Notes under the pieces: model-generated
Databases searched by the model: none
Told to the model about the DNA's origin: nothing
Seen by the model: the letters and a program-made list of their open reading frames with translations, nothing else
Source: Geomonas oryzisoli
Lineage (GTDB): Bacteria > Desulfobacterota > Desulfuromonadia > Geobacterales > Geobacteraceae
Reading direction: 5' to 3'
Assembly: GCF_018986915.1 (NCBI RefSeq)
Contig: NZ_CP076723.1
Span: forward strand, 2,079,501 to 2,143,500
DNA: 64,000 nt
Part shown: piece after piece, positions 1 through 64,000 of the stretch
How positions within the stretch are numbered: the stretch's first letter is position 1
Layout: every line of letters starts with the position of its first letter
Translations under genes and position numbers: made by a program

Positions 1-401
1 CGCTGGACCCGAACAAACCGACCTACAACCAGGATGTGTCCGACCTGGTGCGTTTCGCCGACCATGACCTGCTGAAGGGGATGACCGAGGTGCAGGACCG
101 GCTCACCACCACCTCCCAGCTCTCCGCATCCTCGCTTTCCTTCCTGGAGAGCGTGAACCACTACGTGGGCTCCGGCGACGAGGCCCTGACCAAGGCCAAA
201 TCGTTCCTGAAGAGCGACGACAAGGCGGAGAAGAGCTTCCTCGCCGAAAGCACCGCCTCTTTGAAGAACAAGGCCCAGGTCTTCAACGGCAAACTGCAGC
301 TCTTCGACGCTACCGTGAAGAAGACCTCGCCCCAGATCAAGGCGCTGGTCGCCTATGACGACCTGGCGCGCAGCCTGGATCCGAAGTTCGCCAAGAAGTA
401 G
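1..401 (+). CDS. C-terminal part of an unrecognised protein (5' end outside the window)
   Basis: The reading frame is open from base 3 (codons for LDPNKPTYNQ) with no stop before the internal GTG at 36, so this is most likely the tail of a longer gene that begins before the window. The visible 130 residues are hydrophilic, rich in Lys, Asp, Ser and Leu, and look helical, with stretches such as SFLESVNHYV and FNGKLQLFDATVKKT. There is no membrane segment or Cys motif. It stops with TAG at 399-401, just ahead of an intrinsic terminator. I do not recognise the family. Confidence 0.6.
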   Translation, partial: LDPNKPTYNQDVSDLVRFADHDLLKGMTEVQDRLTTTSQLSASSLSFLESVNHYVGSGDEALTKAKSFLKSDDKAEKSFLAESTASLKNKAQVFNGKLQLFDATVKKTSPQIKALVAYDDLARSLDPKFAKK

Positions 402-426
402 ACGTCGTGCTCTACTGAAACGCAAA

Positions 427-459
427 AGGCCTCACCCGGTTCGGGAGAGGCCTTTTTTT
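427..459 (+). terminator. Rho-independent terminator
   Basis: AGGCCTC (427-433) pairs with GAGGCCT (447-453). An inner CCCG/CGGG pair closes a small loop, and a run of seven T follows. It ends the gene that stops at 401. The opposite-strand gene (496-1773) also ends nearby, but the A-run on that side is only four bases. Confidence 0.85.
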
Positions 460-495
460 ATGCTGCGCCGCAACCTGCGGCGTCGCGAGGACGGT

Positions 496-1773
496 TTAGA
501 ACTTGTAGCCCAGCGAGAGCGCCACGAGATGGGCGTCGCTTTGGTACTTGCCGTTGGCCGAGGTGGCAGCAATGCCGGGAAGACCGTAGATGGTGTTGTT
601 CTTGTTCCGGTTCTCGTAGTACTGGTAGCCGTAGGCGACGGCCACGGTAAAGGGTTTGAGATCGACATCGGTGCCGACGCAGAAAACGTGGGTCGTGGCG
701 TCCGGGATGGAGGGGTCGAAGGTGCTGTCGGGTACCGCGCTTTCCCCGTAGACGTAGCCTGCCAGCAGCGCGACTTTCGGGTCCACCTGATACCTGCCGC
801 CCAGGTTGAGCCCCCAGCTGTCCTTCCAGTTCCTCGGGGTGATCGAGGAGCTGCCGTTGTCGAGACGGATGTCCAGATTCTTGAACTTGGACCACCCCTC
901 CCAGCGCACCCCCGCCTCCAGGGTGAGCCTGTCGATCCCCTTGAAGGCGACGCCTGCCGTGAACTGCGGGGGGAGGGTGAGGTCGGTCTTGCCGCCGCTG
1001 TTCAGGACGGTGACCGGCGGCACCAGCGGCGTCGGGCTGGCAAAGACCGCGTCCCCGGAGATGTCGACGTAGACCTGGCTGCGGTAGGAGGCGCCGACGG
1101 TCAGGTGCTCGCAGGGATCCCAGGCGGCCGCCACGTTGAATCCGACGCCGGTCCCGTCACCCTTGAACTTCTGGTTGATGTCCGTGCCCGGAGCGTAGCC
1201 GAGCAGGGGGGTGAGCGCGGCGGACGGGATCTTTCTCTGCAGCGTCGCGTCGAGCAGCACGACGTCGACCCCGGCGGCCAGTGAGAGCGAGGGAAGCACG
1301 CGGTAGGAAAGTACCGGGTTGATGTCGAAGGTCTTCAGGTTGGACCTGGTGGCGAGGTAGCGGCCGTCCCAGTTGTCCTTCCACTCGGTGCCCAGGCCGA
1401 AGGGGTTGAAGATGCCGAGGCCGGCGCTTACCTGGTCGTTGAACTTGTGGGTTACGTAGAGGTGGCTCGGGAAGAATACCGATTCGTCGGAGGAGGGGTT
1501 TCCGCCGATGGAACTCGCGTACTCGCGCGAGGAGAGTATCGCCGTGGTGCCTACCATCACCTGGGTTCCGTCGAGCTTGTTCATCAGGGCAGGGTTGTAA
1601 AAGATGGTGCTGGCATCGCTGGTGTGGGCGGTGACCGCGTTGCCCTGGCCCAGGGCGCTGGCCCCGTGGGTGAAGACGGCGTAGCCGGCGGCAAGTGCGG
1701 ACGAAGGAGCACCGGCTCCCAGCGAGACCGCCGAAGCGAGCAGCCCGGCGATCAGGCTCTTCCTGTAATTCAT
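496..1773 (-). CDS. FadL/OmpP1/TodX-family outer-membrane transport protein
   Basis: 425 residues, an outer-membrane beta-barrel of the FadL family, which moves long-chain fatty acids or other hydrophobic compounds across the outer membrane. A signal peptide (MNYRKSLIAGLLASAVSLG, Ala-rich to about residue 29) is followed by the FadL-like N-terminal 'hatch' pattern: GYAVFTHGASALGQGNA, then DASTIFYNPALM. Alternating hydrophobic strands follow, and the protein ends in the barrel signature LGYKF with a C-terminal Phe. The ATG at 1773 is chosen because AGGAGG lies seven bases upstream; an in-frame extension to 1854 has no signal peptide. The gene stands alone. Its substrate cannot be read from sequence. 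Confidence 0.88.
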   Translation of the reverse strand: MNYRKSLIAGLLASAVSLGAGAPSSALAAGYAVFTHGASALGQGNAVTAHTSDASTIFYNPALMNKLDGTQVMVGTTAILSSREYASSIGGNPSSDESVFFPSHLYVTHKFNDQVSAGLGIFNPFGLGTEWKDNWDGRYLATRSNLKTFDINPVLSYRVLPSLSLAAGVDVVLLDATLQRKIPSAALTPLLGYAPGTDINQKFKGDGTGVGFNVAAAWDPCEHLTVGASYRSQVYVDISGDAVFASPTPLVPPVTVLNSGGKTDLTLPPQFTAGVAFKGIDRLTLEAGVRWEGWSKFKNLDIRLDNGSSSITPRNWKDSWGLNLGGRYQVDPKVALLAGYVYGESAVPDSTFDPSIPDATTHVFCVGTDVDLKPFTVAVAYGYQYYENRNKNNTIYGLPGIAATSANGKYQSDAHLVALSLGYKF

Positions 1774-1929
1774 AGATCCTCCTGGAATTGAAACCGCGGT
1801 ATTGATCTCTGTCATGCTGCGGCGTTGACGAATCGCCGCGACAACGGGTAACATGGCTGTCGTGGTTGACTAACCACAAGGCTTCGTGTTAAAAGTCTAA
1901 TGATTCGAATCGGTTAACGGGAGCATTCG

Positions 1930-2736
1930 ATGCACTCAGAAAGACGATACCTGATGGAACACGCCGAGGAGTCCCTTCGGCTCGACATGAAAACGGACAA
2001 CGCGGTGACCGAGACGCAGGCGCGCTGGGCGGGGCTTGCGCCGGGCATGAGCGTCATCGACATCGGCTGCGGCCCTGGCAAAACAACCAGCATGCTCGGG
2101 GAACTGGTGCAGCCGGGCGGAAGGGCGGTCGGCGTCGACCTCTCCGAGCAACGCCTCGACTTCGCCCGCCGGCATTACGGTTCCGGCACGGTCAGCTTCG
2201 AGCGTTGCGACCTGTACCAGCCGCTCACCGGGTTTGGGCAGTTCGATTTCGCATGGTGCCGATTCGTCCTCGAGTACCACCTCTCCAACTGCTTCGAGCT
2301 GGTGCGCAACATCTCGGCTGCGCTGAAGCCCGGAGGGATACTCTGCCTGATCGACCTCGACCACAACTGCCTGAGCCACTACGGTCAGTCCCCGCGCATG
2401 GAGCGCGCCGTCGCCGCCATCATCAAGAGCCTGGAGCAAAACGACAACTTCGACCCCTACGTCGGTCGCAAGCTGTACTCCTTTCTCTACGACCTCGGCT
2501 ACCGGGACATCGATGTGAAGGTCGCGGCGCACCACCAGATCTTCGGGGAACTGAAGGAGGTGGATGAATTCAACTGGACCAAGAAGGTCGAGGTGGCCGC
2601 CAAGAGATCGGGCTACGGTTTCGACGAGTACCAAGGGGGGTACGACGAGTTTCTGACCGAGTTCCATGACTTCTTCGCCAGTCCCCGCCGTTTCACCTAC
2701 ACCCCGATCATCTCCTGCCGCGGCCGCAAACCCTAG
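1930..2736 (+). CDS. class I SAM-dependent methyltransferase
   Basis: 268 residues. Motif I (VIDIGCGPGKTTSM, about residues 40-53), the acidic strand-2 end (AVGVDLSEQRL) and a LKPGGILCLIDLDH motif mark a Rossmann-fold SAM methyltransferase of the Methyltransf_25/11 type. The substrate is unknown. The ATG at 1930 follows a weak ACGGGAG. The gene is convergent with the HD-GYP gene, and their stop codons overlap in a shared CTAG at 2733-2736. Nothing nearby indicates a pathway. Confidence 0.8.
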   Translation: MHSERRYLMEHAEESLRLDMKTDNAVTETQARWAGLAPGMSVIDIGCGPGKTTSMLGELVQPGGRAVGVDLSEQRLDFARRHYGSGTVSFERCDLYQPLTGFGQFDFAWCRFVLEYHLSNCFELVRNISAALKPGGILCLIDLDHNCLSHYGQSPRMERAVAAIIKSLEQNDNFDPYVGRKLYSFLYDLGYRDIDVKVAAHHQIFGELKEVDEFNWTKKVEVAAKRSGYGFDEYQGGYDEFLTEFHDFFASPRRFTYTPIISCRGRKP

Positions 2737-4670
2737 GCCTCCTGAAGCTCTGCGGGCTTGCCGTCTTCTGTGGCCCGCAACCGGCAGGTGATCAGCGCCT
2801 CGACGATGTGCCGGTCGAAGTGAGTTCCCGCTCCTTCACGGAGCAGGCGGAACGCCTCGTCGACCCGCATCGGGGCGCGGTAGTGGCGCTGCGAGGTGAC
2901 CGCCTCGTAGAAATCCGCCACCGCGATGATCTTCGCCCCCAGCGGGATGTCCTTCCCCCTCAGTCCCTTCGGATAGCCGGTGCCGTCGATCTTTTCATGG
3001 TGCGCACCGGCAATCTCCGGCACCTCCCGGTAAATCCCCTCGAAATTGACCTGCTCCAGGATGTCGCGGGTCTTGTGGCAGTGGGTCTTGACGATCTCGT
3101 ACTCGAGGTCGGACAGTCTGCCGTTTTTCTTCAGTATGGCGTCGGGCACCCCGATCTTGCCGTAGTCGTGCAAAAGCGCGGCGACCCTGATCATCTCCCG
3201 TTCCGCGCGGGGAAGCCCCAGCTCCTCGCAGATCTCCTCGGAATACTCGGTGACCTTCTCGGAGTGGCCGGCGGTAAGCGGGTCCCGGGCGTCGATCGAC
3301 GCCGCCATGACCTTCAAAAAGGAGCTGAACTGGTTCGACTTCGCCTCGTGCAGCTTCGCGTTGCGGATGCTGATGCCGATGACGGGCGCGATCCCCATCA
3401 GCAGGGAGACGTCGCTTTGCACCAGCGGCCGCTTCGATTTCAGGTTGTCGACCGCGATGATCCCCAGGGATTCCCCCTCGCAGATGATCGGGCAGCAGAT
3501 GAAGGTCTGGGAGAGGAGCTGCTTGGCGAAGTTCTGGCTCCTGCCGGACAGGTTTCCCTCGATGTCCTTGACGTCGGCGACCAGGAAGGGGCGCTGCTCC
3601 CGGAAGGAGACCACGAAGACCCCCTTGGAATCCGGTCGGTCCAGATGGAAGGTGGTCTTGCCGAGGAAGGCGAGCTGTTCGTCGTGGTAGCCGAACCCGG
3701 CCTGGAAGACGAGCCGCGACTTGTCGGGGTTGCTGAGCAGGATGAGCCCGCGGCTGTAATCGAGGCGCTTTTCCAGGATCTGGATCACGTTGGACAGGAT
3801 CTCCTGGACCTCGGTCTGCCTGCTGATCACCTGGCCGATCTCGTTGGTCACCAGGGCGTTGTTGTAGTTGATCTCCATCCGCTTGAACAGGTTGTCGGTG
3901 AGATCCTTGAGGCTTTTCTGGCTGGTGAGCAAAGCGACTTTTTCGCTGCGCAGCGAGCAGATCTTGATGACCAGCAGCAGCACCAGCGCCCAGGGGGCCA
4001 CCAGGTAGATGGTCTTCATCTGGTCCGCCCGGTAGCAAAAGGCGATGATGAGGAAGATGGCGATGGCCGCGTAGTTGCGGGTGAACTGCCAGAACCCGGC
4101 GCTGGCCGGCTCCCAGGTGACGATGTAGCGACAGACCGGGTCGCCGTGGAAGACGCACTGGGGGTGCTCGATGCGCGGGAGCCTCGGTTGGAAGAGGTTG
4201 GCGATGGCCTCGAAAAAACCGATCCGGTTCTGGCACTGGAAAGGCTCCTCGTGGCATCCCGGTCTCGGGGTCACGGTGATTTCGTAGCTGTTGGCGCTGA
4301 GCTGTTTGGAGGTGTAGACGGAGGACCTGACGAAGTTGGTGTTGACGGTGTCGCCGATGAGGCTGTAGGCGCGGGCGGGTCCCACCAGGCCGAGGAAGTA
4401 CTGCCGGAGGATGCCCATCGCCTCGGGAGACGCGGCATACCTGCCTGCCTCGCGGGCGATGTTGTCGTTGCCGGTCAGCTTGAGCAGCCTCTCGTAGAAG
4501 AGGTTGACCTGCTCCTGGCTGAACCAGTGCCCCTGGTCGGCCACCTCCAGCGGGGTCATCTTGGCGTAGGCGAGCAGGTCGCCGATGTTGACGAAGTTGT
4601 ACTTGCTCTTGATCAGCTTGATGTAGATGTCGATGATGCTGCTGTTGTAAAGCGGTGTGTTCATCGGCAT
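2733..4670 (-). CDS. V4R-like sensor, membrane anchor, GAF and HD-GYP cyclic-di-GMP phosphodiesterase
   Basis: 645 residues. Residues 1-190 form a sensor with conserved Cys/His (CHEEPFQCQN and HPQCVFHGDPVCRYI), resembling V4R-type small-molecule sensors. Two hydrophobic segments follow (about 195-235), then a GAF domain (about 275-430) and a C-terminal HD-GYP domain. The HD-GYP signature is intact: H501-D502 in LLHDYGKIG and HHEKIDGTGYP at 557-567, so it should hydrolyse cyclic-di-GMP. The ATG at 4670 lies three bases after the stop of the PilZ gene, which suggests translational coupling. The same sensor and GAF arrangement occurs in the histidine kinase at 9639-11726. The V4R assignment is by motif resemblance only. 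Confidence 0.85.
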   Translation of the reverse strand: MPMNTPLYNSSIIDIYIKLIKSKYNFVNIGDLLAYAKMTPLEVADQGHWFSQEQVNLFYERLLKLTGNDNIAREAGRYAASPEAMGILRQYFLGLVGPARAYSLIGDTVNTNFVRSSVYTSKQLSANSYEITVTPRPGCHEEPFQCQNRIGFFEAIANLFQPRLPRIEHPQCVFHGDPVCRYIVTWEPASAGFWQFTRNYAAIAIFLIIAFCYRADQMKTIYLVAPWALVLLLVIKICSLRSEKVALLTSQKSLKDLTDNLFKRMEINYNNALVTNEIGQVISRQTEVQEILSNVIQILEKRLDYSRGLILLSNPDKSRLVFQAGFGYHDEQLAFLGKTTFHLDRPDSKGVFVVSFREQRPFLVADVKDIEGNLSGRSQNFAKQLLSQTFICCPIICEGESLGIIAVDNLKSKRPLVQSDVSLLMGIAPVIGISIRNAKLHEAKSNQFSSFLKVMAASIDARDPLTAGHSEKVTEYSEEICEELGLPRAEREMIRVAALLHDYGKIGVPDAILKKNGRLSDLEYEIVKTHCHKTRDILEQVNFEGIYREVPEIAGAHHEKIDGTGYPKGLRGKDIPLGAKIIAVADFYEAVTSQRHYRAPMRVDEAFRLLREGAGTHFDRHIVEALITCRLRATEDGKPAELQEA

Positions 4671-4673
4671 GGA

Positions 4674-6761
4674 TCAGGTCCCCTGGGCCGCGGTCCGCTG
4701 CGTCTTTCTGTCCTTGCCGCGGGTATGGAGCTCGCCCAGGTACCTGATGAAGTTCGAGGTCTGGGTCTGGGCGTTGAAGGCCCACAGGATGTACTTCCTC
4801 TCGAAGGGGAGGCTGGCGGCCTCGGCGTAGCTTTCGGGATACACCATCACCGGAATCTCGCTTTGCCGGTACTTGTGCGTGATGATGGAAAGCGCGATGA
4901 AGAGGATGTCCTTGGGGAAGTGCTCCTGGTCCAGGACGAACACCTTGATGCAGTTGGTGAGGTCGGAAAGGTTCAGACCGACATCGGAGACGTTGATCAT
5001 GAACACCGCCTTGACCACCCCGTCGCGCTTCAGGGTGTAGAGGTCTCGTTGCAGCGAGAACCCCGCCTCCCGGTAGTCGTGCGCCAGTTCTTCGCACTCG
5101 GTGATACCTGGTTCCATGTCGAGGGCGTGCAGCATGAGACCGCCGGAATGCTGCTCGTAGAAAGCCTCGAGCTCGAGCTGATCCTCCCGGGTGGTGCGGG
5201 TAAGCGCCCAGGGTCCGGCGAAGTTCCAGTCGTCCGAGAAGGTGCGCTGGTAGTGGAAGTAGACGAAGGTGTCGGTGGAGCAGCTCTTCCTGTCCTCGGC
5301 GGCCTTCAGGAACCCGCCGAAGATGCGGGTGGGAAACCTGTTCTCCGGCTTGTAGTAGCAGATCAGGTAGTCCATGTGGGACGACCGCAGGTTGTAGGTG
5401 TCGTTGATCGAGTTGCAGAGATGGTCGAGCACGACCATGCCCGCGTGGTTCGATTCCGACCGGTTGGCGGCATGGTGGTGCACAAGCCAGGTCCCCTGGT
5501 AAAAACGCAGCATCGCCAGGTGCCCCAGGATGTTGCCGTGCTCCTGGTAGATGAAGTGGCGGGCTATGCCGGGGTTCTCCGTGTAGAGCCTGCGGTAGGT
5601 CTCCTTGAGGTTGGCCTTGTTGAGCTGCACGAAATGGTACTTCTCCGGGTAGATGAAGCCGGTATCGAAGAAGAACTGCCACAGATCGTCCAGGTCGACC
5701 TGGGTGCTCACGTAGGAATGCCGGTTCTTGGCCAGGTACAGCAGCGAAAGGAGGCTGACGTGGTCCCGGATGTCCATGTCCAGGAAGCAAAGCCCGCACT
5801 TGACGATGGGGGCCTTCTCCTTCTTGGAGGCGTCGGTGCGGTAGACGACCTGGGCGGCGCACTTGGTGGAGAAGCCGTTGCCGATACGCAACTCCAGTTC
5901 GGGGATGATCATCCCCGGCAGGAGCACGCTCGACTCCACGTCCTCGCAGGCGGAGAAGCCGGAACCGGAGATGTCGAGCACCTTGAGGTCGACGTTCTTC
6001 TGGCTGAGGGGATGCCTGAACACGGCGTTGGGCAGGGGCAGCAGTTCGTGCCGGCAACTGCGGATCTCCTTGGCCTTGAAGCGCTGCATGTGCGCCTGCG
6101 ACGGCTCCAGCAGGTAGATCCTGTCCCTGTGTCCGAGTGTCTGGGAGGTGATCCGGCACTCGGCCGAGTAGAGGGTGGAGCTGTCGTTGGTCAATACCAC
6201 CTGCAGCGGCACGTCGCTGTTGATCCAATTGAAGGTGCGGCTGCCGTCGCCCTGGATCCGGACCCTGAAGGAAACGGCGCTGAAGTCGATCAGCGTCCCC
6301 TGGAAGCGCGCCCCGTTCTGGATGAGTTCGGCGGCGACGCCCTGGCACGGGTGGCGCCGAGACTTGCGGTAGTTCACCTCGATGCACTTCTCGGGGAGCA
6401 GGAAAATGGCCCCTTCGTCGTTGATGCTGATCAGTTCGGGGATGGCGGTCATCATGCGGTGACCGCTGACGACGAAGATGCTCTCGAGGGCGCAGCCGTT
6501 GGTCGCCGCGTGGACTGATTCGACCGAGACCCAGCGGCATTCGAGTCTGTTGTTAAGACAGGGGAGGGGAACTGCTTCAAGCGTCACCGTGCGGGGGTAC
6601 TTGGTGTGCCTGAAGTTGACGAGGATGGAGTCTTCCTGGAAGTTGATGAAGTTAAGCTTGTTGATCAGTCTATCGAGCCCGACTTCCTTTTCAGAACCGG
6701 GAGAAAATTCTATTACTGTGTCTGGCCGGGCAAATTGTAAAATCTTGCTGGCGTCTTTCAT
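4674..6761 (-). CDS. double PilZ-domain protein with GNAT-like C-terminal region
   Basis: 695 residues, cytoplasmic. Two PilZ-like modules can be seen. The first has RKSRR at 132-136 and a degenerate DFSAVSF at 159-165. The second has RSCR at 234-237 and a good DISGSG at 263-268 (consensus D/NxSxxG), so the second is the likelier cyclic-di-GMP binder. Residues from about 390 to the end contain a segment like an acyltransferase core (HGNILGHLAMLRFYQGTW); this is a tentative GNAT-like call. It is co-oriented with, and three bases before, the HD-GYP gene. The start at 6761 has GAGGTAGTA upstream. Its likely role is to receive the cyclic-di-GMP signal made and degraded by its neighbours. Confidence 0.75.
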   Translation of the reverse strand: MKDASKILQFARPDTVIEFSPGSEKEVGLDRLINKLNFINFQEDSILVNFRHTKYPRTVTLEAVPLPCLNNRLECRWVSVESVHAATNGCALESIFVVSGHRMMTAIPELISINDEGAIFLLPEKCIEVNYRKSRRHPCQGVAAELIQNGARFQGTLIDFSAVSFRVRIQGDGSRTFNWINSDVPLQVVLTNDSSTLYSAECRITSQTLGHRDRIYLLEPSQAHMQRFKAKEIRSCRHELLPLPNAVFRHPLSQKNVDLKVLDISGSGFSACEDVESSVLLPGMIIPELELRIGNGFSTKCAAQVVYRTDASKKEKAPIVKCGLCFLDMDIRDHVSLLSLLYLAKNRHSYVSTQVDLDDLWQFFFDTGFIYPEKYHFVQLNKANLKETYRRLYTENPGIARHFIYQEHGNILGHLAMLRFYQGTWLVHHHAANRSESNHAGMVVLDHLCNSINDTYNLRSSHMDYLICYYKPENRFPTRIFGGFLKAAEDRKSCSTDTFVYFHYQRTFSDDWNFAGPWALTRTTREDQLELEAFYEQHSGGLMLHALDMEPGITECEELAHDYREAGFSLQRDLYTLKRDGVVKAVFMINVSDVGLNLSDLTNCIKVFVLDQEHFPKDILFIALSIITHKYRQSEIPVMVYPESYAEAASLPFERKYILWAFNAQTQTSNFIRYLGELHTRGKDRKTQRTAAQGT

Positions 6762-7003
6762 TACTACCTCATGGCCGCCCTGAGTGGCGACTGGAGAAAC
6801 TGTGGCGGTGGCGTTTTACTAGTGGGCCAAGTTCTCAAAGGGACGCGGTCGATCCATCCATTACGCGTAGCGATTATTAGCATGTTTTGGATAGTTTTTC
6901 ACTATTAAAACGATGTGTGACTAAAGAAAAAATGAGGTGACCGGGCGGAGCCGGTGAGGGGGAGATTGCACTGGTCGGCGAGACGGCGAGGTGCTGTTCG
7001 TTT
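6762..7003. other. intergenic gap between two minus-strand signalling genes
   Basis: About 240 bases, AT-richer than its surroundings around 6870-6935. It should hold the promoter of the PilZ/HD-GYP pair on the minus strand. No convincing -35/-10, sigma-54 site or terminator was found, and no gene. Confidence 0.4.
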
Positions 7004-9361
7004 TCAGCCTTTGGACTGCAGGGACGCCTCGAGATAGGCGTTGAAATCCAGGGTCTTAGCCAGATTGCTCTGAGTCGCGGCGCGCGGTGCCGGCGCCTCG
7101 TGCAGTACCTCGCCGGGCTGCGAGGAGGTGCGCGCCGCGACGATGCGGTTGCGGCCGCGGGCCTTCGCCTCGTAGAGCGCGACGTCGGAGGCGTGCACCA
7201 GATCGTTGAAGGTTCTGCCGTCCTCGGGGAAGGAGGCTATGCCGAGGCTCGCGGTGAGGCGCCGCAGCGGGATGTCGCTCTCGCCGGGGAAACGCTTGTT
7301 CTCGATCTCGGCGCGGATCCGCTCCGCCACGATCATCGCCTCAGCCTTGGATGTCCCCGGCAGTACGGCGCAGAATTCTTCACCGCCGTAGCGCGCCACG
7401 ATGTCCATCTCGCGCAGCGACTCCTTGATGATGTCCGCGGTGAGTTTGAGCGCCTCGTCTCCGGCCAGATGGCCGCAGAGGTCGTTGTAGCTCTTGAAGA
7501 AATCGAGATCGATGAAGATCACGGTGAGGTTCAGTCCCTGGCGCGCGCTCCGGTTCAGCTCCTCCTCGAGGCGGCTCTTGAGGAAGCGGCGGTTGTACAG
7601 GCCGGTAAGGGGGTCGGTGACCGAGAGTTGCTCGAAGCGGACCGATTCCTCCAGGACCTCGGTGCGTTCGATCATGAGCGAGGCGAGGTTCGCGAACGAG
7701 GTGAGCAGCATCAGGTCGGAGTGGGTGAAAGGACGCAGGTTCTTCTTGTCGGAGAGGTTCAGCACCCCGATCACCTTGTTCTTGAGCTTGAGCGGGATAC
7801 AGATGAGCGACTTGGACTTGAAGCGCAGCCTGTTGGTCATGGCGACCCTGCTGTCCTTTTCGACGTCGTTGACCAGCAGCGGCTGCCCGGTCTTGGCGAC
7901 CATGCCCGCGATCCCCTTGCCGACCTTGAGCTGCAGGCAGCGTGCGATGTTGAGCGTCATGCCAAGGGTGAACACTATCTGCATCCCCACGCCGTCCTTG
8001 TCGATCAGCATGATGGAGCCCTGGGTCGCATCGATCAGTTCCGAGGCGATCTTCAGGATGGACTCGTAGAGCAGGTCCTTGCTGTCTATCTGCAAAAGCG
8101 TGTCGGTAAGCGACATCAGGCGTTCGGAGAGGGCGTTCTCCTTGCTGCGGGCGGCGTCCTTGTCGATGGTACTGAGTTTGCCCGCCATGGCGCCGCAGAG
8201 CATGGAGATAATAAGCGCGTCATTGGGCTGTATGTCGGTGTCGAAAAGAGCGAGAAAGCCCAAAAGCTCCCCTTGAGCCTTGAGCGGGAAAACGGTGCAG
8301 ACGGTGGCTCTCAGTTCGGGGAGGGCGGCACGCATCCTCCCGTCCCACAGTACCGTCTTTTTCACCTTGTCCGGCGCCACGAACAGCTGCAGCGATTCGG
8401 CGCTCAGCGTTCCCAATTCATCGGGGAGCCCCCATACGCCGGTAGCGGTAAACGATTTCCGGTCCGAGTCGGGGAGGGCGATCGCGATGCGCGCGACCTG
8501 GAATGCGGTGACGATGGTGTCGCAGCAGATGGCGACGCAGGCGGTGACGGTGGTGACCCGGTCGAGTTTCTCCAGTGCCTGGGACACGGCCTGCAACGCC
8601 TCGTCGCCGACAGTCGCCCTGGGGGGGGCCACCACGGCGCGCTCGTGGTGACGGGCGGGGAGTCGGTACAGTTCGATCCGGCGTCTGACCTGCTCGGCGA
8701 CCTCTTCGACCTCCTCGTAACTGGCGGTGCAAAGCGATTCCACGTAAGGAAGCAGTGAAAACGCATCGTCACCGCTGCGGGCAAGGGAGGCCAACTGCCA
8801 CAGGTCGATCGTTTCCTCGCGGACGCCGTCACCCACCAGGCAGAAGTCGGCACCGGAGAGGGTGAAGGGGATGAGGAAGCCGAAGAAGCCGCCGCCGTAG
8901 CGGCAGACCGAGGGGGTCCCTTCCTCGAAGAAAACCTCCATGTTCTCCTCGAAGAATTGCTTGGAAACCTCCCGACAAAGCTTGTCTTCCACGACGGTGG
9001 CGCAGGACTCGAAACACCGCGCGGACGCAACGGTACCGTTACGCCTGCGATAAAGCGTAAGGCTGTAGCGCGCCAGCATGGGGAGTCCCTTCAACTCCGT
9101 CAGCAAATCCCCAAAAGGCATGTTTGCGAGTTCCTGCGTCACAGGTAAGGCTCCAGCTTCAGTGAGGCATCCCTCCGGGGAGGGGTGCACGCTTACGTGA
9201 AAGGTGTTTTGCTGCACGTTCTGCGCCAAAAGCTGTGTGCGTAGCGAGCGGTCAAACCGCATTAAAGCCGCATAATTACCGCTCTCTACTCTATGCGATA
9301 CGCGTACTGCCTCGAGCTCATCCTGCGATGCCGTATGATCGGACAACAGGATATGGGGCAA
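7004..9361 (-). CDS. multi-domain GAF-GGDEF diguanylate cyclase
   Basis: 785 residues, no membrane segment. The N-terminal third (about 1-240) is an unrecognised sensor-like region. Two GAF-like regions follow (about 260-400 and 430-580, the second with VGKGIAGMVAKTGQPLLVND), then a GGDEF domain from about 595. The active-site motif is GGEEF at 659-663, preceded by FIDLDFFKSYND. An RxxD inhibitory site (R650-D653) sits five residues before GGEEF. It should make cyclic-di-GMP from two GTP with product feedback. The end of the protein is a low-complexity tail. It precedes the PilZ and HD-GYP genes on the same strand and is divergent from the histidine kinase. Confidence 0.9.
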   Translation of the reverse strand: MPHILLSDHTASQDELEAVRVSHRVESGNYAALMRFDRSLRTQLLAQNVQQNTFHVSVHPSPEGCLTEAGALPVTQELANMPFGDLLTELKGLPMLARYSLTLYRRRNGTVASARCFESCATVVEDKLCREVSKQFFEENMEVFFEEGTPSVCRYGGGFFGFLIPFTLSGADFCLVGDGVREETIDLWQLASLARSGDDAFSLLPYVESLCTASYEEVEEVAEQVRRRIELYRLPARHHERAVVAPPRATVGDEALQAVSQALEKLDRVTTVTACVAICCDTIVTAFQVARIAIALPDSDRKSFTATGVWGLPDELGTLSAESLQLFVAPDKVKKTVLWDGRMRAALPELRATVCTVFPLKAQGELLGFLALFDTDIQPNDALIISMLCGAMAGKLSTIDKDAARSKENALSERLMSLTDTLLQIDSKDLLYESILKIASELIDATQGSIMLIDKDGVGMQIVFTLGMTLNIARCLQLKVGKGIAGMVAKTGQPLLVNDVEKDSRVAMTNRLRFKSKSLICIPLKLKNKVIGVLNLSDKKNLRPFTHSDLMLLTSFANLASLMIERTEVLEESVRFEQLSVTDPLTGLYNRRFLKSRLEEELNRSARQGLNLTVIFIDLDFFKSYNDLCGHLAGDEALKLTADIIKESLREMDIVARYGGEEFCAVLPGTSKAEAMIVAERIRAEIENKRFPGESDIPLRRLTASLGIASFPEDGRTFNDLVHASDVALYEAKARGRNRIVAARTSSQPGEVLHEAPAPRAATQSNLAKTLDFNAYLEASLQSKG

Positions 9362-9638
9362 TGTTAATATCGGAGTTCGGCACTATAAAGTCAGTAATTA
9401 GGATCACATTTTAATGTGTTTTCGGGCATCAAATTGTCGCAGGGCCCGCGAGGGATTGGCTGGATGGGGCGCTGCAGCGCGTCCTTGCACAGACCCCATG
9501 CAAATTTTCACTGATTAATCAGCCCTTAAGGCAGTAAGGGGTGCGTGATATGACTCATAGAGTAGGGGAAATAACTGATTGATTCTCACCTTCGATGGCT
9601 TTAAACTAGCCGGCCATTAGATGCACGAAAGGTTGCTG
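9362..9638. other. divergent intergenic region with dyads
   Basis: This 277-base region separates the GGDEF gene (minus) from the histidine kinase (plus) and must hold both promoters. Two dyads stand out: CACATTTTAATGTG at 9405-9418 and CTGATTAATCAG at about 9511-9522. Either could be a regulator site. No sigma-54 element with correct spacing was found. Confidence 0.4.
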
Positions 9639-11726
9639 ATGCCGACTTCCCCGGACACCCCTCTCTATAACAGCCGTATCTTCGACTCCTACCTGAAGCT
9701 TTTGCGGAAAAGGTACCCGGACGTGGATACGCACGCCCTGCTGGCCTATGCGGGTATGAAACAGCACGAGGTCTCCGACCCGGGGCATTGGTTCAGCCAG
9801 CGCCAGGTGAACCGCTTTCACGAAAAACTGGTGCAGGTGACCGGCGACCCGGGCATCGCACGCGAAGCCGGCCGTTACGCCGCTTCTTCCGACGCACTCG
9901 GCCCCTTGAGGTCGTTCTTTCTCGGCATGGTCGGGCCGGAGTACATCTTCCATCTCATCAACAAGATCGCCCCCAGGTTCACCCGCTCTTCCCGCTGCAG
10001 CGCGCGCAAGACCGGACCGCGCGAAATCGAGCTCACGGTGACCTACAACGAAGGCGTGCAGGAAAACCCACGCCAGTGCGAGAACAGGATCGGCTTCTTC
10101 GAGGCCGCCTTCCTGCTTTTCGACCACGACTTCCCGGAGATCGAGCACACTGAGTGCGTCTTCAAGGGGGGAGAGGTCTGCCGCTACGTGATCAGGTGGC
10201 GGCGATCGGCTGGGTACCGGCTCCTCATGGCGCAGCGTATCTGCTCGGCTGTGCTGATTGTCGGACTGGTTACCGACTGGGTCCGCAGCGGTCATACCCT
10301 GATGGGGCCGGTTTTGTTTCTCGGGTTGGCCGGGTATTTTGGGTTCACCCTTTTGGCCCGCAACGCAGAACGCAAGGCGCTGCTTTCCTCGCTGACCAGC
10401 ATGCGCGCCACCAGCGAGCGGCTGCTGTCGCAGGTCCAGGATAATTTCGACCGCGCGCTGGCCATCAACGAGATCGGCCGGGTCATCTCGACCAGGACCG
10501 AATTGGATGACATTCTCTCCAGCGTGAACCAGGTGCTGCACAAGCGGCTGGGGTACGGCAGGGGGATCGTGGTCCTGCTGGACCCGGAACGGAATTCATT
10601 GGTGCTGCGGGGCTGTTTCGGCCTCGGTGCCGAGGACGAGGAGCGGGTGCGCCGCGTCGAGCTGCCGTTGGCGGGAACCGCCACCCCCGGGGTGATGGTC
10701 ACCTGCTTCCACACCCAGCAGCCGGTGCTGGTGAGCGATATCGAGGAAATCAGGACCCTGGCGGTGCCGGAGAATTACGCGCTCATCACCGCGCTCGGGG
10801 TCCGGTCCTTCATCTGCGCGCCCATCGTCTGCGAAGGGGAAAGCCTGGGAGTTCTGGCCGTCGACGACGCCAGCCGGGAAGGGGGGCTGCTGCAAAGCGA
10901 CCTGAACCTGATCCAGGGGATCGCTCCGGTGATCGGTATCAGCGTCCGCAACGCGATGCGGCTGGCCAACGAGAGGCGGTTGTCGGACCAGCTCAGGAAG
11001 GCTTCGGAACAGCTGGAACGGCGCGTGTCGGAGCGGACGTCGGAGCTGAGCCAGGCCTACGCGGAGCTCGAATTCCTCTACGACTCGGTCTCGCACGACC
11101 TGCGCACCCCGCTTCGGGTGATCTACGGTTACGGCGAGCTGCTGTTGGAAGGCTACGGGGACAGGCTGGACGCCTCCGCACGCGAATACCTCGCCAACAT
11201 AATCAGCGGCGGAGAGAGGATGGAGGAGACCCTGGACCGGATGCTCGACTTCTCCGAGGTGAAGTCGGCGCTGCCGGATCTGCAGCCGGTCGACCTGAGC
11301 CTTTTGGCCCGGCGCATCCTGGCCGATTTGAGGATCACCGACCCCGACCGGGAGGTCACGCTTGAGATCGAGGACGGCGTGCTGGTTACCGGCGACGAGA
11401 GGCTTTTGACCGGCGTCATGGAAAACCTGCTGGGGAATGCCTGGAAATACAGCGCCCACAAAGGGCGCACCAGGATCGCCTTCGGACGAAACGACGGGGT
11501 CTGCTACGTGAGGGACAACGGGGACGGGTTCGACATGGCGCAAGCCGGAAAACTCTTCATGCCGTTCCAGAGGCTGCACGACGGCAACCATTTCGCCGGT
11601 CACGGACTGGGACTTTCCATGGTACGCCGCATGTTGGAGCGCATGGGAGGCAAGGTGTGGGGGGAGGGAAGGCCCGGCGACGGGGCGACCTTCTATTTCA
11701 CGCTGCCGCCGGGGGACGCCCCTTAG
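9639..11726 (+). CDS. V4R-like sensor, membrane anchor, GAF and histidine kinase
   Basis: 695 residues. The first 190 residues are a paralogue of the N-terminus of the HD-GYP protein (DTPLYNS, DPGHWFSQRQVN, AREAGRYAAS, ECVFKGGEVCRYV). Two hydrophobic segments (about 195-245), a GAF domain and a short coiled coil (about 450-475) come next. The kinase core has the H-box SHDLRTPLRV with His486, N-box ENLLGNAWKYS, G1 DNGDGF and G2 GHGLGLSMV, all intact. The ATG at 9639 is chosen over 9621 because GAAAGG precedes it and the paralogue starts at the same place. No response regulator lies beside it, so its partner is encoded elsewhere. The gene ends in a four-base overlap with the convergent TatD gene. 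Confidence 0.88.
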   Translation: MPTSPDTPLYNSRIFDSYLKLLRKRYPDVDTHALLAYAGMKQHEVSDPGHWFSQRQVNRFHEKLVQVTGDPGIAREAGRYAASSDALGPLRSFFLGMVGPEYIFHLINKIAPRFTRSSRCSARKTGPREIELTVTYNEGVQENPRQCENRIGFFEAAFLLFDHDFPEIEHTECVFKGGEVCRYVIRWRRSAGYRLLMAQRICSAVLIVGLVTDWVRSGHTLMGPVLFLGLAGYFGFTLLARNAERKALLSSLTSMRATSERLLSQVQDNFDRALAINEIGRVISTRTELDDILSSVNQVLHKRLGYGRGIVVLLDPERNSLVLRGCFGLGAEDEERVRRVELPLAGTATPGVMVTCFHTQQPVLVSDIEEIRTLAVPENYALITALGVRSFICAPIVCEGESLGVLAVDDASREGGLLQSDLNLIQGIAPVIGISVRNAMRLANERRLSDQLRKASEQLERRVSERTSELSQAYAELEFLYDSVSHDLRTPLRVIYGYGELLLEGYGDRLDASAREYLANIISGGERMEETLDRMLDFSEVKSALPDLQPVDLSLLARRILADLRITDPDREVTLEIEDGVLVTGDERLLTGVMENLLGNAWKYSAHKGRTRIAFGRNDGVCYVRDNGDGFDMAQAGKLFMPFQRLHDGNHFAGHGLGLSMVRRMLERMGGKVWGEGRPGDGATFYFTLPPGDAP

Positions 11727-13099
11727 CCGACTTCGGAGTATTCCCGTTCGCGGAACTCGACCCCGAGCGACAGGGCGAGTTCTCTCACCTGTGCCACGTC
11801 CAGCCCTGGAACCGTCACCGCACTGGCGGTGACCTGCGGCACGTGTTTGGGTGCCTCCCGGAGAAACGCGCAGATCCCTTCGAATCCAGCCGCCCCGAAG
11901 GGGGTGTTGCAGAGCCGGTCGTAATCCGCGGCGTTGGCCGCGTTGAGGCTCACCGACAGGGCATCCACCAACCCGCTCAGCTCAGGCAGGATGTTCCGGC
12001 CATGGACCAGGTTCGCCTGTCCGTCGGTATTGATCCTCACCCGCAGGCCGCGCCGTTTCAGCTCGGCGGCCACCTCCTTGACCAGGTCGAGCCTGATCAA
12101 CGGTTCCCCGAACCCGCAGAACACCACCTCGTCGTAATCCGAAGCCGCATCCACAGCGGCGATCACCTCGGCAAAATTGGGCTCGTGCGAGAGCTTCAAC
12201 TCGTGTCCCTTGACCGCGAGCTCCTCGAATTTCGGGCAGAAGGTGCAGCGGTTCGAGCACCGGTTGGTGATGTTGAGGTAAAGGGAGGTGCGTATCTTGT
12301 AGGCGATGGTGTCTTCCTGAGCGGCCTGGTCGATCCGGAACAGCCTCCTGGTGTTGAACGAGGTGATGCGGCCGACATCCTCCGGTGAGAGCCCCTTCAG
12401 TTCGGCGATGCGCTCCGCTGCCAACCTGACGAAGGCCGGCTCGTTACGTTTGCCGCGGTGCGGCACCGGCGTGAGGTAGGGGGCATCGGTTTCCACCATG
12501 AGCTTCTCGATCTTCACCCCCCGTACCACCTCCCTGAGCGCCTCGTTGGACGGGTAGGTGACGGTGCCGGGGATGGAAATCATGAAGTTCATGTCGATGC
12601 ACTCCTGGGCCATGGCCAGGTCGCCTGAGAAGCAGTGCAGCACCCCTCCCACCTCGTGTGCCTTTTCCTCCTTGAGGATGGCGACGATGCGGTCGTGGGC
12701 GTCCCGGTCGTGGATGATGAGCGGCAGCGACAGCTCTCGGGCCATCCGGATGAAGCGCCGGAACACCTCCTCCTGGTCGGCGCGGGGGGAGCGGTCGCGG
12801 AAGAAGTCGAGGCCGACCTCCCCGATGGCGACCACCTTCGGATTGTTCAGCGCGAGCTCGCGCACGGTCTGGTAGTCCGCCTCGGTCACGCCGGCGGCGT
12901 CGTGGGGATGGATGCCGACCGAGCAGTAGATGTTGGAACGCCTGGCGGCGAGGGCGACCGCCTCGCGGCTCGATTCCAGGTCGGCCCCGACGGCCATGAT
13001 GGTGCCGACTCCCGCCTCTCGGGCGCGGTCCATCATCTCTTCGAAGTCCTCGGCGTACTCGCTGCCGTATATATGGGAATGGCTGTCGATCAGTTCCAT
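11723..13099 (-). CDS. TatD-family metal hydrolase fused to a TatD-associated radical SAM protein
   Basis: 458 residues made of two enzymes. Residues 1-257 are a TatD nuclease-family hydrolase: HSH metal site (H7, H9), AIGEVGLDFF with Glu, IIHDRDAH, HCFSGD and VETDAPYLTP, all metal ligands present. Residues from about 265 are a radical SAM domain with CSNRCTFC (C281, C285, C288), a GFGEP glycine motif and RINTDGQ. Such a radical SAM partner is known beside or fused to TatD proteins; its reaction is not established. The start is the ATG at 13099. It lies downstream of bioA with a 211-base gap, so it may be separately transcribed. Confidence 0.9.
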   Translation of the reverse strand: MELIDSHSHIYGSEYAEDFEEMMDRAREAGVGTIMAVGADLESSREAVALAARRSNIYCSVGIHPHDAAGVTEADYQTVRELALNNPKVVAIGEVGLDFFRDRSPRADQEEVFRRFIRMARELSLPLIIHDRDAHDRIVAILKEEKAHEVGGVLHCFSGDLAMAQECIDMNFMISIPGTVTYPSNEALREVVRGVKIEKLMVETDAPYLTPVPHRGKRNEPAFVRLAAERIAELKGLSPEDVGRITSFNTRRLFRIDQAAQEDTIAYKIRTSLYLNITNRCSNRCTFCPKFEELAVKGHELKLSHEPNFAEVIAAVDAASDYDEVVFCGFGEPLIRLDLVKEVAAELKRRGLRVRINTDGQANLVHGRNILPELSGLVDALSVSLNAANAADYDRLCNTPFGAAGFEGICAFLREAPKHVPQVTASAVTVPGLDVAQVRELALSLGVEFREREYSEVG

Positions 13100-13177
13100 G
13101 TTCCGATGCTCCTTGGTAACGGTTCTTTCATCCTGGGCGCGCCTTGCGGGATCCGAATCTGTGATCAGGCGAACTGT

Positions 13178-13200
13178 AGGGGCGAATAATCATTCGCCCT
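13178..13200. repeat. small palindrome GGGCGAAT/ATTCGCCC
   Basis: An eight-base perfect inverted repeat (GGGCGAAT at 13180-13187, ATTCGCCC at 13192-13199) with a four-base AATC loop, preceded by TGTAG. It resembles the short 'GTAGGGGCGAAT' palindromes scattered in Geobacter and other genomes. There is one copy in this window, between bioA and the TatD gene. Confidence 0.6.
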
Positions 13201-13310
13201 GTCCACTGGTCACATCTCCTTCGGCGCACCGCCGCAAGCTGCCTATATTACAGGAGCAAGCCGTGAGACGCCAGCGAATTTCCCGCGACCTGCGCGCGTT
13301 TGCGGTCCCC

Positions 13311-14672
13311 CTACCCGGTGACGCTGCGGATGGAGGCCTCGATGCCGTCCATGAGCAGGGCAAGCTCGTCGAGGGATATGGAGAGGGGAGGGAACACGAC
13401 GATCACGTTCCCGAGCGGACGGATGAAAATCCCGTGCTTCCGCGCTTCCAGGCAGACCCGGACGCCGACGCGCTCCTCCCACGGGTACGGCTCGCGGCTG
13501 TGTCGGTCGCGGACCAGCTCGATGCCGGCGATCATCCCTTCCTGCCGCACATCACCCACGTGGGTCAACTCCATGAGGCGTTGCAGGCGGTCCTGGAGAT
13601 AGTCGATCTTCTCGGGAAGCTGCTCCAGCAGGCGGTCCTTTTCGAACACGTCGAGGCTCGCGAGCGCCGCGGCGCAGGCGATGGGGTTGCCGGTGAAGGT
13701 GTGGCCGTGGAAGAAGGTCTTGAGTTCACTGTAGGCGCCCCAGAAGGCATCGTAGACCTTGCGGGTGGTCAAGGTCGCCGCCAGCGGCAGGTAGCCGGCC
13801 GAGATCCCCTTGGAGATGGCCATGATGTCCGGCGTCACCCCTTCTTTCCCGCAGGCGAACATGGCGCCGGTGCGGCCGAAGCCGACCGCGACCTCGTCCG
13901 CGATCATGAGGACGTCGTAGCGGTCGCACAGTTCCCGTACCCCCTTCACGAATCCCGGCGGCTGCACGATCATGCCGCCCGCACCCTGCACCGACGGCTC
14001 GATCACGAGGCCGGCCAGTTCATGCGCGTGCTCCTTCATGAGTCGTTCGAGCTCCTGCAGGCACAGCATGCCGCAGCTGCTGCAATCCCCTTCCGGGGCG
14101 AGGGCGCAGCGGTAGCAGTAAGGGGAGGGCGCCATGATGGTCGGGAAGAGCAGGGGGGCGTAGACCTCGTGGTAGATGGCGATGCCGCCCACGCTCATCG
14201 AGCCGACGGTGTCGCCGTGGTAGGCGTTGTCGAACCGGATGAACTTCTTCTTTTGCGTGTTGCCGATCTGCTGCTGGTACTGGAAGGCCATCTTCACGCC
14301 GATCTCGACCGCGGTGGAGCCGTTGTCGGAGTAGAAGACCTTGGCAAGGCCCGGGGGCGCGATATCGATCAGGCGCTTGGCGAGGAGTGCGGCGCGGTCG
14401 TTGGAAAGCCCCAGGAGGGTGGAATGTTCCAGCCGGTCCACCTGTTCCTTGACCGCCTCGTTGATCTCCTTGCGGCAGTGGCCGTGCACGTTGGTCCAGA
14501 TGGCGGCCACACCGTCGAGGTAGCGGTTCCCGTCGGAATCGATGATGTAGGAGCCTTCCCCGCGGGTGATGATGATGTTCTCGGCATTTTCCCATTCGCT
14601 CATCTGGGTGAAGGGGTGCCAGAGGTAGTCGCTGTCGTAGCGTCTGAGTGTTTCGGTATCCAGTTCGACCAT
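13311..14672 (-). CDS. bioA: adenosylmethionine-8-amino-7-oxononanoate aminotransferase
   Basis: 453 residues, a fold-type I PLP aminotransferase making 7,8-diaminopelargonic acid from KAPA and SAM, the third-last step of biotin synthesis. Diagnostic stretches are DYLWHPFTQMSEW near the N-terminus, GSTAVEIGVKMAFQY, YHGDTVGSMSVGG, the Asp of LMIADEVAVGFGRTG and the PLP lysine in AISKGISAGYLPLAAT. The ATG at 14672 is used because GGAGG lies just upstream; the longer in-frame start at 14732 lacks a ribosome site. It is the last of bioB-bioD-bioA. The length is normal for BioA. Confidence 0.95.
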   Translation of the reverse strand: MVELDTETLRRYDSDYLWHPFTQMSEWENAENIIITRGEGSYIIDSDGNRYLDGVAAIWTNVHGHCRKEINEAVKEQVDRLEHSTLLGLSNDRAALLAKRLIDIAPPGLAKVFYSDNGSTAVEIGVKMAFQYQQQIGNTQKKKFIRFDNAYHGDTVGSMSVGGIAIYHEVYAPLLFPTIMAPSPYCYRCALAPEGDCSSCGMLCLQELERLMKEHAHELAGLVIEPSVQGAGGMIVQPPGFVKGVRELCDRYDVLMIADEVAVGFGRTGAMFACGKEGVTPDIMAISKGISAGYLPLAATLTTRKVYDAFWGAYSELKTFFHGHTFTGNPIACAAALASLDVFEKDRLLEQLPEKIDYLQDRLQRLMELTHVGDVRQEGMIAGIELVRDRHSREPYPWEERVGVRVCLEARKHGIFIRPLGNVIVVFPPLSISLDELALLMDGIEASIRSVTG

Positions 14673-14766
14673 TTGGTCCTCCAGAAAAAAGCCACCGCTG
14701 TGCCTGTTGAGGCCCCTCAAGCGGTGGACCAAGTCAAGATGAAGTGTCCGTCAAGTATGTAACGCC

Positions 14767-14848
14767 GTCAACGTCGAACGTTGAACATTGAACCGGTTTT
14801 GGGATGTCAACGTAGAACGTAGAACCGGTTTTAGGAGTAGAACGGTTT
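14767..14848. repeat. short imperfect direct repeat between bioD and bioA
   Basis: Two units share GTCAACGT(C/A)GAACGT and end in GAACCGGTTTT (14767-14800 and 14806-14832); a third partial AGAACGGTTT follows. It lies between two biotin genes in the same operon and does not encode anything. Function unknown. Confidence 0.55.
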
Positions 14849-14853
14849 CAGGT

Positions 14854-15573
14854 TTATTCGAACATTTCCCGCAGCATGATTCCCGTTGCGGGCATCTGCA
14901 GCAGCCGGTCGGCAAGCTTGGTGACCAGGTCGCGCTCGTCCTCCGCCTCGAGGTCGGGGAAGAGGCCGAGGAGCTGGGCGCCGGAGAGGGAATCGATCAT
15001 GTGCGGAGCGTAGGATTCGGCCTGATCGGGCGTATCGGGATAGCGGTTCACGATAACCCCTTTCACCTTGAGGCCGAGTGTCCGGGCGGTAAAGGTGGTG
15101 AGCAGGGTGTGATTGATGGTGCCCAGGTTGGGGCGTGCCACCACCGCGATGGGAAGGGCGAGGTGCAGGGCGAGGTCGGCAACCAGCAAGCCGCCGGCCA
15201 GGGGGACCATCAAACCGCCGGCCCCTTCCACGATGACGAAGTCGTACTGCGCGGCAAGCCTCTGGTAGGCCTCCTTGATGACATCGAAGCCGATGCGGAC
15301 GCCGTCCTGGGTAGCGGAGACCGAAGGGGCGAGCGGTGCCCTGAGCAGGTAGGGTGCGGCGTCCTGGGTTACCGGGACCCCGGCGGCGAAGGCGAGCAGT
15401 TCGGCGTCCTCGGACACGAGTCGGCCGTCGCGCTCGATGCAGCCGCTGGTTACCGGCTTCATGATCCCTACGCTGTGGCCCATCTTTCTGAGCAGCATGG
15501 CGATGGTCGCCGATGCGATGGTTTTTCCCACGCCGGTGTCGGTGCCGGTGATGAAGATGCTTTTGGCTGGCAT
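14854..15573 (-). CDS. bioD: dethiobiotin synthetase
   Basis: 239 residues. It closes the ureido ring of dethiobiotin from diaminopelargonate, CO2 and ATP. The P-loop GTDTGVGKT is at residues 10-18; MKPVTSG (substrate Lys/Thr) and VEGAGGLMVPL are both BioD signatures. The length is usual for the family. It is the middle gene of the minus-strand operon, separated from bioB by a 105-base palindromic repeat element and from bioA by a short direct repeat. Confidence 0.95.
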   Translation of the reverse strand: MPAKSIFITGTDTGVGKTIASATIAMLLRKMGHSVGIMKPVTSGCIERDGRLVSEDAELLAFAAGVPVTQDAAPYLLRAPLAPSVSATQDGVRIGFDVIKEAYQRLAAQYDFVIVEGAGGLMVPLAGGLLVADLALHLALPIAVVARPNLGTINHTLLTTFTARTLGLKVKGVIVNRYPDTPDQAESYAPHMIDSLSGAQLLGLFPDLEAEDERDLVTKLADRLLQMPATGIMLREMFE

Positions 15574-15609
15574 ATCTCTTTCCTTTCGAATGAGGCTCTG
15601 CTGCGGGAA

Positions 15610-15712
15610 GGGACTGGCTCCGTCAGGTGCCTGTCCCTTTAGCGGAACGCTCCTTTCCGCCCAGTCAGCTTCCCAATCTCAAGGGGACAGGCACCTGGCG
15701 GAGCCAGTCCCC
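15610..15712. repeat. 105-bp palindromic dispersed repeat, copy 1
   Basis: The outer arms GGGACTGGCTCCGTCAGG (15610 on) and CCTGGCGGAGCCAGTCCC (15694-15711) are near-perfect inverse complements, as are the next GTGCCTGTCCC and GGGACAGGCAC. The loop contains AGCGGAACGCTC. A second copy lies in the opposite orientation at 27553-27662, sharing both arms and the loop. It fills the bioB-bioD gap and abuts the bioB stop codon. It resembles REP/MITE elements mobilised by REP-associated transposases; no transposase is present here. Confidence 0.85.
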
Positions 15713-15713
15713 T

Positions 15714-16700
15714 TTAGTGCGCGCACATCACCGTGGTCAGGCCGAGGTCGCTGAACATGGTCAGATCGGTATCGACGTTGCGACCCGCGGTGGTGAGGTA
15801 ATTGCCGATCATGGTGCCGTTGGCGCCGGCGAAGAAGATCCAGGACTGCAGGTCGCGCAGGTTCTTCTCTCGTCCGCCGCAGATGGTGATCCTTTTCTCC
15901 GGCATGATGAGGCGGTAGATGGCGATGGTCTTCAGGCACTCATGCGCGGTGATGTTGCGGGCACCCTCGAGCCTGGTTCCCTCGATCGGGTTCAGGAAGT
16001 TCATCGGCACCGAATCGACGTCGAGCTCTTTGAGGGTGAAGGCCATCTCCACGCGCTGCGCGGCGCTCTCGCCCATGCCGAAGATGCCGCCGGAGCAGAC
16101 CTTGACCCCGGCCTTTTTGACGGCGCGCACCGTGTCGACGTCTTCCTGGTAGGCGTGGGTGGTGCAGATGTTGGGGAAGAAGCTCTCCGCGGTCTCCAGG
16201 TTGTGGTGGTAGGTGTCCATGCCCGCTTCCTTGAGTTTCCGCGCGGTCTCCTCGTCGATGATGCCGAGCGAGCAGGAGGGGAGGATGGAGGTTTCCTTGC
16301 GGATGCGGCGCAGCGCGGCGAGGATCTGCTCCAGCTCCTGCCCCTTGACCGTGGTGCCGCTGGTGATGATGCCGAAACAGGCGCTGCCGTTGGTTTCCGC
16401 CGTCTTGGCGCATTCCACCATCTGATCTTCCTGGACCAGCGGGTAAACCGGCGCATCGGTCGTGTGATGGGCGGACTGGGCGCAAAAGGCGCAGTTCTCG
16501 GCGCAGCGCCCGGACTTGGCGTTGATGATGGAGCACAGATGCACCTCGTTGCCGACGAAATGCTCCTTGACGCGGGTCGCCGCCCGGAACAGGTCGAAGA
16601 GCTCGGAGCCTTGTGCGTCCGAAAGACGGATCGCTTCTTCCTCGGTGATGGAACCGCCTGCGATGATTCTTTCTGCTATTTCAGAGATGAGTTTTTCCAT
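15714..16700 (-). CDS. bioB: biotin synthase
   Basis: 328 residues, a radical SAM enzyme that inserts sulphur into dethiobiotin. The SAM-cluster motif is CAENCAFC (CxxxCxxC) in GRCAENCAFCAQSAHH. The family hallmark YHHNLET, the NFLNPIEGT loop and ICGGREKNLR with the conserved Arg/Cys of the auxiliary 2Fe-2S site are present. The ATG at 16700 follows GGAGG. It is the first gene of bioB-bioD-bioA and has a BirA-type operator about 40-70 bases upstream, so biotin-dependent repression is expected. Its stop codon touches the palindromic repeat. Confidence 0.96.
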   Translation of the reverse strand: MEKLISEIAERIIAGGSITEEEAIRLSDAQGSELFDLFRAATRVKEHFVGNEVHLCSIINAKSGRCAENCAFCAQSAHHTTDAPVYPLVQEDQMVECAKTAETNGSACFGIITSGTTVKGQELEQILAALRRIRKETSILPSCSLGIIDEETARKLKEAGMDTYHHNLETAESFFPNICTTHAYQEDVDTVRAVKKAGVKVCSGGIFGMGESAAQRVEMAFTLKELDVDSVPMNFLNPIEGTRLEGARNITAHECLKTIAIYRLIMPEKRITICGGREKNLRDLQSWIFFAGANGTMIGNYLTTAGRNVDTDLTMFSDLGLTTVMCAH

Positions 16701-16717
16701 GTGATCCTCCAGCGGGT

Positions 16718-16772
16718 CATTTAGCACGCAGAAGAGGAGGTTGTCAACCACTTCAGCGTGACTGGTTGACGA
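16718..16772 (-). promoter_or_regulatory. bioB promoter with BirA-type operator
   Basis: TTGTCAACC (16741-16749), 14 bases, then GGTTGACGA (16764-16772): an inverted repeat matching in eight of nine positions and fitting the known BirA operator pattern TTGTnAACC-N14-16-GGTTnACAA. On the minus strand the promoter-proximal half-site contains TTGACA (-35, complement of 16742-16747). It is 18 bases from TAAATG (-10, complement of 16718-16723). BirA with bound biotinyl-AMP would therefore block RNA polymerase directly. birA itself is not in the window. Confidence 0.85.
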
Positions 16773-16900
16773 ATGGACAGAAGATCGTGCATCGGGCGGT
16801 TGATCACATGTTGAAGAGTGCCGCGCAAGCGTGACAGCTGCGGGCTCGAACTGCATAGGACTTATCAGGAGATGGCACCCGTGCTGCCCGCGCTGTTCGC

Positions 16901-17812
16901 CTAAAGTTCTTCGGTGGTGAAGGCGACGACGTCGTCGATGCTCTCGGCGTCGAGCAGAACCATGACCAGGCGATCGAGCCCCAGGGCGATGCCGGCGGCT
17001 TCGGGCATCTCCGCCAGCGCCGCCAGGAACTTTTCCGGTACGGGGTAGCTGTGCTTGCCGTGACGCGCCCGCTCGGCCGCCTCGGCCTCGAACCTCGTCC
17101 GCTGCTCGACCGGGTCGATGAGCTCGGAGAAGGCGTTGGCGATCTCCAGGCCGCCCAGGTAGAGCTCGAAGCGCTCGGCCACACTGGGGTCGTCGGCCTT
17201 GAGGCGGGCCAGGGCTGAACAGCTGGCAGGGTAATCGTAGATGAAGGTGGGGCGGCCGATGCCGAGCTTCGGCTCGATCCTGTCCACCATGAGCTCGTCG
17301 AAGGTCCCCGCGCTCAGGGCCGCTTCGGCGGTGGTGTCGGTGTAGCGCAGGAAGGCGTCGCGCACCGTGATCCGCTCCCAGGCTGTGGCGAGGGCGATCT
17401 CGACGCCGCGATAGGTGATGGTGTCCACCCCGGCTGCGGTCCTTACCAGTTGCTCGGTTTCGTCCATCAGCACGCGGTAGTCCGCCCGGGCCCGGTACCA
17501 CTCGAGCATGGTGAACTCGCTCAGGTGGCGGGTGCCGCGCTCGCCGTCGCGCCAGCAGCGGCAGATCTGGAAGATGCGGGGATAGCCGGCGGCCAAGAGC
17601 CGCTTCATGCAGAGTTCGGGTGAGGTCTGCAGGAACCAGCCGTCGCTGGGGATGGCGTCGATCTGCGCCTCGGGGGCGGGAGCAGGTATGCGAAAAGGGG
17701 TCTCGACTTCGAGATACCCCTTTTCCTGGAAAAACATCCTGATCCTGGTGAAGATCGCGCCACGCTGGGCCAGGGCTTGAGAGCGCCTGGCCAGTGGCCA
17801 ACTTCCCGACAT
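16901..17812 (-). CDS. epmA: EF-P lysine ligase (GenX/PoxA/EpmA), LysRS-like
   Basis: 303 residues, the catalytic core of a class II lysyl-tRNA synthetase without the anticodon-binding domain. Motif 2 is FQICRCWRDGERGTRHLSEF and motif 3 is GIALGLDRLVMVLL. Such proteins attach beta-lysine to a lysine of EF-P. It begins three bases after efp ends, and this pairing supports the call. The partner EpmB (lysine 2,3-aminomutase) is not seen in this window. The ATG at 17812 fits the efp spacing. Confidence 0.93.
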   Translation of the reverse strand: MSGSWPLARRSQALAQRGAIFTRIRMFFQEKGYLEVETPFRIPAPAPEAQIDAIPSDGWFLQTSPELCMKRLLAAGYPRIFQICRCWRDGERGTRHLSEFTMLEWYRARADYRVLMDETEQLVRTAAGVDTITYRGVEIALATAWERITVRDAFLRYTDTTAEAALSAGTFDELMVDRIEPKLGIGRPTFIYDYPASCSALARLKADDPSVAERFELYLGGLEIANAFSELIDPVEQRTRFEAEAAERARHGKHSYPVPEKFLAALAEMPEAAGIALGLDRLVMVLLDAESIDDVVAFTTEEL

Positions 17813-17815
17813 GCC

Positions 17816-18379
17816 TTACCCCTTGACCCTGGTGGAGTACTCGCCGGTGCGGGTGTCGATGGTGATCAGCTCGCCTTCTTCGATGAACGGCGGTACGCGC
17901 AGCACGTAACCGGTCTCGACGGTGGCGGGCTTGGAGTCGCTGCCGGAGGTGTCACCCTTGACCCAGGGATCGGTCTGCACGACGCGGAGGTTGACGAAGT
18001 TCGGTACGTCGACCCCGATCGCCTTCTCCCTGAACAGGAGGACGTCGACCTGAAGGTTGTCGATCAGGTAGTTCTTGGCGTCGCCCATGGCGTCTTCGCT
18101 GATGTGGATCTGCTCGAAGGTCGAGTTGTCCATGAAGCAGTAGTGATCGTCTTCCTTGTACAGGTACTGCATCACGCGGTCTTCCAGGTTGGCCGGCTCG
18201 AAGGTCTCGCCGGAGCGGTAGGTGCGGTCCAAGGTGGAGCCGGTGATCATGTTCTTCATCTTGGTGCGGTAAAGGGCCTGCCCTTTGCCCGGCTTCGCGA
18301 AGTCGAAGTGGGTGATGATGTAGGGCTCGTTGTCGATGGTGATCTTCAAGCCTTTTCTCAGGTCTGCTGCAGTGTACAT
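17816..18379 (-). CDS. efp: elongation factor P
   Basis: 187 residues. EF-P relieves ribosome stalling at polyproline. The KOW-like N-domain carries the modification loop FAKPGKGQA with Lys32 at the tip, the residue that EpmA/EpmB beta-lysylate. The C-terminal signature is DTRTGEYSTRVKG. The start at 18379 has AGAGGAAG upstream. It forms a tight operon with epmA (three-base gap). Confidence 0.97.
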   Translation of the reverse strand: MYTAADLRKGLKITIDNEPYIITHFDFAKPGKGQALYRTKMKNMITGSTLDRTYRSGETFEPANLEDRVMQYLYKEDDHYCFMDNSTFEQIHISEDAMGDAKNYLIDNLQVDVLLFREKAIGVDVPNFVNLRVVQTDPWVKGDTSGSDSKPATVETGYVLRVPPFIEEGELITIDTRTGEYSTRVKG

Positions 18380-18537
18380 TGATTCTTCCTCTTCTTGCTG
18401 TGAGATTGAATAAAGGTTCAGTGCGCTGCGCGCGAAGCACGCAGCTAAACCGTAGTGGGTCCTATGTTATCCGTATGTGCCTTGCAGCGGTGCTGAGGAT
18501 GGCAGGGACAGACGCCGGTGACGTACGGGGGAAGGGC

Positions 18538-18756
18538 TTATTTGGCGCGATAGGTGATGCGGCCGCGGCTCAGGTCGTAGGGAGAGAGCTCTACGGTGAC
18601 CTTGTCGCCAGGCAGGATCTTGATGAAAAACTTCCTCATCTTGCCGGAGATGTGCGCCAGCACCATGTGGTCGTTTTCCAGCTTCACCTTGAACATCGCG
18701 TTGGGAAGCGGCTCAATGACCGTTCCTTCTACTTCTATTGCTTCTTCCTTGCTCAT
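18538..18756 (-). CDS. infA: translation initiation factor IF-1
   Basis: 72 residues, a single S1/OB-fold protein beginning [15 protein letters not shown] and containing [19 protein letters not shown], diagnostic of IF-1. The ATG at 18756 is chosen: AGGAG lies six bases upstream and the length is the family norm. A longer frame from 18792 adds a non-homologous leader. It is upstream of efp-epmA on the same strand. Confidence 0.96.
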
Positions 18757-18798
18757 TTTTGCTCCTGAGGGATATATGGCTTCTTTTAACAATCTGTG

Positions 18799-18827
18799 AG
18801 TCTACAAATTTTTCCCGCAAAAAGCAA
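18799..18827 (-). promoter_or_regulatory. sigma-70-like promoter of infA
   Basis: On the minus strand TTGCTT (complement of 18822-18827), 17 bases, then TAGACT (complement of 18799-18804), about 45 bases ahead of the infA start. Confidence 0.55.
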
Positions 18828-18937
18828 GCTGCATTTCACTGCTGTTACCATTTTCCCTTCGATATCATGCCTATTTACAGAACTCCCATAACATGCTAAA
18901 AAAATGGCCAGATTTTTCCAAGGAGTACCGAGGTTAC

Positions 18938-19330
18938 ATGCAAAAACTGATCAGGGAGATCCCGCTGTCCAACGGGCTCACCGTTCGCTTCTTCGATGCC
19001 ACGCGCCGTTACTTTGGCGACTACCACCAGGTCCGCATCCAGATTTGCTGCGAAGTGCCGCTTTCGCCGGAGCTTTTCCCCGACGAGGACTCCCACCAGA
19101 GTGCCAGAAAACTGCTGGGCCCCAGCGTGAGCTACAAAAAGGAAATCGAGCACCAGGGCGTTGCCTCTCTCTCAGTGGAACAGACCGTGGAGCGGGTCAT
19201 CGCCGACTTCGCCGCGCACTCCCTTGGGTACTTCAACAACCCCGGATTTCCGCAGAAGCTGATCCAGGCCGAACTGGCCCGAGTCCGGGGACGCAAGACG
19301 GGCTTCGTACCGCGCGGTGTCCATGGCTGA
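18938..19330 (+). CDS. conserved hypothetical protein
   Basis: 130 residues beginning MQKLIREIPLSNGLTVRFFD. It is soluble, with no membrane segment and no recognisable catalytic motif. The ATG at 18938 has GAGG five bases upstream and is preferred to 18893, which has no ribosome site. The last 14 bases overlap the start of rlmD, so translation is probably coupled. This hints at a role linked to RNA modification or translation, but that is inference from position only. Confidence 0.7.
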   Translation: MQKLIREIPLSNGLTVRFFDATRRYFGDYHQVRIQICCEVPLSPELFPDEDSHQSARKLLGPSVSYKKEIEHQGVASLSVEQTVERVIADFAAHSLGYFNNPGFPQKLIQAELARVRGRKTGFVPRGVHG

Positions 19331-20639
19331 GCCGGTCGTTGTCATAGAAAGTCTCTGCTACGGCGGCGCCGGTTTCGGCAGGGTGGAAGGCAAGGCCTGT
19401 TTCGTCCCCTGCACCGCCCCCGGCGACCGGGCGAGGATCCGCGTGGTGAAGGAGAAACGCTCCTTCCTGGAAGGGGAGCTGGTCGAACTGCTCGAGCCTT
19501 CCGACCTCCGCGTCGTACCGCCGTGTCCCGTCTTCGGCGCGTGCGGCGGCTGCGACTGGCAGTTCCTGCCGTACCCCGAACAGTTGCAGCAGAAAGGGAC
19601 CATCTTCGCGGACACGCTGGCGCGCATCGGCAAGGTCCCCAGGGAAAAGGTGCTGCCGGTCGCGGCGGCGCCGGAACCGTTCGGCTACCGCTCCCGCGTT
19701 CAGGTGAAGGTATCCGTGGTCGCAGGCGCGGTGCAGATGGGCTTTTTCCGCACCGGCTCCCATGACGTGGTCGATTTCGGCGCCGGGTGCCCCTTGGCCA
19801 ACCCGCAGCTGAACCGCATGGCGGCCGAGTTCCGGGCGATCCTACCCGGGCTGCCGCAGTTCGAACTCATCCACCAGATCGACCTCTCCATCGGCGACAC
19901 GGGGGAGGGGATCGCCATCGTGCACAGCAGGGGGGGCGCGGGGGGACGACTGATCGAAGCCCTGGCCCGGGAGCGGTCGCAACTCCCCTCGGTTGCCGGC
20001 GCCTTCCTGCGCAGCGGACAAAAGGGGGACCTGGCGAAGGTCTTCGGCATCGAAGCCCTGAGCTATCGAATCCCCGCCGGGTTGATACCGGGCTCGAAGG
20101 AGCTTACGCTCCGATTCGGGCGGGGTGGGTTCTCGCAGGTGAACTACCCTCAGAACCTCGAGCTGATCCGTACCGCCTGCGGGTGGGCCGGGCTGACCGG
20201 GAAAGAGAGGGTGCTCGACCTGTACTGCGGCAACGGCAACATCTCCCTGCCGCTGGCGCTTCAGGCCGCGGAGGTCCTGGGAATCGAAGGGTATGCCCCG
20301 TCCATCCTCGATGCCGCGGCCAACGCCGAGGCCAACGGCATCGGCAACGCCACCTTCCAGGTGAGCGATGCGGCCCAGGCCGTCCGGCGACTGGTCAAGC
20401 GCAAGGAGAGGTTCGACCTGGTGGTGCTCGACCCGCCCCGGGGAGGGGCCGAGGCCGCCGCCGAGCTCGCCGCTCTCGCACCGGCAAAGATCATCTACGT
20501 TTCCTGCGATCCGGCCACGCTGGCCCGCGATCTCGCTTCACTTGGCAGCAACGGGTACCAGGTGACCCGCTCGAAGCCGGTAGATATGTTCCCGCAGACC
20601 TACCACCTCGAGAGCGTTACCGAACTGGTTCGTGCATAA
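19317..20639 (+). CDS. rlmD: 23S rRNA (uracil-5-)-methyltransferase, RumA/RlmD type
   Basis: 440 residues. The N-terminal TRAM domain (about 5-60) is followed by the iron-sulphur Cys motif CPVFGACGGCDW and a C-terminal SAM methyltransferase: VLDLYCGNGNISLPLA (motif I), VVLDPPRGGAE (motif IV) and YVSCDPATLARDL with the catalytic Cys. It methylates a specific uridine in large-subunit rRNA (U1939 in E. coli RlmD; the exact target here is inferred). It overlaps the preceding small gene by 14 bases. Confidence 0.9.
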   Translation: MSMAEPVVVIESLCYGGAGFGRVEGKACFVPCTAPGDRARIRVVKEKRSFLEGELVELLEPSDLRVVPPCPVFGACGGCDWQFLPYPEQLQQKGTIFADTLARIGKVPREKVLPVAAAPEPFGYRSRVQVKVSVVAGAVQMGFFRTGSHDVVDFGAGCPLANPQLNRMAAEFRAILPGLPQFELIHQIDLSIGDTGEGIAIVHSRGGAGGRLIEALARERSQLPSVAGAFLRSGQKGDLAKVFGIEALSYRIPAGLIPGSKELTLRFGRGGFSQVNYPQNLELIRTACGWAGLTGKERVLDLYCGNGNISLPLALQAAEVLGIEGYAPSILDAAANAEANGIGNATFQVSDAAQAVRRLVKRKERFDLVVLDPPRGGAEAAAELAALAPAKIIYVSCDPATLARDLASLGSNGYQVTRSKPVDMFPQTYHLESVTELVRA

Positions 20640-20668
20640 GTAATTACAATCCACCAAATGGAGGCTGC

Positions 20669-21721
20669 ATGTTTTTCGGACTGTTCGGCAAGAAGGATTT
20701 TCGTCATTACCAGAACCAGGGTGCCAAGCACCTCGCCGCAGAGCGCTACGCTGATGCACGCGTCGACTTCCAGGAGGCGCTGAAACTCTGCCCTGCAGAC
20801 GCTTCCCAGGAGGCAGCAGCCATCCGTCAGGGGCTCGACCAGGCCGGGAACCACCTGGGAGAGCTGAACCTGCAGGAAGGGGAGCACGCCCTGCGTGCCG
20901 GCGAGACGCAAAAGGCCTATGATCACTTCTGCCTTGCCGCCGACCTTGCCGCCGATCCCGCCATAAAGTCCCGGGCCCATGCCCAGGCCGCGAAACTGGA
21001 GCAGCCCGAGGCCCAGGCTGCCGCCAAGCCTGCCGAGGCACCGGCCGGTGCCGGCAACTACAAGCCGCACGGCGGCGGTTCCTGCACCACCTGCAAAGGG
21101 CACGGCGACCACCACCACGAGGAGCCGGCTCCGATGGAGATGAGCCTTTCCGAGGAAGACCAGTTCTACCTCATGGTCCAGCCGCTGCCGGGGGACCTGC
21201 CGGGGAGATACGCAGAACTCGGTCCCAAATTCGCCAAGGCGTACCTCATGATTCATGAAGGCAACGACCGCGACGCGTTCCCCATTTTGCAAGAAATGTT
21301 GTTATCTGGTGAAAATGACATTGTATTATACGAAGTGGCACTTATAATGTTCAGGGCGGGGCAAATTCATGAGAGCGAGGCGCTCCTGAATCGGGCACTG
21401 GCGCTCAACCCGCAGAACGCAACCGTGTACATCGCGCTCGTTCATTTGATGGCCGGCGGCGGACGCTACCCGCAGGCGAAAGCGGTTGTGCAGAGCATGC
21501 TGGACGCGGACATCCTGCCGGATCAGGCCCAGTTCATGCTGGCCGAACTGCACGAGACGACGGGAGACGTGGAACGGGCCATGGAGCTGTGGACCAAGTC
21601 GCTGGATTACCCGAGCGTGGCCAAGGCGGCGGCCGAGCGGCTCATCCCGATCCTGAACCGTCAGGGTCGTACCGACGACGTGAAGTACCTGTCCAAAAAA
21701 TATTTAAAAGGATGTTGTTAA
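20669..21721 (+). CDS. TPR-repeat protein with a CxxC/His-rich linker
   Basis: 350 residues. N-terminal helical repeats (about 15-110; KHLAAERYADARVDFQEAL, LRAGETQKAYDHFCLAADLA) are followed by an Ala/Pro/Lys-rich linker. A CTTCKGHGDHHHEE segment could bind a metal. C-terminal TPR repeats (about 220-345; SEALLNRALALNPQNATVY and AELHETTGDVERAMELW) end in YLKGCC. The ATG at 20669 has GGAGG at the right distance. It is probably a protein-protein adaptor; partner unknown. It lies between rlmD and the HU/IHF gene on the same strand. Confidence 0.8.
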   Translation: MFFGLFGKKDFRHYQNQGAKHLAAERYADARVDFQEALKLCPADASQEAAAIRQGLDQAGNHLGELNLQEGEHALRAGETQKAYDHFCLAADLAADPAIKSRAHAQAAKLEQPEAQAAAKPAEAPAGAGNYKPHGGGSCTTCKGHGDHHHEEPAPMEMSLSEEDQFYLMVQPLPGDLPGRYAELGPKFAKAYLMIHEGNDRDAFPILQEMLLSGENDIVLYEVALIMFRAGQIHESEALLNRALALNPQNATVYIALVHLMAGGGRYPQAKAVVQSMLDADILPDQAQFMLAELHETTGDVERAMELWTKSLDYPSVAKAAAERLIPILNRQGRTDDVKYLSKKYLKGCC

Positions 21722-21747
21722 AAGAAGCTGGTTTCCGGAGGTGGACA

Positions 21748-22023
21748 ATGAACAAATCAGAACTCATTGAATCTCTCGCAGCTAAAAAGACCCTCTCCTT
21801 CAAGAAGGCGGAGGAAGTCGTCAACGCCGTCTTCGCATCGATGACCGAGGCCCTGCTCTCCGGCGACCGGATAGAAATCAGGGGCTTTGGCAGCTTCGTA
21901 GTGAAGGAGTACGACGCCTATACCGGCAGGAACCCCAAAACGGGTGAATCGATCTCGGTCAAGGCGAAGAAGTTGCCCTTCTTCAAGGTCGGTAAGGAGC
22001 TGAAGGAGAAGGTCTCCGGCTGA
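21748..22023 (+). CDS. HU/IHF-family DNA-bending protein, closest to IHF beta
   Basis: 91 residues: MNKSELIESLAAKKTLSFKK at the start, then IEIRGFGSF, GRNPKTGES and FFKVGKELKEKV. The pattern KSELIE...RIEIRGFGSF...RNPKTGE matches IHF-beta and HU proteins, so it binds and bends DNA as a homo- or heterodimer. GGAGGTGGACA precedes the ATG at 21748. IHF-type proteins help sigma-54 promoters loop to their activators, relevant to the nif promoters in this window, but the link is only inferred. Confidence 0.9.
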   Translation: MNKSELIESLAAKKTLSFKKAEEVVNAVFASMTEALLSGDRIEIRGFGSFVVKEYDAYTGRNPKTGESISVKAKKLPFFKVGKELKEKVSG

Positions 22024-22071
22024 CCTTTCGGTTTCACCTGACACGAGCAACATAACCTCGACACCACCACT

Positions 22072-22102
22072 GCGCCCGCCGGTCGACATGGCCGACGGGC
22101 GC
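22072..22102 (+). terminator. probable imperfect terminator
   Basis: GCGCCCG (22072-22078) pairs with CGGGCGC (22096-22102), continued by an imperfect inner stem and followed by CCATTATTCTT. It is a weak T-run, so confidence is modest. It ends the HU/IHF transcript. Confidence 0.45.
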
Positions 22103-22152
22103 CCATTATTCTTGATGCAACGTTAGCCTTAACACGCTGGACTGGCCTTACC

Positions 22153-23823
22153 ATGTTTCCCACCTCTTGGTCGTACATCGTCGAGGCTCTCGGCGGCCTG
22201 GCGCTCTTCATTCTCGGCATGCGCACCATGTCGGAGGGGCTGCAAAAGGTAACCGGAGAGCGCCTGCGCCGCGTGCTGGAGCGCACCACCGGCAACCGCC
22301 TCACCGCCCCCCTGATCGGCAGCTGCCTCGCTTCCATCCTGCAGTCCGGCTCTGCGGCGTCGGTCCTCGTGGTCGGCTTCGTGAACGCCGGGCTCCTCTC
22401 CCTGTACCAGGCGCTTGGAGTCCTGCTCGGCACCGGCATCGGCACCACGCTCGCCATACAGTTCATCGCGTTGCGCGTTTCCGCCCTCGCGCTCCCGGCC
22501 ATCACCATCGGGGTGTTCCTCAATTTCTTCTCCCGCAGCCGCAAGCTTTCCGAAGCGGGAGGGATGCTGCTGGGGATCGGCCTCGTCTTCTTCGGCCTCT
22601 CCATCCTGGAAGGTGCCTGCCTGCCGCTCAGCGAGAGCGCCATCATCGCAGGGCTGCACCAGGGGCTCCCCTCGCTGCGCCTGGTCGCGGTCATTCTCGG
22701 CGCGCTGCTCACCTTCCTGGTGCAGTCAGGCAGCGCCACCCTCGGGGTCGTGATCGCGCTCGCCTCGGCCGGCGTCCTCTCCTATGATGCTGCCATCGCC
22801 ATGGTGATCGGCGAGGTGGCCGGTGCGGCCCTGATACCTCTCATCGCCTCCATCGGAGGCACCCAGACCGCCAAGCGCGCCGTCATCATCTATTTCGGCA
22901 TCAGTTGCGTGGCGATCGCCCTGGCCCTGGCCTTCTTCCCCTTCTTCCTGAAGGCCGTGGCGCTGGTCTCCCCGGGGGATCTCTCCCTTCTGCACCGGGG
23001 TGCGCCCCCCGAGGCGGTGGTGCAGGCCCTGCGCCCGCACATCGCCCGGCATCTGGCCAACGCGCACACCCTGTTCACCGTCGCCTCTCTGTTCATGTTC
23101 CTGCCCACCATCGGCTTCTTCGCCCGCTCCGCGGAGACGCTGCTCCCGACCAGGCGCTCCGAGAGCGAGCCGCGCCCCCGCTTCATCGACGTGCGGGTCA
23201 TCAAGACCCCCACCATCGCCCTGGTGCAGGCATGGAACGAGCTTTCCAGGATGGGCGGCATCGCCGCCGCCATGTACGCCGATCTCGTTAGCCAGTTCGA
23301 CGGCTTCAACCCCAAGGTCGCCGCCGCGGTGCGGGACAAGGAGGTGGTGCTGGACGTGCTGCACCGCGACATGTCCCAGTTCCTGGTGGCGCTTTCCCGG
23401 GAGACGCTCTCGCTGGACCGCGCCGTCGAGATACCCACCATGCTGGAACTGGTGAACGAGATCGAGCAGGTAGGGGACCAGGCCGAGGCCATCCTCAACT
23501 ACCTCATGCGCAAGAAAGAGGAGCGGCTCCGCTTTTCCGCCAGCGCCATGGAGGAGTTGAAACGGGTCGCCGCCAAGGTGGGGGAGGTGGTCGCCCGGTG
23601 CGAGACCGCCCTGAAAGGTGAACAGGTCGAGGACGTGACCAACCTGAAACTGGAGATCGCCTCCCTGGAGAGCGAACTGCAGGCAAGCCACCTGCGCCGC
23701 CTGAAAAGCGGCAAGTGCAACATCGTCGCGGGGCTTCTTTACAGCGACATCATCGTCAGTTTCTCGAAGATATCGCAGCTCTGCTTCTCCATAATCGCCC
23801 AGAGAAAAGGACTCAACCCATGA
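22153..23823 (+). CDS. Na+/phosphate cotransporter family protein with PhoU-like C-terminus
   Basis: 556 residues. The N-terminal two-thirds hold about eight membrane helices in two inverted halves, each with the family signature: ILQSGSAASVLVVG and FLVQSGSATLGVVIA. The C-terminal cytoplasmic part (about 350-556) is helical and PhoU-like. It should import phosphate with sodium. Its stop codon overlaps the ATG of ppx (ATGA), so the two are coupled and both act in phosphate handling. Confidence 0.9.
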   Translation: MFPTSWSYIVEALGGLALFILGMRTMSEGLQKVTGERLRRVLERTTGNRLTAPLIGSCLASILQSGSAASVLVVGFVNAGLLSLYQALGVLLGTGIGTTLAIQFIALRVSALALPAITIGVFLNFFSRSRKLSEAGGMLLGIGLVFFGLSILEGACLPLSESAIIAGLHQGLPSLRLVAVILGALLTFLVQSGSATLGVVIALASAGVLSYDAAIAMVIGEVAGAALIPLIASIGGTQTAKRAVIIYFGISCVAIALALAFFPFFLKAVALVSPGDLSLLHRGAPPEAVVQALRPHIARHLANAHTLFTVASLFMFLPTIGFFARSAETLLPTRRSESEPRPRFIDVRVIKTPTIALVQAWNELSRMGGIAAAMYADLVSQFDGFNPKVAAAVRDKEVVLDVLHRDMSQFLVALSRETLSLDRAVEIPTMLELVNEIEQVGDQAEAILNYLMRKKEERLRFSASAMEELKRVAAKVGEVVARCETALKGEQVEDVTNLKLEIASLESELQASHLRRLKSGKCNIVAGLLYSDIIVSFSKISQLCFSIIAQRKGLNP

Positions 23824-24734
23824 CAGACAAGGTAGCCGCCATCGACCTCGGCACCAACACCGCAAGGCTTCTCATCGCCACCCAGGCCCCGTACCGCCAG
23901 GTTCTGTTAAAACGCATCATCACCAGGCTCGGCGGCGGTTTCACCCGCGAGGTCGGCCTCTCACCCGAAGCCCAGGAGCGCTCCCTTGCCGCCCTTAAGG
24001 AATTCGCCGCCGACATGGCCGGTCACGGGGTGGTACGGCTGAGGGCGGTCGCCACCTCGGCTGTGCGCGACGCCAAAAACGGCGCCGATTTCTGCAGGCG
24101 CGTCCTGGAGGAAACGGGTATCGCGCTGGAGGTCATCGACGGCGGCGAAGAAGCCATGCTCACCCTGAGGGGGGTGGCCTCCATACTGGACAACAAGGAC
24201 GAGGACCTGGCGGTGTTCGATGTCGGCGGCGGGAGTACCGAGTACACTTTGGCCGCGGCCCGCAAGCCGCTCTTCTCCCGCAGCCTCCCGATCGGCGTGG
24301 TGCGTCTCACCGAGGGGAAGGTGGGGGTGGCCGAGATGGAAGACAAGATCCGGCGCGAGCTCACGGCGCTTCGGGATGAACTCTCCGCAGAGGGACTTGC
24401 CGATCGGTTTAAGGGTGCGACCCTCGTGGGAACCGCGGGGACGGCCACCACCCTGGCCGCCATCGACCTCGGCATGACCGACTACGACTACAAGAAGGTG
24501 AACAACCACACCCTGCCTTTGGCCAAGGTGGAGGCGATGTTCCACCGGCTGCTTCCCCTCACGCCGCAGGAGCGTCTGCAGGTGCCGGGTCTCGAACCGG
24601 GGCGCGAGGACCTCATCATCGCCGGCATACTGGTCGTGCTGACCACGATGCGCGAGTTCGGCTTCGCCACCTTCAAGGTGAGCGACTCGGGGGTGCTGGA
24701 AGGGCTCATCCTCGGCGTCCAGGCGGCGCCGTAG
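23820..24734 (+). CDS. ppx: exopolyphosphatase / guanosine pentaphosphatase family
   Basis: 304 residues, the ASKHA fold: AAIDLGTNTARLLI (phosphate 1), FDVGGGSTEYTL (phosphate 2) and VGTAGTATTLAAI. The short form lacks the HD-like C-terminal extension of E. coli Ppx. It releases phosphate from polyphosphate or acts on pppGpp; sequence alone does not separate the two. The ATG at 23820 overlaps the transporter stop by four bases. Confidence 0.88.
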   Translation: MTDKVAAIDLGTNTARLLIATQAPYRQVLLKRIITRLGGGFTREVGLSPEAQERSLAALKEFAADMAGHGVVRLRAVATSAVRDAKNGADFCRRVLEETGIALEVIDGGEEAMLTLRGVASILDNKDEDLAVFDVGGGSTEYTLAAARKPLFSRSLPIGVVRLTEGKVGVAEMEDKIRRELTALRDELSAEGLADRFKGATLVGTAGTATTLAAIDLGMTDYDYKKVNNHTLPLAKVEAMFHRLLPLTPQERLQVPGLEPGREDLIIAGILVVLTTMREFGFATFKVSDSGVLEGLILGVQAAP

Positions 24735-24745
24735 CCGCTTTTGTT

Positions 24746-24773
24746 TTGACAACAAACGGCGAAACGTTATACT
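24746..24773 (+). promoter_or_regulatory. sigma-70-type promoter
   Basis: TTGACA (24746-24751), 16 bases, then TATACT (24768-24773), close to consensus, 95 bases before the PAS-GGDEF gene. Confidence 0.7.
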
Positions 24774-24868
24774 CATTAACCATTCGTTCCTTTACCTTTT
24801 AATACGCAGGTTGCCCCGTCCGTCCTTCGGGAAGCGGTCCGGCCTCCCTTTCTTGCCGAAGGAGCCTC

Positions 24869-25777
24869 GTGTCCATGTATCTCAGTAAAGATTCGTACAA
24901 AAAGATCATAGATGACCTGCGCGACGGGCTCTATATCGTCGACACGGACCGGAAGATCGTGTTCTGGAACCACGCCGCCGAACGGATCTCCGGGTACAGC
25001 GCCGAGGAGGTGATCGGCAAACCGTGTGCCGACAACATCCTTTGCCACGTCGACGACGTCGGCCTCAACCTCTGCTGCAGCGAATGTCCCCTCGCTTCGA
25101 CCATCGACTCGGGTATCCCCCACGACGCACAGGTGTTTCTGCACCACAAAAACGGGCACCGGATCCCGGTGCTGGTACGTGTCATCCCCCTTACCGACGA
25201 TACCGGCCAGGTGATCGGCGGGGTGGAGATGTTCTCGGACAACAGCGGCCAGGTGGACAACGACGACCGGCTCAAGGAGCTGGAAAAACTGGCGCTTCTG
25301 GACGGCCTCACCCAGTTGGCCAACCGCCGCTACCTGGACCGCGAGCTCGAGTCCCGCATCGAGGAGATGAACCGCTACGACATCCCGTTCGGCATCCTGT
25401 TCATGGATCTGGACGATTTCAAGACCATCAACGACCGCTACGGACACGACACCGGAGACCGGGTGCTGCAGTTCGTGGCCGGGACCCTGAGCGCCAACTC
25501 CCGCCCCTTCGACCTGTACGGCCGCTGGGGCGGGGAGGAGTTCGTCGGCATCATCCGCAACGTATCGAACGCGAACCTGAAGCACATGGGGCAGCGTTTG
25601 CGCCGCCTGGTCGAGAAGTCGTTCGTGCTGGTGGAAGGCGAGGCGCTGCGGGTCACCATCTCCATCGGCGCGACCATGGCCGTCGAAAACGACACCGTAC
25701 AGACACTGCTGGCACGCGCAGACGGCCTTATGTACCAGAGCAAGGCCGCCGGCAAGAATCGTCTTACCATCGGCTGA
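24869..25777 (+). CDS. PAS-GGDEF diguanylate cyclase
   Basis: 302 residues, soluble. The PAS domain (about 8-125) has GLYIVDTDRKIVFWNHAAE and several Cys (ILCHVDDVGLNLCCSECPLA) that might bind a cofactor or respond to redox state. The GGDEF domain (about 145-300) has FMDLDDFKTIND, GGEEF at 221-225 and an RxxD inhibitory site (R212-D215). It should synthesise cyclic-di-GMP. GTG at 24869 with GGAG four bases upstream is taken as start; ATG at 24875 is a possible alternative. It has its own consensus-like promoter. Confidence 0.88.
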   Translation: MSMYLSKDSYKKIIDDLRDGLYIVDTDRKIVFWNHAAERISGYSAEEVIGKPCADNILCHVDDVGLNLCCSECPLASTIDSGIPHDAQVFLHHKNGHRIPVLVRVIPLTDDTGQVIGGVEMFSDNSGQVDNDDRLKELEKLALLDGLTQLANRRYLDRELESRIEEMNRYDIPFGILFMDLDDFKTINDRYGHDTGDRVLQFVAGTLSANSRPFDLYGRWGGEEFVGIIRNVSNANLKHMGQRLRRLVEKSFVLVEGEALRVTISIGATMAVENDTVQTLLARADGLMYQSKAAGKNRLTIG

Positions 25778-25978
25778 GGCCGGAAACCGCTTCCCCGGCA
25801 ACCTGCAGCATCCCTTTCTTAGTTCAGACCCGCACCCGTCTTCCGGTCCCCCCCCAGTCAGCTTTTCTTACAGAAACTCCCGTCCCCGACACCCACTGGC
25901 GAAAATGATGGTAGACTCATGTCGTTTGCTTAGACGCGCAGTCGCTGTCCTAACGCCATCAACAGGGAGGAACCAAAG

Positions 25979-27457
25979 ATGGGTGTCAAGATCGCCACGA
26001 GATGTACTGTCGCCGTCCTTGCCAGTCTGGCCGCCACCGCAATCTGGGCCGGGTGCAGTCACCGCAACGCTGAGGTGCCGACGACACAGGTAACCGAAGC
26101 GCCGCTTGATCCCGCCGATGCGGCCATCGCCCCGGCGCGGTGGGGCAAGCTGTACCCGGTCCATTACCAGCAATGGAAGCTGACCAGCGAACCGACTCCT
26201 GCCGGGCTCAGCAAGTACAAACGGGGCTACGACGTGGGAGAAGAGCGTCGAGATAAGCTGGACGAATACCCCTTCCTGGCGCTGCTCTACAACGGGTGGG
26301 GCTTCGGGGCGGAGTATAACGAACCGCGCGGGCACTATTATATGGTGCAGGACCAGTTGGAGGTCGATCCCGGCAGGGTCAAGGCCGGAGGTGCCTGCCT
26401 TACCTGCAAGACTCCCTACGCTCCCAAACTGGCCAAGGAGATGGGGCCGGCTTACTTCTCGACTCCGTACAAGGAAGTGCTGGCGCGCCTGCCCAAGGCG
26501 AACCAGACCCTCGGGGTCGCCTGCATCGACTGTCACGACAACAAGGGGATGGCACTGCGGATTTCCCGCGGCTTTACTTTGGGCAAGGCACTGAGAGAGA
26601 TCGGCCTGGACCAGGATAAGCTGACACGAGAACAGAAGCGCACCTTCGTCTGTGCCCAGTGCCATGTCACCTACATGATCCCTAAGGACAAGGAGATGCA
26701 CTCCACCGACGTGGTCTTCCCCTGGGCCGGCAGCCGGGAAGGGCACATCACCATCGAGAACATCATCAAGCAGATCAAGAGTTCCCCATCGCACGGAGAA
26801 TGGGTCCAGGCGGTCACCGGGTTCAAACTGGCCTTCATTCGTCATCCCGAGTACGAGTTCTACTCGAACCAGAGTCCTCACTACCTGGAAGGGGTGACCT
26901 GCGCCGACTGCCACATGCCGATGATGACCACCAGCAACGAGGAACTGACCGACCACAGGATCATGAGCCCGCTCAAGGGAAGCATGTCCGCCTGCGCCGC
27001 GTGCCACAGCGAAACGCCCGCACAACTGCGCCAGAAGGTTATCGCCATCCAGGACCGCTTCATCGACCGCTACCTGAAGACCGGGTATGCCGTGGCGACC
27101 GATGCGAAGCTCTTCGAAATGGCCAACAAGGCCAGGGGCGCAGGCAAGCAGATCGACGAGGAACTGTACGCGACCGCAAGGGAACACTACGAGCAGGCCT
27201 TCTACCGCCTGATCTTCCTCGGGGCCGAGAACTCCACCGGTTTCCATAACCCTGCGGAGGCCGCGCGCGTCATCGAGGATGCCGCCAACCATGCCGCAGG
27301 AGCGGATATGCACCTGCGCCAGTTGCTGGCCAAGGCGGGCGTATCGGTGCCGGACAAGGTCGACCTGGAACTCTCCAAGTACACGATGAACCGCGGCACC
27401 AAGAAGCTGCAGTTCAAGAAAGAGCACGAGATCCTGCCGCCGACGCTGGTGAAATAG
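25979..27457 (+). CDS. nrfA: pentahaem cytochrome c nitrite reductase (ammonia-forming), lipoprotein form
   Basis: 492 residues. It reduces nitrite to ammonium with six electrons in the periplasm. The active-site haem motif is CLTCK (C140-K144); four CxxCH haem motifs follow at 182, 225, 308 and 339 (CIDCH, CAQCH, CADCH, CAACH). The signal peptide ends in a lipobox (AIWAGC, Cys26), so the enzyme is probably lipid-anchored. The Glu and Gln that bind calcium in E. coli NrfA are Thr231 and Arg288 here (HVTY, FIRHPEYE), as in calcium-independent enzymes. No nrfH quinol oxidase lies beside it. GGGAGG precedes the ATG. Confidence 0.95.
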   Translation: MGVKIATRCTVAVLASLAATAIWAGCSHRNAEVPTTQVTEAPLDPADAAIAPARWGKLYPVHYQQWKLTSEPTPAGLSKYKRGYDVGEERRDKLDEYPFLALLYNGWGFGAEYNEPRGHYYMVQDQLEVDPGRVKAGGACLTCKTPYAPKLAKEMGPAYFSTPYKEVLARLPKANQTLGVACIDCHDNKGMALRISRGFTLGKALREIGLDQDKLTREQKRTFVCAQCHVTYMIPKDKEMHSTDVVFPWAGSREGHITIENIIKQIKSSPSHGEWVQAVTGFKLAFIRHPEYEFYSNQSPHYLEGVTCADCHMPMMTTSNEELTDHRIMSPLKGSMSACAACHSETPAQLRQKVIAIQDRFIDRYLKTGYAVATDAKLFEMANKARGAGKQIDEELYATAREHYEQAFYRLIFLGAENSTGFHNPAEAARVIEDAANHAAGADMHLRQLLAKAGVSVPDKVDLELSKYTMNRGTKKLQFKKEHEILPPTLVK

Positions 27458-27481
27458 CGGCGCCGACATTCGCTAGGAGGG

Positions 27482-27514
27482 GAGGGCGGGCCCACGGGTC
27501 CGTCCTCTTTTTTT
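27482..27514 (+). terminator. Rho-independent terminator after nrfA
   Basis: GAGGGCGG (27482-27489) pairs with CCGTCCTC (27500-27507, one G-T pair), followed by seven T. Confidence 0.88.
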
Positions 27515-27552
27515 GTCAGCATCCCTTTCCGCAAGTGGGGCAGCTTACCCGA

Positions 27553-27662
27553 AGGGGGGTACTGGCTCCGCAGGTGCCTGTCCCCTTGATGCTTGGAAAA
27601 GCCGATTGAGCCGAAAAGAGCGTTCCGCTAGAGGGACAGGCACCTTACGGAGCCTGTCCCTT
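27553..27662. repeat. 105-bp palindromic dispersed repeat, copy 2
   Basis: The reverse complement of this stretch matches the element at 15610-15712 through both arms (GGAGCCAGT, GGTGCCTGTCCC) and the loop (AGCGGAACGCTC), with small differences. It lies between the nrfA terminator and the next gene. It has the same REP/MITE-like build. Confidence 0.82.
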
Positions 27663-27786
27663 CTGCCAACACCGGCTTGACGCTGCTCCCGCCGGCGGGT
27701 AGACTTGGCCCGTCTAATGATTTCAGCAGCATCGCTGCATTTCAAGTGAACCGGGGAGACCCGGGGGCACCGCGAGGGAGGAGAAA

Positions 27787-28788
27787 GTGGAATTTAAGGA
27801 ATGGACGCCGGCAACGCTTCTTGAACTGTCCGGCAGCTACTGGAGCACCTGCACCCTGCATGCGGGGGTGAAACTGAACGTCTTCTCGCCACTCGCATCG
27901 GGTTCGATGACCGCAGACGAGCTGGCTCGTGACCTGGACCTGGATGCACGCGGTCTTGCCATGCTGCTGGACGCCCTTGCCGCCTTGGGGCTGTTGGTAA
28001 AGCAGGATCAACGTTACACGACAACCCCGTTTTCAGCGAAGTTCCTAAACCGCACTTCGCCCGATTACCTCGGGCACATCATCATGCACCACCATCACCT
28101 TGTTGCCGGCTGGAGCCGCCTCGACGAGTCGGTGAAATCCGGGCACCCGGTACGGGAACGGGTCTCGCACGAGGACGTGGCAAGCTCGCGCGAAAGCTTC
28201 CTGATGGGGATGTTCAACCTGGCCATGATACTCGCCCCCAAGATCGTCCCCCAGGTCGACCTGCAAGGGCGCCGGCGCCTGCTCGATCTCGGAGGCGGTC
28301 CCGGCACCTACGCGATTCACTTCTGTCTGCACAACCCTCACATCGATGCCGTCATCTGCGACCTCTCCACCACCAGGACCTTTGCCGAACAGACTGTCGC
28401 GCGTTTCGAGCTGTCGGACCGCGTTGGGTTTGTCGCCGTCGATTTCGAACAGGACGACCTGCCCGAGGGATTCGACGTGGCCTGGCTCTCCCACGTGCTG
28501 CACGGTATCGGCCCGGATGCCTGCGCAAGCGTACTCAGAAAGACCGTATCGGCCCTGGAGCCTGGCGGGTTGATCCTGATCCAGGAATTCATACTCAACG
28601 ACAAGCGCGATGCACCGGTATTTCCCGCCCTGTTCTCGCTGAACATGCTGCTCGGTACGCCCGAAGGGCAGGCCTACAGCCAGGGCGAACTGTTCGAGAT
28701 GCTGGAGAAGGCCGGGGCGACGCAGGTACGACGTCTCCCCATCGAGTTACCCAACGGTGCAGGCGTCATAGCCGCGCTAGTCCCGTAA
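27787..28788 (+). CDS. SAM-dependent O-methyltransferase family protein
   Basis: 333 residues. An N-terminal winged-helix dimerisation domain (about 8-85; LARDLDLDARGLAMLLDAL) is followed by a class I methyltransferase domain with LLDLGGGPGTYAIHF as motif I and SHVLHGIGPDA and LEPGGLILIQEF later. This is the architecture of hydroxyindole/caffeate-type and polyketide O-methyltransferases. The substrate is unknown. The GTG start at 27787 follows GGGAGGAG. It stands alone between the repeat element and the DUF1499 gene. Confidence 0.82.
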   Translation: MEFKEWTPATLLELSGSYWSTCTLHAGVKLNVFSPLASGSMTADELARDLDLDARGLAMLLDALAALGLLVKQDQRYTTTPFSAKFLNRTSPDYLGHIIMHHHHLVAGWSRLDESVKSGHPVRERVSHEDVASSRESFLMGMFNLAMILAPKIVPQVDLQGRRRLLDLGGGPGTYAIHFCLHNPHIDAVICDLSTTRTFAEQTVARFELSDRVGFVAVDFEQDDLPEGFDVAWLSHVLHGIGPDACASVLRKTVSALEPGGLILIQEFILNDKRDAPVFPALFSLNMLLGTPEGQAYSQGELFEMLEKAGATQVRRLPIELPNGAGVIAALVP

Positions 28789-28824
28789 CAAGCTTGCACT
28801 TCACGAGTACAACGTAGCGGCGCA

Positions 28825-28861
28825 TCCCCCTCCCCGAAGGGGGAGGGTTGGGGAGGGGGAA
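28825..28861. repeat. GC-rich palindrome, CCCCTCCCC/GGGGAGGGG family (copy 1)
   Basis: CCCCCTCCCCGAAGGGGGAGG followed by GTTGGGGAGGGGGA. It can fold as a hairpin, or the G-runs could form a quadruplex. The same family recurs at 42606, 43074, 59480 and 61263. Confidence 0.7.
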
Positions 28862-28897
28862 GGCAGGTACAGAACCGGGGGTATGAAAGGAGGCGAT

Positions 28898-29656
28898 ATG
28901 GACCAGGAGGAAAGTAAAACATCCGCCAGCAGCAGCGCGATCGTGCTGCCGATTTTCGCAGTTGCCTGTGCCGCCTGCGCGGCCCTGCTCCTTTTCTCCT
29001 CCGGGCCGGGTGCAAAGCTCCATGTCTGGACCTTCAGAACCGGTTTCTCCATGATCAAGGCGGCAGGCTACATCGGCTTTGGATGTGCGGTCATTGCGCT
29101 CGTATCGAGTGTCGTTTCGGTCAGGAGGAGGCACTTCAAAGGGATTTTCGTCTCGCTGCTCGCCCTGCTTCTCGCCCTGGTCTCCTTTGCGATCCCGCTC
29201 TACTGGAAGGTCCAGGCGCAAAGCTATCCGCGCATCCACGATATCAGCACCGACCTAAACAACCCGCCGCGCTTTGTCGCCATCAGCACCGAGCGTCGCG
29301 CCGGCGTGAGGTACGGTGGGATCGAGGTGGCGACGCAGCAGATGAAGGCTTATCCCGACCTGAAAACGGTGGTGCTGGCGGTGCCTGCGAACGAGGCCTA
29401 CAAGATGGCACTGCTGACGGCGAGGGATCTGAAATGGGATATAGTGGCGGAGCGTCCGGCGGAAGGGATCATAGAGGCGACAGATACGACGAGGTGGTTC
29501 GGCTTTAAAGACGATATCGCGGTGCGGATCGTTCCGGCCGGAGATCGATCACTGCTCGACATACGGTCGGCATCCCGGGTGGGCATCTCCGATCTCGGCA
29601 CCAACGCGAAGAGGGTGCGGGCATTTCTCGCGAGGATCGCGCCGCCCCACAAGTAA
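28898..29656 (+). CDS. DUF1499 membrane protein
   Basis: 252 residues. Three hydrophobic segments (about 15-35, 48-72 and 82-105; e.g. GYIGFGCAVIALVSSVVS) anchor the N-terminus. The C-terminal soluble domain starts IHDISTDLNNPP, the hallmark of DUF1499, and ends DIRSASRVGISDLGTNAKRV. The family function is unknown. The ATG at 28898 is chosen because AAGGAGG lies five bases before it. Confidence 0.85.
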   Translation: MDQEESKTSASSSAIVLPIFAVACAACAALLLFSSGPGAKLHVWTFRTGFSMIKAAGYIGFGCAVIALVSSVVSVRRRHFKGIFVSLLALLLALVSFAIPLYWKVQAQSYPRIHDISTDLNNPPRFVAISTERRAGVRYGGIEVATQQMKAYPDLKTVVLAVPANEAYKMALLTARDLKWDIVAERPAEGIIEATDTTRWFGFKDDIAVRIVPAGDRSLLDIRSASRVGISDLGTNAKRVRAFLARIAPPHK

Positions 29657-29709
29657 GGCGAAGGCGCAGATACTTCACGTGACGCAACCGACGCGCGAGT
29701 CACTTTGAT

Positions 29710-29741
29710 CCCCGGTGGAACTCAGGTTCTCCGGGGTTTTT
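29710..29741 (+). terminator. Rho-independent terminator
   Basis: CCCCGG (29710-29715) and CCGGGG (29731-29736) form the stem, followed by five T. It ends the DUF1499 transcript. Confidence 0.82.
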
Positions 29742-29961
29742 ATTTGTCGTCCTTGCGCCGGATCAGCTTGAGGATGTTCTTGGCACAGAGGTCCAAGTTG
29801 TTGTGAACGAAGTCTAGGGTCTCCATGCGGTTGTCGACCGTCACGAAGTGCGTTTGGGGAGAGGTGCAGGTAGCCGCTCCCTTGCCGGAGAGCTGCACCT
29901 GCAGTACACAGAAGTTTGCCGAGTCCAACCTGGCACCGTTGCTGCGATCTCTGGAAGCCAT
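29740..29961 (-). CDS. small hypothetical protein
   Basis: 73 residues, MASRDRSNGARLDSANFCVL at the start, with two further Cys and a basic C-terminal tail (ILKLIRRKDDK). AAGGAGG lies six bases before the ATG at 29961, a strong ribosome site, which supports a real gene. No family recognised. It is convergent with the DUF1499 gene. Confidence 0.65.
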   Translation of the reverse strand: MASRDRSNGARLDSANFCVLQVQLSGKGAATCTSPQTHFVTVDNRMETLDFVHNNLDLCAKNILKLIRRKDDK

Positions 29962-30108
29962 CACGTCCTCCTTTACAGCTAATGACGTTGTACGCCAACC
30001 ATCAGACTGAAAGCATCCACGTAGGTACCGGCAGCTTGAATTAAGTCCTGATATTTAGATGTAACTTAGATCACAGTTAACCCAATTAATTCCGGTTGTG
30101 CCGACGGA

Positions 30109-30143
30109 CAAAAAACGGGAGCCCCACCGGAATGAAGCTCCCG
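30109..30143 (-). terminator. Rho-independent terminator of the chemoreceptor gene
   Basis: On the minus strand CGGGAGC and GCTCCCG (complements of 30137-30143 and 30116-30122) form the stem, followed by a T-run (complement of the A-run at 30109-30115). Confidence 0.85.
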
Positions 30144-30171
30144 CGCATAAAGTGACAGTGGTTGCAGCGAC

Positions 30172-31671
30172 TCAATATTTCTCGAACCGTTGATCCTGTT
30201 CTTCAAGATCCAGAACCGCTCCCGAGTAGGTGAGCTTGCTGGAGGCGGGCTTAAGCCCGGCTTTTCTGGCCGCAGGTTTCGTGGGAGCTCTGCGCAGGGG
30301 GGCAGCGCCCTTGTCCCCTTTGTTGCCGGCGGTGAGAAGGGAGATAGCGCTTTGCAGCTGCTCTGCCTGTCCCGCGAGCTCTTCGGCGGTGCTGGCCATT
30401 TCTTCGGCAGCGGATGCATTCTGTTGGATCACCTGGTCGAGCTGCTGGATCGCCTGGTTGATCTGCAGCACGCCTGCGTCCTGCTCCTTGCAGGCTGCAG
30501 TGATCTCCTGTACCAGCTCGGACGTTTTCTGAATGTTCGGGAGCATCTGCGCCAGCATCTCACCCGCCTTGTCCGCAACCTCAACGCTCCCCTGGGACAG
30601 GCTGGATATCTCGGCAGCAGCCTTCTGGGAACGCTCTGCGAGTTTTCTCACCTCGCTTGCCACAACCGCGAAACCTTTGCCGTGCTCACCGGCACGGGCC
30701 GCCTCGATGGCGGCGTTCAGGGCCAACAGGTTGGTCTGGCGGGCGATCTCCTCGATTATCGAGATCTTTCCGGCGATCTCCCTCATGGCCTGCACCGTCT
30801 TGGTGACAGCCTGGCCGCTCTCCTTGGCGTCGGCAGCGGTCTGCAATGCGATCTTCTCCGTCTGCAACGCGTTGTCCGCGTTCTGACGGACATTGGCGGA
30901 CATCTGCTCCATGGACGATGATGCTTCTTCCGCGGCCGCGGCCTGTTCGGTCGCCCCCTGGGAAAGCTCTTCGGCGCTTTGCGACATCTGCTGGCTGCCG
31001 GAGGAGACGTTGTTGGCAGCGCCCATAACCTCGGAGACCACTGCCCGCACCGAACGGATGATGAAAAGGGCCACCGCGATCACGATGCCTACCACGATCA
31101 GCGTCGAGGTCACCGCCAGGACCAGCGCGGATTTCTTGATGGCTATCGCGTCCTTGCTCCCCTTGTCCGACAGCACCAGGTTGTACTTCAGGTGGGTGGC
31201 GAAAACGCTGTCGGCCTTGGTGCAGACAGATTTGTTGGCCATGAACAGCTCTCTTGCTTCATTGTTTTTGTTGGCGCGGGACAAGTCCAGCACCTTGTCC
31301 ACCAGGGCATAGAGCTCTGCGACGACGGCACGGTCATCCGCGAGATACTGCTTGTCCTTGTCGTCGGAGAGAAGCTGCTCGTACTCTTTGAGCGCCTTGT
31401 CCACCTCTGATCTCCCATCCTGGATGATCCGGTCCAATTCAGCCATCTTGGCGTGATCGGTGTTCAGGATGTGGATCAAGGTGTCGCTTTGCACATCACG
31501 CATCGCTATCGAAGCCCTGTTGAGGACCGTGATACTCGGGACGCTGTTAATGTTGCCGTAGTTAGCGGCGTTGTAGACGCGCTCCGATTGGAACTCATTG
31601 AACACCGTGAGTCCCACCATCGCGAACACCGAAACGAACAACAACAGGAATAATCTCTTCGAGATAGACAT
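30172..31671 (-). CDS. methyl-accepting chemotaxis protein
   Basis: 499 residues. A membrane helix at about 5-25, a periplasmic four-helix-bundle ligand domain (about 30-180; [20 protein letters not shown]), a second helix (about 186-208) and a cytoplasmic signalling coiled coil follow. The hairpin tip is intact: [20 protein letters not shown] followed by [22 protein letters not shown] clear HAMP domain is not seen after the second helix. There is no CheR-tether pentapeptide at the C-terminus. It should sense a periplasmic ligand and control CheA. A sigma-28-like promoter lies upstream. Confidence 0.93.
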
Positions 31672-31730
31672 GCGCAGCTCCTTTTCGCCTCTCCGCCGGT
31701 TGGCGAAGGCCCTTTCTCATTGCCCAAGTC

Positions 31731-31757
31731 TTTTCGGAATTGCAATACGGTTCTTTA
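31731..31757 (-). promoter_or_regulatory. sigma-28 (FliA)-like promoter of the chemoreceptor gene
   Basis: On the minus strand TAAAGAAC, 11 bases, TCCGAAAA, against the consensus TAAAGTTT-N11-GCCGATAA. The spacing is exact and six of eight bases match in the -10 box. It lies about 60 bases upstream of the start codon. Confidence 0.6.
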
Positions 31758-31789
31758 GTAAAAAAATTGGCTATTCACGACGGCTGGTA

Positions 31790-32368
31790 TTAGGCGAACA
31801 GCCAACGTTGTACCAACCGTGTGTAGCGCGGCATTACCACGTAAACCATGAGGAAAACGATGATTCCGGAAATGAACAGGGTGTCGAGGTAGGGAAGGGG
31901 AGGTACGCCGATCCTGCGTAATAGCGGCATTACGGCCAGCGGCACACACGATGCCAGCGGAAAGATTGCCGACCAGGTCACCAGGAATTGCTTCCAGCGG
32001 ACCGGTACTTTGGCCTTCGCGCCGGACGGGGTGAACCAGAAGTCGAGGCCGCTACGCACCAAGAAATCGTCATCGCCGGCGAGCAAGGGGCGTACCTTTT
32101 CGATCAGCCGCCGGCGCACCTCCGAGTTCATCCACTCTTGCAGGTGCTCGGCGGTATCGAAGCGGACGATTATGGTGTAGGTCTCCGACAGGTCGGGCAG
32201 GGGGCGAACTATGTGCCAGTCGAGATGGCCCAGGGACGCCCTGCACAGGGGGCCAATTTCGTTGAGCCACTCGTTGTACCCTGCCTGCTGCCCTTCCTTC
32301 ACCCGGTGGGTGATGACCACCGTGGCCCCCTGCTGCAAGTTCTGCGGGAATTTGTCTTCCTCACCCAT
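31790..32368 (-). CDS. antibiotic biosynthesis monooxygenase-like (ABM) protein with C-terminal membrane helices
   Basis: 192 residues. The N-terminal half (about 12-110) has the ABM/YgiN-type ferredoxin-like fold pattern: TVVITHRVKEGQQAGYNEWL, TIIVRFDTAEHLQEWMNS. The C-terminal half carries two hydrophobic helices (about 128-150 and 160-182) and ends in a basic tail. This ABM-plus-two-helix form is a known, uncharacterised membrane family. No substrate can be inferred. Confidence 0.8.
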   Translation of the reverse strand: MGEEDKFPQNLQQGATVVITHRVKEGQQAGYNEWLNEIGPLCRASLGHLDWHIVRPLPDLSETYTIIVRFDTAEHLQEWMNSEVRRRLIEKVRPLLAGDDDFLVRSGLDFWFTPSGAKAKVPVRWKQFLVTWSAIFPLASCVPLAVMPLLRRIGVPPLPYLDTLFISGIIVFLMVYVVMPRYTRLVQRWLFA

Positions 32369-32388
32369 GGGGTCTCACCCTCACAGCC

Positions 32389-32424
32389 AAAAAATGAAGA
32401 GGGGTGCAGTGCATGCCACCCCTC
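32389..32424 (-). terminator. Rho-independent terminator
   Basis: GAGGGGTG (32399-32406) and CACCCCTC (32417-32424) form the stem; on the minus strand a T-run follows (A-run at 32389-32394). It ends the lipoprotein gene. Confidence 0.75.
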
Positions 32425-32454
32425 CGAGAATGTATCACTGTCAGCTGACGGTGC

Positions 32455-33384
32455 TTACAGTGCGATGTAATTTCCGGTCCCCGTAGCATCGAGCTCGAGC
32501 AGGTAGCCGATGCCGGTCCCGGTGTAGGTCAGACGCACTCTCGCCCCATTGTCACCGGTGAACAGAAGTTGCCCTGAGATCGGATCCCCGTAGATAGTGG
32601 TGGTAGTGGAGAGAGGGGTGAGGGTGGTCATGGTGACATAGCCGTGATCGGAGTGATAAAAGGTTCCCTGGACGGTCATGGTGCTGTACGAGACAACCAT
32701 GCTGAAATCCTTGTACCAGTAAGTCTTACCGGTTGCTCCGTCGATGAAGACCATGGAGAAGGTGATGGTTTTATCGAGGCCGTTCTCGATCGTCATCCTG
32801 CCTTTGACAGTGACGAACGTTCCTGCGTCGCCGCCATAAAGCCCCGGCTCAGCGATCTGAAGGGAAGAGATGACGATGGAGAGGCGGTCTAACTCCCCTG
32901 TTGCCGCAACGGAACCGCTGACAGTGACCGTGCCCGACAGGATTGCCGAACCAGCGGCCGGCTGGTAGGCGTTGTAGGTGAAGGTCGCCGACAACTTGCC
33001 CGTCGCGGGATCGAGAGAGCCGACATAGCTGAACGAACCGGAGTAGCCGTATTCGGTCCCGCTGGTTGCCTGCGCGACCGTCTTGGCCATGGCAGGTTTC
33101 CGCACCATCGACGCGACGCTGCTTTCAAGAACGTCTGAGAGCGATTTGACCGTGATTGAATCCGGACGAGAGGCGGCTACGTTCTTGGCAATCGCCCCTA
33201 AGGACGACACGCTGTCGAGACCGTCCATCACGTCGATCGACATCTGAGTTGCATTGCCGGCCGTCAGGGCTGCCGGGGCTGTCTTTCCCGTATAACCCGT
33301 CGTCTCGCCGCCCCCACCGCCACATCCCGCAAACTGCATCAGGGCGATCACCAGGGCCATTACTTTGGCAAACTTCATAAGCAT
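32455..33384 (-). CDS. hypothetical secreted lipoprotein
   Basis: 309 residues. A signal peptide with a lipobox (MKFAKVMALVIALMQFAGC, then GGGGG) marks a lipoprotein. The mature part is Ser/Thr/Gly-rich and appears all-beta, with alternating hydrophobic strands (FSYVGSLDPATGKLSATFTY, LSGTVTVSGSVAATGELDRL). No catalytic motif. The ATG at 33384 follows AAGGAGG, better than the longer start at 33399. Function unknown. Confidence 0.75.
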   Translation of the reverse strand: MLMKFAKVMALVIALMQFAGCGGGGGETTGYTGKTAPAALTAGNATQMSIDVMDGLDSVSSLGAIAKNVAASRPDSITVKSLSDVLESSVASMVRKPAMAKTVAQATSGTEYGYSGSFSYVGSLDPATGKLSATFTYNAYQPAAGSAILSGTVTVSGSVAATGELDRLSIVISSLQIAEPGLYGGDAGTFVTVKGRMTIENGLDKTITFSMVFIDGATGKTYWYKDFSMVVSYSTMTVQGTFYHSDHGYVTMTTLTPLSTTTTIYGDPISGQLLFTGDNGARVRLTYTGTGIGYLLELDATGTGNYIAL

Positions 33385-33726
33385 CTCTTCCTCCTTCATT
33401 CATTCCATAATCTTGGCTACGAACAGCGCAAATTCGTTGCAGGATAACATCGCTATTAATGATAAACAACGAAAAAGTACAAACCAGTGACCGCTAACGA
33501 TGCGGAGAACCACTACAGTGCCACCCCTTCCATGATCTGCCACCGGAGTCATGTTTCCACTCGACGCGTGGTTGCTGCCGCTAATTTGGGCGGCCTGCCC
33601 GTTGTCGTGCCACCTCTTCTTCGGAGTCCTGCGCGTGGCACTGAATACTTTCCATAGTGTTTTGCGACGTAATTCCGGTGAGTTGCGTCGACTGAGATTT
33701 GCGTATACCGTCTTGGAGTTTGCCGG
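33385..33726. other. intergenic region upstream of nifV
   Basis: About 340 bases between the divergent lipoprotein and nifV genes. No NifA-type TGT-N10-ACA site was found, and no gene is supported. The activator site for the sigma-54 promoter at 33727 should lie here. Confidence 0.4.
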
Positions 33727-33742
33727 TGGCACAGCTTCTGCT
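33727..33742 (+). promoter_or_regulatory. sigma-54 promoter of nifV
   Basis: TGGCACAGCTTCTGCT, with GG and GC correctly spaced (-24/-12). It lies about 90 bases before the nifV start. It shares TGGCACAGC with the nifH promoter. Confidence 0.85.
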
Positions 33743-33830
33743 CTACCAGCTCAATGCCTGACGGCAGGTCGAGGGCAACGGCGCCCACCACGCTTTGAAA
33801 AACGGAGCTTGCGCTTCGGAGGGAGGCGAC

Positions 33831-34973
33831 ATGGGTGAGCAAACAAGAGTCTTCATCGGCGATACCACGTTGCGCGACGGCGAGCAGACCGCCGGCGTTG
33901 TCTTCAGCGCTCGAGAGAAGATCGCCATCGCAAGGCACCTCGACGCCATGGGGGTGCACGAGCTCGAATGTGGAATCCCAGCGATGGGTGAGGAGGAGCG
34001 CGAGTCGATTCGGGCCCTGGTCGACCTGGGACTGTCGGCCCGGCTCATCACCTGGAACCGCGCCCTGGTGACCGACATCGAGGCGAGCATCGCCTGCGGC
34101 ATTGAGGCCGTGGACATCTCGCTGAGCGTCTCGGACATCATGATAGAGCACAAGATCAACAAGAGCAGAGAGTGGGTGCAGGAACAGCTCAAACGCGCGC
34201 TGGGGTTTGCCAAAGGGAAGGGGCTGTACGTCTGCGTCGGCGGCGAAGATGCCAGCCGTGCCGACGGCGACTTCCTCATCGAGTTGATGCGGACCGCCCG
34301 TGACAACGGCGCCGACCGCTTCCGCTTCTGCGATACGCTCGGCATCCTCGACCCGTTTGCCATGTACGAGAAGGTGGCGCGCCTGAGCGCGGCGGTTCCG
34401 GAACTTGAGATCGAGGTGCATACCCACAACGACCTGGGCCTCGCCACCGCAAACGCCCTTGCCGGAGTCAGGGGCGGTGCACGCTACATCAGCACCACGG
34501 TCAACGGCCTTGGCGAGCGCGCCGGCAACGCCGCCCTGGAAGAGGTGGTCATGGCCCTCAAGGTCGCCTGCGGCATCGACGTGGGCATCGACACCAGGCG
34601 CTTTCGCGCCGTATCCAAGCTGGTCGGGCGCGCATCCAATCGCGAGGTGCCGGCCTGGAAGGCGGTAGTCGGGGAAAAGGTCTTTTCGCACGAATCCGGC
34701 CTGCATGCCGACGGGGTGCTGAAGGATCCGCGCAACTACGAGCTGTTTCCGCCGGAAGAGGTGGGCCTCACCAGGCACATCGTGGCCGGCAAACACTCCG
34801 GCACCAACGGGATCGTGGAAAGCTACCGCCAGATCGGCATTCCGGTCTCGCGGGACGAGGCGCAGGAGCTCATGGCACTGGTGCGCAGCACTGCGCAGCG
34901 CATCAAGGGACCGCTGGCGCCGAAAGACCTGATCAAGCTGCACCAGGCGCGCTCAGTCTCGCTGGCCGCGTAA
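33831..34973 (+). CDS. nifV: homocitrate synthase
   Basis: 380 residues. It condenses acetyl-CoA and 2-oxoglutarate to homocitrate, the organic ligand of the iron-molybdenum cofactor. The DRE-TIM metallolyase signature is IGDTTLRDGEQTAGVVFS near the N-terminus; VHTHNDLGLATANAL holds the metal-binding HxH, with NGLGERAGNAALEEVV after it. The ATG at 33831 is used (GGAGG eight bases upstream). Placement just before nifHDK separates it from isopropylmalate synthases. It has its own sigma-54 promoter. Confidence 0.94.
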   Translation: MGEQTRVFIGDTTLRDGEQTAGVVFSAREKIAIARHLDAMGVHELECGIPAMGEEERESIRALVDLGLSARLITWNRALVTDIEASIACGIEAVDISLSVSDIMIEHKINKSREWVQEQLKRALGFAKGKGLYVCVGGEDASRADGDFLIELMRTARDNGADRFRFCDTLGILDPFAMYEKVARLSAAVPELEIEVHTHNDLGLATANALAGVRGGARYISTTVNGLGERAGNAALEEVVMALKVACGIDVGIDTRRFRAVSKLVGRASNREVPAWKAVVGEKVFSHESGLHADGVLKDPRNYELFPPEEVGLTRHIVAGKHSGTNGIVESYRQIGIPVSRDEAQELMALVRSTAQRIKGPLAPKDLIKLHQARSVSLAA

Positions 34974-35114
34974 TGCTGCGCGGCCCGGGGACGGTCAGAC
35001 GAGCCTCACGCCGGTGCACAATAGTTAGGCAATTGCCTTGCTCGAAAGCTCGACAGGATGAAGATTGAGAAAACGGTAAACGATATATCAACGCAAAAGC
35101 AGCAAGTTACGGAT
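34974..35114. other. nifV-nifH intergenic region with palindrome
   Basis: This stretch contains the perfect palindrome AGGCAATTGCCT (35027-35038), about 77 bases upstream of the nifH -24 box, a plausible site for a sigma-54 activator. No TGT-N10-ACA (NifA) site was seen. Confidence 0.4.
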
Positions 35115-35130
35115 TGGCACAGCAACTGCA
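35115..35130 (+). promoter_or_regulatory. sigma-54 promoter of the nifH operon
   Basis: TGGCACAGCAACTGCA fits TGGCAC-N5-TTGCA with the GG and GC spaced as required. Transcription should start near 35140, giving a 245-base leader. Confidence 0.9.
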
Positions 35131-35152
35131 ATAAAGAAGACAAAACCGAATA

Positions 35153-35226
35153 GGGATACACCGAGGTATTCCAACTAGAGCAGGAAGGCAAGGGCGCCAC
35201 CGTAGCAATACGGAGCGCCCTTTTTT
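35153..35226 (+). promoter_or_regulatory. ANTAR-type antitermination leader of nifH: two hexaloop hairpins and a terminator
   Basis: Hairpin P1: GGGATAC, loop ACCGAG, GTATTCC (35153-35172). After 14 bases comes P2: GGC, loop AAGGGC, GCC (35187-35198). Both loops have A at position 1 and G at position 4, the ANTAR recognition rule. The terminator uses AAGGGCGC (35190-35197) with GCGCCCTT (35215-35222), an inner CCGTA/TACGG stem and six T. P2 and the terminator share bases 35190-35197, so forming P2 prevents termination. An ANTAR protein such as Geobacter GnfR would stabilise P2 when nitrogen is limiting. Confidence 0.85.
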
Positions 35227-35345
35227 ATTGGAATTGGCCTCGAAAACCAAAAGAGCCCCGCGCCGCCTTCGAATCTGAGGTGGCCGGACGAGACCGGCGG
35301 GTTCGTCAGAGTGGCTGACGATGTCGGTCGAGCGGTTACCGGTAG

Positions 35346-36254
<909 letters not shown>

Positions 36255-36304
36255 CCATCTACCCAGGGCCCGGTGCTCTCGAGCACGGAGCCGGAGGAAA
36301 TTTT

Positions 36305-37750
36305 ATGTCCACTGAAATAAAGACCGTAGAAGGAATCACGAAAGAGTCGACCCAGGCCATGATCGACGAGGTCCTGGAACTCTATCCCGAGAAGGGTAAG
36401 AAAAAGCGCGCCGCGCATCTCGCGCCCAACGACCAGGCATCCGGTTCTGCCTGCGTCAAATCCAACAAAAAGACCGTCCCCGGCGTGATGAGCGCCCGCG
36501 GTTGCGCTTACGCTGGCGCAAAAGGGGTGGTGTGGGGCCCGATTCGCGACATGGTGCACGTATCGCACGGCCCGGTCGGCTGCGGATGGTACTCCTGGGG
36601 CACCCGGCGTAACCTCATGAGCGGCATCACCGGCGTCGACAGCTTCCCGATGCAGTTCACCTCCGACTTCCAGGAGAAGGACGTCGTCTACGGCGGCGAC
36701 AAGAAGCTCGCCACCTTGCTCCAGGAAGCAAAGGACCTCTTTCCGCTCGCCAAGGGGATCTCGGTCCTGTCGGAATGCCCGGTCGGTCTGATCGGCGACG
36801 ACATCAACCAGGTCGCGAAGGTTGCCGCCAAGGAACTGGACATCCCGGTCATCCCCTGCAACTGTGAGGGTTTCCGCGGTGTTTCCCAGTCGCTGGGTCA
36901 CCACATCTCCAACGACACCATCCGTGACTACATCATCGAGACCCGCGAGTTCCCTGATCCCATCGGGCCTTACGACATCGCACTGATCGGCGAGTACAAC
37001 ATCGGAGGCGACGCCTGGTCCACCAAGCCGCTCCTCGAGGAGTGCGGTTTCAACGTCAAGGCGGTCTGGACCGGCGACGGCGAGATGGACCGCATCGCGG
37101 CCACGCACCAGGTGAAGCTGAACGTGATCCACTGCTACCGCTCCATGAACTACATGTGCAAGGTCATGGAAGAGAAGTACGGCATCCCCTGGATCGAGCT
37201 CAACTTCTTCGGCCCGACCAAGATCAAGGAGAGCCTGAGGAAGCTTGCGGAGCTCTTCGATGACAACATCAAGGCCAAGGTGGAGGCGGTCATCGCCAAG
37301 TACGATCCCCAGATGCAGGCGATCATCGAAGAGTACAAGCCGCGCCTGGACGGCAAGAAGGTGATGCTCTACGTGGGCGGCCTGCGTCCCCGTCACACCA
37401 TCAACGCTTACGAGGACCTCGGCATGACCTGCGTCGGTTCCGGTTACGAGTTCGCCCACACCGACGACTACGACCGCACCGCACCCGAGATGCCGGACGC
37501 CACCGTGGTCTACGACGACGCCTCCGAGATCGAGATGGAGCACTTCGCCCACATCCTGAAGCCGGACCTGATCGGTTCGGGGATCAAGGAGAAGTACCTG
37601 TTCCAGAAGATGGCCATCCCGTTCCGCCAGATGCACAGCTGGGATTACTCCGGCCCGTACCACGGCTACAAAGGGTTCCCCATCTTCGCCCGCGACATCG
37701 ACATGGCGGTCAACAGCCCGACGTGGAGCCTGGTTAAGGCACCGTTCTAA
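36305..37750 (+). CDS. nifD: nitrogenase molybdenum-iron protein alpha chain
   Basis: 481 residues. P-cluster cysteines lie in [21 protein letters not shown] and [12 protein letters not shown]. The cofactor ligands are the Cys of [10 protein letters not shown] and the His of [12 protein letters not shown]. No delta-subunit gene or alternative-nitrogenase features are present, so it is a standard MoFe protein. GCCGGAGG precedes the ATG at 36305. Gap to nifH 50 bases, to nifK 55. Confidence 0.98.
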
Positions 37751-37805
37751 CTTCATATTTACCTGGCGGTGTGACGGATGAGTCTCCCGCCGAAGGAGAA
37801 ATGCA

Positions 37806-39275
37806 ATGGCAAACAATCTCGGACTTAAAGTCAAGCCGGTCACCGAGACACCTGAATCCGAAATAAAGAGGGTGGCGGCCTGGATCAATACGGAGGAATA
37901 CAAGGAGAAGAACTTCGCGCGTCAGGCCCTGGTGATCAACCCGGCCCACGCCTGCCAGCCGCTGGGTGCCGAGCTCGCCGCCCACGGTTTCGAGGGAAGC
38001 CTTCCCTTCGTGCACGGCTCCCAGGGGTGCGCTTCCTACTACCGCTCGACCCTGAACCGTCACTTCCGTGAGCCGGCTCCGGCCGTCTCCGACGCCATGA
38101 CCGAGGACGGCGCGGTGTTCGGCGGCCAGAACAACCTGCACGAGGGGCTTGAGAACTGCTACAAGCTCTACAAGCCGAAGATGATCTCCGTCTTCACCTC
38201 CTGCATGCCGGAGATCATAGGCGACGACCTGACCGCGTTCATCAAGAACGCGCGCCTCAAAGGGTTCGTCCCCAACGACATTCCGATCCCGTACGCCAAC
38301 ACCCCGAGCTTCAACGGCTCACACATCCACGGCTACGACGCCATGCTGCTCTCCATACTGCAGACCTTGACCAGTGGCAAGAAAGTGGAAGGGCGCTGCA
38401 CCGGCAAGCTGAACCTGCTTCCCGGCTTCGACGCCAACACCGGTAACATCAGGGAGTACAAGCGTATTCTGGAGGCCTTCGGTATTCCCTATACCGTGCT
38501 CGCCGACATCTCCGACGTCTTCGACTCCCCCAACGACGGCACCTACCGTCCGTACCCCGGTGGGACCAAGCTGGAGGACGCCGCCGACTCGATCAACGGC
38601 AAGGCCACCCTTGCCTTGGGGACTTACTCCACCGCCAAGACCTACGGCTGGATCAAGGACAACTACTCCGGCAAGCATGCCAGCATCCCGATGCCTTTCG
38701 GCATCGCCAAGACCGATGCATTCTTGCTGAAGCTCTCCGAGCTCACCGGCAAGCCGATCCCGGCTTCGCTGAAGGAGGAGCGCGGCCATGCGGTCGACCT
38801 GCTGACCGACGCGCACCAGTACATCCACGGCAAGAAGTTCGCCGTCTACGGTGACCCGGATTACCTGCTCGGCCTGGTCTCCTTCCTGCTCGAAGTCGGC
38901 GCCAAACCGACCCACGTGCTCTGCTCCAAGGGCTCCAAGAAACTCGAGAAAGAGCTGCAGGCACTGCTCGATTCCTCTCCGTTTGGCAAGGAAGGGAAGG
39001 TCTACATCAACAAGGACCTCTGGCATTTGAGGAGCCTGGTGATGACCGAGCCTGTCGATGCCATCATCGGCGATACCCACGGCAAGTTCGCCGCACGCGA
39101 TGCCAAGGTGCCGCTGTTCCGCTTCGGCTTCCCGATCTTCGACCGGGTGAACCTGCACCGTGAGCCTCTGATCGGCTACCAGGGCGTCATGAACATGATG
39201 TCCACCATCTGCAACAAGTTCATCGACGTCACCGACGAAACCTGCGATGACCGTCAGTTCGAGATGATGCGTTAA
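37806..39275 (+). CDS. nifK: nitrogenase molybdenum-iron protein beta chain
   Basis: 489 residues. It forms the alpha2-beta2 tetramer with NifD. P-cluster cysteines lie in AHACQPLG, VHGSQGCASYYR and FTSCMPEIIGDD; the NRHFREPAPAVSDAMTEDGA stretch is typical. AAGGAG lies eight bases before the ATG at 37806. A 109-base hairpin element separates it from nifEN. Confidence 0.98.
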   Translation: MANNLGLKVKPVTETPESEIKRVAAWINTEEYKEKNFARQALVINPAHACQPLGAELAAHGFEGSLPFVHGSQGCASYYRSTLNRHFREPAPAVSDAMTEDGAVFGGQNNLHEGLENCYKLYKPKMISVFTSCMPEIIGDDLTAFIKNARLKGFVPNDIPIPYANTPSFNGSHIHGYDAMLLSILQTLTSGKKVEGRCTGKLNLLPGFDANTGNIREYKRILEAFGIPYTVLADISDVFDSPNDGTYRPYPGGTKLEDAADSINGKATLALGTYSTAKTYGWIKDNYSGKHASIPMPFGIAKTDAFLLKLSELTGKPIPASLKEERGHAVDLLTDAHQYIHGKKFAVYGDPDYLLGLVSFLLEVGAKPTHVLCSKGSKKLEKELQALLDSSPFGKEGKVYINKDLWHLRSLVMTEPVDAIIGDTHGKFAARDAKVPLFRFGFPIFDRVNLHREPLIGYQGVMNMMSTICNKFIDVTDETCDDRQFEMMR

Positions 39276-39281
39276 AACCCA

Positions 39282-39390
39282 AAACCGTTAGCCACGGAGG
39301 AAATCTAAGAGAAGCAAAAGACTAAGACTTAACGTTAAGGCTTTTAGGTTTTCTCCGATGTTCTCAGAACTTCTCCGTGGCTAACGGTTT
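39282..39390. repeat. 109-bp element with 18-bp terminal inverted repeats between nifK and nifEN
   Basis: AAACCGTTAGCCACGGAG (39282-39299) and CTCCGTGGCTAACGGTTT (39373-39390) are exact inverse complements. The interior is AT-rich, with a second dyad CTTAACGTTAAG. It has MITE-like build and no coding capacity. In mRNA it would form a long hairpin within the nif operon. Compare the element at 50257-50368. Confidence 0.85.
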
Positions 39391-39412
39391 CAGCCCCAGA
39401 AAGGAGGCTCCA

Positions 39413-42169
39413 ATGGCGAAGCCGGATTGGTACGACACGACAGACTGCGATACACACGACGCTGGGGCTCCCAAGTTCTGCAAGAAATCCGAACCGGGCG
39501 AGGGGACGGAACGAAGCTGCGCCTATGACGGTGCGCGCGTGGTCCTCATGCCCATCACCGACGTCATCCACCTGGTGCACGGCCCCATCGCCTGTGCCGG
39601 CAATTCCTGGGACAACCGCGGGGCACGCTCCTCGGATTCCCAGATCTACCGCCGCGGCTTCACTACGGAGATGCTGCAAAACGACGTGATCTTCGGCGGC
39701 GAGAAGAAGCTGTATCGCGCCATCCAGGAACTGGCGGCGCGCTATCCGGAGGCGAAAGCGATCTTCGTCTACGCCACCTGCGTTACCTCCATGACCGGCG
39801 ACGATATCGAGGCCGTCTGCAATGCCGCCAGGGACAAGGTGAACATCCCGGTGATCCCGGTCAACACGCCTGGCTTCATCGGCGACAAGAACATCGGCAA
39901 CCGTCTTGCGGGCGAAACCCTTTTCAAATACGTAATCGGGACCGCCGAGCCCGAGTACACCACCGACTACGACATCAACCTGATCGGCGAATACAACATC
40001 GCCGGAGACCTGTGGGGCATGCTGCCGCTCTTCGATCGACTGGGGATTCGCGTTCTCTCCTGCATCAGTGGCGATTCCAAGTTCGAGGACCTGCGTTACG
40101 CACACCGCGCCAAGCTGAACGTCATCGTCTGTTCCAAGAGCCTGACCAACCTCGCCAAGAAGATGCAGAAGAACTACGGCATCCCGTATCTGGAGGAATC
40201 CTTCTACGGCATGACCGACGTGGCCAAAGCGCTGCGGGATATCGCACGGGAGCTGGACGACCGGGTGAACGGCCTGGAGAAAAGGGTGATGCAGGACCGG
40301 GTGGAAAAGCTGATCGCCGAGTGCGAGGCCACCTGCCGCGCGGAACTTGCTCCCTACCGCGCCCGACTGGAAGGGAAGAGGGCGGTGCTCTTTACCGGCG
40401 GGGTTAAGACCTGGTCCATGGTCAACGCGCTTGCCGAGTTGGGGGTCGAGATCCTCGCCGCCGGCACCCAGAACTCCACCCTTGAGGACTTCTACCGGAT
40501 GAAGGCGCTGATGCACGAGGATGCCTCCATCATCTCCGACACCAGTACGGCCGGGCTCCTTAACGTCATGTACGACAAGCTTCCCGACCTGATCGTTGCA
40601 GGCGGCAAGACCAAGTTCCTTGCATTGAAGACCAAGACCCCGTTCCTGGATATCAACCACGGACGCTCGCATCCCTATGCCGGATACGCCGGCATGGTTA
40701 CCTTCGCCAAGCAGCTTGACTTGACGGTGAACAACCCTATCTGGCCCGCTCTCAACGGCAAAGCCCCCTGGGAGAAGGATGCCGCTGCACTGGAAGCGGA
40801 TCTGGCTATAACATCAGGGCACGCAGCCGCGTTTGCTGCCATCGAGATGAAAGGATCGCGGGTGAAGGTGCCCACCAAAAACGCAACGGTGAACCCACAG
40901 AAGAACTCACCGGCGTTGGGCGCAACGCTGGCCTATCTCGGCATCGACGGTATGCTGGGCCTCTTGCACGGCGCCCAGGGCTGTTCCACCTTCATTCGGC
41001 TGCAACTCTCCCGACACTTTAAGGAGTCCATCGCGCTCAATTCGACCAGCATGAGCGAGGATGCCGCCATCTTCGGCGGCTGGGAGAACGTGAAGATGGG
41101 CCTGAACCGCGTCATGGAGAAGTTTAAGCCCGCCGTAGTCGGGGTCATGACCACCGGGTTGACCGAAACTATGGGCGACGACGTGAGAAGCGCGATCGTG
41201 CAGTTTAGAGAAGCCCACCCCGAGCACGATGATATTCCTGTGATCCATGCTTCCACCCCTGATTATTGCGGGTCGATGCAGGAAGGGTATGCCGCCGCGG
41301 TCGAAGCGATCGTCGCAACTGTGCCGGAAGGAGGCGTCTCAATACCTGGACAGGTAAGTATCTTGCCGGGTTGCCAGCTAACTCCCGCCGAGATCGAAGA
41401 AATTGCTGAGATCTGCCGTGCTTTCAGTCTTGATCCGGTGGTTATTCCCGACATCTCCAATGCCCTGGACGGCCATATCGATGCGACAGTTTCGGCTCTG
41501 TCCACCGGAGGGGTCAGCATCGAGCGGATCAAATCTGCCGGAAGAAGTGTCGCCACCCTGTACTTTGGTGATTCGCTGACTGACGCCGCCACCATTCTCA
41601 AAGACAAGTTCGGCATCCCGAGCTACGGCTTCACCTCGATCACTGGCCTTGTCGAGTCTGATCATTTGATGACCACGCTCTCTGCGATTGCGGGGAGGCC
41701 GGTTCCGGATAGGTTCCGACGCTGGAGAAACCGCCTCATGGACGCCATGGTCGACAGCCACTACCAGTTCGGCCAAAAAAAGATCGCGCTCGCCCTGGAG
41801 GCCGATCACCTGAAAGGAATGACCAGCTTCCTCAACGGTCTCGGCTGCGAGATCCAGGTCGCCATAGCGGCCACCAGGACCCGGGGACTAGACCAGTTGC
41901 CGGTAGAACACCTCTTCGTAGGGGATCTCGAGGACCTGGAGCAGGCGGCTGCGGGAGCGGACCTGCTGGTGGCCAACTCCAACGGTCGCCAGGCGGCCAA
42001 GAAGCTTGGGATCGGCGCGCACCTGAGGACAGGCATGCCGGTGTTCGACCGACTCGGGGCGCACCACAAGATGTGGGTAGGCTATCAGGGAACGCTGAAC
42101 CTGATTTTCGAACTGGCCAACATCTTCCAGGCCAACGCCAAGGAAGCACAGAAGCTGGCGCACAACTAA
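39413..42169 (+). CDS. nifEN: fused nitrogenase cofactor scaffold NifE-NifN
   Basis: 918 residues. Residues 1 to about 470 are NifE (RSCAYDGARVVLMPITDV, LVHGPIACAGNSWDNRG, TCVTSMTGDDIE). A linker of about 20 residues leads to NifN from about 490 (LHGAQGCSTFIRLQLSRHFK, MTTGLTETMGDDV). NifEN is the scaffold on which the NifB-derived cluster matures to FeMo-cofactor with molybdenum and homocitrate. The single-chain fusion is known from Geobacter. The ATG at 39413 follows AAAGGAGG; the longer frame from 39377 lies partly in the repeat. Both halves look complete. Confidence 0.96.
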   Translation: MAKPDWYDTTDCDTHDAGAPKFCKKSEPGEGTERSCAYDGARVVLMPITDVIHLVHGPIACAGNSWDNRGARSSDSQIYRRGFTTEMLQNDVIFGGEKKLYRAIQELAARYPEAKAIFVYATCVTSMTGDDIEAVCNAARDKVNIPVIPVNTPGFIGDKNIGNRLAGETLFKYVIGTAEPEYTTDYDINLIGEYNIAGDLWGMLPLFDRLGIRVLSCISGDSKFEDLRYAHRAKLNVIVCSKSLTNLAKKMQKNYGIPYLEESFYGMTDVAKALRDIARELDDRVNGLEKRVMQDRVEKLIAECEATCRAELAPYRARLEGKRAVLFTGGVKTWSMVNALAELGVEILAAGTQNSTLEDFYRMKALMHEDASIISDTSTAGLLNVMYDKLPDLIVAGGKTKFLALKTKTPFLDINHGRSHPYAGYAGMVTFAKQLDLTVNNPIWPALNGKAPWEKDAAALEADLAITSGHAAAFAAIEMKGSRVKVPTKNATVNPQKNSPALGATLAYLGIDGMLGLLHGAQGCSTFIRLQLSRHFKESIALNSTSMSEDAAIFGGWENVKMGLNRVMEKFKPAVVGVMTTGLTETMGDDVRSAIVQFREAHPEHDDIPVIHASTPDYCGSMQEGYAAAVEAIVATVPEGGVSIPGQVSILPGCQLTPAEIEEIAEICRAFSLDPVVIPDISNALDGHIDATVSALSTGGVSIERIKSAGRSVATLYFGDSLTDAATILKDKFGIPSYGFTSITGLVESDHLMTTLSAIAGRPVPDRFRRWRNRLMDAMVDSHYQFGQKKIALALEADHLKGMTSFLNGLGCEIQVAIAATRTRGLDQLPVEHLFVGDLEDLEQAAAGADLLVANSNGRQAAKKLGIGAHLRTGMPVFDRLGAHHKMWVGYQGTLNLIFELANIFQANAKEAQKLAHN

Positions 42170-42215
42170 AGCAGGTTAAATCTCAACCTCAACCTGGCTT
42201 TTAAGGAGACTCGCT

Positions 42216-42605
42216 ATGAAGATCGCTTTTACTACCAGCACGGGCGAAACCATCGACATGCATTTCGGTCAGGCGGAGTCCTTCCACATCTGGGAGGTGG
42301 GGCCGGAAGAGGCACACTACGTCCAGACCGTCTCCGTGAGTGAGCACGGCAGCGACGAGGAGGACCGTATCGCCGCCCGCGCCAACCTCCTCTCGGACTG
42401 CGCCATCGTCTATACCATGCAGATCGGCGGTCCGGCGGCTGCGAAACTCGTGGCCAAACGGATCCACCCCATGAAGACCAACGTCGAGGTGGGGCTCAAA
42501 GAGTCGATCGAGAAGATGCAGGAGGTACTGAGGGGAAACCCGCCGCCCTGGCTGCGCAAGGCGATGAACAAGGACCAGGCGGGATCATTTCTGGACGAAG
42601 ACTAG
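42216..42605 (+). CDS. nifX: NifX-type iron-molybdenum cofactor-binding protein
   Basis: 129 residues: MKIAFTTSTGETIDMHFGQA at the start, with the NifX/NifB-C/NafY fold pattern (DMHFGQAESFHIWEV, AIVYTMQIGGPAAAKLV). It carries cofactor precursors between NifB and NifEN. AAGGAG precedes the ATG at 42216. The last codons and the downstream bases are duplicated 25 bases further on (42591 and 42616). Confidence 0.9.
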   Translation: MKIAFTTSTGETIDMHFGQAESFHIWEVGPEEAHYVQTVSVSEHGSDEEDRIAARANLLSDCAIVYTMQIGGPAAAKLVAKRIHPMKTNVEVGLKESIEKMQEVLRGNPPPWLRKAMNKDQAGSFLDED

Positions 42606-42720
42606 CCCCCTCCCCCTGGACGAGGACTAGCCTCCCCCCGGAGGGGGGAGGTTGGAGGGGGGGAAGCAGTGTTGCGCGGACTGCTTCCCCCTCCCTAACC
42701 CTCCCCCTCCGGGGGAGGGA
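42606..42720. repeat. GC-rich palindrome cluster (copy 2) with duplicated nifX 3' end
   Basis: CTCCCCCCGGAGGGGGGAG (about 42632-42650) and CCTCCCCCTCCGGGGGAGG (about 42699-42718) flank AAGCAGTGTTGCGCGGACTGCTT, itself an inverted repeat. CTGGACGA(A/G)GACTAGCC is present twice with a 25-base offset. The remainder to 42801 is the fdxB leader. Confidence 0.75.
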
Positions 42721-42801
42721 ACAAGACCGAGAGACTCCGCTTAACATTAATTCGATGCATTAACTATCAGCTGATAACTGACTTACAAAAGGAGAATTAT
42801 C

Positions 42802-43065
42802 ATGGCTTACATCACCGGTTTGACCAAGAGCAAAAAAGAATGGACCCCCGAATTCATCGTCGCCATCGACGACGAGACCTGCATCGGCTGTGGCCGCTGT
42901 TACAAGGTCTGCGCACACGACGTGCTGAGCTTCGAGGAACTGGACGAGGACGATTCGGCGAAGATGTTCATGAAAGTGGAGAATCCCGGCAACTGTATCG
43001 GCTGCGGGGCCTGCGGCAGGACCTGCTCCAAGAAGTGCTTCAGCTTTGCGCCGGTAGAGGCGTAA
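42802..43065 (+). CDS. fdxB: nif-specific ferredoxin III (two 4Fe-4S clusters)
   Basis: 87 residues. CIGCGRCYKVC and CIGCGACGRTC...KKC supply the cluster ligands. The MAYITGLTKSKKEWTPEFI start and the acidic ELDEDDSAKMF insert are typical of nif-specific ferredoxin III. It probably supplies low-potential electrons to cofactor assembly or the Fe protein. AAAGGAG precedes the ATG. Confidence 0.9.
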   Translation: MAYITGLTKSKKEWTPEFIVAIDDETCIGCGRCYKVCAHDVLSFEELDEDDSAKMFMKVENPGNCIGCGACGRTCSKKCFSFAPVEA

Positions 43066-43073
43066 GAAACGTT

Positions 43074-43101
43074 TCCCCCCCTCCCTTGACGGGAGGGGGG
43101 A
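43074..43101. repeat. GC-rich palindrome (copy 3)
   Basis: CCCCCCTCCC, TTGAC, GGGAGGGGGG: a 10-base perfect inverted repeat just after fdxB. Confidence 0.75.
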
Positions 43102-43119
43102 CTTTCACGGAGGTGAAAC

Positions 43120-43449
43120 ATGTTATTCGCCGTTGCATCCAGGGATGGGAAGGAGATAAACCAGCACTTCGGCCACGTCGAGCGCTTCCTCATTTACCAG
43201 GTGGAGGACGATGGCGTTACCTTTTTGGAAGAGCGTCCTGTCGAGAAATACTGCCGCTTCGATCCGGAGCATCCGTTACGCGCCCACACGCTCAAGGACA
43301 CCGCGGACGCACTCAAGGGATGCCGTGCGGTGGTCTGCTCCATGATAGGCGAGGCTCCCAAGATGGAACTCGAGCGCCTGGGCGTGGAACCGTACGTCGT
43401 GGAAGGCGAAATAGAACCTATCCTGAGGGATCTAGCGCGAGTGCTGTAA
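43120..43449 (+). CDS. second NifX/NafY-like cofactor-binding protein
   Basis: 109 residues: MLFAVASRDGKEINQHFGHV, with the characteristic NQHFGHVERFLIYQV and VVCSMIGEAPKMEL. It is a single dinitrogenase iron-molybdenum-cofactor domain. Together with nifX it brackets fdxB. GGAGG precedes the ATG at 43120. The precise role (carrier, chaperone or NafY-like) cannot be assigned. Confidence 0.85.
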   Translation: MLFAVASRDGKEINQHFGHVERFLIYQVEDDGVTFLEERPVEKYCRFDPEHPLRAHTLKDTADALKGCRAVVCSMIGEAPKMELERLGVEPYVVEGEIEPILRDLARVL

Positions 43450-43512
43450 AAGCGTTCTTTCTCATCCTCAACCTTAACCTCAACCTGCCTTAGTCTCTCA
43501 GTTGGTGATTCA

Positions 43513-44304
43513 ATGGAGAATTCATTCAACCACTGCAACCTTCCCCCGTGGGTCATCGCCTCCCGTCATTTCAACGACAACCCGCAGCCCTTGGAAATCC
43601 AGGGGGTGCGCGCAGTGAATCGCTTCCTGTTCGACAAACTGGACGGCATCACGTCACATGAGGAGCGTGCTGCTGTCTTCAACGACTACATGTCGGTGAA
43701 ATTCCAGTTGCACCAGTGGCAGCAGGAGACGGCGACAGCACGCAAGAGCCTGAAAAACAGCTACCTGCGTTTCCTCAGGGGATGGATGATGGACTCCAAC
43801 TCCGTGGAGGGCGCGGTTCTGAAAGGATGGGTGGAGAGCAGGATGGGGCTGGCTCCGACTTTCCACAACGTGCGCATCGCAGGAATACACGATGAGAATT
43901 ACCTGCAGTACGCCGTGGACCGCACCAAGGGGAGCGCGCGCACTTCCGCGATCAATTCCCAACTCGACCTGCTCTACGAGTACTCGCAGTACGAGCTTGC
44001 CAAGAGATATCCGGACCGCCGGCACCTCACCCTGTACCGCGGCACATTTGACCGCTCCGAGTACGATGTTCTCGAGCCCCTATCAAAGCGTGAAGAGATC
44101 GTCCGCCTCAACAACCTCAACTCCTTCACGACGGACGAGGAACGCGCCTGGGAGTTCGGCTTCATCGTGTGGCAGGTGCAGGTCCCCCTGGCTAAGGTAT
44201 TCTTCTACAGCGAATTGCTTCCCAACTCGATATTGAAGGGGGAGGGGGAATGCCTCGTGATCGGCGGCGAGTACCGCGTCAAGCGGCTGATGTGCACTGT
44301 TTAG
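43513..44304 (+). CDS. draT: NAD+-dinitrogenase reductase ADP-ribosyltransferase
   Basis: 263 residues. It switches nitrogenase off by attaching ADP-ribose to the NifH arginine (Arg99 here) when ammonium or darkness/energy signals demand. Family stretches seen: FNHCNLPPWVIASRHFNDNP at the start, LYRGTFDRSEYDVL (NAD-binding region) and LNNLNSFTTDEERAWEFG. It is the last gene on the plus strand of the nifH block. The ribosome site before the ATG is weak. draG lies beyond the tandem array on the opposite strand. Confidence 0.92.
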   Translation: MENSFNHCNLPPWVIASRHFNDNPQPLEIQGVRAVNRFLFDKLDGITSHEERAAVFNDYMSVKFQLHQWQQETATARKSLKNSYLRFLRGWMMDSNSVEGAVLKGWVESRMGLAPTFHNVRIAGIHDENYLQYAVDRTKGSARTSAINSQLDLLYEYSQYELAKRYPDRRHLTLYRGTFDRSEYDVLEPLSKREEIVRLNNLNSFTTDEERAWEFGFIVWQVQVPLAKVFFYSELLPNSILKGEGECLVIGGEYRVKRLMCTV

Positions 44305-44334
44305 TTGAAGCTCAATGCTTGAAAATTTATCACT

Positions 44335-44850
44335 TGCGATCGAGAACTCATGATTTGCGATCAACAACTCATCAGTTGCCGGGTCCACAACTTGTCAACC
44401 GCGGTTCACGTCTTATAAATCCCGGTTCACGGCTTATCAATCGCGGTTCACGTCTAATAAATCGTGGTTCACGTCTAATAAATCGTGGTTCACGTCTAAT
44501 AAATCGTGGTTCACGTCTAATAAATCGTGGTTCACGTCTAATAAATCGTGGTTCACGTCTAATAAATCCGGGTTCACGTCTAATAAATCCGGGTTCACGT
44601 CTAATAAATCCGGGTTCACGTCTAATAAGTCCGGGTTCACGTCTAATAAATCCTGGTTCACGTCTTATAAATCCCGGTTTACGGCTAATAAATCCTGGTT
44701 TACGGCTAATAAATCATGGTTTACGGCTAATAAATCCTGGTTTACGTCTTATCAATCGCGGTTCACGGCTTATCAATCGGGATCAACGACTTATCGGCCG
44801 CGACCAATAAGTTATCCATCGGGTTCAACAAGTTGTCAACTGCGATCGAC
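44335..44850. repeat. 21-bp tandem repeat array (about 20 clear units plus degenerate flanks)
   Basis: The unit is ACGTCTAATAAATCGTGGTTC. Units at about 44436-44560 are six identical copies; downstream versions change CGTGG to CCGGG, then CCTGG, and both edges decay to TTGCGATCAACAACTCAT-like forms. The period is exactly 21, two turns of B-DNA. Because 21 is a multiple of three, it stays open on both strands (RLINRGS one way, DLLDVNH the other), but no ribosome site or start supports translation. It lies between the convergent draT and draG. Confidence 0.9.
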
Positions 44851-44863
44851 ATCTCACCGCCGG

Positions 44864-45769
44864 CTACAACCTCTGCACAAGCGGCGACAGCCGCATCAAC
44901 TGCTCGGCCAGGTCTGATATCTCGGCGACCAAATCCTTTGCCAGTTTCTTCCTCCATCTGGACGGAATTCCCTCTTCTCCATAATAAGCTCCGGCGAGGG
45001 CGCCTGCTACGGCGCCGGTCGTGTCGGCGTCCCCCCCCTGGTTGACGGTGTCGATGACGCAACCTTCGAAAGAGCGCGACCGGAAGAAACAGTGGAAGAC
45101 TGTCTGCATGGTGTCCACCACGTAGCCTGTAGCCAACCCCTTGTATGGATCAAAAGCAAAGGAGGGATGCAGGGAAATGAGTTGGTCCGCCTCCCTGCGC
45201 AGTTGCAGCATGGAGCGCCCCGTAAGCGCCAGGTGCAACAGCCGACCCAGGTATATGGAGGCGGAATCGGAGTAGGGGTGGTTGTGGGTAAGATGGGCCT
45301 GCTCGAGGGTGAGACGGTCCAGTAAAAGATCATTGCCGACGGTGCAGAGGGCGACGGGCAGTGTCCGCATAGCCGCACCGTTGCCGCCATCCCACTCGTT
45401 GGGAGGAGTTTCCAGGATACCGCGCAGCATGTAATTCCTGATGCCGCGCCGGCAGGTGTCACCGACATCGATGGGCTTGGACTTGAGCCAGCCAGCAAGA
45501 TTATCGGCTGCCGCCTGCAGGTTCCATCCTCCTTCCTTTACGATGGCCCGCGCAAGGCAAAGAGACATCTCGGTATCGTCGGTCACCTGTCCTGGCTTCA
45601 ATCGGAGCCAACCGCCTCCCACCATCTCTTTCAGGACTCCGTATTTGTCCTTTATCTCCCCACGCGTCATGAACTCAACGGGAGCCCCAAGCGCGTCGCC
45701 GACCGCAAGCCCGATGAAGGCACCCCGAGCGCGGCTGATGACATCGCTATGTAAGAAATGGCCGCTCAT
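44864..45769 (-). CDS. draG: ADP-ribosyl-dinitrogenase reductase hydrolase
   Basis: 301 residues. It removes ADP-ribose from NifH, reactivating it. Dinuclear-metal motifs: GLAVGDALGAPVEF, VTDDTEMSLCLA (D/E ligands) and NQGGDADTTGAVAGALAGA. MSGHFLHSDVISRARGAFIG is taken as start (ATG at 45769); its ribosome site is weak. Convergent with draT, unlike the draT-draG operon of purple bacteria, so the two enzymes can be expressed independently. Confidence 0.92.
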   Translation of the reverse strand: MSGHFLHSDVISRARGAFIGLAVGDALGAPVEFMTRGEIKDKYGVLKEMVGGGWLRLKPGQVTDDTEMSLCLARAIVKEGGWNLQAAADNLAGWLKSKPIDVGDTCRRGIRNYMLRGILETPPNEWDGGNGAAMRTLPVALCTVGNDLLLDRLTLEQAHLTHNHPYSDSASIYLGRLLHLALTGRSMLQLRREADQLISLHPSFAFDPYKGLATGYVVDTMQTVFHCFFRSRSFEGCVIDTVNQGGDADTTGAVAGALAGAYYGEEGIPSRWRKKLAKDLVAEISDLAEQLMRLSPLVQRL

Positions 45770-46168
45770 GGCCGAAACTCTGCAATAACCAATCCGCCGG
45801 CACCCACAGCCGGCACCAGCGGAGAGAACAAGTCCAGGCGCAGGTTTCATCGCTATCCGCATAGCGGGAAAAGAGGAGCTTGCTACCACAGCGCCATCAG
45901 CAATGCACAAAATTTAGTCTGATGGTGGCATTCGTAAGCAGAACAACAGCAAGAAAAATTGAAAACAAGAGCACCGGAACGTACTGGCATACACCATCCG
46001 CACAAGGAATTCGGCCGGCAAGACAGAAGCTCCGATGTCCTGGGGCGATTCCGGGTAACGTGCTCTTTCTGCAAGGGTTACCGGCGATTCGTTTTCGGCT
46101 CACTTGGCTTATGCTTCGTCGGTTTCTGATGAGAGGGAGAAATTGTAGACGGAACCGGAGCCGGAAGC
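45770..46168. other. divergent intergenic region between draG and nifB
   Basis: About 400 bases. It must hold the draG promoter and the activator site for the nifB sigma-54 promoter. TGGCATTCGTAAGC (about 45928) resembles a -24/-12 box but the spacing is one base short. No NifA-type site and no supportable gene. Confidence 0.4.
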
Positions 46169-46184
46169 TGGCACGCTAAATGCT
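46169..46184 (+). promoter_or_regulatory. sigma-54 promoter of nifB
   Basis: TGGCACGCTAAATGCT matches TGGCACG-N4-TTGCT in all but one base, with correct -24/-12 spacing. Start of transcription is expected near 46194, only a few bases before the antitermination leader. Confidence 0.9.
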
Positions 46185-46198
46185 CATAAGAGGTCAAA

Positions 46199-46273
46199 GG
46201 TACAACGTTGTATCTGACAGTGACGGCAACGATGCCCGGCGGATAGAGATATCCGACCGGGCATTTTCGTTTT
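46199..46273 (+). promoter_or_regulatory. ANTAR-type antitermination leader of nifB
   Basis: P1: GGTAC, loop AACGTT, GTATC (46199-46214). After 10 bases comes P2: GGC, loop AACGAT, GCC (46225-46236). Both loops have A1 and G4. The terminator pairs ATGCCCGG (46232-46239) with CCGGGCAT (46257-46264), with an inner CGGATA/TATCCG stem and GAGA loop, followed by TTTTCGTTTT. P2 shares 46232-46236 with the terminator, so they exclude each other. The layout is the same as in the nifH leader. Confidence 0.87.
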
Positions 46274-46305
46274 CAGGACCGCCTGAAAGAATCAAGGAGG
46301 ATGAC

Positions 46306-47163
46306 ATGGCAACCTCGTGCGAAAAGATGAAGAAGATTCAGGGACATCCCTGCTTCGGCGGCAACCACCACAAAAACGGAAGGATGCACCTGGCTGTGGC
46401 CCCCAAGTGCAACATCAAGTGCGGGTACTGCACCAGGCGCCACGATTGTGCCAACGAGTCCCGCCCCGGCGTGACCAGCCGCCTGCTTTCGCCCGAGGAG
46501 GCGATCGTACGGGTGCGCGAGGTGATGGCTAGCCCGGTGACCGGCCCCATCATCAAGGTCATCGGCATCGCGGGACCCGGCGATCCTCTGTTCAACGAGG
46601 AGACGTTCGAGACCTTCCGCCTGGTGGACCGCGAGTTCCCCGACCTGATCAAGTGCATGAGCACCAACGGTCTCCTTCTGCCCGACAAGATGCCGGTCCT
46701 GAAGGCGCTTGGATTGCACAGCCTCACCGTCACCCTCAACACGCTGGACCCGGAAATCGGCGGAAGGATCTACTCCTATGTGCACTACCATGGCACGACC
46801 TACAGCGGGAAGGAGGCCGGAGAGATCCTGGTGCGCAACCAGCTCGAAGGAATCCGCCAGGCCGCGGAGCTGGGCATGACCATCAAGATAAACACGGTCC
46901 TGATCCCGGGGGTCAACGACGGGCAGATCCCGCTCATCTCCCAGAAAGTCAAAGAACTCGGTGCATTCGTGATGAACATCATGCCGCTGATCCCGCAGGC
47001 GGATTTCGCTCACATTCAGCCGCCTTCCGCTGAGCGCCTGGACGAGCTGCGCCGGGACAACGAGAAGACCATCGGGCAGTTCAAGCACTGCAAGCAGTGC
47101 CGCGCCGACGCTGTAGGACTTATCGGCGAGAATCTGCAACTGGCAGTGACAACGGCGGGCTGA
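46306..47163 (+). CDS. nifB: FeMo-cofactor biosynthesis radical SAM protein NifB (short form)
   Basis: 285 residues. It makes NifB-co, the carbide-centred 8Fe core, from two 4Fe clusters using SAM. The radical SAM motif is CNIKCGYC (C35, C39, C42), preceded by HPCFGGNHHKNGRMHL and followed by TRRHDCANESRPGV. It ends CKQCRADAVGLIGE with further cluster cysteines. There is no C-terminal NifX domain, so this is the short form; the separate NifX proteins may serve instead. AAGGAGG precedes the ATG at 46306. Confidence 0.96.
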   Translation: MATSCEKMKKIQGHPCFGGNHHKNGRMHLAVAPKCNIKCGYCTRRHDCANESRPGVTSRLLSPEEAIVRVREVMASPVTGPIIKVIGIAGPGDPLFNEETFETFRLVDREFPDLIKCMSTNGLLLPDKMPVLKALGLHSLTVTLNTLDPEIGGRIYSYVHYHGTTYSGKEAGEILVRNQLEGIRQAAELGMTIKINTVLIPGVNDGQIPLISQKVKELGAFVMNIMPLIPQADFAHIQPPSAERLDELRRDNEKTIGQFKHCKQCRADAVGLIGENLQLAVTTAG

Positions 47164-47165
47164 TC

Positions 47166-47969
47166 ATGCCTGGCCCGTTTCTAAGCTCCGATATCGATCC
47201 GTTTCTCACGCTGGCAACGACGGAGGGATGGATCTGCGGGAAATGGGAGATGGAGTTCCTGTTGAACGCCTTCCCGCAGGGATGTCTGGTCAAGCGCGTC
47301 GAGAGCCGGGCGCTGGGCTACATCACCTCGCTGCGCCACGACAAAAGCGGCTGGATTGGGAACCTCCTGGTGGCACCCGACGCGCGCAGGGGCGGCATCG
47401 GGACGGAACTGATGCAGGGAGCGTTACAGGCGTTACTCGACGCCGGCGTCGAAACCGTTTGGCTGACCGCCTCTGCCAAAGGGGTGGATCTCTACAGGAA
47501 ACTGGGCTTCATCGCTATAGACAGCATCAACCGCTGGGTGGGGGAGGGGGGAGGAACCCTCGGCTGGTCTCCCTTGAATCCTTGCGATCCCGAGATGATC
47601 CGGCACGTGGATCGCGTCGGTTGGGGAGACCGCCGCGATGCGCTGTTGGCCGTAACCGGCAACCGTGGACAGATCATCTGCGGCAACAATTCATTCGTCT
47701 GCATCCAGCATTGGGAGCAGGGGACACAGCTCGGCCCTTGGGGTGCACTTCACGAGGAGCATGCTGAGCCGTTGCTAGAAGTGGCCGTGGCCGCGGCGGG
47801 ACCAGCCGTGTTTCTCGACGTCCCGGCAGGCAACCTCGCAGCTGCGGTATTGCTGACTCGCAAAGGCTTTTCAATCAGGGGCAGCAACACCCTTATGTAC
47901 CTTGGCGCCAAGCCTAACTACTCGCCGCACAATGTGTTTGCACTGGCAAGCATGGGTAGCATGGGTTGA
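47166..47969 (+). CDS. GNAT-family N-acetyltransferase
   Basis: 267 residues. The N-terminal GNAT domain has the acetyl-CoA motif A (NLLVAPDARRGGIGTELM) and VDLYRKLGFIAID. The C-terminal half (about 140-267) resembles a second GNAT-like domain without a clear motif A, ending LTRKGFSIRGSNTLMYLG. It starts two bases after the nifB stop, so it is in the nifB operon. Its substrate and connection to nitrogen fixation are unknown. Confidence 0.85.
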   Translation: MPGPFLSSDIDPFLTLATTEGWICGKWEMEFLLNAFPQGCLVKRVESRALGYITSLRHDKSGWIGNLLVAPDARRGGIGTELMQGALQALLDAGVETVWLTASAKGVDLYRKLGFIAIDSINRWVGEGGGTLGWSPLNPCDPEMIRHVDRVGWGDRRDALLAVTGNRGQIICGNNSFVCIQHWEQGTQLGPWGALHEEHAEPLLEVAVAAAGPAVFLDVPAGNLAAAVLLTRKGFSIRGSNTLMYLGAKPNYSPHNVFALASMGSMG

Positions 47970-48056
47970 TTACAAGATAAGTCGGTAAAACAGTAACCCA
48001 GCAAATGCATAAGTCGGTAAGTATGGTTTGCATAGAAAGCTGACAAGGAGGGGCGC

Positions 48057-48869
48057 ATGTTAGTCGTCGCCTGCATCAAGCAGGTTCCGGACACGACGCA
48101 GGTACAGATCGATCCGGTAACCAACACTCTCATCAGGGACGGCATACCGTTCATCATCAATCCGTATGACAGTCACGCTCTGGAAGAGAGTCTGCGTCTT
48201 AAGGACAGCCATGGTTTCAAGGCGGTGGCCCTGTCTATGGGACCGCCCAATGCCGAGGCCACGCTCAGGAAGGCGTTGGCGTTGGGTGCCGATCGGAGCA
48301 TTCTCCTTTCCGACCGCGTCTTTGGCGGCGCCGACACGCTCTCAACCAGCAACGTGATCGCTGCCGCCATCCGAAAGTTGGGCGAACAGGAAGAGGTGGG
48401 CATTGTTTTTTGCGGCAAGCAGACCATAGACGGCGACACCGCACAGGTCGGCCCCGGTATTGCCGTTCGCTTGGGGTACTCCCAGCTGACCCTGGTGGAC
48501 CGGATCGAAAAGATCGACATGGTACAGAAAACCATCGTGGTGCGCCGCAAGTTGGAGGGGCGTTACGAGGTCGTCGAAGCGCGGCTGCCTGCCATGATCA
48601 CCGTAGTGCGTGAACTGAACCGGCCGCGCTACCCGACCGTCCCCATGCGGCTTTCCTCCGCCAAGGCCCAGGTCGAATGCTGGAGCAACGAACAGTTGCA
48701 GCTGGACGTGAACAGCGTGGGGCTGAAAGGATCACCGACATGGGTGAGCCGCATTTTCTCCCCGGAACGCCAGGAAGGCGAGATCATCGGCGACGGCATG
48801 ACCGACCCCGTGGGAGCGGCCAACCTGCTGCTCGACCGGCTGATCGACGGTGACATGTTGGCGGTTTAA
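48057..48869 (+). CDS. etfB: electron transfer flavoprotein beta subunit (FixA-like)
   Basis: 270 residues: MLVVACIKQVPDTTQVQIDP at the start, then SLRLKDSHGFKAVALSMGPP, LRKALALGADRSILLSDRVF and GKQTIDGDTAQVGPGIAVRL (nucleotide-binding region), all typical of EtfB. It pairs with the EtfA that follows. Gap to the GNAT gene 87 bases; AAGGAGG before the ATG. Probably part of the nifB transcript. Confidence 0.93.
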   Translation: MLVVACIKQVPDTTQVQIDPVTNTLIRDGIPFIINPYDSHALEESLRLKDSHGFKAVALSMGPPNAEATLRKALALGADRSILLSDRVFGGADTLSTSNVIAAAIRKLGEQEEVGIVFCGKQTIDGDTAQVGPGIAVRLGYSQLTLVDRIEKIDMVQKTIVVRRKLEGRYEVVEARLPAMITVVRELNRPRYPTVPMRLSSAKAQVECWSNEQLQLDVNSVGLKGSPTWVSRIFSPERQEGEIIGDGMTDPVGAANLLLDRLIDGDMLAV

Positions 48870-48937
48870 GCGATTCTTGTCCGCCCAGTCTGACACGTCG
48901 GACCTGTCCGACGATATTCCCCAAAAGCAGGTGCCCC

Positions 48938-50251
48938 ATGACTGAACCTGTAAAACAAAAGAAACCGCGCGGCAAGGCGCGAGTGATTTCCGGCAAGTGC
49001 ATCGCCTGCGGCGCACGATGCCAAAGCGTCTGCCCCGTAAACGGCGTGGAGATGAGTGAGCAGGGTGAGCCGATCATCGAGGCGGCAAAGTGCATCGGCT
49101 GCGTGAAGTGCGTCAAGGCCTGCCCGGCAGGCGCGCTGGAGATGTTCTACACGCCGGAAGAGCTCGCCATCATCGCCAGTTTCGAAAAGCACGGCGGCGA
49201 AGATGTGGACGAGGAAGAACTGGAGCGGCGCCGCAGAATCGCGGCCTACAAGGGGGTCTGGGTCTTCATCGAGCAGAACGAAGGCGAGGCGGCCAAGGTT
49301 TCCTGGGAATTGACCGGGGTAGGTCGCGAGCTTGCCGACCAGCTCGGGGTGCCTCTTTCGGCGGTGGTGATCGGCTCCGGCGTGGAGCACCTTGCCGACC
49401 TCGCCTTCAGCTACGGGGCGGACCAGGCATACCTGGTCAACGACCCGGTTTTCCGCCAGTACCGAACCGAACCGTTTCTGGCAGCCATGTGCCACCTGAT
49501 CGATAAACACAAGCCCGAAGTGGTGCTGATGGGGGCAACAGGCATGGGGCGGGACTTGGCCGGGGCCGTCGCGACCCGCGTAAAGACCGGGCTCACCGCG
49601 GACTGCACGGGCCTTGGCATCGACGCGAAAGGAAACCTCATGCAGACCCGTCCGGCCTTCGGCGGCAACATCATGGCGACCATCATGTGTGACCGGTTCC
49701 GGCCGCAGATGGCGACGGTGCGCCCGCACGTGATGCCGATGCCGCAGCAGACAAACGGCAGAACCGGCTCTGTCATCCACGAAAGCTGTCCCATCTCCGA
49801 GTCGTCCATCTTCACACGCGTACTGGAGGTGATCACCGAGAAGGGCGCCAAGGACAAGGTCGACGTGGCCGGGGCGGAGTTCATCGTCTCCGGCGGCCGC
49901 GGGCTGATGGCCAAGGAGAACTTCGCCATGTTGGAGGAGTTGGCCGAGGAACTGGGCGGCGTGGTCGGCGGGTCGCGCAGCGCCGTGGATGCCGGGTGGC
50001 TGCCCCAGGACCGGCAGGTAGGTCAGACGGGAAAGACAGTACGTCCCAAGATCTACATCGCCTGCGGCATCTCCGGCGCGATTCAGCACCTGGTAGGGAT
50101 GCAGGATTCCGACGTCATCGTTGCCATCAATCGCGATCCCGAGGCGCCCATTTTCGAGGTGGCAACCTTTGGCATCGTTGGGGACCTGTTCCAGGTGGTG
50201 CCGGCGCTCACCGCCCGGGTAAGGGAGATGAAGCAAAGGACAGCTGCCTGA
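48938..50251 (+). CDS. etfA: electron transfer flavoprotein alpha subunit with N-terminal diferredoxin domain (FixB-like)
   Basis: 437 residues. Residues about 12-70 carry two cluster motifs: CIACGARCQSVCP (one residue more than usual between the second and third Cys) and CIGCVKCVKACP. The remainder is EtfA, ending with the FAD domain (VGQTGKTVRPKIYIACGISG, INRDPEAPIFEVATFGIVGD). The added iron-sulphur domain could pass electrons to a ferredoxin or the downstream oxidoreductase. It follows etfB by 68 bases. Confidence 0.93.
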   Translation: MTEPVKQKKPRGKARVISGKCIACGARCQSVCPVNGVEMSEQGEPIIEAAKCIGCVKCVKACPAGALEMFYTPEELAIIASFEKHGGEDVDEEELERRRRIAAYKGVWVFIEQNEGEAAKVSWELTGVGRELADQLGVPLSAVVIGSGVEHLADLAFSYGADQAYLVNDPVFRQYRTEPFLAAMCHLIDKHKPEVVLMGATGMGRDLAGAVATRVKTGLTADCTGLGIDAKGNLMQTRPAFGGNIMATIMCDRFRPQMATVRPHVMPMPQQTNGRTGSVIHESCPISESSIFTRVLEVITEKGAKDKVDVAGAEFIVSGGRGLMAKENFAMLEELAEELGGVVGGSRSAVDAGWLPQDRQVGQTGKTVRPKIYIACGISGAIQHLVGMQDSDVIVAINRDPEAPIFEVATFGIVGDLFQVVPALTARVREMKQRTAA

Positions 50252-50256
50252 AAACC

Positions 50257-50368
50257 TTAAAGCAGTTACGCAAAGGACGCCGAGTGTCCGCTGAGGGACA
50301 AAGAATAATCTTGTAAGGTGTCTGGCGTTCTTTGCGCATGCTTCGTGTTCTTTGCGTAACTGCTTTTA
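50257..50368. repeat. 112-bp hairpin element between etfA and the membrane oxidoreductase
   Basis: TTAAAGCAGTTACGCAAAG (50257-50275) and CTTTGCGTAACTGCTTTTA (50350-50368) are inverse complements with one mismatch; GACGCCGAG and CTGGCGTTC add internal pairing. It has the same size class and operon position as the element at 39282-39390, but a different sequence. Confidence 0.82.
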
Positions 50369-50390
50369 GTCAAGACTTTATGGAGCACCT

Positions 50391-52394
<2,004 letters not shown>

Positions 52395-53400
52395 GGGAGT
52401 AGGCCTGTTCCTCGTTCATGTGGAGGGTCGAGTAGAGGTATTCAGCGTCGGTCTCAGGATGCACCAGCTTCCTGATGTCCGCGTACTCCGGGGAGTTGAG
52501 CACCCGTACGATGCAGGGATGCAGAGTCGCTGCAGGGATGCCGTAAACCTGGCTGGTGAAAAGGCTCACCCTGGTCGGCCTGGGATAGACGCGGGATTCT
52601 TCCCGCACCGTGCCCACGATGGTGCTGCAGGCGTCGGAGACGGCGGAACGAACCAGCAGTGCCGCATATTTCTCCGTGATGTGCGCGTTGCAGTAGAGGT
52701 AGAGCTCGCCGCTGAAGGCGGAGACCGTCTTGATGTCCCTGTACTGCACCTGGGTCTGCATCTCGTTGAGAAGCGAACAGATTTTTACCGGCTTGATGTC
52801 CGGGAGAAGCGCGAACATGGCGTTGAGCGGCGTCAGGGCCGTGATCACCCGGGAGTCCCTGCGGATTTTTTCGGCCATGGCGTACTTCACTTCCTCCAGC
52901 TTCGCCTTGGCGGCCGCATCTTCGCTGCTCATGTAATCCTGGGAGTAGAGGAAAAGCTGTCCGGAAGGGGTTACCAGGGTGCGTATGTCACTGGCGATGG
53001 CACCCGTTGAGATCGCCTCAAGTACTCCATGTTGGAGGTCACCCGGCAATCCTTTGGCGAGGACGGTCACGATGCGGGATGAGGTCAACGCTCCGTACCT
53101 TTTCGAGTTGCGCCTGACATTGTGAATCAGCTTTGTCTTGACCTCTGTGATCTGCTCGGTCATGCCGGTCAAATGGAAGGTCTCAGCTGCGGCTCTTTGG
53201 CTGTGGTCGGAGTGGAATCCCTGATGCATTGTCAGTGGTACCTCGCACGGTGAGCATTAAAACATATTCATCGCCATTATAATAAACGACATTCGCACCG
53301 TGTAAACAGTACCCTGTATTTTTTTTCACCACCTCCGCAATTGCCTGTCTCCTTAGGTTTATACGCCATCGATATTCCCAACATTAACGCTACACCACTC

Positions 53401-53428
53401 TTGACATTAATCTCGCCTAATATATATT
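53401..53428 (+). promoter_or_regulatory. sigma-70-type promoter
   Basis: TTGACA (53401-53406), 16 bases, TATATT (53423-53428), 43 bases before the small membrane-protein gene. Confidence 0.65.
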
Positions 53429-53470
53429 TGTACCCTCTAAAGTCTGGACATTCTGACCAAGGAGGTCGGC

Positions 53471-53665
53471 ATGGAATATTCAGGGTTTATGCTCGTGTTG
53501 GGGGGCGTGTTGCCTTGCCTTGGGGTGGGGCTGTTCTGCTACCTGTTGAGACTGCTCCTCGAGTTCAAAGCCGAGAACTGCAGCACCGACGAACCGCATT
53601 ATGTGCGTGAGATAAACAGAAAGTTGAACCTCAACGATGTTGAGACCGAGCGGGATCTTTACTGA
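53471..53665 (+). CDS. small single-pass membrane protein
   Basis: 64 residues. One hydrophobic helix (about 5-30, FMLVLGGVLPCLGVGLFCYL) is followed by a charged cytoplasmic tail. AAGGAGG lies six bases before the ATG and a promoter lies upstream, so it is probably real. Function unknown. Confidence 0.7.
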   Translation: MEYSGFMLVLGGVLPCLGVGLFCYLLRLLLEFKAENCSTDEPHYVREINRKLNLNDVETERDLY

Positions 53666-53754
53666 CATAGCCAACACTGTTGCGCCAGCCCGCTTCCTCC
53701 TGCTAAACTGCCGCGAAATCAACCGCCTCCGTGCGGGTTTTTCCGGTGGTATCC

Positions 53755-54513
53755 ATGCATCTCCTCACATTCGTCTTCTTCATCCTTGTATCGGCCACCC
53801 CGGCATTGGCCGGCCCGATCGAGGACTGCCGGGAGTTCGCCACCTATGGCGTTCCGGGGCAAAGCGGTGATCTGCTGTGCCGTAAGGGTTTCCTGCTAAG
53901 CCATGATTCGCAAAAGAAGACGCCGCTTTGGGTCGTCGAGAGGATGACCAGGGAGCGGCTGCAGGCAAAGCTTAAGCGGGCCAACAACTTCCGCCCCGAT
54001 GCCGAGCTTCCCAAGGGGCAGCGCGCGGAGCTTTCCGACTACCGGGGATCGGGCTATGATCGCGGTCACATGGCACCGGCGGCGGACATGGCGTGGGACG
54101 AGCAGGCGATGTCGGAGAGCTTCTACCTCTCCAACATGGTGCCGCAGGCGGGCGAGGGGATGAACCGCGGCATCTGGGCCGAGCTCGAGGGGAAGGTGCG
54201 CAAATGGGTGGAGAAACGGGGGGAACTCTTCATCTACAGCGGCCCGATCTATCCCAAGGGCGCGGTGAAAACCATCGGGCGCAACCAGGTGGCGGTGCCG
54301 GCCGCACTGTACAAGGTGATCCTCGATCCGGCCCGGCACGAGGCGCTCGCGCTGATCATGCCGAACCAGGCGCTGGAGAGCGATGACATGCCGAAGTACC
54401 TGGTGCCGGTGCGCGAGGTGGAACGGCAGACCGGCCTTGATTTCTTTTCGACACTCCCCAAGGACGAGCAGGACCGGATCGAGACACCGGTTCCGCCTGC
54501 ACTCTGGCAATAA
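53755..54513 (+). CDS. secreted DNA/RNA non-specific endonuclease
   Basis: 252 residues. Signal peptide MHLLTFVFFILVSATPALA, then the NUC/EndA fold with the catalytic DRGHMAPAADM motif (His) and the metal-binding Asn in FYLSNMVPQAGEGMNRGIW. It probably degrades extracellular or periplasmic nucleic acid. The ATG at 53755 gives the clean signal peptide; GTG at 53731 is the alternative. Confidence 0.9.
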   Translation: MHLLTFVFFILVSATPALAGPIEDCREFATYGVPGQSGDLLCRKGFLLSHDSQKKTPLWVVERMTRERLQAKLKRANNFRPDAELPKGQRAELSDYRGSGYDRGHMAPAADMAWDEQAMSESFYLSNMVPQAGEGMNRGIWAELEGKVRKWVEKRGELFIYSGPIYPKGAVKTIGRNQVAVPAALYKVILDPARHEALALIMPNQALESDDMPKYLVPVREVERQTGLDFFSTLPKDEQDRIETPVPPALWQ

Positions 54514-54519
54514 GTTGAA

Positions 54520-56061
54520 CTAACGCTTGAGAGTCGTCCCGATAAACTCCGCCGCGTCCCTCTTGAGCTGAACCAGCGCATCCCCCTCCAAGTACATCAT
54601 GTGGCCGGAGCGGTACCGTTTGACGGAGATGTTTCGGCGCAGCCCCGCAGCCAGGCCGAGGTGTGCCAGGGTATAGTCGGTGGCGAAATGCGGCGTGGCC
54701 AGGTCGAACAGCCCCGAGGCGACCATGACCTTCAGATAGGGGTTCTTGACCATGGCGTTACGCAGGTTTTCCCCGGTATCGGCATAGCTGTTCTTGGCCT
54801 CCCAATCCCAGCGGCCGGTGCCGCCTCCCAGCACGTAATACTCAAGATCCGACTGGTAGCCCAGTTCCTCCCGCAGATAAGCGTTGACGGTGCTGGTGAA
54901 GGGGGGACGGATGTTGGCAACGGTAGCATCGAACCCCAGCTGTCTACCGGGCTCCGCATTTTCCGCGTTGAACCTGCTGTCCATCAAGCCCACCATGCGC
55001 CCCTCGCCGCGCAGCAACTCCCTGGCGAAATCACGGTTATCAACCCGCAAGTTCCTGTTCTGTACCAGCTCGACACTGAGCCCGGTGAATCCCGCCAACT
55101 TTTCGGCAACGGACTTTCGCTCCGTCGCGGTCAGTCGATCACCCTTGTTGAGCGCCCAGAGATAGTCGGATGCCGCCCACTGTTCAGCCTGGGCCAAGGT
55201 CCGGTCCAGGTCGGCCTGCAACTCCGGTGCGAGTTTGCCATGGTACCAGGCGGTCGCCGTGTAACTCGGCAGGAAAAGCTGGTAGGGAAGGTCGTTACCG
55301 TAATCGAAGGACACGGTCTGCAGGTTGAGGATGCTGGAAACGAGGATCAGTCCGTTCAGCGCCACACCGTGCTCGACCAGGTGCTCAGCCAGCCCTGCCG
55401 ACCGGAAAGTGCCGTAGCTTTCGCCGACCAGGAAGACGGGGGCGTCCCAGAGCCCGTTGCGGGTAAGGTAGAGCCTGACGAAACGATCCAGCGAGTCGAT
55501 GTCGCCTTGGACGGCCGCGAATTTCTTGGTGAGGTCGGGCTTGGCGGCACGGCTGTATCCGGTGCCGACGGGGTCCACGAAGACAAGATCGGCGACGTCG
55601 AGCAAACTCGATGCGTTGTCGACCAGGTGGAAAGGAGGTGCCGGCATGCTGCCGTCGGGGAGCATCTGCACGCGCCTGGGTCCCAGTGCCCCGAGGTGCA
55701 GCCAGACGGAGGCGGCACCGGGACCGCCGTTGAAGACGAAGAGCACGGGGCGGGTTTTGGGCGAAGCGGGTTGCACAACGCGGTAGGAGACGTAGAAGAT
55801 GTCGGCTTCGGTCTCACCGGTGTCGGTGAGCACCGGCAGTGTGCCGGCGCAGGCCTGATATGAAATCTCCTTGCCGCCGATCTGCGCCTTGTGATCGGTT
55901 ACCACGGCTCGCGACGTTGTCGGTAGCTTTGTCTGCTTCTCCTGCTTCTCCTGCTGCTCCACGCTTTGCGGCTTGCTCTCTGGTACTGGAGGCGCGGCAG
56001 ACGCAGGTGGGTGGGCTAAGGCAAGGAGCAATGCCGGAACGATCAACAATGGCTTATACAA
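54520..56061 (-). CDS. secreted S10-family serine carboxypeptidase
   Basis: 513 residues. The start is taken as TTG at 56061 because GGAGGG stands just before it and the product begins with a signal peptide (YKPLLIVPALLLALAHPPASA). The catalytic triad is visible: Ser215 in VGESYGTF, Asp in GLFDLATP, His in RSGHMMYLE. The oxyanion region is FNGGPGAASVWLHLGALGP. A Gln/Lys-rich linker follows the signal peptide. Bacterial S10 enzymes of this kind are periplasmic; the natural substrate is unknown. Confidence 0.9.
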   Translation of the reverse strand: MYKPLLIVPALLLALAHPPASAAPPVPESKPQSVEQQEKQEKQTKLPTTSRAVVTDHKAQIGGKEISYQACAGTLPVLTDTGETEADIFYVSYRVVQPASPKTRPVLFVFNGGPGAASVWLHLGALGPRRVQMLPDGSMPAPPFHLVDNASSLLDVADLVFVDPVGTGYSRAAKPDLTKKFAAVQGDIDSLDRFVRLYLTRNGLWDAPVFLVGESYGTFRSAGLAEHLVEHGVALNGLILVSSILNLQTVSFDYGNDLPYQLFLPSYTATAWYHGKLAPELQADLDRTLAQAEQWAASDYLWALNKGDRLTATERKSVAEKLAGFTGLSVELVQNRNLRVDNRDFARELLRGEGRMVGLMDSRFNAENAEPGRQLGFDATVANIRPPFTSTVNAYLREELGYQSDLEYYVLGGGTGRWDWEAKNSYADTGENLRNAMVKNPYLKVMVASGLFDLATPHFATDYTLAHLGLAAGLRRNISVKRYRSGHMMYLEGDALVQLKRDAAEFIGTTLKR

Positions 56062-56147
56062 GGGACACCCTCCTGGATGAAAGAACAAGATATGACATTG
56101 GATACTATCCGATGGTGTAAGCGAGGTCAATTATTGAGGAGGGCAAA

Positions 56148-56181
56148 TAAAAAAAGCACCCTGCGTGGTGCGCAAGGTGCT
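56148..56181 (-). terminator. Rho-independent terminator of the DUF3443 gene
   Basis: AGCACCCTGCG (56155-56165) and CGCAAGGTGCT (56171-56181) pair in 10 of 11 positions; on the minus strand seven T follow. Confidence 0.88.
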
Positions 56182-56206
56182 TTGGCGATGCCGTGTCGCA
56201 GTTCTG

Positions 56207-57661
56207 TTAGTAAGCGACGTAGGGACCGGTGCCGAGCCCGGAGCTTTCACCTTCGATACCGAAGGCTACGCTGCGTCCCATGAAGAAGGGGAGCCCCCAG
56301 TCGAACCCGAAGCCGGACGGTCCGCCGATGTCGCTGAAGACCCGGTTGGAGCTGCTCACGAGGGTGTTGAAATTGGAGACCTGGAAACTGACCGTGGACC
56401 TTGGTGTGCCGCCTAGGCCGACGTTGGTCGCCAGCAATGACCTGGTAACCGGGGGGCAGTACCAATCGGTATTGGGCGCGGGACACACCGGGAGCACGCT
56501 GGGATCGGCGTTGGGGAAGAACAGGCCGTTGGAGCCGGTATCGACGAACCCGTTGGTGGGAACGCCGTTGAAGACGGTGGTGAAATCCCCGGCCGAGTCG
56601 GTCCTGAGCACCACCGGCCCCGAAAGGATGTTGTTGGTGCTGGTACCGATCCCGAGAATCACCGATCCTTCCACCGACGGCACGCCCCCCACGGGCACTG
56701 CCGGCAGGCTCACGATCAAGCCGTTGTGATCTGTCGGCAACGCAGCAACCGGGTTCTGCACCTGGTCAGCCAGCGGGACCGAGGCGCCGACACAGGTAGT
56801 GCCGTTGCAGCTGTAATACACACCGTTGTCGGCAGTAATGGTGCAGCCGAGCCCGCAATCCTCCTTGAGGACACCGATCCCGAGGATACCGGCGAAACCT
56901 GAGGAGACCGGGGTGGGGTCTGCGTTGGAACAGGTATTGGGAAGCGAGCCGAAGCTGGAGTTGATCACCTGGATCGGTACGGAGACGTACGGTTCGTTGC
57001 CCAGTTTGACCATGGCCGTCCTGATCGGCCCCCAAAGGGAGCTGCCGTCGGCGAACTGAACGCATCCGGTCAGCGAACCTGCACCGCTGGCAACAGGCGG
57101 CAGGGTCAGGTTCGGGATCGCCTGCTGGAAGACCCGCAAGCCGTAACTGCCGGTGTCCAGGAGGATGTCGTTCACCGTCTGGCAGACGGAAAGGTCGGGG
57201 TTGCAGATGGTGACGCTGACGCAGGCCTTGTTGAGGTAGCTTCCCCCGGAACAGAGGGAGCCGTTGACCGACATCGGCATCACGTTGGCGGCAGGGGACG
57301 ATGTCGACGTCGTGGTCAGGTTGGTCGATCCGGCAACGGCGCCCAGCGTGGCGGTCACGGTCGTTATCCCCACCGAGACCGCGGTGGCCACCCCCTTGGT
57401 CCCGGTCGCGTTACTTATGGTCACCACCCCGGCAGCTGAGGAGGTCCAGGAAACCAGGCCGGTGATGTCCCGGGTACTGTTGTCGGAATAGGTTCCGGTT
57501 GCGGTGAACTGCCCGGTGGTGCCGACGGCTAAGGTCGAATTGACCGGAGCGACCGATATCGAGGTGAGGGTAGGGCCTTTTTTGCCGCCACCGCCGCACC
57601 CGGACAGGGCGACCAGCACCGCTACCATGATCGTGACGACCAGCAGCTTAACGGATCTCAT
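56207..57661 (-). CDS. DUF3443 lipoprotein with bacterial Ig-like domain
   Basis: 484 residues. Lipobox LVALSGC (Cys22), then a Big_2-type Ig domain (about 30-115; PTLTSISVAPVNSTLAVG). The DUF3443 domain follows and holds two aspartic-protease-like motifs, ILLDTGSYGLRVF (Asp169) and GFVDTGSNGLFF (Asp374), in the spacing of a pepsin-like bilobal fold. The protease link is my inference. It starts within the last 14 bases of the DUF2844 gene, a conserved pairing. Confidence 0.85.
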   Translation of the reverse strand: MRSVKLLVVTIMVAVLVALSGCGGGGKKGPTLTSISVAPVNSTLAVGTTGQFTATGTYSDNSTRDITGLVSWTSSAAGVVTISNATGTKGVATAVSVGITTVTATLGAVAGSTNLTTTSTSSPAANVMPMSVNGSLCSGGSYLNKACVSVTICNPDLSVCQTVNDILLDTGSYGLRVFQQAIPNLTLPPVASGAGSLTGCVQFADGSSLWGPIRTAMVKLGNEPYVSVPIQVINSSFGSLPNTCSNADPTPVSSGFAGILGIGVLKEDCGLGCTITADNGVYYSCNGTTCVGASVPLADQVQNPVAALPTDHNGLIVSLPAVPVGGVPSVEGSVILGIGTSTNNILSGPVVLRTDSAGDFTTVFNGVPTNGFVDTGSNGLFFPNADPSVLPVCPAPNTDWYCPPVTRSLLATNVGLGGTPRSTVSFQVSNFNTLVSSSNRVFSDIGGPSGFGFDWGLPFFMGRSVAFGIEGESSGLGTGPYVAY

Positions 57662-58118
57662 CGAGGCTCACTCCTTCGGGCAGGAGTTCGGAAAGGTAGG
57701 CCCGCCCTTGCAGGTTGCGCATATGTCCCCAGGTTTCCACCACCAGCCGCCGCGTGGTCAATTTGAGACCTCGGCGCCCCGGCTGACGCGGTGTGCCGGC
57801 AAGCGCCTTGCGGTAGTCGTCGTGATAGTTGCCGAGCAGCACCTGTAAATCGGGGTGCACCAGCCCGTTCCAGGCTACCGCGAAGACCACGCCGGAAGGA
57901 TTGACGTATTCCCGCACCGTGGTGGCCGTAATTCCTGATGCGATCGACTCGACGCGATACCTGGCGGTGTTGGTCGATTTCAGGAACTTGCCGGAAAAGG
58001 CGTTGGTGTCCCGGACAATGGTCTGGGCCGGTTCGCCCAGGGTCGCGTGCGCCAGGTCATAGCTCAAAGAGATGACCAGCGCCATGCAAAGCGAGATACG
58101 GCAGATTGGTAGCATCAT
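57648..58118 (-). CDS. DUF2844 secreted protein
   Basis: 156 residues. Signal peptide MMLPICRISLCMALVISLSY...AHA, then a small domain with VREYVNPSGVVFAVAWNGLV and PDLQVLLGNYHDDYRKAL, the DUF2844 signature. The start at 58118 follows AGGGGAC; the longer frame to 58181 lacks a signal peptide. It overlaps the DUF3443 gene by 14 bases. Function unknown, probably acts with DUF3443. Confidence 0.85.
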   Translation of the reverse strand: MMLPICRISLCMALVISLSYDLAHATLGEPAQTIVRDTNAFSGKFLKSTNTARYRVESIASGITATTVREYVNPSGVVFAVAWNGLVHPDLQVLLGNYHDDYRKALAGTPRQPGRRGLKLTTRRLVVETWGHMRNLQGRAYLSELLPEGVSLDEIR

Positions 58119-58255
58119 CGTTGTCCCCTGTACCGCTCGGAATTTGGGTGTCCAAGAAACAAGGTGACATTCTACCAACAATTCTTTTCTTGTCTTAGCA
58201 AACGTTAATTTTTATCGACAACCGGAACAAGGTGGGCGGAGGCAGGCAAAAGAAT

Positions 58256-58285
58256 ACGCCGCCTCGGTATCCCGAGGCGGCGTAC
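58256..58285 (-). terminator. strong hairpin terminator of the OmpH-like gene
   Basis: TACGCCGCCTCGG (58256-58268) and CCGAGGCGGCGTA (58273-58285) are a perfect 13-bp stem with a four-base loop; the minus strand continues TTCTTTT. Confidence 0.85.
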
Positions 58286-58323
58286 GGTAAACGCGGAATA
58301 TGTGGTGGGGACAGGCCGTGCGG

Positions 58324-58968
58324 CTATTTCTTCCCTTTCTTGGAGAGCTCGGCAGCAACTTCCTCGCTGATGTCTTTGGGCTTCACCTTTTCATCGGCAA
58401 AGAGTACCCCTTTTTCCTCGACCACCAGCAGGTAGCCGTTGGCCTTGGCGTAGTCGGCAGCAGCCTTCTTGATGATGCCACCTATCTCATTGGTCAGCTT
58501 CTCCTGCAGCTTGTTTACCTCAAGCTCACTGGCGCGGGCCAGCTTCTGGTAATCCTCGACCTTCTTCTGGAACTCGGCGGCCTTGGCTGCGCGCTCTTTC
58601 TGGGTCATGGTGGGCAGCTTCGCCTCGATGGCGGCCTTTTGCTTCTCGAGCTGCTTGGTGCGGGCGTCGAGTTTGGCGCGCAGCTGTTCCGACTTCTTCT
58701 TCAGCGACTCGGTGGCCGCCTTCCCCTCGGGAGATTCCGATGCGACCTTGGACATGTCGATAAACGCGATTTTGACCGATGCCGCGTTCGCTTCGTCCTT
58801 GGCGGGAACAGCGGGGGCAACCGCAGCGGCCGGTGCCGGTGCGGGAGCGGGTGCTGCAACCGGAGCTGCTACGGGAGCTGCAACCGGAGCGGTCTCAGCG
58901 GCAAAGCCGTTGGCGGCGACGAAAGAGGTGAGTGCGGAACCGATGAGTAGTGTCACGAACCTGTTCAT
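58324..58968 (-). CDS. OmpH/Skp-like periplasmic chaperone
   Basis: 214 residues. Signal peptide MNRFVTLLIGSALTSFVAA, an Ala/Pro/Val-rich linker (about 26-57), then VKIAFIDMSKVASESPEGKA and a long Lys/Glu-rich coiled coil (about 80-165), as in Skp tentacles. It ends with YLLVVEEKGVLFADEKVKP, typical of OmpH. It likely chaperones outer-membrane proteins. The low-complexity linker is longer than usual. Confidence 0.85.
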   Translation of the reverse strand: MNRFVTLLIGSALTSFVAANGFAAETAPVAAPVAAPVAAPAPAPAPAAAVAPAVPAKDEANAASVKIAFIDMSKVASESPEGKAATESLKKKSEQLRAKLDARTKQLEKQKAAIEAKLPTMTQKERAAKAAEFQKKVEDYQKLARASELEVNKLQEKLTNEIGGIIKKAAADYAKANGYLLVVEEKGVLFADEKVKPKDISEEVAAELSKKGKK

Positions 58969-59170
58969 ATGATCGTCCTTTGCTTGAGTAGTGGTGACTG
59001 CGACTGGAGAGCATAAAGCCTTTGTTACGCTTTGGCAATTAAAAGAAATGTGGTGTCGGGTATCGGAGACCTCCTCGGGGGCGGCAAAGTATCGGCAAAA
59101 CGTACCTATAAAGGCTGTTGACTCGTATACGCCTCGCTGCTACCATGCCACCACTCAAGAGGAGCGCCCC

Positions 59171-59461
59171 ATGACCGATATACTACAGAAACTGCAGACA
59201 GCGACACCCGATGACCCGACAATGGCAGAGCTGTTGCGCGAGGCTTTGCAGGAGATCCGCGAACTGAGAAAGCAAAGGGACGCCCTGGAAGAGATCATGA
59301 TCGTGCTGTCCCGCACCGAGCTTCCCTGGGACGAGGAGGGGAAGCCGACCGAGGGCCTGCCGCACTTCAAGGAACGCTACCTGAACGCGGTCCACGAGGC
59401 AGCCGGACTGCTCGGTCTGGAGCTGCGCAGCACCATCACCAGGACCGAACCGAGAACCTAA
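59171..59461 (+). CDS. small hypothetical coiled-coil protein
   Basis: 96 residues, MTDILQKLQTATPDDPTMAE, with a Glu/Leu/Arg-rich helix (about 20-50) and a conserved-looking LPWDEEGKPTEGLPHFKERY. GGAGC ends six bases before the ATG. No family recognised; it is not an AbrB/PrlF antitoxin. Confidence 0.65.
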   Translation: MTDILQKLQTATPDDPTMAELLREALQEIRELRKQRDALEEIMIVLSRTELPWDEEGKPTEGLPHFKERYLNAVHEAAGLLGLELRSTITRTEPRT

Positions 59462-59479
59462 TTCCAGCGTTGTCCTGCT

Positions 59480-59592
59480 CTCCCCCTCCCTTGACGGGAG
59501 GGGGCAGGGGGGTGGGTGCCCCTGCCATGACCGCCGATGTGGCACCTACCCCCACCCCCTAACCCCCTCCCGCGAGGGGAGGGGGGACTTTA
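59480..59592. repeat. GC-rich palindrome cluster (copy 4)
   Basis: CCCCCTCCC, TTGAC, GGGAGGGGG near 59483, then GGGGGGTGGGTGCC paired with GGCACCTACCCCCACCCCC, and CCCCTCCCGCGAGGGGAGGGG at the end. It forms a large cruciform-like arrangement between two small genes. Confidence 0.75.
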
Positions 59593-59643
59593 ACCGGACA
59601 ATCTTGCCTGATTCCACCCTTTACACCAAATACTGGAGCATAC

Positions 59644-59910
59644 ATGCCTACCAACATGATGGAATGGGGATTCGTTGTCGTTTTCTTTCTGCTGCCCGGC
59701 ACCATCGGCGCTTGGGTCGCCTACACCAAGGGGCGCAACCCGCTGCTGTGGTTTGTGCTGAACGGCCTTTTCGCCCCCACGGTGATGATCACCCTCTTTC
59801 AGCGCCCGCTTCGGCCGATGCAGGGGCACTACCGGCAGTGCCCGAAGTGCAGCGAGTTCAGCAAGTGGCGCGAGCAGGCCTGCCGTTTCTGCGGCACCGC
59901 GCTTAGCTGA
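59644..59910 (+). CDS. small membrane protein with zinc-ribbon tail
   Basis: 88 residues. Two hydrophobic helices (about 7-26 and 32-50) are followed by CPKC and CRFC, a rubredoxin/zinc-ribbon-like knuckle. GGAG precedes the ATG. It is eight bases before the next gene, in the same strand group as the YhaV-like gene. Confidence 0.75.
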   Translation: MPTNMMEWGFVVVFFLLPGTIGAWVAYTKGRNPLLWFVLNGLFAPTVMITLFQRPLRPMQGHYRQCPKCSEFSKWREQACRFCGTALS

Positions 59911-59918
59911 GCCGGGTC

Positions 59919-60785
59919 ATGTTCTTCCGCAAGCAGCCTGATTTCGGCCAACTTCTGCGCGAACTGGGGACATTCAGCCGCAGGGACGTAACCCAGGGGC
60001 TGAAACTGGCCACATACAAGAAAGCGGCCCAGACGCTGCTGAAAAAGGATGCCGTCTCCGCGCACGTCCTGCTCGGACTGGTTGCCTGCCTGGAGCACGA
60101 CATCGCTTCGATGCACGCCCAGTACCTCCAGGCCATCGAGCTTTCCGACTCCCATCTCTCCCTGATGTACTATGCCCTCGCCCTCGAAAAATCCTGTCTT
60201 TGGAACGATGCCGCAAAGTATGCCCTGCTTGCCCTGGACCGTGCGCCCCAGGAACCGAAACTGCTGAACGCCGCCATCGGCATCGCGCCGTTGACGGGAA
60301 GGTTTTCCCTGTTGAAGAAACTGCTGTCCCAGTGGCAGGAGAGTCACGAGGGGGTGCGCCACCCGCGCCAGGACGATTACGAGGCCGTGACCGACGCGCT
60401 GACACGCCAGGGGCTGGCGGAGCAGGACCTGAAATCCGTTCTGGCAGCCGTAGGCACCGCCTTCTCGGAGACCGATGCCATCGTGCTGCAGTGCCGCTAT
60501 GAAGTTGTTCGCGGCAAGGATTCCGCCTTCATCCATTACCGTTTCGTGCTCCCGGACAGCCTGGTCGCCACCTACTACGAGGACCGGGTTTCCGAAAAAC
60601 TCTCCGCCACCGCCTGCCATCCGCGCATCTTCGACGCGTTTTCCTTCTCGGTCGAGAACGGCACCCTGTATGAGCTCTACGACTGCATGGAGCGGGAGTT
60701 AGCCTTCAGCGCCGATACCATCAAGGTGCCGGATCCCGACAAGATGAAACTGATCGAGGAACTGATCCGGGACGTGGAGGTCTGA
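59919..60785 (+). CDS. hypothetical TPR-like protein upstream of the YhaV-like toxin
   Basis: 288 residues. The N-terminal half looks like TPR helices (LMYYALALEKSCLWNDAAKY, ALLALDRAPQEPKLL). The C-terminal half (about 165-288) is an alpha/beta domain with EVVRGKDSAFIHYRFVLPDS that I do not recognise. It ends one base before the start of the YhaV-like gene. It occupies the place where a PrlF antitoxin would be expected but shares no visible similarity. Confidence 0.7.
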   Translation: MFFRKQPDFGQLLRELGTFSRRDVTQGLKLATYKKAAQTLLKKDAVSAHVLLGLVACLEHDIASMHAQYLQAIELSDSHLSLMYYALALEKSCLWNDAAKYALLALDRAPQEPKLLNAAIGIAPLTGRFSLLKKLLSQWQESHEGVRHPRQDDYEAVTDALTRQGLAEQDLKSVLAAVGTAFSETDAIVLQCRYEVVRGKDSAFIHYRFVLPDSLVATYYEDRVSEKLSATACHPRIFDAFSFSVENGTLYELYDCMERELAFSADTIKVPDPDKMKLIEELIRDVEV

Positions 60786-60786
60786 G

Positions 60787-61179
60787 ATGGTGAGCAACGA
60801 GTCGCGCATCCGCTTTCACGCCGCGTTCGAACAGGTGCTGGACGAACTGATCGCCGTGGTGGCCAAGGAAAAGGAGAGGAATCCGCAGACCTATAAGACC
60901 TCACCGCAGGCGAAACTGCTGGCGCGGGTGTACCGGGCCATCAAGGACGAGATACCCGCAGACCCGCAGCACGCCTCGTACTACCAGGGGGAGGCCGAGG
61001 GGCACGCCTACCGGCAGTGGCGCCGGGCCAAGCCGACCAAGGAGCACCGCCTCTTCTTCAAGTGGGACAAGGAGACCAACGCCATCATCTACGCTTGGCT
61101 GAACAGCGAGGTGAGCCTGGTGAAATACAGAAGCCACATGGAGGCGTATCGGGCGTTCAGGGTGAAAAGCAAGGGTTGA
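60787..61179 (+). CDS. YhaV-family toxin (mRNA interferase)
   Basis: 130 residues. It aligns by eye with E. coli YhaV: LIAVVAKEKERNPQTYKTSP, KLLARVYRAIKDEIPADP, HRLFFKWDKETNAIIYAWLN and the YRSHMEAYRAF end, including RLFF and the W-x-N near the C-terminus. YhaV is a RelE-superfamily, ribosome-dependent RNase normally held by PrlF. No PrlF-like gene lies beside it. It is one base after the 288-residue gene. Confidence 0.85.
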   Translation: MVSNESRIRFHAAFEQVLDELIAVVAKEKERNPQTYKTSPQAKLLARVYRAIKDEIPADPQHASYYQGEAEGHAYRQWRRAKPTKEHRLFFKWDKETNAIIYAWLNSEVSLVKYRSHMEAYRAFRVKSKG

Positions 61180-61262
61180 TGGGAATTATGGGAGGGATGG
61201 GATATGGGACTTATGGGAGCCCGGTAGGGTCCACCGCTTCCACAGAGCTATGGGCCGTAACG

Positions 61263-61372
61263 TCCCCCGCCCCCGGAGGGGGAGGGACGGGGAGGGGGCT
61301 GCAAGTCAGCAGTTGCTTGGTATGTCCCCCCTCCCAACCTCCCCCCTCCAGGGGGAGGAGTTCAGTGCCAAG
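61263..61372. repeat. GC-rich palindrome cluster (copy 5), reaching into the PPTase gene
   Basis: GTCCCCCGCCCCCGGAGG, then CTGCAAGTCAGCAG, then CCCCCCTCCCAACC and CCCCCCTCCAGGGGGAGGAG. It covers the 3' end of the next gene, whose last codons are therefore repeat-derived. Confidence 0.7.
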
Positions 61373-62037
61373 GCTGCGCAATAACCGGAGGGGACCGGCA
61401 GGTCTACGAGGCGCCAGCGACCAAGCTCGGCGGGCTCCGCACCGTGCCCCAGAAGGGCCGCCGGTTCCCCCGGCCGCAGCGACACGTCGAACCCGGTGGA
61501 TGGTTGGGAGAAACCGCTGCCGGTCGCCTTCATATAAGCTTCCTTCCTGGTCCAGCAGCGGTAGAACGCTTCCAGTTGCTGCCGCGGGTCCAACCCGAAC
61601 AACTCTTCACGTTCCCGCACAGAAAAATAGCGCTCCGCCATGGGGCGAAACGCCAGCTCCTGCCGTATCTCTTCGAGGTCGACTCCTATCTCCGCACCGT
61701 AACACGCTGCTATCAACAATTGACCGCCGGAATGGGAAACGTTGAAGCGCAGCCCTTCGGCCGCCTGCCCAGCGACCAGGGACGGCTTCCCGAACTCGCC
61801 TTCCGCAAACACGAGCCGTCCGGGTTCCTCACCGACAAGATCCGCCAGAATCTCCCGCACCAAGCCGCGCCCGACCAGGAACAGTTCCCGCTTTTCAGGA
61901 TCGAGCAGCCTCGCCCCGCGCCGCAGTTCGTCTTGGCTTAAGAAGCCGATAAGGCGTTCCTTGTCGTGCTCCGGGCGCTGCAGCGGTTCGAGGCGGTACT
62001 GCGCGCGCACCGGCTCCAGTCCGGGGACCGGTATCAA
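61306..62037 (-). CDS. 4'-phosphopantetheinyl transferase (Sfp type)
   Basis: 243 residues. It transfers phosphopantetheine from CoA to acyl or peptidyl carrier proteins. Signature motifs: FNVSHSGGQLLIAACYG, IGVDLEEI (metal Asp) and FYRCWTRKEAYMKATGSGF (WxxKEA). Start TTG at 62037 overlaps the oleD stop (TTGA) with GAGGCGGGAGC before it. The last 15 or so residues (SSPWRGEVGRGDIPSNC) are encoded by the GC-rich repeat. It lies in the ole operon. Confidence 0.87.
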   Translation of the reverse strand: MIPVPGLEPVRAQYRLEPLQRPEHDKERLIGFLSQDELRRGARLLDPEKRELFLVGRGLVREILADLVGEEPGRLVFAEGEFGKPSLVAGQAAEGLRFNVSHSGGQLLIAACYGAEIGVDLEEIRQELAFRPMAERYFSVREREELFGLDPRQQLEAFYRCWTRKEAYMKATGSGFSQPSTGFDVSLRPGEPAALLGHGAEPAELGRWRLVDLPVPSGYCAALALNSSPWRGEVGRGDIPSNC

Positions 62038-63026
62038 GCTCCCGCCTCGAACGATGCGCGCAGAAGCTTCAGCCCCTCCTGCGTCGAGATGCGGGGGGTA
62101 TAGCCGAGGTCCCTGCGGGCAGCGGAGATATCGAACCAGTGGGACGTGGCCAGTTCCTTGGCGACGAAGCGGGTCATGGGAGGCTCGCCGGAAAGCCTGA
62201 GCGTCTTCCAGGCGACCTCGCAGGCGACGCCGGCGGCATAAGCGACTCCGGCCGGAATGGTGCGGGTGACCGGCGGGACACCGGCCGCCTCCAGGATCGC
62301 GTTCACCATATCCCACAGCGCGATGGGCTCGCCGTTGGAGATGAAGTACGCCTTCCCGGCGAGCGGGGCGTCGGCGGTGAGGCGGTCCGCCGCGTTCAGG
62401 TGCGCCTCGGCGGCATTCTCCACGTACACGGTGTCGACCAGACAGGTGCGCGTGCCGATGCGCCTCAAGGCGCCGGCGCGTCCCTTGGTGACGATGCGCG
62501 GCACCAGGTGGTTGTCGCCCGGTCCCCAGATCAGGTGGGGACGCAACGATACGGTGGACAGGGTGCGCGAGTTGGCGGCAAGGAGCGCCTGCTCCGCGAG
62601 CGCCTTGGTGTGCGGGTAATGCGCCTCGAAATGGGTGGGGTAGGGGAGGGACTCGTCGCCCCCCTCGACGTCGGACCCGTCGAAGACGACGCTGGGCGAG
62701 CCGGTGTGAACCAGGCGCCGGATGCCTAAGATGCGGCAGGCGGCGATCACGTTCTCGGTGCCGACGACGTTGGCCAGGTAGTACTCCTGGAAGTCACCCC
62801 AAATGCCGGCCTTGGCTGCGACATGGAAGATAATGTCGCACCCCTTCGCCGCATCGACCACGGCGTTAAGGTTGGAAAGGTCGCCGCGACGCTGCTCCAC
62901 GCCCAGTGCTGCCAGCTCCGGGTACTCGCCACGCGAGAAACTGACCACCTCGTCGCCGCGGGTGCGCAACTGCCTGACGATGGCCGAGCCGAGAAAACCT
63001 CCACCTCCGGTGACTAGCGCGCGCAT
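62034..63026 (-). CDS. oleD: 2-alkyl-3-oxoalkanoate reductase (OleD)
   Basis: 330 residues, an extended short-chain dehydrogenase. The Rossmann motif is VTGGGGFLGSAIVRQL and the catalytic YxxxK is YPHTK. HPHLIWGPGD-like (RPHLIWGPGDNHL) and VDTVYVENAAEAHL are typical of 3-beta-HSD/OleD proteins. It reduces the beta-keto acid made by OleA in head-to-head hydrocarbon synthesis. It overlaps oleC by 13 bases. Confidence 0.87.
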   Translation of the reverse strand: MRALVTGGGGFLGSAIVRQLRTRGDEVVSFSRGEYPELAALGVEQRRGDLSNLNAVVDAAKGCDIIFHVAAKAGIWGDFQEYYLANVVGTENVIAACRILGIRRLVHTGSPSVVFDGSDVEGGDESLPYPTHFEAHYPHTKALAEQALLAANSRTLSTVSLRPHLIWGPGDNHLVPRIVTKGRAGALRRIGTRTCLVDTVYVENAAEAHLNAADRLTADAPLAGKAYFISNGEPIALWDMVNAILEAAGVPPVTRTIPAGVAYAAGVACEVAWKTLRLSGEPPMTRFVAKELATSHWFDISAARRDLGYTPRISTQEGLKLLRASFEAGA

Positions 63027-64000
63027 TTAAGGGTCTCCGCGGCCCAGACCGCCAGCTTCTCCCTGAAGATCTTGGCGTTGTGCCGGATATCCACCGGGAA
63101 GGCGGGGTGGAACAGGATGGTTTCGATGGAGCGGGTGTGGATATGCTCTTCTGCCAGCGTTTTCAGCTCCGTGCGCACCTGCTCCTGGTCGACCTTGACG
63201 TTCTTCTCCAGTTCGATGCAGATCACCGGAGTGAGGGCGCCCGGCTCGCCAACGCCCACCAGGGCGCTGCGGAACACGGCGGGATGCGTGTTGAAGACGG
63301 CCTCGCACGGGATGGTGTAGAGCGGGCCGCCCTCGGTCTCGACGCGATGGGACTTGCGGCCGCAGAACCAGACGCGACCATCTTCGTCCCTGCCGCCCAG
63401 ATCGCCCATGCGGTGAAAGAAGGAACCGGTGGCCGGATCGATGATCTTGGAGAGGTGGTCCGATTCCGGACGGTTGTAGTAACCGCGGGTCACCTGCTCT
63501 CCCTGCACCACGATCTCGCCGATCTTTCCCGTTGGGACGCGCAATTCGTCATCCCAGCCATAGATGGGGTTGTCGGTGATCTGGATGATCTCCAGACGGA
63601 TCCCTTCGACCGGGCGCCCCACGCAGACCCCGCCACCTGCGTCAGTGATCTTGCGGGTTTCCTCAAGGATCTCGGTGCTGCCGATGGAACAGACCGGGAG
63701 CGCCTCGGTAGCGCCGTAGGGGGTGAACACCTGCACGCCCGGATTGAGAAGGCTCGTGAAACGCTCCAAAACGGAGGCCGGGACCGGCGCACCGGCGGAG
63801 ATGGCGCGGCGCAGGGTCGGGAGTTTGATGCCGTGCTCGACGCCGTAGCGTCCCACCCGGTTGATGAGGGCGGGGGAACCGAACATGGTGGTCACGCCGT
63901 ATTCGTTGATAGGCCCCACGATCTTGCGCGGATCGACCGAACCGGGGCGGGTGAAGTCCATCTCCGGGATCACCGCGGTCATGCCGAGCGCCGGGGCGAA
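63014..64000 (-). CDS. oleC: AMP-ligase-like beta-lactone synthetase (OleC), N-terminus beyond the window
   Basis: The frame runs off the window end (codons for FAPALG before the Met at 63982). Adenylate-forming motifs: VFTPYGATEALPVCSIGSTE, TRGYYNRPESDHLSKI and HRMGDLGGRDEDGRVWFCGR, with the C-terminal Lys in DIRHNAKIFREKL. Next to oleD, the fit to OleC, which makes a beta-lactone from the 2-alkyl-3-hydroxy acid, is good. It should continue for about 230 further residues upstream. Confidence 0.85.
   Translation of the reverse strand, partial: FAPALGMTAVIPEMDFTRPGSVDPRKIVGPINEYGVTTMFGSPALINRVGRYGVEHGIKLPTLRRAISAGAPVPASVLERFTSLLNPGVQVFTPYGATEALPVCSIGSTEILEETRKITDAGGGVCVGRPVEGIRLEIIQITDNPIYGWDDELRVPTGKIGEIVVQGEQVTRGYYNRPESDHLSKIIDPATGSFFHRMGDLGGRDEDGRVWFCGRKSHRVETEGGPLYTIPCEAVFNTHPAVFRSALVGVGEPGALTPVICIELEKNVKVDQEQVRTELKTLAEEHIHTRSIETILFHPAFPVDIRHNAKIFREKLAVWAAETLKCAR

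Follow-up and report, generated by a model that had tools for sequence, protein, structure and literature searches.

In Geobacter sulfurreducens, nif genes are reportedly controlled through antitermination by GnfR/GnfM, as Ueki and Lovley are said to have described in 2010. A nif regulon under an ANTAR protein has been predicted in Pelobacter carbinolicus (PMC3369931). Both systems have in common with the locus analysed here that they occur in related bacteria and combine nif genes, an ANTAR response regulator and leader terminators; they differ from it in that the GnfR orthologue of the present genus has a receiver without the phospho-acceptor aspartate and is encoded away from the nif genes. 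The other close comparison is with the ANTAR target RNAs bound by EutV in the eut genes of E. faecalis (Ramesh 2012, PMC3369931; James 2022, PMC8934654). With these, the leader of nifB shares two A1/G4 hexaloops, a short linker, an overlap between the second hairpin (P2) and a terminator, and an ANTAR protein encoded in the genome. Unlike the eut leaders, it lies behind a sigma-54 promoter, serves nif genes and has a P2 stem of only 3 bp; moreover, its relatives may have a G at position 1 of the loop of the first hairpin (P1), and a sister clade has no P1. The closing bases AC/GU of P1, which are essential in eutP (PMC3369931), are the same in nifB.

On every feature that could be tested, the nifB leader conforms to the ANTAR dual-hexaloop targets, a known kind of switch. 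The clade without P1, the loss of the receiver aspartate and our reading of the Rfam families P11 and narK RNA go further than this; the interest lies in the natural variants around the leader.

Architecture of the nifB leader

The window, i.e. the whole 64-kb stretch of DNA that was analysed, comes from a Geomonas-like genome and contains nifB on its forward strand, on which all features described for the two leaders below also lie. The sigma-54 (−24/−12) promoter, TGGCACGCTAAATGC, was read from the sequence at 46169–46183, and its position is conserved in almost every nifB leader compared. Counting 12 nt from the C of the −12 GC, according to sigma-54 spacing, transcription is predicted to start at 46195 ± 2, which is 3 nt upstream of P1; this agrees with the sequence-only reading, which had placed the leader within about five bases of the predicted start. 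P1, AGGTAC(AACGTT)GTATCT, has 6 bp and an A1/G4 hexaloop (46198–46215; identified from the sequence, a motif scan and covariation). It is followed by a linker of 9 nt (46216–46224, read from the sequence), within the range of about 5–12 nt of known targets; the 10 bases given earlier are obtained if P1 is counted as 5 bp. P2, the antiterminator, is GGC(AACGAT)GCC, with 3 bp and again an A1/G4 hexaloop (46225–46236; sequence, scan and conservation).

The intrinsic terminator (46232–46267; sequence, folding and covariation) has a 14-bp stem with one bulge and is followed by TTTT. Its arms pair 46232–46239 with 46257–46264 and 46240–46245 with 46250–46255, with A256 bulged. Both loops and the overlapping 14-bp terminator stem, as reported earlier, can be read directly from the sequence. 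Nucleotides 46232–46236, which comprise the 3' arm of P2 together with the final two bases of its loop, are common to P2 and the terminator, and the two structures are mutually exclusive. Folding of 46194–46270 yields P1 plus the terminator at −32.8 kcal/mol (z = −4.6), a value that none of 200 shuffled sequences reached. When the RNA is cut at P2, the centroid structure consists of P1 plus P2, while the minimum free energy structure is a different fold.

The nifB gene starts with the ATG at 46306 and extends to 47163. It encodes a short form comprising the radical SAM part only, with a TIGR01290 score of 324 bits, slightly below the cut-off for the full-length family. The closest protein is NifB of Geomonas diazotrophica (96%). 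Second NifB-like genes, 62–67% identical to the query, occur without this type of leader at four loci (L072, L073, L074 and L076), for example in Geomonas propionica.

Comparison with the nifH leader and other sites in the genome

The nifH leader (35115–35228) contains the same elements in the same order, with different letters: a sigma-54 promoter, TGGCACAGCAACTGC (35115–35129, read from the sequence), a P1 with the loop ACCGAG (35153–35172), P2, GGC(AAGGGC)GCC (35187–35198), and a terminator that overlaps P2 and runs into a T-run (35190–35228), the last three from the sequence and the motif scan. nifH itself (TIGR01287) occupies 35385–36254. The nifH linker measures 14 nt and exceeds the 5–12 nt of the E. 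faecalis eut leaders, in which a 14-nt linker drastically lowered induction (PMC3369931).

A scan of both strands of the 64 kb for A1/G4 dual hexaloops plus a terminator returned exactly two sites, those of nifH and nifB, and none in ten first-order Markov shuffles. That the nifB leader repeats the nifH layout with different sequences is borne out; the description of it as an independent copy is not, since both leaders may descend from a common one.

When a covariance model was run over the whole genome, the best score was that of nifB (46.2 bits, E = 1e-9), followed by that of nifH (39.3 bits, E = 1e-7); both leaders belong to its training set. A third site, at genome positions 3361810–3361887 on the minus strand (L224/L286), scored lower than these two, at 21.9 bits (E = 0.01), and has the full set of elements: a sigma-54 site, P1, GCAC(AACGAA)GTGC, P2, GGC(AAAGGC)GCC, a terminator and a T-run. 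It is located upstream of a gene for an outer-membrane-like protein without a Pfam or NCBIfam match, and homologues of this gene in other members of Geomonas are preceded by the same arrangement (L282, L283). An amino-acid permease-like gene of Geomonas sp. Red32 (L284) has a similar leader.

The other model matches that were read (L223, L225, L226, L229, L231 and L235) lie in coding sequence or do not have the set of sigma-54 site, P1, P2 and terminator, and a wider regulon was rejected as far as these matches are concerned. Matches to P2 plus a T-run (L288, L290 and L293) were discarded, as they have no P1 or sigma-54 site, and the bare P2 pattern GGCANNGNNGCC, with 841 matches, is useless genome-wide. 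Covariance matches of about 65 nt common to several relatives (L265–L268) are chance matches in coding sequence.

Conservation and covariation

The set of leaders gathered covers 76 nifB and 30 nifH loci. When nifB and nifH leaders are treated in one model, as had been proposed, the 29 dual leaders have P1 paired in 97% of the cells, with compensatory changes in five of the six pairs, although the choice of sequences for the alignment, which required 4 bp or more in the P1 stem as well as GGC...GCC, is biased towards pairing. The covariation score of P1 was equalled by no shuffle and is destroyed by sliding the partner strand. Without this choice, an R1/G4 hexaloop on a stem of at least 4 bp lies in the short stretch before P2 in 24 of the 27 nifB leaders from the wider group to which the window belongs, where 0.6 would be expected; in the remaining three, P1 is 3 bp long, bulged or off-consensus (L020, by eye). 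The terminator helix is likewise 97% paired and contains compensatory changes.

The P2 stem is invariant: it is conserved, yet offers no covariation evidence. Since it has only 3 bp and does not vary, the grounds for the pairing of P2 are its conservation and the established ANTAR model. Its loop is A1/G4 in all 71 nifB leaders, whereas position 1 of the P1 loop is A or G in relatives (GACGAC, GTTGCA), so that a strict A1/G4 rule holds for P2 only. Of the earlier proposal that covariation marks a selected structure, P1 and the terminator thus uphold their part and P2 does not. As judged by comparison of related sequences, the structure of the nifB leader is evidently under selection.

These data bear on the simplest alternative, that of a plain terminator or constant attenuator, with the two hexaloops being accidental hairpins. 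The terminator is indeed strong by itself and P2 shares its sequence. However, P1 lies outside the terminator and nevertheless covaries, the GGCAA half of P2 is outside the terminator arm and nearly invariant in the 71 nifB leaders, and the layout is found again before nifH and before the third gene. We therefore regard this alternative as extremely improbable.

Relation to Rfam families

At gathering level, Rfam matches nothing in the window. The best sub-threshold matches are P11 (RF00625) for nifH, with 26.2 bits (gathering threshold 70), and narK RNA (RF03032) for nifB, with 15.6 bits (gathering threshold 43.2); neither leader is a member of these families. Both matches are full length and in register (35105–35219 and 46170–46238 of the window). 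Because the consensus lines of P11, filed as a Pseudomonas sRNA, and of narK RNA combine a sigma-54 site with two A1/G4 hexaloops, we read both families as putative sigma-54 dual-hexaloop ANTAR leaders too; a narrow literature search for each found no paper saying so.

The ANTAR protein and the proposed mechanism

GnfR was sought within the 64-kb window and not found; an open reading frame of 192 amino acids near nifH, considered as a candidate, encodes an ABM-domain protein. The genome contains one match to PF03861 (E = 5e-20), encoded at about 936 kb (L001:1477–2061, minus strand), away from the nif genes. In the family, 46 of 48 genomes have an ANTAR match, nearly always exactly one, and the two without are about 70% complete; an extra, divergent ANTAR gene is present in genomes G055 and G056. 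The gene gnfR has been named a nitrogen-fixation response regulator (PMC7962754). Before the ANTAR gene, a sigma-54-like site, TGGAACGCTCTATGC or a close variant of it, is found in all genomes with the altered receiver described below and in most of the canonical ones examined, and its near-constant distance from the stop codon supports orthology of these genes. A divergent PAS kinase gene adjoins the ANTAR gene; its product is a possible cognate histidine kinase. The ANTAR domain aligns with the structures of EutV, PdtaR and NasR. Among the RNA-contact residues of EutV (PMC8934654), Arg142, Lys143, Lys147, Lys149 and Glu160 are kept, and Phe replaces Tyr164.

The hairpins might instead be read by a riboswitch or by an RNA-binding regulator other than an ANTAR protein. 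The Rfam matches being below threshold and ANTAR binding being a prediction here would agree with such a reader, but the A1/G4 hexaloops, the closing bases and the overlap of P2 with the terminator are the signature of ANTAR targets (PMC3369931, PMC8934654). Furthermore, an ANTAR gene accompanies the nifB leader in 41 of 42 genomes, the exception being Geobacter argillaceus (L056). A non-ANTAR reader is thus very unlikely, and the nifB leader, which follows a sigma-54 promoter, is very probably a switch that acts by transcription antitermination of the ANTAR type.

In the mechanism we propose, without active ANTAR protein P1 would fold and the terminator would take the 3' half of P2; once the terminator had formed, RNA polymerase would stop before nifB. 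When available, the cell's only ANTAR protein, the GnfR orthologue, would bind P1 and then P2. With P2 held closed by GnfR, the terminator would be blocked and transcription would reach nifB; nifH and the outer-membrane-like gene would be switched likewise. In this free-living nitrogen fixer, nifB, the first step in the assembly of the nitrogenase cofactor, would then share its type of RNA control with nifH, and the most likely role of the switch is to have nitrogenase parts made only when needed.

A pseudo-receiver in Geomonas and near relatives

In the receiver of the ANTAR protein of the window's genome, Glu replaces the phospho-acceptor Asp (VVEF), the first acidic residue is lost and Thr is replaced by Ala, while the Lys is kept. 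Receivers with these changes are found in Geomonas, Citrifermentans bremense, Geomesophilobacter and one further genus, which form one clade (support 100/100). Elsewhere the canonical residues are intact, the Asp being kept by almost every other genus in the comparison; the exception, Pelotalea chapellei (L147), represents a second, separate loss. As the sole ANTAR protein does not have the phospho-acceptor, the usual phosphorylation switch cannot apply unchanged in Geomonas, and control there most likely acts through the amount of GnfR, by way of its own sigma-54-like site, or through a partner.

Receivers without the Asp are enriched among proteins with ANTAR outputs and include AmiR (PMC4395418). 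According to the work cited there, AmiR of Pseudomonas aeruginosa is likewise an ANTAR protein whose receiver does not have the phospho-acceptor; AmiR is held by its partner AmiC, whereas the loss in the GnfR family is a lineage-specific event.

A variant that is compatible with the antitermination switch, and that we consider plausible if somewhat less than probable, is that the Glu keeps GnfR permanently active. The step would then be unregulated in Geomonas and the terminator would only tie nifB to GnfR made from its own sigma-54 promoter, as a feed-forward gate. The pattern of substitutions, fixed in one clade, and the sigma-54-like site before gnfR are in line with this, as is the mimicry of phosphate by Glu at the phosphorylation site of NtrC (Klose 1993, as cited in PMC4395418). 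A pseudo-receiver can, however, bind a partner instead, as AmiR does with AmiC.

Leaders without P1 in a sister clade

The sequence-only reading expected the hexaloops and the terminator to recur in the nifB leaders of relatives, and half of this expectation fails: leaders without P1 exist, 42 of the 44 belonging to one sister clade, and all of them keep P2 and the terminator. This clade comprises Oryzomonas, Pelotalea and related metagenome-assembled genomes, and its 42 leaders form one branch of the NifB tree (support 100/99); the two further Geobacteraceae leaders (L053, L065) are separate cases without P1. Examples from the sister clade are found before nifB at L017, L018, L019, L023, L028, L033 and L043, and before nifH at L206, L209 and L216.

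In 35 of the leaders, the −12 element is 15–23 nt from P2 (15–19 nt in 34 of them), which leaves no room for P1 in the predicted transcript, as this would start a few nt before P2; counted from the predicted start of the nifB transcript, the first base of P2 is at about +4 to +8. Seven more leaders do have room, and only one of these contains any 4-bp hexaloop hairpin. The nifH leaders behave in the same way: P1 is present in one of 16 in the sister clade (0.33 expected) versus ten of 12 in the other group by the same test. Single-hexaloop leaders are also found in the sister clade before nifX, an AmtB-like gene and nifV (L272, L274, L045:11820–11900).

The ANTAR proteins of the group without P1 keep the phospho-acceptor Asp and have Tyr at the position that stacks on G4, as opposed to Phe in the dual-hairpin group. 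In several sister-clade genomes the ANTAR gene is about 1.3–2 kb upstream of nifB. This proximity, the conservation of the leaders and the fact that every genome tested contains an ANTAR gene suggest that leaders without P1 are functional ANTAR switches. In work on EutV, one hexaloop was the minimal unit for binding, yet P1 was required while transcription was in progress (PMC8934654); the leaders without P1 are therefore a natural test of this need.

We hold it to be evenly balanced whether the GnfR/nif system departs twice from the accepted ANTAR model. In the sister clade, a single hexaloop without P1, 3–7 nt into the nifB transcript, would do the whole job, with Tyr for Phe at the G4-stacking residue. 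In Geomonas and its near relatives, two hairpins are kept and the Glu pseudo-receiver would be uncoupled from a kinase, so that antitermination would follow the amount of GnfR or a partner. The relatives thus provide a series (dual leader with normal receiver, dual leader with pseudo-receiver, single hexaloop with normal receiver) that makes testable both the need for P1 in ANTAR antitermination, as stated by the EutV work, and the nature of the activator of a pseudo-receiver antiterminator. In Pelotalea chapellei (L033), the species with the decayed receiver, the P2 sequence of the nifB leader is nearly duplicated (CCGGCAACGAGGCAACGACGCC).
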